Notes: a model not told the origin generated them from the sequence alone. Positions 1 through 44,661 are shown, counted from the first letter of the stretch. The stretch: DNA of 44,661 nucleotides from Ardenticatenales bacterium (GCA_020853525.1 JADYYS010000062.1:1-44661); one strand, 5' to 3'. Made by a program: numbers and translations.

Positions 1-125
1 AGTCCGGGCGGGGGGGAGCCGGGCCGGGGCGCCCATGCGCCCTGGCCCGGATCGCCATCGTCCGGAGACCGTTCTCCCTCCGACCCTACGTCACCTTCCG
101 GTTACACATCTTTCCCGACGCCCTC
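1..125. repeat. Left copy of a 125-bp perfect terminal inverted repeat
   Basis: These bases are the exact reverse complement of 44537-44661, including a run of seven G's that mirrors seven C's at the other end. Identity stops at base 126. Read from the inside outward (minus strand), the repeat begins GAGGGCGTCGGGAAAGATG. It then has an SD-like GGAGGGAGA and an ATG at base 58 opening a frame of 19 codons (starts MAIRARAHGRP) that runs off the end. This layout fits the 5' end of an insertion sequence with its transposase start, but no transposase is visible, so that is inference. An exact repeat at both contig ends is also the usual mark of an assembler stopping in a multicopy sequence. Confidence 0.9.
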
Positions 126-726
126 AACAGCGGTCCCCCCTCACCCCACTTGAGCGAGATTCCGGCCGCGACGTCGTCGGTCTGCGCGAGCGCCCATCGC
201 ACGAATTCGACGACTTCCGCTGAGCAGTTGGCAGCCAGATGATCAAGGAACTCGACCTCCAGGATCTTCCGCCGCACCTTCGCGACCTTCGCCTCGCTCT
301 CGTCCTCGACCGGCAGCGTCACGCGGATGTCCTCCACCCGGCTCGGCGCCCTGACCTCCACCACCGCCCGCGTGAGCACCTCCGTCCGGGCCAGCGTCCG
401 CGGCTGGACGAACAGCGTTTCGTCGCCCGACTCGCCGGTGCGGAACAGCGCGAGCCCCTTCGTGTAGTCGATCAGCTGCCCACGACCTCGCGCCGCGCTG
501 TCGGGTTGCGCCAGAGCTTCGTTTCGACGAGCGTGAGGTAGCCGCGCGGGTTGATGAACAGGAGGTCGAGCGGGCCGGCGGCGGTGGGCAGCTCGCGCGC
601 CACGGGCAGGAGCCCATCGAACCATGGCTCGATCTCGGCGACCGGCAGGAGCTGAGGGTGCTCGAACAGCAACTGCTGGAGCCAGTCCTCGTTGTACGAG
701 GCCTCGCCCAGCGGCACGCGTGCCAT
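126..726 (-). pseudogene. PD-(D/E)XK nuclease-like protein, frameshifted and cut by the terminal repeat
   Basis: The reading frame opens at 726 (MARVPLGEAS) and shows a restriction-endonuclease-like core: Asp54 in GPLDLLF, then Glu68-Thr-Lys70 in LTLVETKLW, matching D-x(n)-E-x-K. The frame stops at 472-474 after REVVGS. Moving to the next frame at that point restores a continuous protein (QLIDYTKGLALF... to ...ISLKWGEG), so one base appears to be missing near 475-485. The restored frame enters the inverted repeat at base 125 and ends there with the repeat-derived tail GKMCNRKVT. The native C-terminus is probably lost. The family is a poorly characterised set of PD-(D/E)XK proteins, so the substrate is unknown. 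A sequencing error could explain the shift, but not the cut. Confidence 0.6.
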
Positions 727-831
727 CGCGGTGGTTCGATTGCCGCGGACGATGAGGGGAGTGGCGTGCTGGTGCTGGGACAGGAGCGGCCTCCGATACC
801 AATGCCGGCTGGTGGCCGTGCAACCAACCGT

Positions 832-935
832 GGATTCGCGCCGATCCTACCAAGGAATCGCGCGAAACCATAGGTGGAATCGCTCCAAACCACAATAGGA
901 ATCGCGCCGAGCCATACGTGGTTCGGCGCGATTCC
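832..935. repeat. Four 22-bp tandem repeats ending in a hairpin
   Basis: Four consecutive 22-base units begin at 832, 854, 876 and 898, each opening GGAATCGC or a close variant and carrying a CCATA-GTGG-like palindrome core. The last unit forms a hairpin: 898-913 pairs with 920-935 around loop ATACGT with one mismatch. The region lies 5' of the minus-strand nuclease-like gene and beyond the 3' end of the next minus-strand gene, where there is no other gene from 727 to 1032. Units abut without spacers, so this is not a CRISPR array. Related sequence occurs at 38550-38609. Confidence 0.75.
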
Positions 936-1032
936 AAGCGTGGTTTCTTGCGTTGTGTGGAGACGGTGAGGCGGCGGCCGCCCGGCCGTGAACGGGCCGG
1001 GAGCTCGAGCCCCCGGCATCCATAGCCCCCGC

Positions 1033-3357
1033 TCAGTCGTCTTCGCCCCCGGACGGAACGTCGAGACCCAGCGACTCCCGCACTGCCGCGTCCACATTCC
1101 CGTCCGCATCCGCCGCCGCCCACCAGAACGCCTCGTCGTCGGCAGTCCAGGCGCGGTCGGCGGCGCTGAAGAGGATCATCGGGCCACCGATCCCGTCCGG
1201 ATCGTCGAAGAGGTCCGCGCCTTTCGCGAAGACGGTGGCGATGTAACCGGCGCGGTCCATGGGATCAACGGCCGCCCAGTGGTACGGCGACGCAGGGCGG
1301 GGGTCGACGGTCCAGCCGAACTCGGTGACGACGAGCGGGGCGTTCACGGCGCTGCGTTCCTGCATGACGGCGCGCAGGTCCTCGATGCGCCGGAAGGTGA
1401 ACGTGCGGTCGCCGCCCAGGTCAGCGTTGGCAGCCGCCTCGTCGGGCGACACGTCGGGCGCGGCCTTGAAGCCGGCCGCGTGGACGCCGATGGCATCAAG
1501 GTAGCCATCGATCGACCCGTCCATGTCCTCGATCAGCTCGCGCAGGAACGTGTCGTCCCCCATCGCCTCCGGCATCCGGTCCCCCGTCGGCGCCAGGCCG
1601 GCGCTGATCACGACGGCGTTGCTGTCGGCGGACTTGATCGCGTCGTACGCCACCTTCAGGACGCGGGCGTAGGCGGCCGGATCGGGGGCGGCGCCCCACT
1701 CGCGGGCCAGGTTCGGCTCGTTCATGATCTCGTAGGCGTCCACCTTGCCGCTGTAGCGCAGCGCGAACGCGCTCACGAACCGCTCCCAGACGATCAGGTT
1801 GAACGGGTCGTCGCTCCCGGCATCGACCGCCCACGCGGGCGGCACGGCCAGCTGGATCATCACCCGCCCGCCGAGGTCGTTCACCGTCTGGATGTAGAGG
1901 TCGCTGTGCGCCGTGTCCATCCCCTGCGATCCGGTGGGCTGCATGTCGGCCCACGCGAAGCGCTGCTTGAACCACTCGAAGCCGGCCTGACGGAGGCGGA
2001 TGAGGGCGGCGCGGTCCTCGTCGTAGCGGTACCACTGCATCCAGGTTTGGATGCCGCGGGCGGTGGGGAGGGTCGGGCGGCCGTCGTCGGACCACTGCAC
2101 GAACGCGGCGGTGGGGAAGGGGGTGGGGGACGGCGGGACGATCTGCTTCGACAGGATGTCGGTGCCGCTCGCCTCCGGGACGGCCGTCTCGTCGGGGATC
2201 GGGAACAGGAGGGCCTCGGCCGTCGCGTCGTGGACGGCGCGGGCGACGGCGGCGTTGAGCAGGGCCTCGGCGTAGGCCTCGACGTCCATCTGGGCCTCGA
2301 CGTAGCCCATCCCGGCGTCCACGTTGGCGCTCGGGTAGATCCACGGCACGACGGCCAGCTTCATCGGTTCCTTGGCGCTGGGGACCCCGCCACGGTCGAA
2401 CACCGGGCGCATCAGCCAGTGGCCTTCAGGCCGATACCAGTAGGCTTCCGGGAACCCGTTGTCGAACGCCGACGGGAACGTGTCGGCATCCGTCCCATCG
2501 TCGACCGCACGTCCATTCGCGTCGAGGTCGTGCAGCTGCGTTCCGCGGCCCATCTCGACCATGACCGGGAACTGCTCGCTGGGCAGCTGCGTCTCCGCGA
2601 AGTACGACATGTCGCTGTGCGGCGGCGGGGGCGCCGGGTAGGCATTGGCATCCGCAGCCGACGCAGTCACATCCCAGACCGTCTCCATGTTCGGCGTGAA
2701 CACCTGGCGGTCGATCGGCGGCGGCCAGCCCTGGATCCGTTCGACGATCGCTTCGAAGGCATCGACCGTTACCGGATCGCTGCCCTCCGACGCGGCGTAC
2801 GTCTCCAGTCGACCCTCGCGCCGGATGCGGACGATGACGTCCGCGCCCCTGCACCCGCCGCTCGCCGGGCAGGGCGTCGTCGGAGACAAACGGGACAACG
2901 GGGACATCGATTCGTCGATGAGCGCCGACACCTGCTGGAGCAGCGGCGCCCACTCCTCGGGAAGGGCCATGCCGCGCTGCACCAGGTAGCGGGGGAAGTC
3001 CCCGGTGCCCGTGTAGACCACCTGCCCGTCATCGAACAGCGTGAACGTCGGCACGTGCCCCCACGGCACCGTGCAGTCCGGCCACGGGCAGTCCCTCTGC
3101 AGATCGAGCTGCAGCACGACGTGCTCCAGCGCCTTCACCTCGGCCCTGATCGCGAACTCGTCGACGATCACCTCCTCCAGCAACCGCTCGCCCGGCCCGA
3201 CCGCCTGGCGCGTCGGCAGGCTGGGGAACATGCGGGTGACGATGCCGGCGGCGAGGGCGGTGACGGAGAGGAGGGCGATGAGCATCGGGAGGCCGGCGCG
3301 GGGGCTGCGGCTGCCGCTGGGTCGGCCGGCCGGGGCGGTGGGGTCGGTGGAGGGCAT
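1033..3357 (-). CDS. Membrane-anchored glycoside-hydrolase-like protein (clan A TIM barrel)
   Basis: The 774-residue product has one N-terminal membrane segment (about residues 24-44, LPMLIALLSVTALAAG) and an extracellular body. Residues of roughly 60-250 hold a domain I do not recognise. From about 390 on there is a TIM-barrel glycoside-hydrolase fold of the GH5/GH39 type. The acid/base motif IMNEPN puts Glu547 in place and VVTEFGW supplies the nucleophile Glu679. The start is chosen because AAGGAG lies six bases before the ATG. Both catalytic glutamates being present argues for an active glycosidase, but the substrate cannot be told. It is a distant relative of the protein at 22077-24413, which shares the NEPN and TEFGW motifs but has its membrane segments at both ends. 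Confidence 0.75.
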   Translation of the reverse strand: MPSTDPTAPAGRPSGSRSPRAGLPMLIALLSVTALAAGIVTRMFPSLPTRQAVGPGERLLEEVIVDEFAIRAEVKALEHVVLQLDLQRDCPWPDCTVPWGHVPTFTLFDDGQVVYTGTGDFPRYLVQRGMALPEEWAPLLQQVSALIDESMSPLSRLSPTTPCPASGGCRGADVIVRIRREGRLETYAASEGSDPVTVDAFEAIVERIQGWPPPIDRQVFTPNMETVWDVTASAADANAYPAPPPPHSDMSYFAETQLPSEQFPVMVEMGRGTQLHDLDANGRAVDDGTDADTFPSAFDNGFPEAYWYRPEGHWLMRPVFDRGGVPSAKEPMKLAVVPWIYPSANVDAGMGYVEAQMDVEAYAEALLNAAVARAVHDATAEALLFPIPDETAVPEASGTDILSKQIVPPSPTPFPTAAFVQWSDDGRPTLPTARGIQTWMQWYRYDEDRAALIRLRQAGFEWFKQRFAWADMQPTGSQGMDTAHSDLYIQTVNDLGGRVMIQLAVPPAWAVDAGSDDPFNLIVWERFVSAFALRYSGKVDAYEIMNEPNLAREWGAAPDPAAYARVLKVAYDAIKSADSNAVVISAGLAPTGDRMPEAMGDDTFLRELIEDMDGSIDGYLDAIGVHAAGFKAAPDVSPDEAAANADLGGDRTFTFRRIEDLRAVMQERSAVNAPLVVTEFGWTVDPRPASPYHWAAVDPMDRAGYIATVFAKGADLFDDPDGIGGPMILFSAADRAWTADDEAFWWAAADADGNVDAAVRESLGLDVPSGGEDD

Positions 3358-3468
3358 CGGAAGCTCCTTGGATCATGCGGCGGCGGTGCGAAGGGCGTGG
3401 CGCCAGCATACCGTGTACCGCGGTGCGTGCAACCGCGGTTCACCGCCGCGCGGCCGCCGCGCAACCGT

Positions 3469-3497
3469 TAACTTGGTGCGCAGCGCGCGTGTACGAT
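3469..3497 (+). promoter_or_regulatory. Promoter of purM
   Basis: A -35 like TTAACT (3469-3474) and a -10 like TACGAT (3492-3497) are separated by 17 bases, about 37 bases before the purM ATG. They lie in the 177-base divergent gap shared with the minus-strand glycoside-hydrolase-like gene. Confidence 0.5.
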
Positions 3498-3534
3498 CGT
3501 TGACCCCAACCAAGCCCACGACGATACTCCGCCC

Positions 3535-4674
3535 ATGAGCACCCCCGACCCGGACACCCCATCTCTGCTGAAGCAACCCCTAACCTACGCCCAGACGGGC
3601 GTCGACTACACCTCCCTCGACCCCGCCAAGGTCATGGCCCAGCGCGCCGCCGCCGCCACCGCCGGCGCCCTCGCGCGCTTCGACCACGCCGAGGTGGCCG
3701 CCAGCCGCGGCGAGAGCGCGTTCGTCTGGGACGAGGGCGACCGTTATCGCGCGATGGTCATCGAGGGCCTCGGCACCAAGAGCCTCGTGGCGGATGCCAC
3801 GCGCGCGATCACCGGCCGCAGCCACTATGACGCGCTGGCGCAGGACACCGTGGCGATGATCGTCAACGACCTGATCGTCGTCGGCGCCGCGCCGCAGGTG
3901 GTCACGGCGTACTGGGCCGTGGGCGACGGGGCGTGGTTCGACGACCGCGAGCGGGCGCGCGACCTCGTCGACGGCTGGGCGGCGGCGTGCGGTCTGGCGG
4001 GGGCGACGTGGGGTGGGGGCGAGACGCCGGCGCTGAGCGGGATCATCGAACCAGGCACGATCGACTTGGCGGGGGCGGCGATCGGCGTCATCGCGCCGAA
4101 GGAGCGGCTGGTGCTCGGTGACCGACTGGCCGCGGGGGATCGGATCGTCTTGATCGAAAGCACCGGGATCCACGCGAACGGGCTGAGCCTGGCGCGGCGG
4201 GTGGCGGAGCGGCTTCCGGAGGGGTACGGGACGCCGGTCGGGGAGCACTGCTTCGGCGAGGTGCTGCTGGCGGCGACGCCGATCTATGCGTCGCTCGTCG
4301 CCGCACTCTTCGAGGCCGGCGTGGACATCCGCTACCTGGTGAACGTGACGGGCCACGGCTGGCGCAAGCTGATGCGCGCGCCTCGCGCCGACCTGCGGTA
4401 TGTGCTGGACGTTCTGCCGCCGGTACCGGCCGTCTTGCGCTTCATCCAGCACCATGCAGGGCTGGATGACCGTGAGGCGTATGCGACGTTGAACATGGGC
4501 GCCGGGTTCGCGGTGTACGCGGCGGCATCGGATGCGGCAAGGGTCGTCGACGTGGCGGGGCGGCTGGGGATGGCGGCGTGGGACGCGGGGAAGGTCGTTG
4601 CGGGGGAGCAGGGGGTGGAGATTGGGCCGCTCGGGGTGACGTATGAGGGGGGGGCGTTGGGGGTTAGGGCGTAG
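3535..4674 (+). CDS. purM: Phosphoribosylformylglycinamidine cyclo-ligase (AIR synthase), divergent
   Basis: The product is an ATP-dependent enzyme of the PurM superfamily that makes aminoimidazole ribotide in purine synthesis. Visible hallmarks are the N-terminal TGVDYTSLDP (family consensus AGVDI), DTVAMIVNDLIVVGAAP, the glycine-rich WGGGETPAL, and STGIHANGLSLAR (family SSGPHSNGYSL). At 379 residues it is slightly longer than the usual 340-350. Two key patches are altered: the usual TDGVGTK is IEGLGTK, so its aspartate is absent, and the usual HLTGGGF is NVTGHGW. These changes leave room for a PurM-like protein with another substrate. No other purine gene is adjacent. There is no strong SD; the ATG follows the promoter by about 37 bases. 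Confidence 0.72.
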   Translation: MSTPDPDTPSLLKQPLTYAQTGVDYTSLDPAKVMAQRAAAATAGALARFDHAEVAASRGESAFVWDEGDRYRAMVIEGLGTKSLVADATRAITGRSHYDALAQDTVAMIVNDLIVVGAAPQVVTAYWAVGDGAWFDDRERARDLVDGWAAACGLAGATWGGGETPALSGIIEPGTIDLAGAAIGVIAPKERLVLGDRLAAGDRIVLIESTGIHANGLSLARRVAERLPEGYGTPVGEHCFGEVLLAATPIYASLVAALFEAGVDIRYLVNVTGHGWRKLMRAPRADLRYVLDVLPPVPAVLRFIQHHAGLDDREAYATLNMGAGFAVYAAASDAARVVDVAGRLGMAAWDAGKVVAGEQGVEIGPLGVTYEGGALGVRA

Positions 4675-4684
4675 GGGGTGCAGG

Positions 4685-4771
4685 CCCTCCCGGCGCGCTG
4701 AGGCGCGCCTGTCCTCCCCCAGGCGCGTTTGGGACCCAATGGTGGCAGCGCCGCAGGCGCTGACGGATAGG
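4685..4771. repeat. Composite interspersed repeat, copy 1
   Basis: Two blocks lie just after purM. The first, 4685-4719, matches 7567-7601 in reverse complement at 34 of 35 positions. The second, 4741-4771, matches 7373-7403 in reverse complement at 30 of 31. Each block is itself palindromic (GGCGCGCTGAGGCGCGCC and GCAGCGCCGCAGGCGCTG). A GGATAGGAC unit then repeats three times up to 4790. The two copies keep the same block order but differ in spacer length (21 versus 163 bases). Confidence 0.8.
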
Positions 4772-4791
4772 ACGGATAGGACGGATAGGGG

Positions 4792-6816
4792 TTACCGCCG
4801 CACGATCACCACCCGCACTCGCGGCATCCGCCCCCATCGCCGCCTCCGTACCACCGCCACCCCCACGCACATCATCACCCACACCCACGACGCATCCCCG
4901 CCGAGTCGTCGCGGCAGGCGAAGGTGCGCCGTGCCGCCGCCGCCCGTGCGGGGCCAGCCCGGCAGCGGCGTCGGGCCGACCTCGACGGGCGTCGGCTGCG
5001 GCTGCTCCTGGGGCGTGTCCTTGCGCTCCTCGTGCTCTTCCTCGGGCGTATCCGGGGTGTCGGGCGGGCGCGGGGTGTCAGGCGGCGAGGTGACGGTCAC
5101 GACGATGGGCGTGGTCTGGGAGACCGGGACGGTGACCGTCATGACCACTGTCGGCGACGGGATCGTCGTGGGCGTGTCGGTGCTGACGGCGGTGGCTGTG
5201 ACCGTCACGGTCGACGTGGCCGTGACGACGGTGGTTGCCGTCGCGGTGGCGGTCAGCGTCGGGGTGAGCGTGCTCGTCGCCGTTGCCGTCGGGACGGTGG
5301 CGGTGGCGGACGGCGTTTCGCTGGGGGCGGGCGTGGGGGTCACCTGCTGTTGGGCGCACAGGAGCTCGATGTCGCCGAGGCCGTTCGCTTTGCCGAAGTT
5401 GTCGCCCTGGCCGAAGACGTAGAGCTCCTCGCGCGCCTGCGCGTCGCCGCCGGTCGTCGAGAGCCACGTGACGCCGGCGGAGCTGATCCGCTGCGGCGAG
5501 TTGCCGGCGAAGGCCACGCGGTTGGCCCACGGGATGACGGCCAAGCCTCCGTAGCTGGTCTCCTGGTGGTTGTCGCGCTGCGGGCCGAAGTCGCCGTCGT
5601 AGTACTCGGGCGAGATCTGGATCTCCCAAGCGCCGTTCTTGCGGAAGGCGGGCAGGATGTCGCCGGCCGGCGTGTTGTAGATCCGCTCGCCGGGCGGCGG
5701 CTGGTTGGGCGGCGTGGTGTAGAAGGTCTGGTCGCCGAAGCGATCGCGGAAGCCGAGGACCATCTGGTCGCCGCCGTCCGTGAAGTCGATGTCGGCCAGA
5801 ATGGGCTGCGGGTAGCGGCCGTGGTCGTCGTCGACGGTGCCCGGCGGGTCGCGCCAGACCTGCCACTCGGCCTCACCGTCGCCCGGCCAGATCCAGCCGC
5901 GGTCGAACCTGAGGATCGTCCGCGCCTCCAGCCGCATGTCGCTGCCGTCGGCGTTGCTGCTGTAGACGCGCGCCTCGAGGTCGTTGCTGCGGCGCGACGT
6001 TTGGGCGCTGTTCACGACGCCGTGGTAGAGCCTGCCGGCGTGCCAGCCGAGGCCGAACGGGCGGGCGTCGCCGGCCCACGGTTGGTTCGTCGCGCCGTGG
6101 GCGAAGCTGCCCAGCAGGGCGGCGCCTTCCACGCTGAAGCGGTAGATCCGGCGGTCGTTCAAGTTCATGACCGCCAGCTCCGTGCCGTCGGCCGAGAGCT
6201 CGACATCGCCCAGGCTGACCTTGCCGGCCCCGTTGCGGGCGGCCGCGTCCGGGAAGTAGTTGGCCCCGGCGTTGTGGCTGTCCGCGCCGGCGTTCGGGAC
6301 GGTGGCGAACGTGCTCAGCTGCCCGGTTCGAACGTCGTACGCGTACACCCCGCCCGGCCCGGCCGGGCCGAAGTGCGTGCCGCGCTTGTGGAACGCGCCG
6401 GCGTACAGCACGGCGCGCCGGCGATCGAACGCCAGGCCGTAGGCCGCGCCGATCTGGCCCGCCGTGGCGAGCGTGCGGTGGTCGCTGTTGTTGCGGGTGT
6501 CGTGGAACGCGACGAGCGCCGCCTCCCCATCGCCCGAGCTGCCGCGCGGGTACGCCGCCGTGACGAGCCACGGGTCGGCGCCGTTGTTGGCGCAAGCCGA
6601 GACGAAGTCGTCGAGATTCGACTGCGCCTGCACCGTGCCGACGTGGACGGACGGCGCGGCCGACAGGACGCCGCACAGGACGACGGCGACGAACAGCGCG
6701 CGGCCGAACGTGGGCGGGGGCGTGCTGTCGTTGGCATCGACGACGACATGGGTGTCGTCAGCGTGGTGGGCGTTGCGAACGTGGCGGGTGGGTCGCGGGG
6801 CGGTGCGACCGGCCAT
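4792..6816 (-). CDS. Secreted surface protein: propeller-like domain, Thr-rich stalk, C-terminal anchor
   Basis: The 674-residue product starts at the ATG preceded by AAGGAG six bases upstream; an in-frame extension to 7041 has no such signal. A signal or anchor segment (ALFVAVVLCGVLSAAPS, about residues 37-55) ends in an AQS-like cleavage site. Residues of about 60-490 look like repeated beta strands (GLAFDRRRAVLYAG, VELSADGTELAVMNL), as in propeller proteins. Then comes a stalk of Thr/Val/Ala/Pro repeats (about 490-580), an acidic Pro-rich stretch, LPGWPRTGGGG, a short hydrophobic segment (WVWVMMCVGVAVV) and an Arg-rich tail. This end resembles a sortase-type LPxTG anchor stretched by insertion, but it is not a clean match. 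No function can be assigned beyond cell-surface display. Confidence 0.7.
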   Translation of the reverse strand: MAGRTAPRPTRHVRNAHHADDTHVVVDANDSTPPPTFGRALFVAVVLCGVLSAAPSVHVGTVQAQSNLDDFVSACANNGADPWLVTAAYPRGSSGDGEAALVAFHDTRNNSDHRTLATAGQIGAAYGLAFDRRRAVLYAGAFHKRGTHFGPAGPGGVYAYDVRTGQLSTFATVPNAGADSHNAGANYFPDAAARNGAGKVSLGDVELSADGTELAVMNLNDRRIYRFSVEGAALLGSFAHGATNQPWAGDARPFGLGWHAGRLYHGVVNSAQTSRRSNDLEARVYSSNADGSDMRLEARTILRFDRGWIWPGDGEAEWQVWRDPPGTVDDDHGRYPQPILADIDFTDGGDQMVLGFRDRFGDQTFYTTPPNQPPPGERIYNTPAGDILPAFRKNGAWEIQISPEYYDGDFGPQRDNHQETSYGGLAVIPWANRVAFAGNSPQRISSAGVTWLSTTGGDAQAREELYVFGQGDNFGKANGLGDIELLCAQQQVTPTPAPSETPSATATVPTATATSTLTPTLTATATATTVVTATSTVTVTATAVSTDTPTTIPSPTVVMTVTVPVSQTTPIVVTVTSPPDTPRPPDTPDTPEEEHEERKDTPQEQPQPTPVEVGPTPLPGWPRTGGGGTAHLRLPRRLGGDASWVWVMMCVGVAVVRRRRWGRMPRVRVVIVRR

Positions 6817-6874
6817 CGACGGCTCCTTGGCTGAGGCGACTTGGGAGCGGCTCGGCAGAGGCGGCCGCGGGCGT

Positions 6875-6903
6875 AGGATGGTGCCGTTATCGGCAGGCGT
6901 CAA
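6875..6903 (-). promoter_or_regulatory. Promoter of the Thr-rich surface protein
   Basis: On the minus strand TTGACG (6898-6903) and CATCCT (6875-6880) are 17 bases apart, about 60 bases before the ATG at 6816. The -35 box is near perfect and the -10 is weak. Confidence 0.45.
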
Positions 6904-6991
6904 GGGGGTTCGGGGCGGGGATGCGACAGAGAGGCGACAGGGGGTGCAGATGGGGTGCAGGGGAGGGTGGGGGCCGTCCCACGAACGTGCG

Positions 6992-7354
6992 TTACGGCAG
7001 CACGTCGACCTGTCTCGCGGGCACATCGAACGCGCCGACACGGTTCTTGCTGTCCTTGAACCACCCGCTCGTACGCTCCGGCACGGTCAGCGCGCCGATC
7101 GCGTCGAGGCGGACGCCGTAGGTCATCGTCAGGCCGTCCTTGGGAACATGGGTGATCCGCCACGTGATCGTCGTCGGTGCTTGGCCGATCGCGACGGGTT
7201 CAGGCTGACCGCTGTCGGGGATGAGCGTGACCGCGGAGGGCAGGGTCTCGGTTAGGGCAAGGCGCTTGAGGATGATCGATGTCCACGACACTCGGCTGAC
7301 GGTGAACAGCGATCGGAGGAATCGGCCGACGTCAACGGATGAGCGCCATGGCAA
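6992..7354 (-). pseudogene. Orphan C-terminal fragment of a vWA surface protein
   Basis: The 120 codons encode only the end of a protein like the two vWA genes nearby. LKRLALTETLPSAVTLIPDS lines up with VQRIAITDTLPSSVELLADT of the gene at 9747-10937. VGRFLRSLFTVSRVSWTSII lines up with the VGSIFEAIRGQLAFGWLRRL helix of the gene at 11864-13246. The later TERTSGW...VGAFDVPARQVDVL region also fits the paralogues' final strands. The vWA domain, signal peptide and an SD are missing. Homology fades a few codons after the start, close to the composite repeat at 7373. I read it as a remnant left by a repeat-associated deletion or rearrangement. Expression as a short protein cannot be excluded. Confidence 0.6.
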
Positions 7355-7372
7355 GAAGTACCGGGGAAACCC

Positions 7373-7601
7373 CTATCCGTCAGCGCCTTCGGCGCTGCCA
7401 CCTTCCCCCACCGGAGGTGGAGGAAGGATGCTTCTGGGGTGGGGGCAACGGATGTGGGCCGACGTCTGGCAGCCCAACGTCTTCGCCGGGCCGCCGCATC
7501 CACAAGCGTCGGCAGCGCCGGTATCCAACCCTCGGCCACAACACGTCCGTCCTCTCCATCTCCGATGGGGAGGACAGGCGCGCGTCAGCGCGCCGGGAGG
7601 G
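7373..7601. repeat. Composite interspersed repeat, copy 2 (inverted)
   Basis: Blocks 7373-7403 and 7567-7601 are the reverse complements of the two blocks at 4741-4771 and 4685-4719. Between them is 163 bases of other sequence, including a hairpin CACCGGAGGTG at 7410-7420. The outer block overlaps the end of the metallopeptidase gene: its last five codons (PLPAR) and stop at 7585-7587 are made of repeat sequence. Confidence 0.8.
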
Positions 7602-9141
7602 GTCGAAACGCCACCGTACACCCGTCCACGTTCAACCCCACCAGCCCCTCGTCCGCCACCGTGATGACGTCCGCGCCGTTCACCGCCACCGTCCACCCCC
7701 CGCCGTCCACCGGCCGCGCCTCCAGCACGTCGCGCCCCGCCGCACGTCCCGGGTCCGCATCCGGCGCCCGCGCGCCCGCGAGCCATTGCCAGCCGGCGGG
7801 GGACATGCGGAACGCCCAGATGTCGCGACTGGCCAGGAGCTGGACGACGACGAAGTGGGCCGCGTCCGTGTAGCCGACGATGATGCCGGCGCGGAGCGGG
7901 CCGGCGAGCGGCTCGAGGGAGACGGCGAGGGGGGCGGATGCGGGACCGTCGTCGTCCGTGTCGGGCTGCGCGTCGGCGACCCACTTGCGGACGGCGATCG
8001 CGTTCACGCCCGACGCGCCGATGAGCGCATCGCCCCGCTGCTCGAACGCGCGCCAGACCTCGCGCCACGGCTGTTGGTGGCGGTTCAGCCAGGCGCGGTA
8101 GGCGGCGGCGTCGGCGTCATCGACGGGACCGAAGACGGCGGTCCACGCGGTGATGAGGTTCTCGCGGCGGTTCAGCCGATCGAACAGCGCGCGTGCCTCG
8201 GCCGGTCGCTCGTCGATCAGCCAGCTGACGACGCCCCAGCCGCTGGGCCGCGTCCAGCCGGCGCGGTCGGCGACGAGGCTGGCCAGGTCGCGCTCCTTCG
8301 CATCGAACTCGGCCAGCGCCTGGGCGGGGTAGTCCTCCAGCGAGATCGCAGGGACGATGCCGGTGGCGAGTCGCGACCCGTCCCAGTTGTGCATCCCGAA
8401 GTGCTCGGCTAGGCCTTCGCCATACCAGAAGCCGCTGTAGCCCTGGTTGCCGGTGGCGCTGAGGTAGTGGAACTGGTGGGTGGCCTCGTGGAGGATGAGC
8501 ATACGCGTGAAGTAGGCGCTGGGCTGGGCGAAGGCGTAGAAGGTGCGATTCGCCGGGTGGTAGTAGCCGCCGCCGCCGCCGTACGTGATCCCGTCCGCGG
8601 CCATCGCCGCGGCCATCGCGGCCGACGACCCGAAGATTTTGCCCGGCAGGCGCCCCGTCGGCCCGACGACCGGCGGTTCGGCGCCGAAGAACGCCGCCAG
8701 CTGGGGGTACGCGGACTCCAGCAATCGGCCGATGTCGGCGCCGTCGAGTCCGACGCCCGGCTCGACGTGGAGGTCGTAGTGCGCGGTGGTGACGCGGGAG
8801 CCGTCTACGGCGACGGCGGGGGTTGGGGCGGCGGTCGGGGCAAGCGTCGGGGTGGGCGTCGATGTCGCGTCCGGCGACGGCGTGGGCGAGGGGGAAGGGG
8901 AAGGCGACGATGTGGCGGAGGCCGTCGCGGTCAGCGGCGCGCTGGGGGCAACGGGCAGCGACGCGATGTCGACGCCGCGTCCGACGAACGGCAGCGCGAG
9001 CCGGGCCGCCGTCGGACCGTCGGCGTTCTGCGCGCGCAGGTCCGGGTGCGTGGCGATGGCCAGGGCCGTGGTGAGGACGATGACCGCCGCAGACCGCATG
9101 GAGCGCCACCGCATGGGAGGCAGGATGCCGGCGCGGCTCAT
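7585..9141 (-). CDS. Secreted HExxH metallopeptidase (gluzincin type)
   Basis: The 518-residue product has a signal or anchor (SAAVIVLTTALAIATHP, residues 17-33), then a Ser/Thr/Pro linker (about 65-112). A zinc-peptidase domain follows: His218-Glu219-Ala-Thr-His222 in ILHEATHQFHY and a third ligand candidate Glu246 in GEGLAEHF. This is the HExxH...GLAE layout of the peptidase MA-like/DUF1570 group. The C-terminal 150 residues look like a beta-sandwich (LRAGIIVGYTDAAHFVVVQLLA) of the LamG-like or laminin kind, which is a guess. The start is set by an ATGA overlap with the cytochrome stop codon, which implies translational coupling. The stop codon lies inside an interspersed repeat, so the true C-terminus may have been replaced. 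Confidence 0.75.
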   Translation of the reverse strand: MSRAGILPPMRWRSMRSAAVIVLTTALAIATHPDLRAQNADGPTAARLALPFVGRGVDIASLPVAPSAPLTATASATSSPSPSPSPTPSPDATSTPTPTLAPTAAPTPAVAVDGSRVTTAHYDLHVEPGVGLDGADIGRLLESAYPQLAAFFGAEPPVVGPTGRLPGKIFGSSAAMAAAMAADGITYGGGGGYYHPANRTFYAFAQPSAYFTRMLILHEATHQFHYLSATGNQGYSGFWYGEGLAEHFGMHNWDGSRLATGIVPAISLEDYPAQALAEFDAKERDLASLVADRAGWTRPSGWGVVSWLIDERPAEARALFDRLNRRENLITAWTAVFGPVDDADAAAYRAWLNRHQQPWREVWRAFEQRGDALIGASGVNAIAVRKWVADAQPDTDDDGPASAPLAVSLEPLAGPLRAGIIVGYTDAAHFVVVQLLASRDIWAFRMSPAGWQWLAGARAPDADPGRAAGRDVLEARPVDGGGWTVAVNGADVITVADEGLVGLNVDGCTVAFRPLPAR

Positions 9142-9674
9142 GGCGCCGCCTGCGGGCCGACTTCGCCCGCCGTGACCTGCGCCTGCCAATCCAACTGCTC
9201 GGGACCCCACGACGACTTGATGAACGTCAGCACCGCGCGCATGTCGTCGTCGCTCAGCACCCGTTCGTACCCAGGCATCTTGGACTCGGGCATGTAGATC
9301 GTCCCGCCCTTGGCGATGATCCGCAGGAGCTCGCCGTCCCCATGGTGCCACGTGTGGCCGCTGACGTCGTGCGGCGGGGCGGGCAGCGAGCCGTCGGGGA
9401 GCGGGCGCTTCCAATCCGGCTGGCCCTCGAGGTTGGCGCCGTGGCAGCTGGCGCAGTGGGCGGCGTAGAGCGCGGCGCCGCGGGCAACGACGGCGGCGGG
9501 GGTGCCGGCGACCGAAACGGCATTGTCCGTCACGGCGTCGTCAGCCGATCGCGATCGCCCCTGCTGGCCGCGCATCGCCGCCGCCATCGCCGCCGACATC
9601 GCGACGACGAGCGCGACGACGCCTACGACAGCGATCCCGTTGGTGTGACGGCGGGTGGGCGCGGGGTTGTCCAT
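9138..9674 (-). CDS. Membrane-anchored c-type cytochrome
   Basis: A 178-residue protein with an N-terminal membrane helix (IAVVGVVALVVAMSAAMAAAM, about 14-34) and one class I cytochrome c domain. Cys74-Ala-Ser-Cys77-His78 binds haem covalently; MPESKMPGY supplies a distal methionine (Met133 or Met128). The sequence around the haem site (GAALYAAHCASCHGANLEGQ) and LSDDDMRAVLTFIKSSWG at the end are typical of electron-transfer cytochromes facing the outside. It probably passes electrons within a respiratory chain, but no oxidase or reductase is adjacent. The gene precedes, and overlaps by four bases, the metallopeptidase gene. Coupling of these two is odd because no functional link is known. Confidence 0.88.
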   Translation of the reverse strand: MDNPAPTRRHTNGIAVVGVVALVVAMSAAMAAAMRGQQGRSRSADDAVTDNAVSVAGTPAAVVARGAALYAAHCASCHGANLEGQPDWKRPLPDGSLPAPPHDVSGHTWHHGDGELLRIIAKGGTIYMPESKMPGYERVLSDDDMRAVLTFIKSSWGPEQLDWQAQVTAGEVGPQAAP

Positions 9675-9746
9675 GGGCGCATGGTACTTCGATTGTGCCG
9701 CGAAATGCCTGGCCGACGTCGATCGGGCGTGCTGTCGACACCAGCG

Positions 9747-10937
9747 TCACGGCCCCACCACCTCGATCAACGCCCGCGGGATCGGGAACGTGCGCCGGCG
9801 GCCGAGCGTGTCCTGGAACGTGCCGACGGCACGGCGGGGCAGGACGATGGCGCCGGGTGCAAACGTCGTCACCTGGTAGGCGAACGTGACGGACCGCGCG
9901 GGCACCACCGACTCGGCCCAGGCGACGGTTGCGCCGGCGGTATCGGCGATGCTGGGCCGGGGGCGTACGGTGTCGGCGAGGAGCTCGACGGAAGACGGGA
10001 GCGTGTCGGTGATGGCGATCCGCTGGACGAACACCGTCTGGTACTCGCCCATCGCGCCGTCGACGATGTTCGTCAGTCCGTCCAGCGCGTCGCCCGCGCG
10101 GCCGGAGCCGGTGGCGAACGCATAGCGCGGCGACGTGGCGGCGCTGCGCAGGCACGGCGCGTGGGCCGCGCCGCCGACGGCCAGCGTGGCCAACAGGATG
10201 CCCTGTCCCTTGGCCGTTCCGGCCGTGCGCATGACCTCGCCGCAGCCGGTGTTGCCGGGCGCGACCATGTCGTTCGGCCACGCCGTCACGAGCACCAGGA
10301 TCTCACGCGGCTCGATCGGCCCGGGTGGGTTCGATCGGCTGCGCCGGAGCAGCGCGATGCCTTCGGCGATGCCGACCGCCGGCCGGGCGTCGCCGTTCGT
10401 GCCGAGGCGGGCGAGGCAGCGGCGGACGGCTTTCACGTTGTCGCTCGGCCTGCACGAGACCGTCGCGCTCGTGTGGAAGCCGATGACGCCGACCATCAAG
10501 CCGCGCCCGTCGCCCAGACCGAGCGTCCCGATCCATGTGTCCAGCGCGGTCCGGAGCGCATCGCCCGCGGGTTCGGCCATCCGGAGCGACGTGTCCACCG
10601 CCAACACCAGGCGAACCGGGAACGGCTCGCCTTGGCAGGCCGTGTCGACGCGGATCGTCACCGTCACCGGCTCGCCCACGCGCGCCGCGATGTGGTTTGG
10701 CTCGCGACTGGCCACGGCCACGCAGGGGGACGCAGGCGCGCCGTAGGCCTTGGTCGTTGGATCACCGTTGGCTGCGTCCTCGGGCAGCGCCAAGTGCTCC
10801 GCGGCGGCCGGCTCGTCGGGCGCCGCGGCGGCCGGGCGGGTGGGCGCCGGCAGCGCGACGAACGCGGTGGCGGTGGCGGCGGCGAAGAGGATCGGTAGGG
10901 CGAGGCGGGGGATCAGGCGGGGGATGAGGCGGAACAT
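9747..10937 (-). CDS. vWA-domain surface protein with degenerate MIDAS
   Basis: A 396-residue protein with a signal or anchor (LALPILFAAATATAFVALPA, residues 12-31), then a beta-domain and a von Willebrand A domain from about residue 105. The metal-site motif DxSxS reads Asp115-Thr-Ser117-Leu-Arg119, so its last serine is arginine, and metal-dependent adhesion may be lost. The following GLMVGVIGFHTSATV, ILVLVTAWPND and GILLATLAVGG are vWA strands. The C-terminal beta-domain (VQRIAITDTLPSSVEL) resembles DUF11-type modules. The ATG at 10937 sits nine bases after AAGGAG; the ATG at 10943 is only three bases away and is less likely. It is a paralogue of the gene at 11864-13246. Confidence 0.78.
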   Translation of the reverse strand: MFRLIPRLIPRLALPILFAAATATAFVALPAPTRPAAAAPDEPAAAEHLALPEDAANGDPTTKAYGAPASPCVAVASREPNHIAARVGEPVTVTIRVDTACQGEPFPVRLVLAVDTSLRMAEPAGDALRTALDTWIGTLGLGDGRGLMVGVIGFHTSATVSCRPSDNVKAVRRCLARLGTNGDARPAVGIAEGIALLRRSRSNPPGPIEPREILVLVTAWPNDMVAPGNTGCGEVMRTAGTAKGQGILLATLAVGGAAHAPCLRSAATSPRYAFATGSGRAGDALDGLTNIVDGAMGEYQTVFVQRIAITDTLPSSVELLADTVRPRPSIADTAGATVAWAESVVPARSVTFAYQVTTFAPGAIVLPRRAVGTFQDTLGRRRTFPIPRALIEVVGP

Positions 10938-11183
10938 GGGCATGGACTCCTTGTTGTCGGCGATGACGCTCGCCCGAGTCGACGGGACGTCGCGGCGATG
11001 GTCGGCGGCGGTGGGCGGACCGACCCACGGATAAGAACACGGCCGAAGGCGCCGATCGGACATGGCGTTGCGATGACGGGCCGTTGGCTGGGCATCCTGG
11101 ACGCTGACGGCGGTGGGCCGCGGTGCTACGATCCATCGGCGATGCCGGGCCGCCGATCGGCGCTGCTCCTCCAGGACGATGCG

Positions 11184-11741
11184 ATGACGACCTCGATCTC
11201 GATCCCCGCCGCCCGCGCCCTCATGCACGACTGGACCGCCAACCCGGCGCTGCGCCACCACATGGAGGCCGTCGCCGCGTGCGTGGCCGCGTACGCCGCC
11301 GAGCTCGCGCCGGACGAGGTCGAGCGCTGGACGGTGTGCGGGCTGCTGCACGACTTCGACTACGAGCGGCATCCGACACCCGCCGAGCACCCGTTCGTCG
11401 GCGTCACGCACCTGCGGGAGCGCGGCGATGTGGACGAGGGCGTCATCGAGGCGATCCTCGGCCACGCGACGTATTCCGGCGTGCCGCGGACGACGCCGCT
11501 GGCCAAGGCGCTGTTCGCGTGCGACGAGCTGGCCGGGTTCATCGTGGCGTGCGGCAAGGTGCGGCCGGACTCTCTGGCGTCGCTGGACGCGGGCGGCGTG
11601 CGGAAAAAGCTGAAGAACAAGGCGTTCGCGGCGGCGGTGTCGCGGGAGGACATCGCGCTGGGGATCGAGGAGATGGGGGTCGATGAGGACGCGCACTTTG
11701 CGCGGTGTGTGGCGGCAATTCGGGAGGCGGGGCTGGGCTAG
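11184..11741 (+). CDS. HD-domain hydrolase
   Basis: The 185-residue product is a metal-dependent phosphohydrolase-type HD protein. The metal-binding pattern is visible as NPALRHHMEAV, then VCGLLHDFDYER with His-Asp, then a distal histidine in EAILGHATY. Proteins of this size and pattern are usually annotated as HDIG or HD family hydrolases acting on nucleotides, but the substrate is not known. I chose the ATG at 11184 because AGGA lies nearby and conserved sequence begins right after; an in-frame extension reaches 10998 without support. It is a lone plus-strand gene between minus-strand vWA genes. Another HD protein of similar size lies at 44017-44571, but the two are not close copies. Confidence 0.8.
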   Translation: MTTSISIPAARALMHDWTANPALRHHMEAVAACVAAYAAELAPDEVERWTVCGLLHDFDYERHPTPAEHPFVGVTHLRERGDVDEGVIEAILGHATYSGVPRTTPLAKALFACDELAGFIVACGKVRPDSLASLDAGGVRKKLKNKAFAAAVSREDIALGIEEMGVDEDAHFARCVAAIREAGLG

Positions 11742-11813
11742 TACTCTGTCGCTGCAGGGTCTGCGGATAACCACCTCTGTCGGATATCCGACGCGTGTCC
11801 TGTGACGGAGTAC
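11741..11813. repeat. Nested palindromes between convergent genes
   Basis: GTACTCTGTC (11741-11750) pairs with GACGGAGTAC (11804-11813) with one mismatch. Inside lies a perfect 14-base palindrome GTCGGATATCCGAC (11779-11792). The structure sits between the stop of the HD gene and the stop of the minus-strand vWA gene, so a bidirectional terminator or a protein-binding site is possible. There is no T-tract. Confidence 0.5.
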
Positions 11814-11863
11814 CGGGTTGGATGGGCAACGATGGATTCATTGCGTCGACGGACGCCCGGCCG

Positions 11864-13246
11864 TCACCCGCACCCACACTTGAACACGACCCCGTTGAAC
11901 ACCGGATGCCACGGCAGGTTCCCGTTCCGCAGGTCCAGCCACCGCCGCGGCGGGTTCATCGGCCCAATCGGCTGCCCGACGCGGCACGGGACGCCCCAAC
12001 CGCCGACGCGGGATGGGTCGGCAAGGGCGGCGTCGATGGCGGCCTTGGGGATGCGGGCGGCGAGGCGGGGGCAGGCGGCCGGGTCGGGCGGCGCGGGCGT
12101 TGCGGTCGGTCCGATGGCGGTCGGCAACGGCGGTCGGTCGGACGTCGGCGTCGCGGGGCCGGGGGTGAGCGTCGGGGGGTTCAGCATGACCTCGACGCGC
12201 GGGATCGGGAACGCGAAGGCCCCGCCGGCCCGGACGACATCGGTGAACGCGGCCGTCGACGTCGTGAGCACCGGATAGGTGCCGGTCGCCATCGGGACGC
12301 GTACGTCGAAGCGGTAGACAGGGCTCGGCAACCAGACGTCGGAACCGTCCCAGCGCAGCGTCCGCAAGTCGGGGCTGACCGACGCGGCGGGCGGGTTCGC
12401 CGTGTCCTCGATGAGCGTCATGTTCGCGGCCAGCGTGGCCGTGATCACCAGACGCCGCAGCCAGCCGAAGGCGAGTTGCCCGCGGATCGCTTCGAAGATA
12501 CTGCCGACCTGTCCGACCTGGCGCGCCTCGTAGAACGAACGCGGGCTCGTCGCGATCGAGCGCATGCACGCCACGTCGCAGCCGCCGCCGAGGCAGATCG
12601 GGAAGAGCTGAATCCCTTGTCCTCTTGCCTGCCCGGCGGCACCCATCATCGGGCCGCAGCCGCTGTTGTTCGCGCCGTCGGACAGGACGATCATCACCTC
12701 CCGCAACCGGTCGCGGTCGGTTGCTTCGGCCCGTCCGTGGTTGAGCACGCCAAGGCCCGCCTTGATCCCGCAGTCGATGCACGTGTTGCCCGCGGCGCCG
12801 ACCCGCTGGATGCAGCCGACCGCCTGGGAGCGCCGGTTCGTCAGCTGGCACAATACCTTGGCCGCATCGTTGAACATGACCACTCCGACCTGCGTGCCCG
12901 GCGTCACCGGCAGCATCAACGCGTCGACGAGGGCCACGGCGGCGGCCTTCACCGTCACCTGGAGGTCGGCCATCGAACCTGAGCCGTCGAGCACGAGGAC
13001 GATGTGCAGCTCGCTCGAGATGACCCCGCAGCCGTCGAACGCGGCCCGCAGCGTGACGCGCGTCACCTCGCCGGGCGCGAGGACGCCGGGCTCGGCGACG
13101 GCCTCGGGGCGGGGGACGCAGGACGACGCGGATGGGGGTGGCTGGGCGGAGGCGGGTCGCGTCGGGAGGGCGGCCAGAGCCGTGGCGGCGACGACGACGG
13201 CGAGCACGATCGCCCGGGCGATCGAGGGAAACAGAATTCGACGCAT
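11864..13246 (-). CDS. vWA-domain surface protein with intact MIDAS and Cys-rich body
   Basis: A 460-residue secreted protein: signal segment (AIVLAVVVAATALAALP, residues 12-28), then a vWA domain with an intact metal site Asp87-Gly-Ser89-Gly-Ser91 in HIVLVLDGSGSM. Further vWA strands are VGVVMFNDAAKV and LREVMIVLSDGANNSGC. Unusually many cysteines (for example CIDCGIKAG, CLGGGCDVAC, FKCGCG at the very end) suggest disulfides. A beta-domain (about 270-370) is followed by a Pro/Thr linker and an 80-residue C-terminal module that lacks a membrane helix. AAGGA lies ten bases before the ATG. It is the best-preserved of three related sequences here; the others are the gene at 9747 and the fragment at 6992. 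Confidence 0.82.
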   Translation of the reverse strand: MRRILFPSIARAIVLAVVVAATALAALPTRPASAQPPPSASSCVPRPEAVAEPGVLAPGEVTRVTLRAAFDGCGVISSELHIVLVLDGSGSMADLQVTVKAAAVALVDALMLPVTPGTQVGVVMFNDAAKVLCQLTNRRSQAVGCIQRVGAAGNTCIDCGIKAGLGVLNHGRAEATDRDRLREVMIVLSDGANNSGCGPMMGAAGQARGQGIQLFPICLGGGCDVACMRSIATSPRSFYEARQVGQVGSIFEAIRGQLAFGWLRRLVITATLAANMTLIEDTANPPAASVSPDLRTLRWDGSDVWLPSPVYRFDVRVPMATGTYPVLTTSTAAFTDVVRAGGAFAFPIPRVEVMLNPPTLTPGPATPTSDRPPLPTAIGPTATPAPPDPAACPRLAARIPKAAIDAALADPSRVGGWGVPCRVGQPIGPMNPPRRWLDLRNGNLPWHPVFNGVVFKCGCG

Positions 13247-13292
13247 GGCTGAGGTGTCCTTCGTGCCCGCGGGCGATCGCGCGAGAGCGGGT

Positions 13293-13336
13293 CGCGCCGG
13301 CCGTGGCGGTGAAGGGAGGCGCGATCGGCCGGCGCG
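13293..13336 (-). terminator. Possible terminator of gcdH
   Basis: CGCGCCGGCC (13293-13302) and GGCCGGCGCG (13327-13336) form a 10-bp inverted repeat with a 24-base loop, about 40 bases beyond the gcdH stop on the minus strand. There is no T-run, so the role is uncertain. Confidence 0.3.
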
Positions 13337-13374
13337 TTAGCTACAACACGCCACGGCGTCGTTCGCGGACCTGA

Positions 13375-14601
13375 TCAATCGAACGCGCTGATCCCGGTCT
13401 GTGCCCGCCCCAGAATCAACGCATGGATGTCATGCGTCCCCTCGTACGTGTTCACCGCTTCCAGGTTCAGTACGTGGCGGATCACGTTGTACTCGTCGGC
13501 GATGCCGTTGCCGCCGTGCATGTCGCGGCTCACGCGGGCGATGTCGAGGGCCTTGCCGCAGTTGTTGCGCTTGATGAGGGAGATCATCTCGGGCGTCGCC
13601 TGGTGGGCGTCCTTCAGGCGGCCGACGCGCAGGGCCGCCTGCAATCCGAGCGCGATCTCGGTCTGCATATCGGCCAACTTCTTCTGGATCAGCTGGTTGG
13701 CGGCCAGCGGCCGGCCGAACTGCTTGCGGTCGAGCGTGTACTGCCGCGCGGCGTGCCAGCAGAACTCGGCCGCGCCCATCACGCCCCACGAGATGCCGTA
13801 GCGCGCGTTGTTCAGGCAGCTGAACGGACCCTTCAGGCCTTCGACGCCCGGCAGGAGGTGGTCGTCCGTCACGAAGACGTCGTCCATCACGATCATGCCG
13901 GTCGGCGAGGCACGCAACGAGAACTTGCCCTCGATCTTGGGGGCCGACAGGCCCGGCATCCCGGCATCGAGGACGAAGCCGCGGATCACGTCGTCCTCCG
14001 TCTTCGCCCAGATCACGAACACGTCGGCGATCGGGCTGTTCGTGATCCAGGTCTTGGCACCCTTCAGCTTGTAGCCGCCGTCCACCTTCACGGCGCGGCT
14101 GATCATGCCGCCCGGGTCGGAGCCGTGATCCGGCTCCGTCAGGCCGAAGCAGCCGACCCACTCGCCGGAGGCCAGCTTGGGCAGGTACTTCCGGCGCTGC
14201 GCCTCGGTCCCGAAGTCATAGATCGGGTACATCACCAGGCTCGACTGGACGCTGGCGGTCGAGCGGTAGGCCGAGTCCACGCGCTCGATCTCGCGGGCGA
14301 TCAGGCCGTAGCTCACGTAGCCGACGCCGGCGCAGCCGTATTCCTCGGGCAGCGTCGGGCCGAGGAAGCCGAGCGCGCCCATCTCCTCGAACACGGCGCG
14401 GTCGAACGTCTCGTGCCGGTGGCCCATGAGGACGCGCGGCATGAGCTTGGCCTGGGCGTAGTCGCGCGCCGCGCCCATGACCATCCGCTCTTCTTCGGAG
14501 AGCTGGTCGTCGAGGAGGAACGGGTCCTCCCACTTGAAGTGGGGCTTGGCGCCGCCGGCGCGAACGGTGCCGTCGACGATATCGGTGGCCATCACGCCCA
14601 T
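13375..14601 (-). CDS. gcdH: Glutaryl-CoA dehydrogenase
   Basis: The 408-residue flavoprotein oxidises and decarboxylates glutaryl-CoA to crotonyl-CoA in lysine, tryptophan and benzoyl-CoA breakdown. Recognition rests on stretches shared with human and bacterial [41 protein letters not shown], and the terminal [17 protein letters not shown], whose Glu387 is the catalytic base. These distinguish it from other acyl-CoA dehydrogenases. The start is the ATG with AGGAG six bases upstream; an in-frame extension to 14700 lacks such a site. The gene stands alone, with a divergent transporter gene 150 bases away. The transporter is of an SLC13 type that can carry dicarboxylates, so a shared role in glutarate use is possible but unproven. 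Confidence 0.93.
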
Positions 14602-14753
14602 CGTGGTCTCCTCTGCGCGTCGCGTTCCGGCGCGCGTCGCCGGGGGCGGGGCGTCATGATAGACCAGCCCGCGGCGACGCGCGGGTTGACTCGGCGGCAC
14701 CCGTCCGACACCATCGGCGTTCCGGCCCCCGACGTGCCCGCGGAGCCCGCTGT

Positions 14754-16517
14754 ATGCAGATTGCGATCGTCCTCGGCCTGCTCGGGGTCACCGTCGTGCT
14801 GTTCGCGACCGAGAAGGTGCCGGTCGACGTGATCACCCTGATCATGCTCATCGCTCTGGTGATGACCGGCGTCCTGACGGTGGACCAGGCGTTCGCCGGG
14901 TTCAGCGACGCCATCCTCGTCATCCTCGCGTCGCTGTTCGTGATCAGCGGAGCGCTCGAGCGCAGCGGCGTCATGGATGCGCTCGGCGCGCGCCTGCACA
15001 TGCTTGCTCGCGGTGGGACGAACCGCTTCGTGTTGACGGTCATGGCGACGGTCGGCGCCATGTCGGCGTTCGCCAACAACACCACCACCACGGCCGTCTT
15101 CCTGCCGCCCGTCCTCGGGGTTGCGCGCAAGATGAAGGTCAGCCCGTCGAAGGTGCTGATGCCGCTCGCGCACGCCTCGATCCTGGGCGGCACGTGCACG
15201 TTGATCGGGACGTCGACGAACGTGGCGGTCAGCGGCTACATCGTACGCCACGGCATGCGGCCGATCGGCATCTTCGAGCTGGCGCCGATCGGTCTCGTCA
15301 TCGTCGCGGTCGGCATCGCGTACATGCTTCTCGTTGGGCGCCACCTGTTGCCCGATCACAAGCCGGAAACGCTGGCCGAGGGTTACGAGATCCGGGAGTA
15401 CCTCAGCGAAGTCGTGGTCCCCGAAGGATCGCCGCTCATCGGGCAGCGGATCTTCGGCTCCGAGCTGGCGGCGATGGGCGTGCGCGTCCTCAAGGTCGCC
15501 CGCGACGGCACGACGTTCATGCCGCAGCCGCGAACCGTCATCCGGGCCGGCGACGTGTACTTCGTGCAGGGGCGATCCGAGGACTTGGTGAAGATCAAGG
15601 CGAGGGCCGGCATCGAGATCCGCCCCGAGACCAAGCTGTCCGACCTCGGAACGCAAGGCGATGCCATCCGGGTCGTCGAGATGATCGTCACCCCGCAATC
15701 GGACCTGCAGGGCCGCAACCTCCAGGAAGCAAACTTCCGTGAGCGCTACGGGCTCACGGTGCTGGCGATCTACCGGCACGGCCATTCCTTGGTGGACAAG
15801 CTGTCGCGCGTCGTGCTGCAGACCGGCGACCTGTTGCTCGTTCAGGGACCGACCGAGCGCCTGACCTATCTGCGCCGCCATCCCGACCTCTGGACGCTCG
15901 AGGAACTCGATCCCGCGCTCTATGCGTCGCCCCGGAACGGGTTGATCACGGCTGCGGTCTTCGGCGCGGCGCTCGTGCTCGGCTTCCTCGGCTGGGTCCC
16001 GCTGCCGATCGGCATCCTCGCCGCCGCTCTGTGGGCCGTGCTGTCGCGCGCCATCACGATGGACGAGGCCTACGCGTTCATCGACTGGCGATTGCTCATC
16101 CTGATCGGTGGCATGACCGCATTCGGTATCGCGATGGATCAGAGCGGCGCGGCGAGCTTCCTGGCCGACGGTATCGTCGGCGCGCTCCAGCCGTGGGGGG
16201 ATCGCGTCGTCCTGGCGGGCTTCTTCGCGCTGACGCTGATCCTGACCCAGCCGATGTCGAACGCGGCCGCGGCCCTCGTTGTGCTTCCGGTCGCCATCGA
16301 GGCTGCCCGGTCGCTCGGCGCCGACGAGCGCACGTTTGCGATCGCGATCATGCTCGGGGCATCCGTGTCGCTGATCACACCCTTCGAGCCGTCCTGCATC
16401 CTGGTGTACGGTCCGGGCAAGTACCGCTTCCGCGACTTCGTCAAGGTCGGCTTTCCCTTGACGCTCATCCTGATGGCCGTCGTCCTCTTCCTTGTCCCGC
16501 TGTTCTGGCCGATGTGA
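14754..16517 (+). CDS. SLC13-family transporter with two RCK_C domains
   Basis: The 587-residue membrane protein has two hydrophobic halves flanking a soluble centre. The N-half contains [15 protein letters not shown] and the signature [13 protein letters not shown] of the DASS/ArsB superfamily. Residues of about 200-375 hold two RCK_C (TrkA C-terminal) regulatory domains, seen as [14 protein letters not shown]...[11 protein letters not shown] and [14 protein letters not shown]...[12 protein letters not shown]. The C-half ends [19 protein letters not shown] and [19 protein letters not shown]. Members carry sodium-coupled di- or tricarboxylates, sulfate or related anions; the substrate cannot be named here. 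GGAG lies eight bases before the ATG. It diverges from gcdH. Confidence 0.85.
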
Positions 16518-16542
16518 CGGGCCTGCGCCGGAGCGGGCGCGC

Positions 16543-16548
16543 TACAAT
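16543..16548 (+). promoter_or_regulatory. -10 box of the tRNA-Val gene
   Basis: TACAAT lies 53 bases before the tRNA 5' end. No clear -35 is visible, so this is a moderate call. Confidence 0.4.
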
Positions 16549-16601
16549 GGCCAGGTCGCGCGTCGGCCCGGCCCTTGGTGGGCCCGGCCTAGCGTTCGTC
16601 C

Positions 16602-16675
<74 letters not shown>

Positions 16676-16710
16676 CATGGGCGATCGATAGCCGCCGGTG
16701 GTGCGGCTAC

Positions 16711-17883
16711 CTATGGCACAGGCGCCGCCGTCGGCACCACGACGTCCGTCGGGGTCGGCGTCGGCGTGACGAGCGGGTCGGGCTCCATCGCCAGGAAGGC
16801 GCTGCGGACGAGGTTCCACTCGGCGGGCATCAGGCGAACGATCGAGGTCATGTTCTCGCCCGACGGGACGGAGTCCAGGTAGACGACGCGCTCGTCGATC
16901 GGCATGCGGTAGATGTCGCCGTCGCCGATGCGCAGCGCGATGCGCGCCAGCGACGAGATCTCCCGCGGAGTGAGGTCGGTGTCGACCGTGTCCTGCAGGG
17001 CCGGGATCAGCTTGGGCAGATCAAGGATGACGCCGGGCCGCATGCCGGCCTTTTTGATCGCGATCAGGACCTGCATCTGGCGCTTCGAGCGGTCGAGGTC
17101 GCTGGTGGAGTAGCGCGACCGGGCGTACTGGAGCGCGCGCTCCCCGTCGAGGTCGTTGGGGCCCGGCGGGAAGTCGATCGTCATGTGCCGGCAGTCGGCC
17201 GTCGGGTAGTTCTCGTCGTGCAGGCCGACGGTGGGGTCGTTGGGTGACGGCGGGACGTCGACGGTGATCGGGCCGACGGCGTCGACGATCTTCAGGAAGC
17301 CGTCGAAATCCACTCGGACGTAGCGGTGGATCGGGAGCTCGAAGTTGTCCCAGATCGTCTGCTTGGCCAGTCCAGGGCCGCCGTCCGGCTCGAAGCCCTC
17401 GGCCTCTCCCCAGTAGTGTGCCGTCGTGAGCTTCTGGCTGCCGTGGCCGGGCACGAAGACCCAGAGGTCGCGCGGCAGGTTCATCATCGTCACCTTGGCC
17501 GTCCGCGGGTCGATGCGCACGACGATCATCGTGTCCGTGCGGTTCGCGTTGGACTCCGGGTCGGCGCCCTCGCAGATGTCGCGGTCCATCCCGAGCAGCA
17601 GGATGTTCACCGGGCCGTGGCGGTCCCAGACGCCGGGGCCGGCCGCGGCGGCCGCCGCGGCGTCGGCTTCCGGCGCGACGGCGGCCGGCGTCGCGTCCGG
17701 CGGCGCAACGGGCGCGGTGCTGTCGCGCCACGACAGGCCGGCGAAGGCGACCATCGCGCCAAGCGTCACGAGCTCGGCGCCGAGGAACAGGACGACGAGC
17801 GTGAAGAGGATGCGCAGCAGCCAGCTCGAGCGTGGGCGGGCCGCCGGCGCCGGGATCGTGGGCAGCGGTCGGGTGGTGGCCAT
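16711..17883 (-). CDS. LytR-CpsA-Psr (LCP) family protein
   Basis: A 390-residue membrane protein with one N-terminal helix (WLLRILFTLVVLFLGAELVTLG, about 21-42) and an extracellular LCP domain. Conserved points are NILLLGMDRD, RTDTMIVVRIDP, MMNLPRDLWV and YARSRYSTSDLDRSKRQ; the arginines and aspartates bind polyprenyl pyrophosphate in this family. Such proteins transfer wall polymers or glycans from a lipid carrier to the cell wall. A Thr/Pro tail follows the domain. The start at 17883 is the first ATG before the helix; there is no clear SD, so the start is only moderately certain. The tRNA-Val gene lies beyond its 3' end, on the opposite strand. Confidence 0.9.
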   Translation of the reverse strand: MATTRPLPTIPAPAARPRSSWLLRILFTLVVLFLGAELVTLGAMVAFAGLSWRDSTAPVAPPDATPAAVAPEADAAAAAAAGPGVWDRHGPVNILLLGMDRDICEGADPESNANRTDTMIVVRIDPRTAKVTMMNLPRDLWVFVPGHGSQKLTTAHYWGEAEGFEPDGGPGLAKQTIWDNFELPIHRYVRVDFDGFLKIVDAVGPITVDVPPSPNDPTVGLHDENYPTADCRHMTIDFPPGPNDLDGERALQYARSRYSTSDLDRSKRQMQVLIAIKKAGMRPGVILDLPKLIPALQDTVDTDLTPREISSLARIALRIGDGDIYRMPIDERVVYLDSVPSGENMTSIVRLMPAEWNLVRSAFLAMEPDPLVTPTPTPTDVVVPTAAPVP

Positions 17884-17991
17884 GGGAACCTGGTCGGCGG
17901 CGAGCGGCTTCCGCGCGGGTGCGGCGATCACGCACAGGGATGTCGGAGCCGGAGGAAACGGGCGGGGCGTTGTTGGACCTAGGGCCGGGCG

Positions 17992-17997
17992 AGTATA
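17992..17997 (-). promoter_or_regulatory. -10 box of the LCP gene
   Basis: TATACT on the minus strand lies about 110 bases before the LCP start, in the divergent gap with the GAF gene. The -35 is not clear. Confidence 0.35.
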
Positions 17998-18061
17998 GCA
18001 TACGGGGTCGGCCTCTTCGGTCGTCCCAAACCGCCGCGCGGTCGCGCGATGAGGAATCTCC

Positions 18062-18613
18062 ATGACACCCCAACCTGAGCTGGCCGGTGCGGAAGGCGGT
18101 GCCAACGCCCTGCTGGCCTACCTGGACGCGCAGCGCGCCGATCGTGCGGCGGCCTGGCCCGAGGTGCTGGCAACGACCGTCGTCTCGTTGACTGCGCAGT
18201 TCCCGCACTTCCATTGGACCGGCATCTATCTGGTGCGGGACGATGTCCTCCACCTCGGCCCGTTCGTCGGCCACCCGACGGAGCACGTCGCCATCCCGGT
18301 GGGTGAAGGGATCTGCGGCGCAGCGGTGCAGCAGCGTGCCACCATCGTCGTCGACGACGTGGCCGCCGACCCGCGCTACCTGGCATGCTTCGCCTCGACG
18401 CGGAGCGAGATCGTCGTGCCGATCCTCGCGCCGGACGGCAGCGCGATCGGCGAGATCGACGTCGACAGTGACCAGCCGGCGGCGTTCACAGCGACGGATC
18501 GGTCCTACCTCGAGCGCGTCGCCGAGCGGCTGGCCCACCTGGCGCCGCCTGCCGGCGACGCCGCGACGGTGCCCGCGCTCAACCTCGCCCGGGCCGAACG
18601 GGCCGCGCCGTGA
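18062..18613 (+). CDS. GAF-domain protein of the free methionine-(R)-sulfoxide reductase type
   Basis: The 183-residue protein is one GAF domain that follows the fRMsr pattern: FHWTGIYLVRDDVLHLGPFVG, IPVGEGICGAAV, VVDDVAADPRYLACFASTRSEIVVPI and IGEIDVDSD. Known fRMsr enzymes reduce free Met-R-sulfoxide with thioredoxin and use three cysteines (Escherichia coli 84, 94, 118). Here Cys85 and Cys109 keep the spacing of 94 and 118, but the position equal to Cys84 is His75. The enzyme may work with two cysteines or may have lost activity. GAGGAA lies five bases before the ATG. The gene is 37 bases before obg and probably co-transcribed. Confidence 0.75.
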   Translation: MTPQPELAGAEGGANALLAYLDAQRADRAAAWPEVLATTVVSLTAQFPHFHWTGIYLVRDDVLHLGPFVGHPTEHVAIPVGEGICGAAVQQRATIVVDDVAADPRYLACFASTRSEIVVPILAPDGSAIGEIDVDSDQPAAFTATDRSYLERVAERLAHLAPPAGDAATVPALNLARAERAAP

Positions 18614-18650
18614 GCGGTCACTTGCGGCACACCCGATTCGAGGGCCAATC

Positions 18651-19919
18651 GTGTTCCTAGACGAAGCGACGATCGACGTCGAGGGCGGCGACGGCGGCAA
18701 CGGTGCCGTGGCGTTCCGCCGCGAGAAGTTCGTGCCGCGCGGGGGTCCGAACGGCGGACACGGTGGGAAGGGCGGCGACGTGATCCTCGTGGCCGACGAG
18801 AACCAGAACACGCTGTACAGCTTTCGCTTCACGCAGCGCCACGCCGGCGGCCGCGGCGGGCACGGCGGCGGACACGACCGTCACGGCAAGAACGGCGAAG
18901 CGCTCCGCCTGGCCGTGCCGTGCGGGACCGTGGTCTGGGATGCCGACACCGGCGAGCTGATCGGCGACCTCGTGACCCACGGCCAGACGCTGACGGTGGC
19001 CAAGGGCGGGCGGGGCGGGCGCGGCAACAGCGCCTTCAAGAGCCCGACGCACCAGGCGCCGCGCGAGGCCGAGAACGGCGAGCCGGGTCAGAAGCGGCGG
19101 ATCCGGCTCGACCTCAAGCTGATCGCCGAGGTCGGGATCATCGGCCTGCCGAACGCCGGCAAGAGCACGCTGCTGGCGGCGGTGACGGCGGCCGAGCCCA
19201 AGATCGCCGACTACCCGTTCACGACGCTCGTCCCGAACCTCGGCGTGGCGGACATCGGCTACGACACGCTCGTCCTCGCGGACATCCCGGGCCTGATCGA
19301 AGGCGCCAGCGAAGGCGCCGGGCTGGGCGACCGCTTCCTGCGCCATGTGGAGCGCACGCGGCTGCTCCTCCATCTGGTCGACGGCAGTGCGGCGGATCCG
19401 GTGGCCGATTACCGGACGATCAACGCCGAGCTGGCCGCCTCGAGCCCTGCGCTGGCGGCCCGCCCGCAGGTGGTGGCCGTCACCAAGCTCGACCTGCCGG
19501 ATGTCGAGGACCGCCTTCCGGAGCTGCGCGACGCCCTGACCGCCGCCGGCGCCACGGACGTCCACGGGATCAGCGCGCTGACGATGATCGGTGTCGACGA
19601 CGTGCTGCGCCACGTCCACCGCCTGGTGCGGTCGCTGCCGCCGCCCGAGGTGGCCGCGCCCTCCATCCCGGTCCTCCGCCCCGGCGCCGTGGACGAGCAA
19701 GCGTTCACCGTGCGGCGCGACAAGGACGGGGCGTGGCGCGTGGCCGGCGTACGGGTCGAGCGCATCGCGGCGATGACGAACTTTCAGAATGACGACGCGG
19801 TCGAGCGCTTCCAGCGGATCCTGCAGGCGGACGGGGTGCTGGACATACTGCGCGAGCACGGGGTGGGGGAGGGGGACATGGTGCGGTTTGGGGAGGTGGA
19901 GTTGGAGTGGACGGATTAG
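18651..19919 (+). CDS. obg: GTPase Obg/CgtA
   Basis: The 422-residue ribosome-associated GTPase has all three parts of the family. The Gly-rich Obg fold covers about residues 1-158 (VEGGDGGNGAVAFRREKFVPRGGP, KGGRGGRGN). The G domain has G1 GLPNAGKST, G3 DIPGLIEGA and G4 TKLD. The C-terminal OCT domain (FTVRRDKDGAWRVAGVRVER...) covers about 350-422. It acts in late 50S assembly and stress control. The start is a GTG at 18651, because conserved sequence begins VFLDEATIDV; no ATG fits. It follows the GAF gene closely. The stop is 10 bases from the stop of the convergent glycosyltransferase gene. Confidence 0.96.
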   Translation: MFLDEATIDVEGGDGGNGAVAFRREKFVPRGGPNGGHGGKGGDVILVADENQNTLYSFRFTQRHAGGRGGHGGGHDRHGKNGEALRLAVPCGTVVWDADTGELIGDLVTHGQTLTVAKGGRGGRGNSAFKSPTHQAPREAENGEPGQKRRIRLDLKLIAEVGIIGLPNAGKSTLLAAVTAAEPKIADYPFTTLVPNLGVADIGYDTLVLADIPGLIEGASEGAGLGDRFLRHVERTRLLLHLVDGSAADPVADYRTINAELAASSPALAARPQVVAVTKLDLPDVEDRLPELRDALTAAGATDVHGISALTMIGVDDVLRHVHRLVRSLPPPEVAAPSIPVLRPGAVDEQAFTVRRDKDGAWRVAGVRVERIAAMTNFQNDDAVERFQRILQADGVLDILREHGVGEGDMVRFGEVELEWTD

Positions 19920-19929
19920 GCTGCCGGCA

Positions 19930-22080
19930 TCACCGGCGCAGGACATCGAGCGGCCAGATCGGCAGCCACGGTTCGCCGCAGCCGCTGACCTCAACGAGAT
20001 GGCGATGTCCCGTGTCATCGATCCACAGCGAGGCTCGGACTCGGCGCCGGGGCGATACGTCTGTGACGTTTGCCGTGGCCGACATCGTCCAATCGGCGCG
20101 GTAGTAGCCGTCGCCAGGGTCGACCGTGCTGACGACCTTCATCTGGCAGGCTGTGAAGGTCGAACCGTCGGGTGCTTTGGCGAGCGAGGTCCGCGTTTCG
20201 GGCATCGGAAACAGGGTCGCGTTGACGATTTCGCCTGCGTACGCGCGCCGCGCGGGGCGGAAACCGATCGTTAACATGTTGGGGAAGCGTGCCCGTCGCA
20301 GTGCCGGATCGCTGTGGAGGAGCGTCGCACCGGGCCAGCGCGCGCTGAGCGCTCGGACGGCCGGCTCGCGGTCGTCGCGAGCGAACAGGTGGAGCGCGTC
20401 CGCGCCATACCCCTCCGACAGCACCCGCTTCAATCGCCCCGCCAGCCACGCCTCGACCTCGTCCTTCGGATCCTGCAAATCGCGCCCATACTCGACGAGC
20501 CACACCCGCGGATGCGCGTCGACAATCCCATCAAGCTTCGCCTGCCAGTCGTCGTGACCCGCCAACGTCTCGCTGCCGCGGTCGGGGAACAGGACGACGG
20601 GCGGCCGATCGGCCCATCGTGGCGGCGCGTCCGCCGGGAACTCGTAGCGCGGGTTGCCCAGCGGCTGCTCCCAAGCCCGATCGTAGTGGTACAGCCACAG
20701 CGGGTAGCGGTTGCCGCTGACGAGCAGGACGACGTCGCCGGGCTCGGCCTGGCTCCAGACGGCTAGGGCCATCGTCGGGATGGTGTCGGTGGCGCGGCGG
20801 GGGGCGTAATAGGCGGGGAGGTGGACGAGCGAGGGGGCGAGCACGAGGATCGCCAGTCCCCAGGCAGAGCGGTGCCGAGTGGCCGCGCGGGCGATGATCG
20901 CAGCCACCACGACCAGGGCGGGGGCCGCGAAGGGCGCGAAGTAGCGCGCTTCGACGTTCGGGCTGTAGAAGAAGGAGCGGGGTTGGGTGATGGCCCAGAT
21001 GGACAGGGGGGGGATGAGGAGGAGGGCGACGAGGACGGGGAGGACGGGGAGGACGGTCGGCAGGGGAGAAGGATGACCGACGCGCTGCGTGACCAGCCAG
21101 GCGATGGCGATGGCGATGGCGAATGCGGCGACCCAAGGCCAGGCGCTGTCGATATCCGTCGACACTCCGGTCGCCAACAACGTCAGCCACAGTTTGACGG
21201 TGAACCACAGGCTTGGCCCTTCCTGGACGACCCGCCATGACGACATCCGCCCGCCCGCGTAGATCGCCCACGGCGCGAACGCGACAAGCACAGCAACCTG
21301 TGCCAGCGACCATTCGACGATCCGCCGCCAAGGTTCCTGCCCCTCCACCAGACTGGTCGATGGGGTCCCCGCGGCACCCTCGGTGCGGTGGGGTTCGGGA
21401 GAAGGTCGGGGGGTGAGGGCCTTGGGGCGCCGGTTCGCAATTGCCGACGGCAACACGAATCGACGCGCGACACGCCGCCCCATCAATGCCCATCCGACGA
21501 CAACGTTCAGCGCCACCAGTCCCGCCCCCGCCAAGTACACGCTGTGCAGCGCCCCCGTTGCCCCGACGACATACAACGCCAGATCCCATCGCGCCCTGCC
21601 CCGCCTCCGCCCTTCCAACCACCGCAGCATCCCCAACGTCGCCGCCATCAAGCACGCCCCCGCCAGCGCGTACATCCGCAGCTCCATCGACCACCACACC
21701 AGGAAGCGGGACGTGGCGACGGCGGCGACGGCCAACACGCCGCCCGACGTGCCGGCCAGGCGCCGACCGAGGGGCCACGCGAGGGCGGTCAGCACGACGC
21801 CCGTGAACACGACGACCAGTCGCAGCGCGAACGGATCGTCGCCCACCAGGCGCAGCCAGAGCCGGAGGGACCAGAAGAACAGGGGCGGATGGACATCGCC
21901 CGCGGTCCAGCGCGTGGCCTCGGCGATGCCCTGGCGTGTCGCCCAGACCGCCAGTCCCTCGTCCCACCAGATGTCGGCGTCGGCCAGACGGAAGATGCGC
22001 AGCGCAACGGCGACGAGCAGCAGCGCAACGACCACCCACCGTGCCGCATCGGCGCGCGCGCCGCGGCCGCGGTCACTCAT
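19930..22080 (-). CDS. GT39/ArnT-like membrane glycosyltransferase
   Basis: The 716-residue integral membrane protein has about ten hydrophobic segments and the N-terminal motif ADIWWDEGLAVWATR, with VHPPLFFWSLRLW in the following loop, typical of PMT/ArnT (GT-C) enzymes that use lipid-linked sugars. The catalytic acidic residue of this fold is the aspartate or glutamate of WWDEG. The last 200 residues are soluble (VVLFPDRGSETLAGHDD...). Residues of about 240-280 form a Pro/Thr-rich stretch encoded by an interspersed repeat (21328-21432). The start ATG overlaps the TGA of the glycoside-hydrolase-like gene (ATGA), so the two are coupled and likely act on the same glycan. The stop sits 10 bases from the obg stop. 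Confidence 0.82.
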   Translation of the reverse strand: MSDRGRGARADAARWVVVALLLVAVALRIFRLADADIWWDEGLAVWATRQGIAEATRWTAGDVHPPLFFWSLRLWLRLVGDDPFALRLVVVFTGVVLTALAWPLGRRLAGTSGGVLAVAAVATSRFLVWWSMELRMYALAGACLMAATLGMLRWLEGRRRGRARWDLALYVVGATGALHSVYLAGAGLVALNVVVGWALMGRRVARRFVLPSAIANRRPKALTPRPSPEPHRTEGAAGTPSTSLVEGQEPWRRIVEWSLAQVAVLVAFAPWAIYAGGRMSSWRVVQEGPSLWFTVKLWLTLLATGVSTDIDSAWPWVAAFAIAIAIAWLVTQRVGHPSPLPTVLPVLPVLVALLLIPPLSIWAITQPRSFFYSPNVEARYFAPFAAPALVVVAAIIARAATRHRSAWGLAILVLAPSLVHLPAYYAPRRATDTIPTMALAVWSQAEPGDVVLLVSGNRYPLWLYHYDRAWEQPLGNPRYEFPADAPPRWADRPPVVLFPDRGSETLAGHDDWQAKLDGIVDAHPRVWLVEYGRDLQDPKDEVEAWLAGRLKRVLSEGYGADALHLFARDDREPAVRALSARWPGATLLHSDPALRRARFPNMLTIGFRPARRAYAGEIVNATLFPMPETRTSLAKAPDGSTFTACQMKVVSTVDPGDGYYRADWTMSATANVTDVSPRRRVRASLWIDDTGHRHLVEVSGCGEPWLPIWPLDVLRR
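21328..21432. repeat. In-frame interspersed-repeat insertion inside the glycosyltransferase gene
   Basis: On the minus strand this segment encodes KALTPRPSPEPHRTEG and TSLVEGQEPWRR. Low-complexity translations like LTPRPSP are the usual signature of bacterial interspersed repeats of the CCCTCACCCCC...CTCTCCC kind. The DNA has palindromic parts such as CACCCTCGGTG near its middle. It keeps the reading frame and falls between membrane segments, so the protein can tolerate it. Other copies are not visible in this window. Confidence 0.5.
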
Positions 22081-24413
22081 GCCGCGGCGGCGCGCGCGAT
22101 CGTGCGGCGGCGGAAGCGGCGGAAGGCCAGCACGGCGGCCACTGCGCCCGCGAGGTACAGCGCCCAGCGCAGCAGCCCGAGCTTGAGCGGCCTGAGCGGG
22201 TCCGGTGGATCGGGCGCGGTGATCCGCACTTCGTCCAGCGGCAACTCGCCCGCGTCGACGCGGAGGATGACGCTGTGGTCGCCGAACGGCAGGTCGTCCT
22301 CCCCATACTCCGCCTCGCCGGGGGCGATCGTGACCGTGCGCGTAACGCTGTCGCGGAAGACGAACAGCGTGATCGGGCCGGTCAGCGGCACCGTCGCGGA
22401 CAGCGATGCGGACGGGGCGAGGTCGGCGGCCACCGTCGCGGTGACGGGGAGCGTGGGCGTCGGGGCGGAGCGCGTTGGGGTCACGGCCGCGGTGGACGTT
22501 ATGGCGAGCGTCGCGGTGGTGGCCGCGGTCGAGGTGGTGGCGAGCGTGACGGTCGTGGCGAGCGTCGATGTGGTCGCGCGCGTGGTCGTTGCAGGAGGCG
22601 ATGGCGCGATGCTGGGCACCAGGGTGGCGCGGTCGACGATGGCGCGTGCCGTCAGGAGCGGCGCCGGTGGCGGCGCCGTCGTCGCGCCCTGCGCGTGTGC
22701 GACCGCGGGCCAGGCGTGTCGTGCTCGGCCCTGTTTGCCATCGACCTCGTCGACCTCGTCGTCCTGCGGCGCCGTGCCGCGGCTGTACGGGTCGAGAACG
22801 AGGCGCCAGCCCGTGCCGCGGAAGCTGAAGTTGAGCTCGGCGCTCGTGCTCCCGTGGCGCGTGGCCAGGCCGAGATCCGTTTCGGACGGATCGCGCCAAG
22901 GGCCGGAGTAGAACAGGGCCGGGTCGATGACCGCGTGGCGGCCGCGCATCAGCCGCGGCGAGCGTCGCCCGATCTCCTTCACGGCGGCGTAGGCCGGCAG
23001 CTCGGTCCAGTCGGGTTCCAGGAGCCGGAACCAGCCCTCCGGGCGACTGTGCCACTCGCGATCCGGCCGCCGCAGGAACCACAGGCAGGCGACGCCGACG
23101 AACGGCCATTCGTCCTGGAGTCGCTCGTACGCATCGCGGGTGTATTCGGCGCGCAGCGCCTCGGTGACGCGGCCGTAGGTGGCCGGGAACGGTGTGCCGT
23201 CCTCGGCCGCCTCCGGCGGGCTGTCCCAGCCGAACTCGGTCAGCCAGATCGGCGTCGCCTCGTCGCCGTGGCGGACCATGATGTCGCGCAGCAGGAGCAC
23301 GCGGCTGAAGTTCGTGCGGTCGGCGCTGGCGCGGCGGTCGGTCGGGCCCGTCCAGAGGCCGAAGCCCTGGGCGCCGAGAACGTCGAAGCCTTCCTCGAAG
23401 TAGCCGTTGGGGTACGCGGCAGCGTCGACGTCCTCGAGCTCGTACAGATCCCGGAGGAAGTCCAAGTCGCTGACGTTGCGATCTGACTGCTCGGTCGTCG
23501 GCGAGAGCGCGGCGCTGACGACGACGACGTCGTTGCAGACCGAGCGCGCGGCGGCGGCGGCGGTATTCAGGAGCTTGGCGTATCCGGCCGGATCGGGTTT
23601 TCTCTCGCCCCACTCGGGGTAGATGTTCGGTTCGTTCCAGATCTGGTAGTAGCGCACCCGCCCGCAATAGCGCCCCGCCACCGCCTTGACGAAGTTGGCA
23701 TAGTCCGCCAGATCGCTCGGCGGGCCCATCCGCGCCTCGCCCTCGGCCGCCACGTCGGCGTACGCCCAGTCGGGCGGATTGTCGAGGCGGACCAGCAGCT
23801 GAACGTCGTACACATCCGACCAGTGGACGATCCGGTCGTACTTGTCCCAGGCGGGGCGCGCCGGATCATTGCGTCGGTCCTCGAAGTCGCCCCGGGCATG
23901 GATCTCGATGTCCTCCCACGGGAACTGCTGCCGAGCCCAGCCGATCCCGGCTGCGCGCATCCGCTCGAATGAACGCTTGACCACTTCCTCGTCCGGCTCG
24001 AGCTGCAGGAACGTGTTCACGCCATAGGGGCTGACGGACAAGTGGTCGATCGGGGCGTCCGGCGCCAGCTGAAGCCGCGGCTGTGTGAGCTGGAGCATCG
24101 CCAACGCCCCGACGCCCTTGACGCCTTCGACGAGCGACTCCTCGCCGGTCACCGTTTTGAACCACGCCCGCGACTCCGGCTTGAGCGCCCAGCGCACCAC
24201 CCGCCCGCCGACGATGACAAGCGCGATGGCCAACGCCGCCTCGATGACCTTCGGCTGCCGTGCCATGCGCACCGCCCTGCGGAACGCGTCCGGCGCCTCG
24301 TCGACGAGCGCATCCACGCGCGCCCGGTACACGGCCAGCCAGCGCTCGAGCCGATCGGCCCATGCGCCGGCGTCTGCCGGCGTGCGGCGGGGGCGGCGCG
24401 GGTCGGGCATCAT
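22077..24413 (-). CDS. Membrane glycoside-hydrolase-like protein (GH39-like) with Thr-rich stalk
   Basis: The 778-residue product starts with a membrane helix (VIEAALAIALVIVGGRVVRW, about 55-74), then a TIM barrel from about 125 to 500. IWNEPN gives the acid/base Glu261 and WLTEFGWD gives the nucleophile Glu393, the GH39/GH5-like clan A pair. Residues of roughly 600-680 are Thr/Ala/Val repeats (TTSTLATTVTLATTSTAATT) made by a degenerate DNA tandem repeat. A C-terminal helix (WALYLAGAVAAVLAFRRF) and an Arg-rich end follow, so it may span the membrane twice with the hydrolase outside. It is coupled to the GT-C glycosyltransferase by an ATGA overlap. The two in-frame start codons MM at 24413 and 24410 cannot be separated. 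Confidence 0.77.
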   Translation of the reverse strand: MMPDPRRPRRTPADAGAWADRLERWLAVYRARVDALVDEAPDAFRRAVRMARQPKVIEAALAIALVIVGGRVVRWALKPESRAWFKTVTGEESLVEGVKGVGALAMLQLTQPRLQLAPDAPIDHLSVSPYGVNTFLQLEPDEEVVKRSFERMRAAGIGWARQQFPWEDIEIHARGDFEDRRNDPARPAWDKYDRIVHWSDVYDVQLLVRLDNPPDWAYADVAAEGEARMGPPSDLADYANFVKAVAGRYCGRVRYYQIWNEPNIYPEWGERKPDPAGYAKLLNTAAAAARSVCNDVVVVSAALSPTTEQSDRNVSDLDFLRDLYELEDVDAAAYPNGYFEEGFDVLGAQGFGLWTGPTDRRASADRTNFSRVLLLRDIMVRHGDEATPIWLTEFGWDSPPEAAEDGTPFPATYGRVTEALRAEYTRDAYERLQDEWPFVGVACLWFLRRPDREWHSRPEGWFRLLEPDWTELPAYAAVKEIGRRSPRLMRGRHAVIDPALFYSGPWRDPSETDLGLATRHGSTSAELNFSFRGTGWRLVLDPYSRGTAPQDDEVDEVDGKQGRARHAWPAVAHAQGATTAPPPAPLLTARAIVDRATLVPSIAPSPPATTTRATTSTLATTVTLATTSTAATTATLAITSTAAVTPTRSAPTPTLPVTATVAADLAPSASLSATVPLTGPITLFVFRDSVTRTVTIAPGEAEYGEDDLPFGDHSVILRVDAGELPLDEVRITAPDPPDPLRPLKLGLLRWALYLAGAVAAVLAFRRFRRRTIARAAAA

Positions 24414-24519
24414 GCGACCACCGTCGTACGGGGGAACGGTGCGTCCGTCATCGGATCACGCCAAGGTTCGCACATGGGATCGTACGTGGGATCGCTCAGG
24501 GAGACGTGCAGGGAAACGT

Positions 24520-24849
24520 TCATGCAATGTCGACGAACGACAGTACGACGGGTACCGATCCCGAGAAGGCCAGCAACAGCGCGATCTGACGGGTGTCGGA
24601 ACGCCGCGCGAAGATGAGCCCGAGGATGCCGACCACAGGGACGGCGATCTTGGCGGCCAGGAACACCGCGGGTTGGGTGACCACGACGTCCCGCTGCGCG
24701 AGCAGGACGTAGAGGGCCAGGACCGCGGCGGCCATCCCCAACCGGCCAAGCCACGTCCGGCCGCCGGCCGAGGCGGCCATCAGCGCGGCCAGGACCGCCT
24801 CGTAGACATACCAGCCGCACAGGAATTGTTCCAAGCGGTTCGACCTCAT
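24520..24849 (-). CDS. Small integral membrane protein of unknown function
   Basis: The 109-residue protein has about four membrane helices (LCGWYVYEAVLAALMAAS, LGRLGMAAAVLALYVLLA, PAVFLAAKIAVPVVGILGLIFA, QIALLLAFSGSVPVVLSFV). I do not recognise the family. The start at 24849 (MRSNRLEQFL) is preferred to an upstream in-frame start because the protein becomes hydrophobic right after it. A -10-like TATCCT on the minus strand (24878-24883) lies 30 bases upstream. The gene lies 5' of the glycoside-hydrolase-like gene, about 105 bases away, and opposite rpsU. Confidence 0.55.
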   Translation of the reverse strand: MRSNRLEQFLCGWYVYEAVLAALMAASAGGRTWLGRLGMAAAVLALYVLLAQRDVVVTQPAVFLAAKIAVPVVGILGLIFARRSDTRQIALLLAFSGSVPVVLSFVDIA

Positions 24850-24971
24850 CGGTACACTTTCCGCCGCGCGTCGGCGGAGGATAGTCGAAGGCGGCCGGGC
24901 GGCACAAGTCCGCGGGCGGCGCCCGGCCGCCGCGACGGGCGTGGGCGGCATCGGCGCGCCGTGCACTGAAA

Positions 24972-25001
24972 CTGGCGGCCCGCGAGGCTGCGTGCTAGAC
25001 T
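24972..25001 (+). promoter_or_regulatory. Promoter of rpsU
   Basis: TAGACT (24996-25001) is a good -10; CTGGCG (24972-24977) is a weak -35 at 18 bases. The leader to the ATG is about 32 bases. Confidence 0.4.
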
Positions 25002-25040
25002 CGACGTTCGGCAACCAGCCAGGGAAGGGGGTGATGGCAC

Positions 25041-25244
25041 ATGTCTGTTGATTCGCGGCCCGGCGAAAGCTTCGAGGGTCTCTTGAAGCGCTTCCGCAAG
25101 GAGGTCGCCAAGTCCCGCATTCTCAGCACGTACCGCCGCAAGCGGTGGTTCACCCCGCCGAGCGAGGAGCGCCGTCTGGCCAAGAAGAAGGCCGAACGCC
25201 GCGCCCGCCGCCGCGCGCTCCGGGCGAACCGGACGACGCGCTAG
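25041..25244 (+). CDS. rpsU: Ribosomal protein bS21
   Basis: The 67-residue basic protein matches bS21: GESFEGLLKRFRKEVAKSRIL followed by YRRKRWFTPPSEER and an Arg/Lys-rich tail. It sits on the 30S platform near the anti-SD and helps initiation. The SD here is unusually strong: GGGGGTGAT with five bases to the ATG, complementary to the anti-SD over most of its length. A perfect 11-bp hairpin 20 bases after the stop ends a single-gene transcript. Confidence 0.95.
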   Translation: MSVDSRPGESFEGLLKRFRKEVAKSRILSTYRRKRWFTPPSEERRLAKKKAERRARRRALRANRTTR

Positions 25245-25263
25245 CGTAGGGAAGAGACATAGG

Positions 25264-25290
25264 TAAGGGCGCCCGCGAGGGGCGCCCTTA
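25264..25290 (+). terminator. Hairpin terminator of rpsU
   Basis: TAAGGGCGCCC (25264-25274) and GGGCGCCCTTA (25280-25290) are perfect 11-bp arms around loop GCGAG. A downstream T-run is absent apart from the TTA end of the stem. Confidence 0.75.
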
Positions 25291-25333
25291 CTCGTTAACT
25301 CGCAGTGGCGACGTCTTGCGGTCGACGAGCCTT

Positions 25334-25474
25334 CGGCAGCTGAAGCTGGCCGGCTGGAGGCGTCCCTGTCGGGCCGCCATGGTGCCCGCGAAGGCGGGCA
25401 CCTCGAATTCGGCTGCGCCTGCGAAGGCAGGCGCCCTGGCCGAAGGCCATCCAGCCGGCCGGCTTTAGCCGCCG
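25334..25474. repeat. Structured 141-bp repeat element with long outer stem and two GAAG-loop hairpins
   Basis: The outer arms 25334-25358 and 25450-25474 pair over 25 positions with one mismatch and two G-T pairs. Inside are two hairpins with the same loop: GGTGCCCGC-GAAG-GCGGGCACC (25381-25402) and GCGCCTGC-GAAG-GCAGGCGC (from 25415). It fills the gap between rpsU and the peptidase gene, ending eight bases before that gene's stop. It could be a MITE-like repeat or a folded RNA; its G-T pairs would hold in RNA. Confidence 0.7.
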
Positions 25475-25481
25475 GTGGTTT

Positions 25482-26801
25482 CTAATCCTCCCGTCCGGTA
25501 TCGAGATCGATGCGGTCGTTCTGGATCTGCGGGTCGTCGCCGGTGACCTCCAGCAGCCACGACCGGCGCGGTTGGCCGTTCGGCTCACAGCACGGACCTT
25601 GGTCCTCCAGGCTGCCGCCGGTCGTCTGCCAGTCCAGCAGGCGGCCGAGCGGGCGACCGGGGATGCCGGCGCGTTCGAAGAACGGGAAGTACCTCCCGGA
25701 CTGCCCGCCGTCGTCGCGCAGCCACAGGTAGCTCAGCCCGACCAGGCAACTGTCGTCGCCGTGGTTGTCCACCGGATCCATCCGCATTCGCTCGATCGTG
25801 CCGCTCCAGCCTTTCTCGGCCGGCATTTGGACGATGTGCGTCGTGAACCGGCCGGTCGTCGCGCGGGCGTGGAGCGTCACCTTGCGGCGCTCGTTGAAGC
25901 CGCCGTGTTCCGGGCGCTGGAAGAAGAACGCGAACGCATCGTCGCTGCACGTGTGGCCGAGGCTGATCTCGACCATGTCGAATACGGGCCGCGGGCCGGG
26001 GCCGGGGGCGGGGCCGGACCCGCTGCCCGACGCGCCCTGATTGCACCGCCCGACGCCGTCGCAGCCGCCGAGCGGATCGCCGTAGCCGTGGCCGAAATCG
26101 CCGGGCTGCGCGTTCTGGAGCGCGGTGATCATGACGGCCCGCGACGTGGTTCGCACGGCGTTCGAACGGCTCGGCACGGGCGCGACGAGCGGGTTCAGAA
26201 AGCGTACGTTGTCGCCGTCGAAGCCGACGATGACGATGAAGTGGTCGCCGAACCGGCCGTTGCGGTTCTTGTGGAGTTCGGCGTTGTCCAGGCCCGGGAA
26301 GTTGGCGGGCGACGTGCTGACGAGACCGATCACCGGGATGCACTGCCGGTTCATCGCCTCGATCGCGGCGATGCCCATCGCTTGCTCGCGCAAGCAGAGG
26401 CCGTGCGCGGCAGCGCCCCGGTCAAGGTCGTCCCAGTCCGTCGGCGGGTTGCACGGCCCGTCCGCGCGGCCCGTCATCGTCTGCCGCAACTGGGCGACGA
26501 ACGCCTGGTCGCCCACGCCGGCCGGGCGGCGGCCGTTCGCCTCGACGATCATCGCCACGGAGGCCGGCCCACAGTTGTTGTGGCCGTTGAGCGATGTGGC
26601 GCGGCACTGCGTCGGGCACGTGCCGTTCCGGCAGTCGCACGTGCATTTCTCCTGCAAGAACAGTTGCGAGATGTACGGAACCGGCAGCGGTACCGGCGCC
26701 GCCTGTGTCAGACCGGCCGCCGAGACGCCGGCGGCGATGCCGAGGTCGGCGATCAGCGACAACGCGACGCCGATCGCTGCACTCTGCTTGTGCGAGCACA
26801 T
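25482..26801 (-). CDS. Secreted C39-like cysteine peptidase family protein
   Basis: The 439-residue protein has a signal region (AIGVALSLIADLGIAAGVSAAG, residues 9-30) and a papain-like C39-type fold. Cys77 in NNCGPASVAMI is the nucleophile, His187 in GDHFIVIVGFD the general base and Asn203 in FLNPL the third residue. A four-Cys cluster (CTCDCRNGTCPTQC, 53-66) precedes the domain. The second half (about 250-430) is a separate extracellular module with a Gly/Pro linker (SGSGSGPAPGPGPRP). Peptidase_C39_2-like proteins process or cross-link surface peptides, but no target is visible. GGGAG lies close before the ATG. Confidence 0.75.
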   Translation of the reverse strand: MCSHKQSAAIGVALSLIADLGIAAGVSAAGLTQAAPVPLPVPYISQLFLQEKCTCDCRNGTCPTQCRATSLNGHNNCGPASVAMIVEANGRRPAGVGDQAFVAQLRQTMTGRADGPCNPPTDWDDLDRGAAAHGLCLREQAMGIAAIEAMNRQCIPVIGLVSTSPANFPGLDNAELHKNRNGRFGDHFIVIVGFDGDNVRFLNPLVAPVPSRSNAVRTTSRAVMITALQNAQPGDFGHGYGDPLGGCDGVGRCNQGASGSGSGPAPGPGPRPVFDMVEISLGHTCSDDAFAFFFQRPEHGGFNERRKVTLHARATTGRFTTHIVQMPAEKGWSGTIERMRMDPVDNHGDDSCLVGLSYLWLRDDGGQSGRYFPFFERAGIPGRPLGRLLDWQTTGGSLEDQGPCCEPNGQPRRSWLLEVTGDDPQIQNDRIDLDTGRED

Positions 26802-26891
26802 CGTTCACTCCCAGTTTGAGGTGGATGTTGAGCCAGTGGGGGGCGTCGTGGTTGCCGGTTGGCTGTCGGCCGGGCCGGTGCTTGCGACGGT

Positions 26892-28187
26892 CTACCAGGG
26901 CAGCACCGAGGTCTCGATCAGCTGCTTGACGTGCTGCGTCACGCCGTTCACGACGACCGGCTCGCTCTTCACGTACGCCACACGCAGCCCGCCGGACACC
27001 GGGCGGGCGATGACGTTGCCGAGCACGGTCACGCCGGCGGCCGAGATGCGGTGCGCTGCGCCGCTGGCCGTGTCGATCTCGTACAGCGTGCCGCCTTGGA
27101 CGACGAAGACGCGATTCGCGGCGATGACGAGCTCGCCTGCCAGCGCCGTCTGGCCGGTGGCGCGGGTCAGGTCGGCGACGTGCGTCAGCGTTCGGTCGGC
27201 CAAGTCATACACGGCCAGGTCGGTCTGATATGCGGCCGCGCCCGCCGCCGTCCGCCCTCCGTTCTTGGCGCGCAGGACGTACAGACGCGCACCGGCGGCA
27301 TCGAAGCCGACGTCCGGCATCGCCTCGCCCGGCAGCTGCACCTGGGCGATCGGCGTCCCGGTCGTGCTGTCGATGATCTGGACGAGACTGCTGTCCAGGT
27401 CGGACATGGCCGCCAGCGCGATGCGGCTGCCGTCCGGTGAGACGTCGAACGCACCGCCGCCGTCGCCGACCGGTGTCTTGAGGCCCGACGCGAGCGTCGT
27501 CGAAGCGCGTGTGGCGATGTCGATCCGGAGGAGGTCGCCCCCGGCGTCGAGGCCGATGACGGAGCGGCCGTCCGGCGTGAGCGCGTACCCGTCGATCATG
27601 CAGCAGCCCTCCGTGAGGTTCGTCATCGTGATGCCGTCCGTGCTCAGGTGGAAGAGATCGCGCGGCGCCGTCACGCTGCGGTTCAGGTCCGCCATGTCCC
27701 ATGCCTGCACGTGCGCGACGACGCCGTCGCTGTTCGGGTTCGCGGCGATGTCGATGTAGGCGCGGTGCCCGCCGTCGAGTCCGGCGAGCACCGTACCGGT
27801 GGCCGCGTAGGACTGCGCTGCGGGATCGAACGCCAGCTTGTAGAGTGCCGGGGGGTTCGGGAAGGCCTTGTTGACGGTGTAGACGATGTCGTCGCCGTCG
27901 CCGAGGAAGGCGATGTGCTTGACATACCACTCGGATTCCGTGGATGTCTGGGGGATGCTGCCCGAGACGTCGGCGTTCAGGACGGCGCTCGGGGCGAAGA
28001 GCGTGGCGCCGAGCATCGGCTGGCGCACGGCGGAACCGGATCGGGGTCCGGCCTCGGAAGCGCGGTCGCGGACCTCGGCGATCCGACGACTGCCGAGCAG
28101 AGCCGCGACGAACACCGCTGTCGCCGCGGCCGTGACCGCCAGCGTCGGCACGACGGCGCGCGTGTTCGATCGGCGTGGTTGACCCAT
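26892..28187 (-). CDS. Membrane-anchored beta-propeller (TolB-like) protein
   Basis: The 431-residue protein has one N-terminal helix (VPTLAVTAAATAVFVAALLG, about 13-32) and then repeated blade motifs: GYALTPDGRSVIGLDAG, AFDVSPDGSRIALAAM and VGFDAAGARLYVLRA. These are typical of WD40/TolB/YncE-type propellers that bind proteins or ligands outside the cell. No enzyme motif is visible. AGGGAGG lies six bases before the ATG. The next gene on the strand, the C39-like peptidase, starts 90 bases further on, so an operon is possible. Confidence 0.7.
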   Translation of the reverse strand: MGQPRRSNTRAVVPTLAVTAAATAVFVAALLGSRRIAEVRDRASEAGPRSGSAVRQPMLGATLFAPSAVLNADVSGSIPQTSTESEWYVKHIAFLGDGDDIVYTVNKAFPNPPALYKLAFDPAAQSYAATGTVLAGLDGGHRAYIDIAANPNSDGVVAHVQAWDMADLNRSVTAPRDLFHLSTDGITMTNLTEGCCMIDGYALTPDGRSVIGLDAGGDLLRIDIATRASTTLASGLKTPVGDGGGAFDVSPDGSRIALAAMSDLDSSLVQIIDSTTGTPIAQVQLPGEAMPDVGFDAAGARLYVLRAKNGGRTAAGAAAYQTDLAVYDLADRTLTHVADLTRATGQTALAGELVIAANRVFVVQGGTLYEIDTASGAAHRISAAGVTVLGNVIARPVSGGLRVAYVKSEPVVVNGVTQHVKQLIETSVLPW

Positions 28188-28335
28188 GAGGACCCTCCCT
28201 TGGTGGAACGAATCGTCGAAGCGTGGGTGGTGCCGGCCGGCATGGGGAGTATGGGGGGTGGGCGTTGCGCAGGCGTCCCAAGGCGCCGCGCTGGACGTGG
28301 ACCCCTACGGCAAGGCGCTCGTTGCGGATGCGGGA

Positions 28336-29406
28336 TCAGGCGGACGCGCCGCGGAACACCCGTTGCAGCGCCTTCCAGACGACCTCGACCGTCACCGCCT
28401 CGATCGGCCGTCCCCACCCGCCCGGCGTGACCGCCTCGCCCGCCCCCGGCACGGGTCCGTAGCGCAGCGCGCTCGTCGGCCCGAAGACGACGACGACGGG
28501 TGTGCGGACGGCCGCGGCCAGGTGCGCCACGCCGCTGTCATTGCCGAGGTAGACATCGGCCCGGGCGATGAGGGCGGCCGTCGCGCCGAGGGACAGTCGC
28601 CCCGCCACGTCGAACGCGCATGTCCCGTATGCGGCGGCGCCCGACACCACTTCGGCCGCCGGCGCGACGTCGTCCGGCCCGCCGACGACGAGCGCCGTTC
28701 CGCCCAAGCCGGTCCAGCGGGACGCGATCGCGGCGAAGCCGGCGGCCGGCCAGCGCTTCGCGAGGTGCTCGGCGCCCGGGTTCCGGCCGCCGCCGGGATG
28801 GAGGACGAGCCATGGTCGCGGCAGGGCGGACGTCGGGCCGCCTTCCGGCGTGGCGAACGACGTCGCCGATGCCGTCATCGCCGCGACCGCAGCCTCGGCC
28901 GCCGCCACGTCGCCCGCCGACGGCACGAACACCGGCCGCGGTTCGGCGGGCGGTATGCCGACGGCGCGCGCGAGGTCCAGGTAGATCGCGGTTTCATGGC
29001 GGGGATCGTCCACGGTCGCCGGCACGCGCACGGTGTGCCATCGGCCGCGTCCGCCGCTGTCGAGCCCGACGCGCATCGGGATGCCGGCCAGCCGGGCGAT
29101 CAGGGCCGGGATCGGCGATCGCTCGGCGATGAACGCCGCGTCGTACCCGCCGCTGCGCAGCGTGCGCACGAGCCGGGCGACGGCCGCCGGGCGCAGATCC
29201 CCGCGCTGCGTGCCGGTCGCGTCCACGAGCGCGTGGATGTCCGGATTGCCGACGAGAACGGGACGGCTGTGGCTGCCGACGGCCCAATCGATCCGTGCTT
29301 CCGGCCAGGCGGCCTTGAGGCTGCGCGCCAGCGGCGTGGCCATCAGCACGTCGCCGATGCAGCATGGCTTGAGGAGGATGATGCGGCGAGGGGGGAAGGC
29401 CTTCAT
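28336..29406 (-). CDS. Glycosyltransferase family 9 (heptosyltransferase-like)
   Basis: The 356-residue protein starts MKAFPPRRIILLKPCCIGDVLMATPLARSL, the GT9 N-terminal pattern (IGDVLMATP). It then shows WLVLHPGGG with the phosphate-binding loop, and ends with VYLGNDSGVAHLAAAVRTPVVVVFGPT, the conserved donor site (DSG..HLAAA). GT9 enzymes such as WaaF and WaaC add heptose to LPS core; in Chloroflexota, which lack classical LPS, another glycan is likely. An in-frame extension to 29448 would overlap the helicase loader; the ATG at 29406 is 20 bases beyond that gene's stop. It is probably read through from the replication genes. Confidence 0.88.
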   Translation of the reverse strand: MKAFPPRRIILLKPCCIGDVLMATPLARSLKAAWPEARIDWAVGSHSRPVLVGNPDIHALVDATGTQRGDLRPAAVARLVRTLRSGGYDAAFIAERSPIPALIARLAGIPMRVGLDSGGRGRWHTVRVPATVDDPRHETAIYLDLARAVGIPPAEPRPVFVPSAGDVAAAEAAVAAMTASATSFATPEGGPTSALPRPWLVLHPGGGRNPGAEHLAKRWPAAGFAAIASRWTGLGGTALVVGGPDDVAPAAEVVSGAAAYGTCAFDVAGRLSLGATAALIARADVYLGNDSGVAHLAAAVRTPVVVVFGPTSALRYGPVPGAGEAVTPGGWGRPIEAVTVEVVWKALQRVFRGASA

Positions 29407-29425
29407 CCGGCGAACCCTTTGCGGC

Positions 29426-30859
29426 TCACGCCGACCGTCGCCGTCCACCGCCTCTGGGCGCGCCGGGCGCGGCGCTCGGCGTCGTCGGCCCGTGATACGG
29501 CGGTGCGACGATCTCGAACAACGTGCACAACCGCCGATCGAACATCCGCGTGCGCAGGCTGGAGTGGAGGTTGTCGAGGTTGCTCGTCGTCGTGATGACG
29601 GTCGGCAGGCGGGCGGCGTAGCGGTGGTTCAGGAGCTGGAAGAGCTTCTCCTGCGCCCACGGCGTCGCGCTCTCCGTGCCGAGATCGTCGAGGACGAGCA
29701 GGGGCGCACGGCGGACCTCGTCGAAGCGTTGGTCGTAGTCCACTTTGCTGTTCGGGCTGAACGTGTTGCGGAGGTGGTCGAGAAGGTCGGGCACGACGAC
29801 GAAGAGCGCCTCGCCGCCGTTCGCCGCGTACGCGTTGGCGATCGCCGCGGCCAGGTGCGTCTTGCCGACGCCGTGCGCGCCGAGGATGACGAACCAGCCG
29901 GTCGGGTTCATCGCCCAGGTGTAGGCCTCGTGTTGGGCGCGGGCGAGGTGTTCGGCCTCCGTGCGCTGGACATAACCGGAGCGCACGTTCCATGTGGCGA
30001 AGGTCTGATCGGCATATAGATGGAGGCTCGAGAGCTCGTCCGACTCGTGCGGTAGCCCGAGGCGGTAGTCGATCGTCCGGATGTCGATCTGCTTGGCGAA
30101 CCCGGCGTGGCCGAAGCGCGAGCGCAGGCGCTCGTCGAACGCGTCGGGGGCGACGTTCGTCGTGATGACGGTGGGGAGCTGGTGGGTGTAGCGGTGGTTC
30201 AGGATCTGGAACAGCTTCTCGCCGGCCCAAGGCGTCGGCGCCTGTGTGCCGAGGTCGTCGAGAATGAGGAGCGGCGCACCGCGGACGGCCTCGAGCCGCG
30301 CGTCGAGGTCGCCGTCCGCGTCGCGAGCGAAGCCGGCCCGGAGATAGTCCAGGAGGTCGGGCACGACGACGAAGAGGACCGGCTCGCCCTCCGCCAGTCG
30401 GGCATTCGCGATCGCCGCCGCCAGGTGGGTCTTGCCCGTCCCGTAGCCGCCCCACAGCACGAGCCATCCCTTGGGCTGCGCCGCGAACGCGCGCGCCTCG
30501 GTCATCGCCGTGTGGAGGCTGGCGGCCGATTCGGGCGAGTTGCCGGACGCCTCGATCGTGAACGTCTCGAACGTCATTCCGTCCAGCGCCGCCAAATGCG
30601 ATGCCTGTCGCACGCCTTCCGCCCGCCGCGCCGCCAGGTCGTCGGCGATGCAGCGGCACGGGTAGGCCCGGCCGAACTCGGGGTGGCCGACCGGGACGTC
30701 GTGGCGCAGCCAGCCGACGCCGCCGCAGATCGGGCAGGGCGGGGGTCCGGATGCTCGATCGTCCGCGGCATCGTCCGCGCTAGTGCTTGACCCAAGCCGC
30801 GTACGGGCCCTCGCTATCGGGTCGGCGAGAGGTCTCAGCGCGTCGCCCAGCGATTTCAT
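29426..30859 (-). CDS. Tandem DnaC/IstB-type helicase-loader ATPase (two AAA+ units)
   Basis: The 477-residue protein carries two complete DnaC-like AAA+ units. Unit 1 has Walker A GGYGTGKT (137-144), Walker B LLILDDLG (197-204) and TPWAGEKLFQILNHRY. Unit 2 has GAHGVGKT (327-334), LLVLDDLG (387-394) and TPWAQEKLFQLLNHRY. An N-terminal zinc finger (CPIC at 42-45, CRC at 68-70) fits DnaC/DnaI loaders. Normal loaders have one ATPase. The start is at 30859, with GGAG six bases before the ATG; the gene overlaps the dnaD-like gene by 80 bases. With dnaB two genes away, it very likely loads the replicative helicase. It may be split in other genomes, so fusion is an alternative to duplication. Confidence 0.85.
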   Translation of the reverse strand: MKSLGDALRPLADPIARARTRLGSSTSADDAADDRASGPPPCPICGGVGWLRHDVPVGHPEFGRAYPCRCIADDLAARRAEGVRQASHLAALDGMTFETFTIEASGNSPESAASLHTAMTEARAFAAQPKGWLVLWGGYGTGKTHLAAAIANARLAEGEPVLFVVVPDLLDYLRAGFARDADGDLDARLEAVRGAPLLILDDLGTQAPTPWAGEKLFQILNHRYTHQLPTVITTNVAPDAFDERLRSRFGHAGFAKQIDIRTIDYRLGLPHESDELSSLHLYADQTFATWNVRSGYVQRTEAEHLARAQHEAYTWAMNPTGWFVILGAHGVGKTHLAAAIANAYAANGGEALFVVVPDLLDHLRNTFSPNSKVDYDQRFDEVRRAPLLVLDDLGTESATPWAQEKLFQLLNHRYAARLPTVITTTSNLDNLHSSLRTRMFDRRLCTLFEIVAPPYHGPTTPSAAPGAPRGGGRRRSA

Positions 30860-31688
30860 CGTCATCTCCGTCGTAGCCCTCGCGCGCCCAGCGCGTGAGG
30901 ATCGCCCGAACGTAGCTCCACTTGCGCGCGCCGGCAGCCGCCGCCAGCCGGAACGCGTGCGCGAGCCACGCCGCAGGATAGGTGGCCGCGGCCTCGGCGA
31001 GCTCGTCGGCCAGAATCGGGCTGACCATGCCGATCGTCTGCTCGTACAGGGCGAAGATGTTCGGTCGATCTGCCGGATCGGCCGGTTCGTCGGACTCCGT
31101 CGGATTCGCGACTCGTGCCGCCTGCCCGGCGGCGAGAGACGACGTCGTCGTCGCAATCGACGCGGTCGCCAGCGCCGCCAGGTCCGGCCAGCGGCCCGGA
31201 TCCGCCGCCACGTCGTCGATCACCTGCCGCCCGGCGCGGTCGTTCACGGCGTACCAGCCGCCGCCGTCGAGCAGCAGGCCCTGGGCCACGAGCGTGCGGC
31301 ACGCCTCCCCGATCGCCGCCGTCGCTGCCGCGCCCGTGCGCGACGACGATTCGCCGGCCGGGGCGTCGAGGCGCACGGCGGCCGCCCGCCGCAGCCCGAG
31401 GTCGGACGCGACGTCGGCTGCGCGGACGGCCGGTGGGGCGCCGGCGGGGCGGCGGTGGACCTGCCAGATCGTCCAGAGGAGGACGCGAAGCGCCAGCGGG
31501 TCGGCCAGCGCGGCGAGGTCGCGGCTGAACAGCACGTCGGGCACGGGCGTCGTGCGGGCGCCGGACGGGTAGCCGGCGGCGGCGCGCGGGTCGCGGGCGG
31601 CCTCGCCGGCGGGGCGCGCACTGCCGGCGAGGCCGGGGCGGCGCGACACCGCCGGCCCGGGTGTCGGGCGCGTCGGCCGGGTGGTCAA
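30780..31688 (-). CDS. DnaD-like replication initiation protein
   Basis: The 302-residue protein has a low-complexity N-terminus, a winged-helix-like first half (ADPLALRVLLWTIWQVHRR) and a C-terminal DnaD/DnaB2 domain: NIFALYEQTIGMVSPILADEL...HAFRLAAAAGARKWSYVRAILTRWAREGY. This YEQ.IGM.SP...W.Y...IL..W pattern is the DnaD signature; in Bacillus DnaD and DnaB bring DnaI and the helicase to DNA. It starts at a TTG whose bases overlap the dnaB TGA stop (TTGA), so translation should be coupled. Its end overlaps the loader gene. Expression of DnaB, DnaD-like and DnaC-like from one transcript is expected. I give no gene symbol because orthology to Bacillus dnaD is only domain-level. Confidence 0.75.
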   Translation of the reverse strand: MTTRPTRPTPGPAVSRRPGLAGSARPAGEAARDPRAAAGYPSGARTTPVPDVLFSRDLAALADPLALRVLLWTIWQVHRRPAGAPPAVRAADVASDLGLRRAAAVRLDAPAGESSSRTGAAATAAIGEACRTLVAQGLLLDGGGWYAVNDRAGRQVIDDVAADPGRWPDLAALATASIATTTSSLAAGQAARVANPTESDEPADPADRPNIFALYEQTIGMVSPILADELAEAAATYPAAWLAHAFRLAAAAGARKWSYVRAILTRWAREGYDGDDDEIAGRRAETSRRPDSEGPYAAWVKH

Positions 31689-33064
31689 GGTGCGCCCCAG
31701 CCGGCCGGCGGCGCCTCGAGCGCCGCGCCGCTCGGCGCCTTGGCCAGGTCGGCGAAGCGCGTCTCGGCGCCGATGAACACGAGCTCGATCTGTCCGGTCG
31801 GGCCGTGACGGTGCTTGGCGACCATGACCTCGGTGATGTTCGACCGCTCGGTCTCCTTGCCGGCCTCGGCGTCGCGGTAGAGGAACAGGACGATGTCGGC
31901 GTCCTGCTCGATCGCACCGGACTCGCGCAGGTCGGACAGCTGCGGGCGGCGGTCGGCGCGGTTCTCGACGGCGCGCGAGAGCTGGCTGGCGGCGATGACG
32001 GGCACCTTCAGCTCGCGGGCGAGCGATTTCAGGCTGCGCGAGATGAGGCCGATCTCCTGGACGCGGTTCTCGACGCGCTTGCCGGCCTGCATGAGCTGGA
32101 GGTAGTCGATGATCACGAGGTCGACGCCGCGTTCGGAGACGAGCCGTCGGACCTTGGCGCGCACCTCGAACGGCGAGATGCCGGGCGTGTCGTCGATGTA
32201 GAGCGGCGCCCCGGCGAGCTCGCCCATCGCCCGGGTCAGCAGCTCGAGGTCACGGTCGTTGCGGATCCGGCCGAGGCGAAGGTCCTGGGCGGAGATCCCG
32301 GTCTTGGAGGCCAACAGGCGCTGCGCCAGCTGCTCGGCGCTCATCTCGAGGCTGAACACGGCCACCGTCAGGCCGGTCTCGATGGCGACGTTCGCGGCCA
32401 CGGAGAGCAGCCAGCTCGTCTTGCCCATGCCCGGCCGGCCGGCGACGATGCACAGGTCGGACGGCTGGAGGCCGCCGAGCAGGCGGTCGAGGTCGACGAA
32501 GCCGGTCGGCGTGCCGAGCATGGACTCGCGGTTCGCCTGGATGTCCTCGATCCGCTCGAAGTAGGCATCCATGATCTCGCGCAGGGAGAGGAGCTCGCGG
32601 CGCTGGCGGTCCTTGAAGACGTTGAACAGGACGCCCTCGGCCTCGTCGATCGTCTCCTCGACGGTCTCGGCGTCGTCCTGCCACGCGATCTGGGCGATCT
32701 TGCCGGCAGCCGAGATCAGGCGGCGCATGACGGACGCCCGCTCGACGAGGCCGGCGTAGTGCTCCACGTAGTGCGCCACCGGCGTGTGGGCCATCAGCTC
32801 GGTCAGATAGGCGCTTCCGCCGACATCGACGAGCTGGTTCGCGCGCTCGAGTTCGGCGGCGACGGTCAGATAGTCGACCGCGAGTCCGCGCCGGAAGAGC
32901 TCGGTGATCGCGCCGAAGACCTTTTGGTGCGCCGGTCGGAAGAAATCGTCGGGCTGCAGCAAGCCGACGACCTGCGGCGCGGCGGCCGGGTCGATCAGGA
33001 GCGCACCGAGCACGGCCTGCTCGGCGTCGAGGTTGGCGGGGGCGACCGTGTTGGAATCGAGCAT
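31685..33064 (-). CDS. dnaB: Replicative DNA helicase DnaB
   Basis: The 459-residue hexameric helicase has the N-terminal domain (NLDAEQAVLGALLIDP) and the RecA-like C-domain with Walker A AGRPGMGKTSW, Walker B DLVIIDYLQLM, and the conserved SLEMSAEQLAQRLL, ASQLSRAVENR and LRESGAIEQDADIVLFLYR. No intein is present. The start is the ATG at 33064; a longer in-frame start at 33202 would overlap the bifunctional nuclease gene. No strong SD is visible, so read-through from the upstream gene may matter. Its stop overlaps the TTG start of the dnaD-like gene. Confidence 0.96.
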   Translation of the reverse strand: MLDSNTVAPANLDAEQAVLGALLIDPAAAPQVVGLLQPDDFFRPAHQKVFGAITELFRRGLAVDYLTVAAELERANQLVDVGGSAYLTELMAHTPVAHYVEHYAGLVERASVMRRLISAAGKIAQIAWQDDAETVEETIDEAEGVLFNVFKDRQRRELLSLREIMDAYFERIEDIQANRESMLGTPTGFVDLDRLLGGLQPSDLCIVAGRPGMGKTSWLLSVAANVAIETGLTVAVFSLEMSAEQLAQRLLASKTGISAQDLRLGRIRNDRDLELLTRAMGELAGAPLYIDDTPGISPFEVRAKVRRLVSERGVDLVIIDYLQLMQAGKRVENRVQEIGLISRSLKSLARELKVPVIAASQLSRAVENRADRRPQLSDLRESGAIEQDADIVLFLYRDAEAGKETERSNITEVMVAKHRHGPTGQIELVFIGAETRFADLAKAPSGAALEAPPAGWGAP

Positions 33065-33113
33065 CGGGGGCCAAGGGGCCACGAGGGCCTGGTTGGAGGG
33101 AGGCGCGCCGAGG

Positions 33114-33662
33114 TCAGTCCTCGCCGTCGGCTGGTGGTCCGAAGTCACCAAGGTCGAGTTCTTCGAAGAAGTCGCGGAAGACGTCGAGGCCGTCCTCGTC
33201 ACCGGCCGCCGACCGGGCGGCCGGCGGCCGGGAGGCGCCGGTTGCCACCTCGTCCGGCTCGGCGGTCGGGAGCTGGCCGGCGGCAGCCATCACCTCGTCG
33301 GCCACGTAGATCGGCACGTCGACCCGCACCGCCAACGCGATGGCATCGCTCGAGCGGCTGTCGATCTCGATCGTCTCGTCGCCGCGGGTGACGACGATCC
33401 GGGCAAAGTAGGTCTCGTCGGCCAGCTCGTTGACGACGACGTGGTGGACGTGGGCGCCGAGCTGCTCGATCGCACCGCGGAGGAGGTCATGGGTGAGAGG
33501 TCGATCGATCTCGGTGTGCTGGAGGCCGAGCGTGATCGCGTCCGCTTCGAACGGGCCGATCCAGATGGGCAGGAAGCGTGGGCCGTCCTTCTCGCGCAGC
33601 AGCACCAGCCGCTGCTGGTTCATCAGGCTGACCCGGATGCTCTCGACCTTGACCTCGACCAT
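33114..33662 (-). CDS. Bifunctional nuclease family protein (BFN/DUF151)
   Basis: The 182-residue protein starts MVEVKVESIRVSLMNQQRLVLLREKDGPRFLPIWIGPFEADAI, the DUF151 pattern, and continues RPLTHDLLRGAIEQLG and SSDAIALAVRVDVPIYV. Plant BFN1 and bacterial relatives are reported as nucleases or as proteins that guard against DNA damage. The last 40 residues (DGLDVFRDFFEELDL) are acidic and lie outside the domain. It is the first gene of the replication block, read from a TATAAT promoter. Confidence 0.88.
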   Translation of the reverse strand: MVEVKVESIRVSLMNQQRLVLLREKDGPRFLPIWIGPFEADAITLGLQHTEIDRPLTHDLLRGAIEQLGAHVHHVVVNELADETYFARIVVTRGDETIEIDSRSSDAIALAVRVDVPIYVADEVMAAAGQLPTAEPDEVATGASRPPAARSAAGDEDGLDVFRDFFEELDLGDFGPPADGED

Positions 33663-33715
33663 CGGGACGCTCCTCGCCTCGGCCGGCGCGACGACGACGT
33701 CGATGCAACCGGTAG

Positions 33716-33756
33716 GGGCGATTATACCGCGCCGGGCGGGCTACCTATAATCGCCC
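33716..33756. promoter_or_regulatory. Symmetric divergent promoter with both -10 boxes in one inverted repeat
   Basis: GGGCGATTATA (33716-33726) and TATAATCGCCC (33746-33756) are perfect 11-bp inverted arms. Each arm contains a TATAAT: 33721-33726 on the minus strand for the nuclease/dnaB block and 33746-33751 on the plus strand for the small membrane protein. The -35 zone of each promoter overlaps the -10 of the other, so they should compete or share a regulator. Confidence 0.65.
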
Positions 33757-33827
33757 TCCGCGGCACCCGCTCCGCCGCGCCGACGTGGCGCTCGGGTCCG
33801 ACGCCCGCCCGAAAGGTCCCGCCGACG

Positions 33828-34175
33828 ATGCCCGATTCCATCTCGGCCCTGTTGCCCGCCCTCGGCGCGCTGTGCGGCGGCGCGTTGGCGCTGCTCGTGT
33901 TCAGCGTCGGGTTCTGGACGGCCCGCGACGCCGCCGCCCGGACGCGCGACCGGGCGCTGCGGCTGCTGTCCGTCCTGCTCGTGCTGGTGTTGCCCGGCAT
34001 CGGCAGCGTGATCTACCTGCTGCTCCGGCCGCGCGAGACCTTGTCCGACCGCTACGAGCGCGAGATGGTCGAGGAGATCCTGGCGCGCGAGATCAGCCTG
34101 GCGGCGCTGGCTCGGCGACAGAAGGCGCCGGTGGTGACATCGTCGGCGGGCGGGCAGACGACGGGCGTCGATTGA
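33828..34175 (+). CDS. Small membrane protein with cytoplasmic tail
   Basis: The 115-residue protein has two hydrophobic helices (LLPALGALCGGALALLVFSVGFW and RLLSVLLVLVLPGIGSVIYLLLRP) and a charged helix (LSDRYEREMVEEILAREISLAALARRQ) suited to coiled-coil contact. The end of the second helix (PGIGSVIYLLLRP) recalls the PLDc_N membrane domain (PLLGPLLYLL), but there is no phospholipase domain. The function is unknown. The ATG at 33828 has only a weak SD (AAAGGT, 13 bases upstream). The gene reads away from dnaB from the TATAAT at 33746 and ends before a bidirectional hairpin. Confidence 0.6.
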   Translation: MPDSISALLPALGALCGGALALLVFSVGFWTARDAAARTRDRALRLLSVLLVLVLPGIGSVIYLLLRPRETLSDRYEREMVEEILAREISLAALARRQKAPVVTSSAGGQTTGVD

Positions 34176-34258
34176 CGACGGGCGAATGACGACGTGGGGG
34201 CGACGCATGCGTCGGCCGGTCTTGGTTGGCCGTGCCGGTGGCTATACGGGTGGCCTAA

Positions 34259-34280
34259 GGGCGACGCGTTCGCGTCGCCC
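34259..34280. terminator. Bidirectional hairpin terminator
   Basis: GGGCGACGCG (34259-34268) pairs with CGCGTCGCCC (34271-34280) around a two-base turn. It lies between the stops of the convergent small membrane protein and thioredoxin genes and abuts the latter's stop at 34281. No T-run follows. Confidence 0.6.
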
Positions 34281-35126
34281 CTACGAGGCCGGTTCCTCGA
34301 GGCCCAATACCTTGCGGACTTCGTGGTCCAGCGTGGCGTTGTTCGGGAACATGCCGGTGTGCACCAAGCGGACGACGCCCTCGGTGTCGATGAGGAACGT
34401 CGCCGGGAGGCCGTAGACGCTCCAGTCGTTCTGGAGTTGGTAGGCGGCGTCGCCCCACAGGATCGGGAACGTCAGGCCGCTCTGCGTGACGTAGCGCTGG
34501 ATCGTTTCCTCGGCCATGCTCGGCGGCACCTTCTCGCCGCCGTCGACGGCCAGCAGCACGAGTCCCTGGTCCTTGTAGTTGTCGTGCGCCTTCTGCAGCC
34601 ACGGCATCTCCCGCCGGCACGGCGGGCACCACGTGGCCCAGAAGTTCACGAGCACCGTCTTGCCGGCGTGCGACGACAGGCTGACGTCCTCGCCGCTGTC
34701 GAGCTGCGTGAGCGTGAAGTCCGGCACCGGCTTGTCGAGAAGCGGGTGGGACACCTCGCGCAGCGGGAAGATCGTCGGGTCGTTGTCGAGGTCGGGCTGG
34801 GCGTACGGGTCCACTCCGGCGTCGGTGATCCCGGAGCTGCCCGTCAGCGGCATCGGCCGGCCGTCCGGGCCGATCACGACGACCTGGCTGGTCGGCACGG
34901 CGACGACCGGTGAAGGAGAGGGCAGCGTCTCGACGACCTTGCTGCCGCCGATCATCCGTCCGAGATACCAGCCGGCGACGACGACCGCCACCGCCAGGAC
35001 GGGCAGGAGCAGTGCCTGCCAGCCGATCTCGATGACACGCTCGTCCGGGGTGTCGAGCTGAGCTGCACTTCCCAGTGGCGCACTGCCCCGTGTCGCGTCG
35101 ACCGCCGCTGCTTGGGTCTCATCCAT
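34281..35126 (-). CDS. Membrane-tethered thioredoxin-fold protein (TlpA/ResA-like)
   Basis: The 281-residue protein has one N-terminal helix (ALLLPVLAVAVVVAGWYLG, about 38-56), a linker, and a thioredoxin fold with the WCPPC active site in NFWATWCPPCRREMPWLQKAH and the cis-Pro loop VYGLPATFLID. TlpA/ResA proteins reduce disulfides outside the membrane, often of apocytochrome c. AGGAG lies six bases before the ATG. A c-type cytochrome at 9138 could be a client, but this is only inference. The neighbouring divergent gene is a DsbA-like lipoprotein, so the pair may form a thiol redox module. Confidence 0.9.
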   Translation of the reverse strand: MDETQAAAVDATRGSAPLGSAAQLDTPDERVIEIGWQALLLPVLAVAVVVAGWYLGRMIGGSKVVETLPSPSPVVAVPTSQVVVIGPDGRPMPLTGSSGITDAGVDPYAQPDLDNDPTIFPLREVSHPLLDKPVPDFTLTQLDSGEDVSLSSHAGKTVLVNFWATWCPPCRREMPWLQKAHDNYKDQGLVLLAVDGGEKVPPSMAEETIQRYVTQSGLTFPILWGDAAYQLQNDWSVYGLPATFLIDTEGVVRLVHTGMFPNNATLDHEVRKVLGLEEPAS

Positions 35127-35161
35127 CGTTGTCTCCTGATCCGAATCCGTCCAGCCGAGCG

Positions 35162-35167
35162 ATGATA
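35162..35167 (-). promoter_or_regulatory. -10 box of the thioredoxin gene
   Basis: TATCAT on the minus strand, 36 bases before the ATG at 35126. No clear -35. Confidence 0.35.
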
Positions 35168-35206
35168 GCATACGGTCGGAGATGCCGGCCCGCGGACGCG
35201 ACGCCG

Positions 35207-35237
35207 TTGTCGATCCGTGCGCGCCGCGCCCTATAAT
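35207..35237 (+). promoter_or_regulatory. Promoter of the DsbA-like lipoprotein gene
   Basis: TTGTCG (35207-35212) and a perfect TATAAT (35232-35237) are 19 bases apart, slightly long. The start codon lies about 38 bases after the -10. Confidence 0.6.
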
Positions 35238-35274
35238 GGACCGGTCCACGCCCCGCCAAGAGGAGTCTGAACGC

Positions 35275-36162
35275 GTGAAATCATCTGTCGTGCCGGCGCT
35301 GCTCATGGCGGCCCTGCTGTTGGCCCCGGCGGCGTGCGGCGGCGGGGCGTCCAAGTCGGATGAGGGCGGAACGGCGACGGCAGGCGCCGATGCGGCCGCC
35401 GCTTCGACGCCGATGAGCGGCACGCTGGCCGCCGACATCGGCGAGGCGATGGCATCCGATGGGGAGGGTACGCCCGAGCCGACGCCGAACGCCACGGTCG
35501 AGAAGCTGGCCGAGACATTCACGCTGCCGGAGGCCGGCGACGCCGACGCGCCGCTCCTGATCATGGAGTTCTCGGACTACCGCTGTCCGTACTGCAGGCA
35601 GTTCTTCGACGAGACGATGCCGTCACTGCGCAAGGACTGGATCGAGACCGGCAAGGCCAAGCTGCAGTTCTTCGATCTCCCGCTGACGATGCACGGCTTC
35701 CCGGCCGTCATCGGCGCCGAGGCTGCGCACTGCGCCGGCGAGCAGGGCGCGTACTGGGCGATGCACGATGCGCTGTACGCGTCGTTCGACGACCTGACCG
35801 AAGCTGCCGACGCCCAGGACGAGGCCGACTCGATGGCCGAGATCCTGAAGGTGGCCGAGGATGTCGAAGGGGTCGACATCGACAAGCTGACGGCGTGCGT
35901 CGAGTCCCAGCAGTACCGCCCGATCGTCAAGGAGCTGGCCGATACTGCGCTCGAGCGCGAGATCAACGGCACGCCGTGGTTCATCCTGCTTGCCGGCGAC
36001 CACGCCGAGCAGATCCCGGGCTACGTGGACTACGAGACGATGCTGCCGCTCCTGGAGCGCGAGTACAGCCGCGCCCTCGGCACGCCGATCCCGACGGACA
36101 CGCCGGCGCCGGCCACGCCGACGTCCGCGGTGACGGCGGAGGCCACCGCAACCACCCCGTAG
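35275..36162 (+). CDS. DsbA-family thiol-disulfide lipoprotein
   Basis: The 295-residue product has a lipoprotein signal (SVVPALLMAALLLAPAAC, lipobox APAAC with Cys at 21), an Ala/Thr linker and a DsbA-like thioredoxin fold (about 80-270). The active site is CPYC in FSDYRCPYCRQFFDETMP, and the cis-Pro loop is EINGTPWFILLAG. These Bdb/DsbA-like proteins oxidise or isomerise disulfides in exported proteins. A GTG start is chosen because AGAGGAG lies nine bases before it and the signal begins there. A Thr/Pro tail follows. Many secreted proteins here are Cys-rich, giving plausible clients. Confidence 0.9.
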   Translation: MKSSVVPALLMAALLLAPAACGGGASKSDEGGTATAGADAAAASTPMSGTLAADIGEAMASDGEGTPEPTPNATVEKLAETFTLPEAGDADAPLLIMEFSDYRCPYCRQFFDETMPSLRKDWIETGKAKLQFFDLPLTMHGFPAVIGAEAAHCAGEQGAYWAMHDALYASFDDLTEAADAQDEADSMAEILKVAEDVEGVDIDKLTACVESQQYRPIVKELADTALEREINGTPWFILLAGDHAEQIPGYVDYETMLPLLEREYSRALGTPIPTDTPAPATPTSAVTAEATATTP

Positions 36163-36170
36163 GGGCACCT

Positions 36171-38395
<2,225 letters not shown>

Positions 38396-38549
38396 GTCGT
38401 GGGGGCGGCAAGAATCGAAGGTGGGGCGCGTCGGACGGCGGCGGGCACGCGACGGGCACGCGACGGGTTGGCGCGGGGATGCCGCGTGTCGATGGGGTGT
38501 CCGGCCGTGCGATACGGCTCGGCGACGAACCCAGTCGGCTGGGACGGAC

Positions 38550-38609
38550 GGAGCCATATGGAGTCGTCCTGCGAATCCGCCGGAATCGAGATGCGTTCCA
38601 TATGGCTCC
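38550..38609. repeat. 13-bp perfect inverted repeat related to the 22-bp repeats at 832-935
   Basis: GGAGCCATATGGA (38550-38562) and TCCATATGGCTCC (38597-38609) are exact inverted arms, each with the palindrome CCATATGG. The inner right part reads GGAATCGAGATGCG, like the GGAATCGCGC opening of the 22-bp units. It sits 90 bases upstream of the TIR gene, where a regulator could bind. Confidence 0.65.
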
Positions 38610-38700
38610 TCGGAGGGGAACCGGCGGCAATTCCGGCGGCGCAATCCGGCGAAAGGACGCGCGTGCATGTGCGGCGGGGGTGCGATACCATCGTCGGCCG

Positions 38701-41700
38701 ATGCGTGTCTTCATCAGCCACTCGTCGGCCGACAAGCCCGCCGTCTTGGCGCTGGCCGAAGCGCTGCACGCCGCCGGGCTGGACGTGTGGCTGGACAAGT
38801 GGGAAATCAGCGCCGGCGATGACATCGTAACGAGCATCAACGATGGACTCGAGGAGGCGGACGCGGGGATCGTCGTCTTCTCCGAGCACTCGCGCGGCAG
38901 TCGATGGGTCGAGGCCGAAGTCAGCTTCCTGACGTACGTGCGGATTCAGGAAGGCAGGCTCCTCATCCCGGTCATCGTGGGCGAGTCTGCCTATGTGCCG
39001 CCGCTCCTGCGGCCACTGGCCAGGCGTCGGATCGACGAGACGGATGCGATCATCGATCGGTTGCGCGGACACATCGCGAAACCGCCCACGGTGCGGCGTC
39101 CGGAGGCAGGGGACGTCGTGCGGACGGTCATCGCCGTGGTGCGCGACGGCGACAGCGGGCTCCGCGTGTCGTTGCGGATCGGTGACGCTGCGCCGACCGC
39201 GGAATGGTCCGTGGCGTACGGTGCCTTCCCCCGTACGCTTGCCGCCGCCCAGATGGCGTTCCTGCAAGGGATGCGCGCCGGCGTGCGGCGCACACCGGAC
39301 GACGTGGTGCGCCAGGAACTGGACTCCGTCGTCGTCACGCTCGGGCGAGAGCTGCGCGGTTTGTGCCTGCCGGGTGACATCGGGGCGGCGTTGACGAACC
39401 TCGTGGACGGCAGCGGCGTCGGCACGACGGTCGAGGTCGTGTTCGAGGCGGACCACCCGCGCCTGCTCGGCCTGCCGTTCGAGGCGCTGCGCCTGCCGGA
39501 CGACCGGGTGCTGGCCACGCAGCCGAACGTCGTCGTGATGCGGCGGCCCGTCGGGCTGGCGGCGACCGCGCGCGAGCCGATGGCGGCTCCGCTGAAGATC
39601 CTGGTGGCGGTTGGGGCACCGGACGAGGGTCCTTCGGCCGGGGCGGTGCTCGACCAGGAGCGCGAGCTGCAGAACATCCTCGACGCGGTCGAGCCGGCGC
39701 AGCGGCTGGAGAACTTCGAGGTGCGCATCCTGGAAGTCGGCCATCCGGATGTCATCGCCGACGCGGCGAGGGCGGATGCCTATCATGTCCTCCACCTATC
39801 CTGCCACGGCCTGCCGGGCGCGCTGCAGCTGGAGGATGAGGACGGACATGCGGTTCTCGTCGATGCCGCGGGGCTACTCGACCCGATCCGCGAGTCCGGC
39901 CGCCCGCTGCCGCTCGTACTCCTGAACGCCTGCCACGGTGGGGTCGACGATCGCCAGACGGCGAGCCTGGCGGAGGAACTCCTGCGCGGCGGCGTGCCGG
40001 CGGTGCTGGCGATGCAGACGTCCGTCTCGGATGTGTACGCCACACGCCTGGCCTACGAGTTCTATCGCAGCCTGGCGGACCGTGAGCAGATGCTCCCGAG
40101 CCGCGCCCTCGCCGACGCGCGGCGGGCACTGGAGCGCGAGCGGCAGGCGGCGATCGGGCGCGGTGCCGGCATCGAGGAGTCGCAGCCGGAGTACGCCACG
40201 GCGAGCCTCTTCGTCGCCGGTGAGGAGCGCCCGCTGGCCGATTTCACGCTGGACAAGGTCCCGCTGCGTGTGCGACCCGTCCACATGCTGGAAGGTCCGG
40301 TGCCACAACTCTCCATCGGCGACCTCATCGGCCGCCGGCGGGAACTGCGCGATGCGCTGCGCGTGCTGCGCGACGGCTCGGGGCAGCGCAAGGGTGTTGT
40401 CTTCACCGGGATCGGCGGCGTAGGCAAGAGTGCGGTGGCTGGGCGTGCAATGCAGCGTCTCTCCGAGGACGGCTGGTTGGTGGCGGCGCACGTCGGGCGC
40501 CTGGGACTGGCGCCGGTCGCGCAGGCGTTGGGCGGCGCGCTGATCCTGACTCCGTCGAGGCAGATGAAGGAGGTTGGCCAGCGGCTCCTGACAGCCGACG
40601 CGAGCGACCCCGAGCGGCTGTCGCTGCTCGCCACCGTGCTTGCCCAGGCGCCGATCGTCCTGGTGCTGGACGACTTCGAGCAGAACCTCGCCTCGGGCGG
40701 CGGCGCCTTCGCGGATGGCGACCTGATGGCGCTGTTCGCGTTCATCGTCAGCAATTGCCGGCGTTCCCGCCTGCTCGTCACGTGCCGCTACCCCGTCTCC
40801 GGCCATGACGTCGACCTGCACCGCATCCCGATCGGCCCGCTTAGCGCCGCCGAGACACGCAAGCTGCTGCAACGTCTGCCCGCGCTGCGCGGCGTACCGA
40901 CGGCCGAACTGGCGGCGGCGCTCAAGTCGATCGGCCGTCACCCGCGGATGCTGGAGTTCCTGGACGCCTTGCTTCGCGCCGACGGCCAAGGGCGCCTGCC
41001 GCATGTCACGACGAAGTTGCGGGCGGTCTTGGCCCAGAGCGGGATCGACCCGCAGCAGCTTCCTGCCTCCACCGACGAGCGAGTCCAAGCGGCACTGCTG
41101 GCCGGATCACGCGACGTATTCCTCGACGAGCTGCTCGCCATCGCCCGCCGAGACGGTGCGGATGAGGTGCTGCTTCAGGTGGCCGTCTCAAACCTCCCGG
41201 TCGAGCCGGCTGGCGTGGCGCGCATGATGGCGGATGATCCGGCTGACGAAGGAGACATCGCCGCGGTCGACACCAATCTAGAACGACTCGTCGACCTGTC
41301 GCTGATCCATCGATTCCCGGATCGCTCGGTTTGGGTCCACCGGTGGACGGCGGCCGGCTTGCGCTTGCTGGCAGCTGGAAGTGACGAACGTCATGCAGTG
41401 CGTTGCCGGCGAGCGGCGGCGTATCGAATGTGGCGGGTTGACCATGAGTCGAAAAGCGTCGATGACGGCGTGGAGGGACTTAGGAACTTCCTGGCGGCCG
41501 GCGCAAGCGATGAGGCTGTCGCTGTTGCAGGCGGACTCTTCTCGTACTTCGAACGCAGCCACCAGTCGATGGCCACCGCCGCAGTTGCGTCCGAAGTCGT
41601 CGATGCGCTACCTGAGTCACATCCGGCCTTCGCGAGTGTCGCCGATCGGCAAGCCCAGGCACTGCTCGCCCTTGGCATGACGAACGAGGCGCATGGAACA

Positions 41701-42090
41701 TACGTGCGCCTGCTCCAACGGTTCGAGCGGCTGGCGGCGGCGGAGCCGGATCGGGCGGACTACCAGCGGGACCTGTCGGTGTCGTACGAGCGAATGGGCG
41801 ACCTGTACCGCGCGTTGGGGCAGGGGGAGCAGGCGCGGGATGCGTACGGCAAGTCGCTGGCGATCCGAGAGCGGCTGGCGGCGGCGGAGCCGGATCGGGC
41901 GGACTACCAGATCGACTTGGTCCACTCGCTCTGGCGCCTGGCGGCGGCTGACCGTGAGGGCGGGGGAAGCCTGCTCGTTCGGGGGCGCGAGATACTGCTG
42001 GCCATGAGGCAGCGTGGTGCGCTGACGCCGGCCGATGAGGGGATGATCGAGTGGATCGAGGGGTTGATCAGCGAGCACGGGAAGGCATGA
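38701..42090 (+). CDS. TIR-CHAT-STAND NTPase-TPR protein (predicted immune/cell-death switch)
   Basis: The 1129-residue protein joins four modules. Residues 1-130 form a TIR domain (MRVFISHSSADKPAVLALAE, LDVWLDKWEISAGD, SRWVEAEVSFL, with a candidate catalytic Glu). About 280-500 is a CHAT caspase-like domain with His369 (LHLSCHG) and Cys411 (LLNACHGG). About 535-800 is a STAND/NB-ARC-type NTPase: GRRREL, Walker A GIGGVGKS (570-577), Walker B LVLDDFE (Asp657, Asp658), and RLLVTCRYP. The end has TPR repeats that include two copies of ERLAAAEPDRADYQ. TIR domains in such proteins can cleave NAD+, CHAT domains are proteases, and STAND units switch on ligand binding, so an anti-phage or regulated-death role is inferred. 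No SD precedes the ATG; a near -10 suggests a leaderless mRNA. Confidence 0.88.
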   Translation: MRVFISHSSADKPAVLALAEALHAAGLDVWLDKWEISAGDDIVTSINDGLEEADAGIVVFSEHSRGSRWVEAEVSFLTYVRIQEGRLLIPVIVGESAYVPPLLRPLARRRIDETDAIIDRLRGHIAKPPTVRRPEAGDVVRTVIAVVRDGDSGLRVSLRIGDAAPTAEWSVAYGAFPRTLAAAQMAFLQGMRAGVRRTPDDVVRQELDSVVVTLGRELRGLCLPGDIGAALTNLVDGSGVGTTVEVVFEADHPRLLGLPFEALRLPDDRVLATQPNVVVMRRPVGLAATAREPMAAPLKILVAVGAPDEGPSAGAVLDQERELQNILDAVEPAQRLENFEVRILEVGHPDVIADAARADAYHVLHLSCHGLPGALQLEDEDGHAVLVDAAGLLDPIRESGRPLPLVLLNACHGGVDDRQTASLAEELLRGGVPAVLAMQTSVSDVYATRLAYEFYRSLADREQMLPSRALADARRALERERQAAIGRGAGIEESQPEYATASLFVAGEERPLADFTLDKVPLRVRPVHMLEGPVPQLSIGDLIGRRRELRDALRVLRDGSGQRKGVVFTGIGGVGKSAVAGRAMQRLSEDGWLVAAHVGRLGLAPVAQALGGALILTPSRQMKEVGQRLLTADASDPERLSLLATVLAQAPIVLVLDDFEQNLASGGGAFADGDLMALFAFIVSNCRRSRLLVTCRYPVSGHDVDLHRIPIGPLSAAETRKLLQRLPALRGVPTAELAAALKSIGRHPRMLEFLDALLRADGQGRLPHVTTKLRAVLAQSGIDPQQLPASTDERVQAALLAGSRDVFLDELLAIARRDGADEVLLQVAVSNLPVEPAGVARMMADDPADEGDIAAVDTNLERLVDLSLIHRFPDRSVWVHRWTAAGLRLLAAGSDERHAVRCRRAAAYRMWRVDHESKSVDDGVEGLRNFLAAGASDEAVAVAGGLFSYFERSHQSMATAAVASEVVDALPESHPAFASVADRQAQALLALGMTNEAHGTYVRLLQRFERLAAAEPDRADYQRDLSVSYERMGDLYRALGQGEQARDAYGKSLAIRERLAAAEPDRADYQIDLVHSLWRLAAADREGGGSLLVRGREILLAMRQRGALTPADEGMIEWIEGLISEHGKA
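41725..41910 (+). repeat. Identical 42-bp repeats within the TPR coding region
   Basis: The segment 41725-41766 recurs without change at 41869-41910, 144 bases (48 codons) later. It codes for ERLAAAEPDRADYQ in each TPR unit. DNA identity among neighbouring protein repeats implies recent duplication or gene conversion, and repeat-number change is likely. Confidence 0.85.
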
Positions 42091-42192
42091 GCAGCGCGAA
42101 GGCGAGCGTGAAAGGCGTGGAACGGTGGGAGGGATGAGGTCAAGCCGCACATGTGCGTCTCCGGCCACGGCCGAGTCGGGGTTGGCACGCTG

Positions 42193-42576
42193 ATGGACCG
42201 CTACCTCCTCGTCGCCGCCGGCGCCGCGCTCGGCGGGATGGCGCGCTACGCCCTTTCCAGCGCTGCTCAGCGCGCGTTCGGCGGCGGCTTCCCGTACGGG
42301 ACGCTTACCGTCAACGTGATCGGGTGTTTCTGCGCGGGAGCGCTCGTGACGGTGCTGGCGGCGCGGGGATTGGCGGCCGACGGGGCGCGGTTGTTTGCGC
42401 TCGTCGGCGTGCTCGGCGGGTTCACGACGTTCTCGGCGTTCGGAGTCGAGACGGATGCCCTCTGGGCGTCGGGTGACGCCGGCCAGGCGCTCGGCAACGT
42501 GGCGGCGAATGTTGTCCTTGGGGTGGGGGCGGTAGCGGCGGGCCGGGTGTTGGCGCGCTTGGTCGGATGGGGGTGA
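42193..42576 (+). CDS. crcB: Fluoride exporter FluC/CrcB
   Basis: The 127-residue protein has four helices and the CrcB hallmarks: AGAALGGMARYALS, FPYGTLTVNVIGCFCAGAL and GVLGGFTTFSAFGVETD, which includes the Phe-box and GGFTTFS turn of dual-topology fluoride channels. Two subunits assemble in opposite orientation to expel fluoride. The ATG at 42193 is chosen because the helix starts there. The 100 bases upstream do not show the fluoride riboswitch pattern I would expect. It lies 102 bases after the TIR-CHAT-STAND gene on the same strand. Confidence 0.93.
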   Translation: MDRYLLVAAGAALGGMARYALSSAAQRAFGGGFPYGTLTVNVIGCFCAGALVTVLAARGLAADGARLFALVGVLGGFTTFSAFGVETDALWASGDAGQALGNVAANVVLGVGAVAAGRVLARLVGWG

Positions 42577-42761
42577 CGGCAGCCGCCGTTCTCGCGGAGG
42601 ACGGACGGGCGCACGACGGCGCCGCGCGTCGGGCAATCAGCGGGCGCGCGGCGGTTTCGTGGCGTTCGGCGGGCTGCGCGGGGCGGTATGCTCGGCGCGT
42701 GTCCGCACACCTGCTCTTACCACACTCCGCGGGCACGTCACGAAATGAAGGTTCGATTCCC

Positions 42762-43190
42762 ATGGCCACCTGGATCGAGGCGATCAACGCCTACCGCCCG
42801 CGCGTCTCCGGTGCGCCCCCGCTCGAACTGGATGAGCTGGCCGCCAAGCTGGCTGTCGGGACGCTCGTCACCAAGCCGATCGCCCTGATGGTCCTGCAGG
42901 AGCTGGCGCGTGTCGTCGCCGACCAGCTGCAGGCGGGCGTGAAGGTCCGGCTGCCGGGCCTCGGCATCTACAGTCCGCGTGTCCGGCTGGACGGGACGAT
43001 GTACCCGTCCGTGCGCGTGGACATGCTGCTTCGCCGCAGCCTCACCAGTGTCGACGCGTTCCACGGCGGCATCGTCCACCGCGAGTCGATCGGCATGGAC
43101 GTGGCGGCCGTGAAAGAGCGCTGGGACCGGGAGCATCCGGATGACCCGATGGAGCTGCCGTTGCAGGGGGCGGGCGGCAAGGCGGCGTAG
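42762..43190 (+). CDS. HU-like DNA-binding protein
   Basis: The 142-residue protein has a helix-rich first half (DELAAKLAVGTLVTKPIALMVLQELARVVADQLQAG) and a beta-arm-like part (VKVRLPGLGIYSPRVRLDGTMYPSVRVDM) in the HU/IHF fold order. It recalls the HU-like domain of DUF4469 and similar phage or genomic proteins, in which the helix-turn and GxG beta-arm bend DNA. The C-terminal 40 residues are unlike HU. GAAGG lies ten bases before the ATG. A 15-bp terminator hairpin follows. What DNA it organises is unknown. Confidence 0.65.
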   Translation: MATWIEAINAYRPRVSGAPPLELDELAAKLAVGTLVTKPIALMVLQELARVVADQLQAGVKVRLPGLGIYSPRVRLDGTMYPSVRVDMLLRRSLTSVDAFHGGIVHRESIGMDVAAVKERWDREHPDDPMELPLQGAGGKAA

Positions 43191-43276
43191 CGGTCGCCGG
43201 GAAGACACACGCCGTGCCGCCGGCCGCGGCGCGCCGGCGCATGGACATGGACAATTAACCCGCTTGGATCAGGGAG

Positions 43277-43311
43277 GAAGGGGGCCGTTCCGCAAGGGGC
43301 GGCCTTCTTTC
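43277..43311 (+). terminator. Terminator of the HU-like gene
   Basis: A 15-pair stem (G-T pairs included) runs from 43277 to 43310 around a GCAA tetraloop at 43292-43295. It ends in TTCTTTCT, a weak T-run. It lies 86 bases after the HU-like stop. Confidence 0.75.
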
Positions 43312-43443
43312 TGTGCGCCCGTGTATCCAGCCTGGAGCGCGCATCGCGATTCCGTCGGAGCCCCGCCCCGCCTCGAATCGGGCTACCATCCGAATGCAAT
43401 TCATCCCTTCGTGACGTGCCTACCCCCGACGACGGTCTCGCCC

Positions 43444-43935
43444 ATGTCGACGATCACCCCCCAATCCTTCACCGCATCCGTCACCGCCGCCGGCTCGCAA
43501 ACGTGCATCGTCCTGCCGTTCGACCCCAACGTTGCATGGAGCCCCAAGGGCCGCCATCACGTCTCGGGTACGATCGGCGGCTACGCGATCCGCGGCGAGC
43601 TGGACCGGGACACGCGTGCCGATGCGCGAGACGGCGACGCGGGCGCCTACTTTCTCGCCCTCGGTCCCACCTGGCGCCGCGACAACGGTCTGGACGTCGG
43701 CGCCACCGTCGACGTCGTCCTCGCGCCGGAAGGGCCGATCGGCGACCGGCTGGCGCCCGATCTGCGGGCCGCGCTCGACGCGGCGCCCGAGGCGAAGGCG
43801 TTCTTCGAGGCGCTGCCGACGTTTTATCGGAACAACTTCGCGCGTTGGATCGAGGACGCGAAGCGGCCGGCGACGCGGGCGGCGCGCGTGGTGGAGACGG
43901 TGCGGCTGGTGGGGGAGGGGCGGCGGGAGCGGTGA
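43444..43935 (+). CDS. DUF1905/YdeI-OmdA-like protein
   Basis: The 163-residue protein has a small beta-barrel (SFTASVTAAGSQTCIVLPFDPNVAW...VSGTIGGYAIRGEL) of the DUF1905 type, and a C-terminal YdeI/OmdA motif (FFEALPTFYRNNFARWIEDAKRPATRAARVVETVRLV). These are often fused; YdeI/OmdA proteins are linked to bacteriocin and antimicrobial-peptide resistance in some bacteria. A TACCAT -10-like box lies at 43384-43389. The next gene, an HD protein, begins about 80 bases later on the same strand. Confidence 0.78.
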   Translation: MSTITPQSFTASVTAAGSQTCIVLPFDPNVAWSPKGRHHVSGTIGGYAIRGELDRDTRADARDGDAGAYFLALGPTWRRDNGLDVGATVDVVLAPEGPIGDRLAPDLRAALDAAPEAKAFFEALPTFYRNNFARWIEDAKRPATRAARVVETVRLVGEGRRER

Positions 43936-44016
43936 CGATGAGGGTGCCCCGATGTCCTGTTGGACGTCGGCGAGATCCTGCGGCTGCGGTATCGAAATGT
44001 GGTGGAGAGATGGGTC

Positions 44017-44571
44017 ATGGAACATGTCGAGGATCCCTCAAGCACGCAGCGCTCGGCGCACGACCCGGCCGCCATCCTCCAAGCCATCCTCACCGATTAC
44101 CTGCTCCCCGTCCGCGGCGACCACGGTGTCGTCCACTGGGCGCGGGTCATGGAGAACGGCCTCCGCCTGGCGGACGCGACGGGCGCGGATCGCGAGGTCG
44201 TCACGCTGTTCGCGATGTTCCACGACGCGCGACGAGTGAACGAGTACCGCGACGAGGGCCATGGACTGCGCGGCGGCCACCTGGCCCGCACGCTGCGCGG
44301 CACGCTCTTCCATCTGGACGATGCGCGCTTCGAGCTCCTGTTCGAGGCGTGCCGCCTGCACACGGACGGCCTGACGACGGGCGAGCCGACGCTGCTGGCG
44401 TGCTGGGACGCCGATCGCCTGGATCTCGGCCGCGTCGGGATCACGCCGCGGTTGGATCGGCTGTGCACGGACGCCGCGCGCGAGCTGCTGCCGTGGGCGC
44501 ACAAGCGGGCGATCGTCGATCACAAGCCGCTGGACGGAGGGCGTCGGGAAAGATGTGTAACCGGAAGGTGA
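44017..44571 (+). CDS. HD-domain hydrolase, C-terminus formed by the terminal repeat
   Basis: The 184-residue product has an HD metal site: GDHGVVHWARVMENG, TLFAMFHDARRVNEY, DEGHGLRGGHLA and a late EACRLHTDG. This is the layout of small phosphohydrolases. The ATG at 44017 has GGAG eight bases upstream; an in-frame TTG at 43960 is possible. The native end is probably lost: the last codons (RRERCVTGR) and the stop at 44569-44571 lie in the inverted repeat that starts at 44537. The truncation may be small, since the domain looks complete. Confidence 0.72.
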   Translation: MEHVEDPSSTQRSAHDPAAILQAILTDYLLPVRGDHGVVHWARVMENGLRLADATGADREVVTLFAMFHDARRVNEYRDEGHGLRGGHLARTLRGTLFHLDDARFELLFEACRLHTDGLTTGEPTLLACWDADRLDLGRVGITPRLDRLCTDAARELLPWAHKRAIVDHKPLDGGRRERCVTGR

Positions 44572-44661
44572 CGTAGGGTCGGAGGGAGAACGGTCTCCGG
44601 ACGATGGCGATCCGGGCCAGGGCGCATGGGCGCCCCGGCCCGGCTCCCCCCCGCCCGGACT
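44537..44661. repeat. Right copy of the 125-bp terminal inverted repeat
   Basis: Exact reverse complement of 1-125. Read on the plus strand it starts GAGGGCGTCGGGAAAGATG, carries an SD-like GGAGGGAGA, and opens a frame at 44604 (MAIRARAHGRP) that runs off the contig. The frame may be the start of a transposase, which would make the repeat an IS 5' end; this is inference. Confidence 0.9.

Follow-up and report, generated by a model that had tools for sequence, protein, structure and literature searches.

A rare bacterial protein joining TIR, CHAT, STAND and TPR domains in one chain, a probable two-effector immune receptor

In STAND receptors, a sensor frees the NTPase, an oligomer forms, and the N-terminal effectors are thereby clustered. 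TIR domains require clustering to form their NAD+ site, and CHAT proteases such as Csx29 and separase are turned on by conformational release. Characterised bacterial NLR-like proteins have been described as tripartite, with one effector. STAND proteins with an N-terminal TIR or caspase have been listed (PMC8195603), and reviews cover fungal NLRs that bear CHAT as well as CHAT proteases that activate gasdermins (PMC12881547, PMC10197012).

Here we describe a bacterial protein in which a TIR domain, a CHAT protease fold, a STAND NTPase and TPR-like repeats lie in a single chain. As in the antiphage STAND proteins of the Avs/bNACHT type (PMC12169576), sensor, NTPase and N-terminal effector form one polypeptide, but these have one effector domain whereas the present protein has two. 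Its CHAT fold and dyad are those of Csx29/Craspase and SAVED-CHAT, which, however, are switched on by CRISPR RNA targeting or by cyclic oligoadenylate rather than through a fused STAND. A TIR NADase and a caspase-like protease also share one pathway in type IV Thoeris (Rousset et al. 2025, cited in PMC12847820); that system consists of two genes and a diffusible signal, in contrast to the one chain with a STAND switch found here. Separate TIR and protease genes in one operon were not seen at the present locus, where the single-chain gene is flanked by ligA and crcB. The EACC1 systems (PMC7159879) likewise fuse a constant caspase-type protease to a variable effector, and autoproteolysis has been proposed for them, but they comprise two genes, are membrane-associated and have a core without STAND. 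No 5' gene with a single-transmembrane EACC1 domain exists beside our gene, the upstream gene being ligA on the other strand.

A TIR and a CHAT domain in one protein have been noted before, in the DGR target of Thiohalocapsa PB-PSB1 (PMC10907252). In the portion of that source concerning it, the target is likewise a predicted conflict protein with TIR and CHAT, but of the DGR-diversified lectin type and with no STAND-TPR named, the comparison being one of descriptions only. The order TIR-CHAT-STAND-TPR itself was not found described in the open-access literature, a scope outside which most subscription journals lie. An earlier note on this DNA had called the gene the most likely undescribed system in the window. 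The exact order fits that judgement within the literature covered, but the idea behind it is less novel than claimed, because the Thiohalocapsa target (PMC10907252) and the TIR-to-protease signalling of type IV Thoeris (cited in PMC12847820) precede it.

The window, that is, the whole stretch of DNA analysed (44,661 nucleotides, from an Ardenticatenales bacterium), contains the following features of this locus.

38550..38609, no strand: perfect 13-bp inverted repeat GGAGCCATATGGA/TCCATATGGCTCC, arms 34 nt apart, in the ligA/TIR-CHAT intergenic region
38701..42090, + strand: TIR-CHAT-STAND-TPR gene, 1129 aa, ATG start at 38701
38707..39021, + strand: TIR domain, residues 3-107 (Pfam TIR_2)
39022..39111, + strand: Pro/Arg-rich linker between TIR and CHAT, residues 108-137 (alignment of four orthologs; model)
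39112..40242, + strand: CHAT protease fold, residues 138-514 (Pfam CHAT; structure matches to Csx29 and separase)
40303..41400, + strand: STAND NTPase with helical extension, about residues 535-900 (AAA_16; Foldseek)
41401..42081, + strand: C-terminal TPR-like helical repeats, about residues 901-1127 (model; TPR structures)

The open reading frame, start, length and Pfam matches agree on one 1129-residue chain holding all four parts, and Pfam together with structure prediction bears out the proposal that a single STAND switch carries two effectors of enzyme type. The AlphaFold model, built on a 25-row alignment, has a mean pLDDT of 76.6, with CHAT, STAND and TPR mostly at 80-95 and the TIR weak. 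Because the E-values are strong, the model reaches these confidences and a 44%-identical ortholog exists in another phylum, the order is more than chance, and the E-values, orthologs and models rule out chance or mis-translation as its source. The domain identities first proposed were correct but the boundaries were not: the CHAT fold, aligned to Csx29 and separase, occupies residues 138-514 rather than 280-500, the NTPase with its helical extension reaches about residue 900, and the repeats cover about 901-1127, with the best TPR match over 935-1127. The G+C content of the gene (0.69, against 0.72 for ligA; GC3 0.84) is slightly below that of its neighbours.

The TIR domain was matched by Pfam TIR_2 over residues 3-107 (E 4.9e-25) and by phmmer to BtTIR and AbTIR. 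Structure prediction of residues 1-139 alone (pLDDT 79), a check that the earlier note had proposed for this region, gave a TIR fold near those of SPARTA (Z 17.5), AbTIR (15.6) and SARM1 (15.2), with an rmsd of about 2 A to the SPARTA and AbTIR TIRs. The earlier note had proposed mutating the glutamate of WVEAEV; that motif contains E71, which is replaced by Q, K or Q in the other orthologs, and E73 (codon 38917-38919), which is invariant with W69 in four orthologs. E73 lies four residues past this conserved Trp, aligns with the motif glutamate of BtTIR and AbTIR, and is the predicted NADase glutamate. Beyond the domain, a K-P-P or K-P-R motif at linker residues 127-129 is common to the four aligned orthologs, and segment 118-130 is of low confidence in the model.

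The CHAT domain was matched by Pfam over residues 241-482 (E 5.4e-25). Its fold begins about 100 residues ahead of that match, because residues 138-514 align to the Csx29 structure (Z 23.0, 302 residues, 3.4 A). Separase matches over about 138-520 (Z 22.9), as do other TPR-CHAT chains, so that a CHAT fold over residues 280-500, the loss of which would have spoken against the original reading, is predicted. The predicted dyad is His369 (39805-39807) in HLSCHG and Cys411 (39931-39933) in LLNACHGG, the two residues named at the outset. In a profile alignment to SAVED-CHAT (8tl0), H369 falls in the HFxGHG motif and C411 in the LNAC motif, and H369, C411 and the P-loop K576 are invariant across five CHAT-STAND relatives. 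When the genome of the TIR-CHAT gene was searched with CHAT, TIR and the whole protein, it yielded three further CHAT matches, of which one is weak; the sole TIR_2 match was the TIR-CHAT protein itself.

Pfam AAA_16 matches residues 542-681 above cut-off (E 5.5e-9), and the reported Walker A and B motifs are intact, namely the P-loop GIGGVGKS at residues 570-577 (40408-40431) with K576, and LVLDD (40654-40674) with D657. The NTPase matches Apaf-1 and CED-4 in Foldseek (E about 1e-5), the family profile matches the NTPase of the plant NLR Roq1, and the Bryobacterales ortholog passes nSTAND1, with a weak NB-ARC match. TPR_12 at residues 1027-1073 is below cut-off in the TIR-CHAT protein (E 5.6e-4) and above it in an ortholog tail (L064), and residues 935-1129 match TPR structures with Z 16-19. 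At the contig end of the Myxococcota copy (L089, 3129-3602), a 144-bp TPR unit is repeated 3.3 times at 90% identity; such repeat expansion within the putative sensor is probably why the assembly broke off there. In a stub, a 144-bp TPR unit is repeated 2.4 times at 79% identity. Such repetition fits a variable sensor and was counted in favour of an immune receptor. Over the NTPase and sensor there is no match to a catalogued antiphage STAND protein; PADLOC hits are confined to the TIR and a portion of CHAT, and its TIR-NLR model matches residues 2-94 only.

A search of genomes for the same domain order, which the earlier note had called for, found it in three other bacterial phyla with the readable active-site residues kept. 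Orthologs, either full-length or in fragments, were found in Acidobacteriota, in Planctomycetota and in a Myxococcota bin, and these cross-phylum orthologs rule out a lone fusion accident. The Bryobacterales ortholog (L011) is 44% identical over residues 2 to about 800, where its contig ends (TIR 46%, CHAT 48%, NTPase 41%), and a matching C-terminal piece, residues 857-1120, sits at one end of a second contig in that bin. The Myxococcota bin has the TIR and linker at one contig end and the TPR tail at another; in each of the two bins we infer that the fragments belong to one gene. The Planctomycetota ortholog (L098/L100), from a genome of the same phylum as L045, a Planctomyces bin, matches residues 4-1114 with E 4e-287. 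About 500 extra residues without a Pfam match precede its TIR (L100, about 7346-8840).

The TIR glutamate is kept in all four copies and the CHAT His and Cys in the three that are readable, a retention that speaks for a role of both enzymes. A tree was built from 35 CHAT-STAND chassis; in it the three assembled TIR-CHAT sequences group as one clade with support of 100/100, and the fusion has been inherited as one unit. It is rare, with at least four carriers among about 1,960 genomes sampled. In the large sets, scoring was confined to the best two or three candidates of each genome, so that carriers may have escaped and the fusion may be more frequent than this; none was found among 244 cyanobacterial and 200 Gemmatimonadota genomes (best three candidates per genome scored).

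Most CHAT-STAND relatives start directly at CHAT; this holds for L006-L010, which belong to the same class, and for almost every locus listed by the species-wide scan. These CHAT-STAND-TPR proteins (for example L006-L010 and L047) share the chassis, with an intact CHAT dyad, a STAND NTPase and mostly TPR repeats, but have no TIR or other NADase in front; L006-L010 are 24-26% identical to the whole TIR-CHAT protein. The next branch to the TIR-CHAT clade is L087 (1515-6215, - strand), found in the Myxococcota bin. This protein differs in its N-terminal region and keeps the CHAT fold with both catalytic motifs lost (HLFCPY, VLAGDP). A protein from another genome of the same phylum as our gene (L058, 328-4245, + strand) reads SIR2_2-CHAT-AAA_16-TPR by Pfam, and its SIR2 part matches PADLOC models of Argonaute-associated SIR2; the Asn/His motifs of SIR2 and the His/Cys motifs of CHAT can be made out by eye. 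Since L058 branches outside the TIR-CHAT clade, an NADase, TIR in one case and SIR2 in the other, was probably joined to the CHAT-STAND chassis twice, a double origin that stays tentative because the L058 branch is very long. A simple swap of SIR2 for TIR inside the clade is unsupported, L058 lying elsewhere on that long branch.

The TIR-CHAT gene is followed by crcB and by HU-like, YdeI/OmdA-like and HD-domain genes, with ligA and dnaB upstream. The Pfam-matched neighbours in the window are thus housekeeping genes, with no defence island around the gene. The Bryobacterales tail is followed, by eye, by a toxin-antitoxin-like pair and arginine genes, and the flanks of the Planctomycetota copy show no recognisable defence neighbours; neither of these two orthologs with readable flanks shows a recognisable defence cluster, a point that the earlier note had asked to be checked. 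The suggestion of a partner cleaved by CHAT found no support, as there is no co-conserved neighbour in the window or at the same two orthologs. The gene thus probably forms a unit by itself. Each arm of the inverted repeat ahead of it contains the palindrome CCATATGG, and the repeat is a possible operator; no sigma-70-like promoter or terminator was seen at the gene.

Taken from sequence and predicted structure, the TIR-CHAT-STAND-TPR protein is probably a real two-effector immune receptor. Its immune role, its oligomerisation, its NADase and protease activities and a trigger common to both are things that we infer. The TPR array would bind a trigger, probably phage-derived, and the STAND NTPase would then switch state and oligomerise in the manner of Apaf-1, CED-4 and Avs proteins. 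Assembly would gather the N-terminal TIR domains and build a shared NADase site, the CHAT active site would be released or ordered at the same time, and NAD+ loss and proteolysis together would halt or kill the cell. Such a one-gene, NLR-like abortive-infection receptor, in which oligomerisation activates both enzymes, is a reading that we find about as easy to believe as to doubt. It draws on the folds and motifs, the fusion kept as a unit, the SIR2-CHAT relative and the lack of a partner gene; against it stand the rarity of the fusion, the surroundings without a defence island, a sister (L087) without catalytic CHAT motifs, and the fact that no tie to phage was found. Parallel execution, CHAT freeing the TIR, and a TIR product activating CHAT are all possible orders of events, so that TIR signalling followed by CHAT cleavage, as originally suggested, is only one of at least three; parallel activation is the most likely outcome, held with roughly even confidence.

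A self-contained relay between the two enzymes, in which CHAT cuts the linker and frees the NADase or the TIR product activates CHAT in cis, is possible but doubtful. In the former case, which we consider rather unlikely, an oligomerised CHAT would act as a constant trigger, cutting its own Pro/Arg-rich linker and freeing an active TIR (or SIR2) NADase. Two relatives of CHAT by fold, separase and gingipain R, are directed at Arg, which favours such a cut. The linker is flexible, has a conserved start and falls exactly at the NADase/CHAT junction in all four TIR copies, but linkers rich in Arg are frequent where genomes are GC-rich. The NADase type changes between TIR and SIR2 on a constant CHAT-STAND-TPR, yet the SIR2 form, outside the TIR-CHAT clade on its long branch, gives no clean module swap. 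Kaur et al. propose for EACC1 that autoproteolysis by a constant caspase deploys variable effectors (PMC7159879); freed TIR monomers here, however, would no longer have the STAND scaffold on which TIRs normally assemble.

In the latter case, which is unlikely, a cyclic ADP-ribose product of the TIR would activate the adjoining CHAT within one chain. SIR2 enzymes usually deplete NAD+ and do not produce a cADPR-type signal, which speaks against it, as does the lack of any recognised ligand-binding domain between TIR and CHAT. The two active sites are conserved together in a genome with no other TIR_2 match, but CHAT relatives without an NADase are far commoner, so that CHAT would not generally need such a ligand. 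The precedent is type IV Thoeris, in which the TIR product N7-cADPR activates a caspase-like protease (cited in PMC12847820).

That the TIR is the only working effector and CHAT a scaffold or regulatory module is improbable. CHAT can be structural in this family, because the sister L087 has the CHAT fold without His and Cys, and of the caspase domains that occupy the effector position in VMAP systems about 70% are inactive (PMC7159879), but every readable TIR-CHAT copy retains both residues across deep divergence. A non-immune developmental or stress regulator like the CHAT-bearing HetF is very improbable, since the intact NADase Glu, the SIR2 in an analogous relative and the patchy presence across four phyla speak more for a conflict role than the weak HetF profile match across the CHAT part and the chromosomal housekeeping surroundings speak for this one.

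A two-effector receptor of the preferred kind would join TIR-to-caspase signalling of the type IV Thoeris kind and NLR-type sensing in one molecule, and in such a conserved chain point mutants of one gene could show whether NAD+ depletion and proteolysis are redundant, sequential or mutually dependent. Were the relay true instead, NLR-type receptors would have gained double effectors of NADase and CHAT at least twice (TIR, SIR2), with the NAD+-depletion and caspase-type death arms joined on one switch.

Searches of mobile elements gave none of 14 partial plasmid matches covering 80% of the query. A phage-borne origin was rejected, as viral contigs scanned with the family alignments gave no TIR-CHAT protein, only a TIR-wHTH protein (L060), and a scan with the L060 TIR alone returned L060 again and nothing else. 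L060 (596-1546) has a TIR and a C-terminal winged-helix-like part, and its gene adjoins one for a DNA cytosine methyltransferase. A STAND-TPR stub (L093, 7870-9762, - strand), without TIR and CHAT, is 41% identical to residues 544-1122; it adjoins a beta-lactamase-like gene and is either a decayed copy or an effector-less form.
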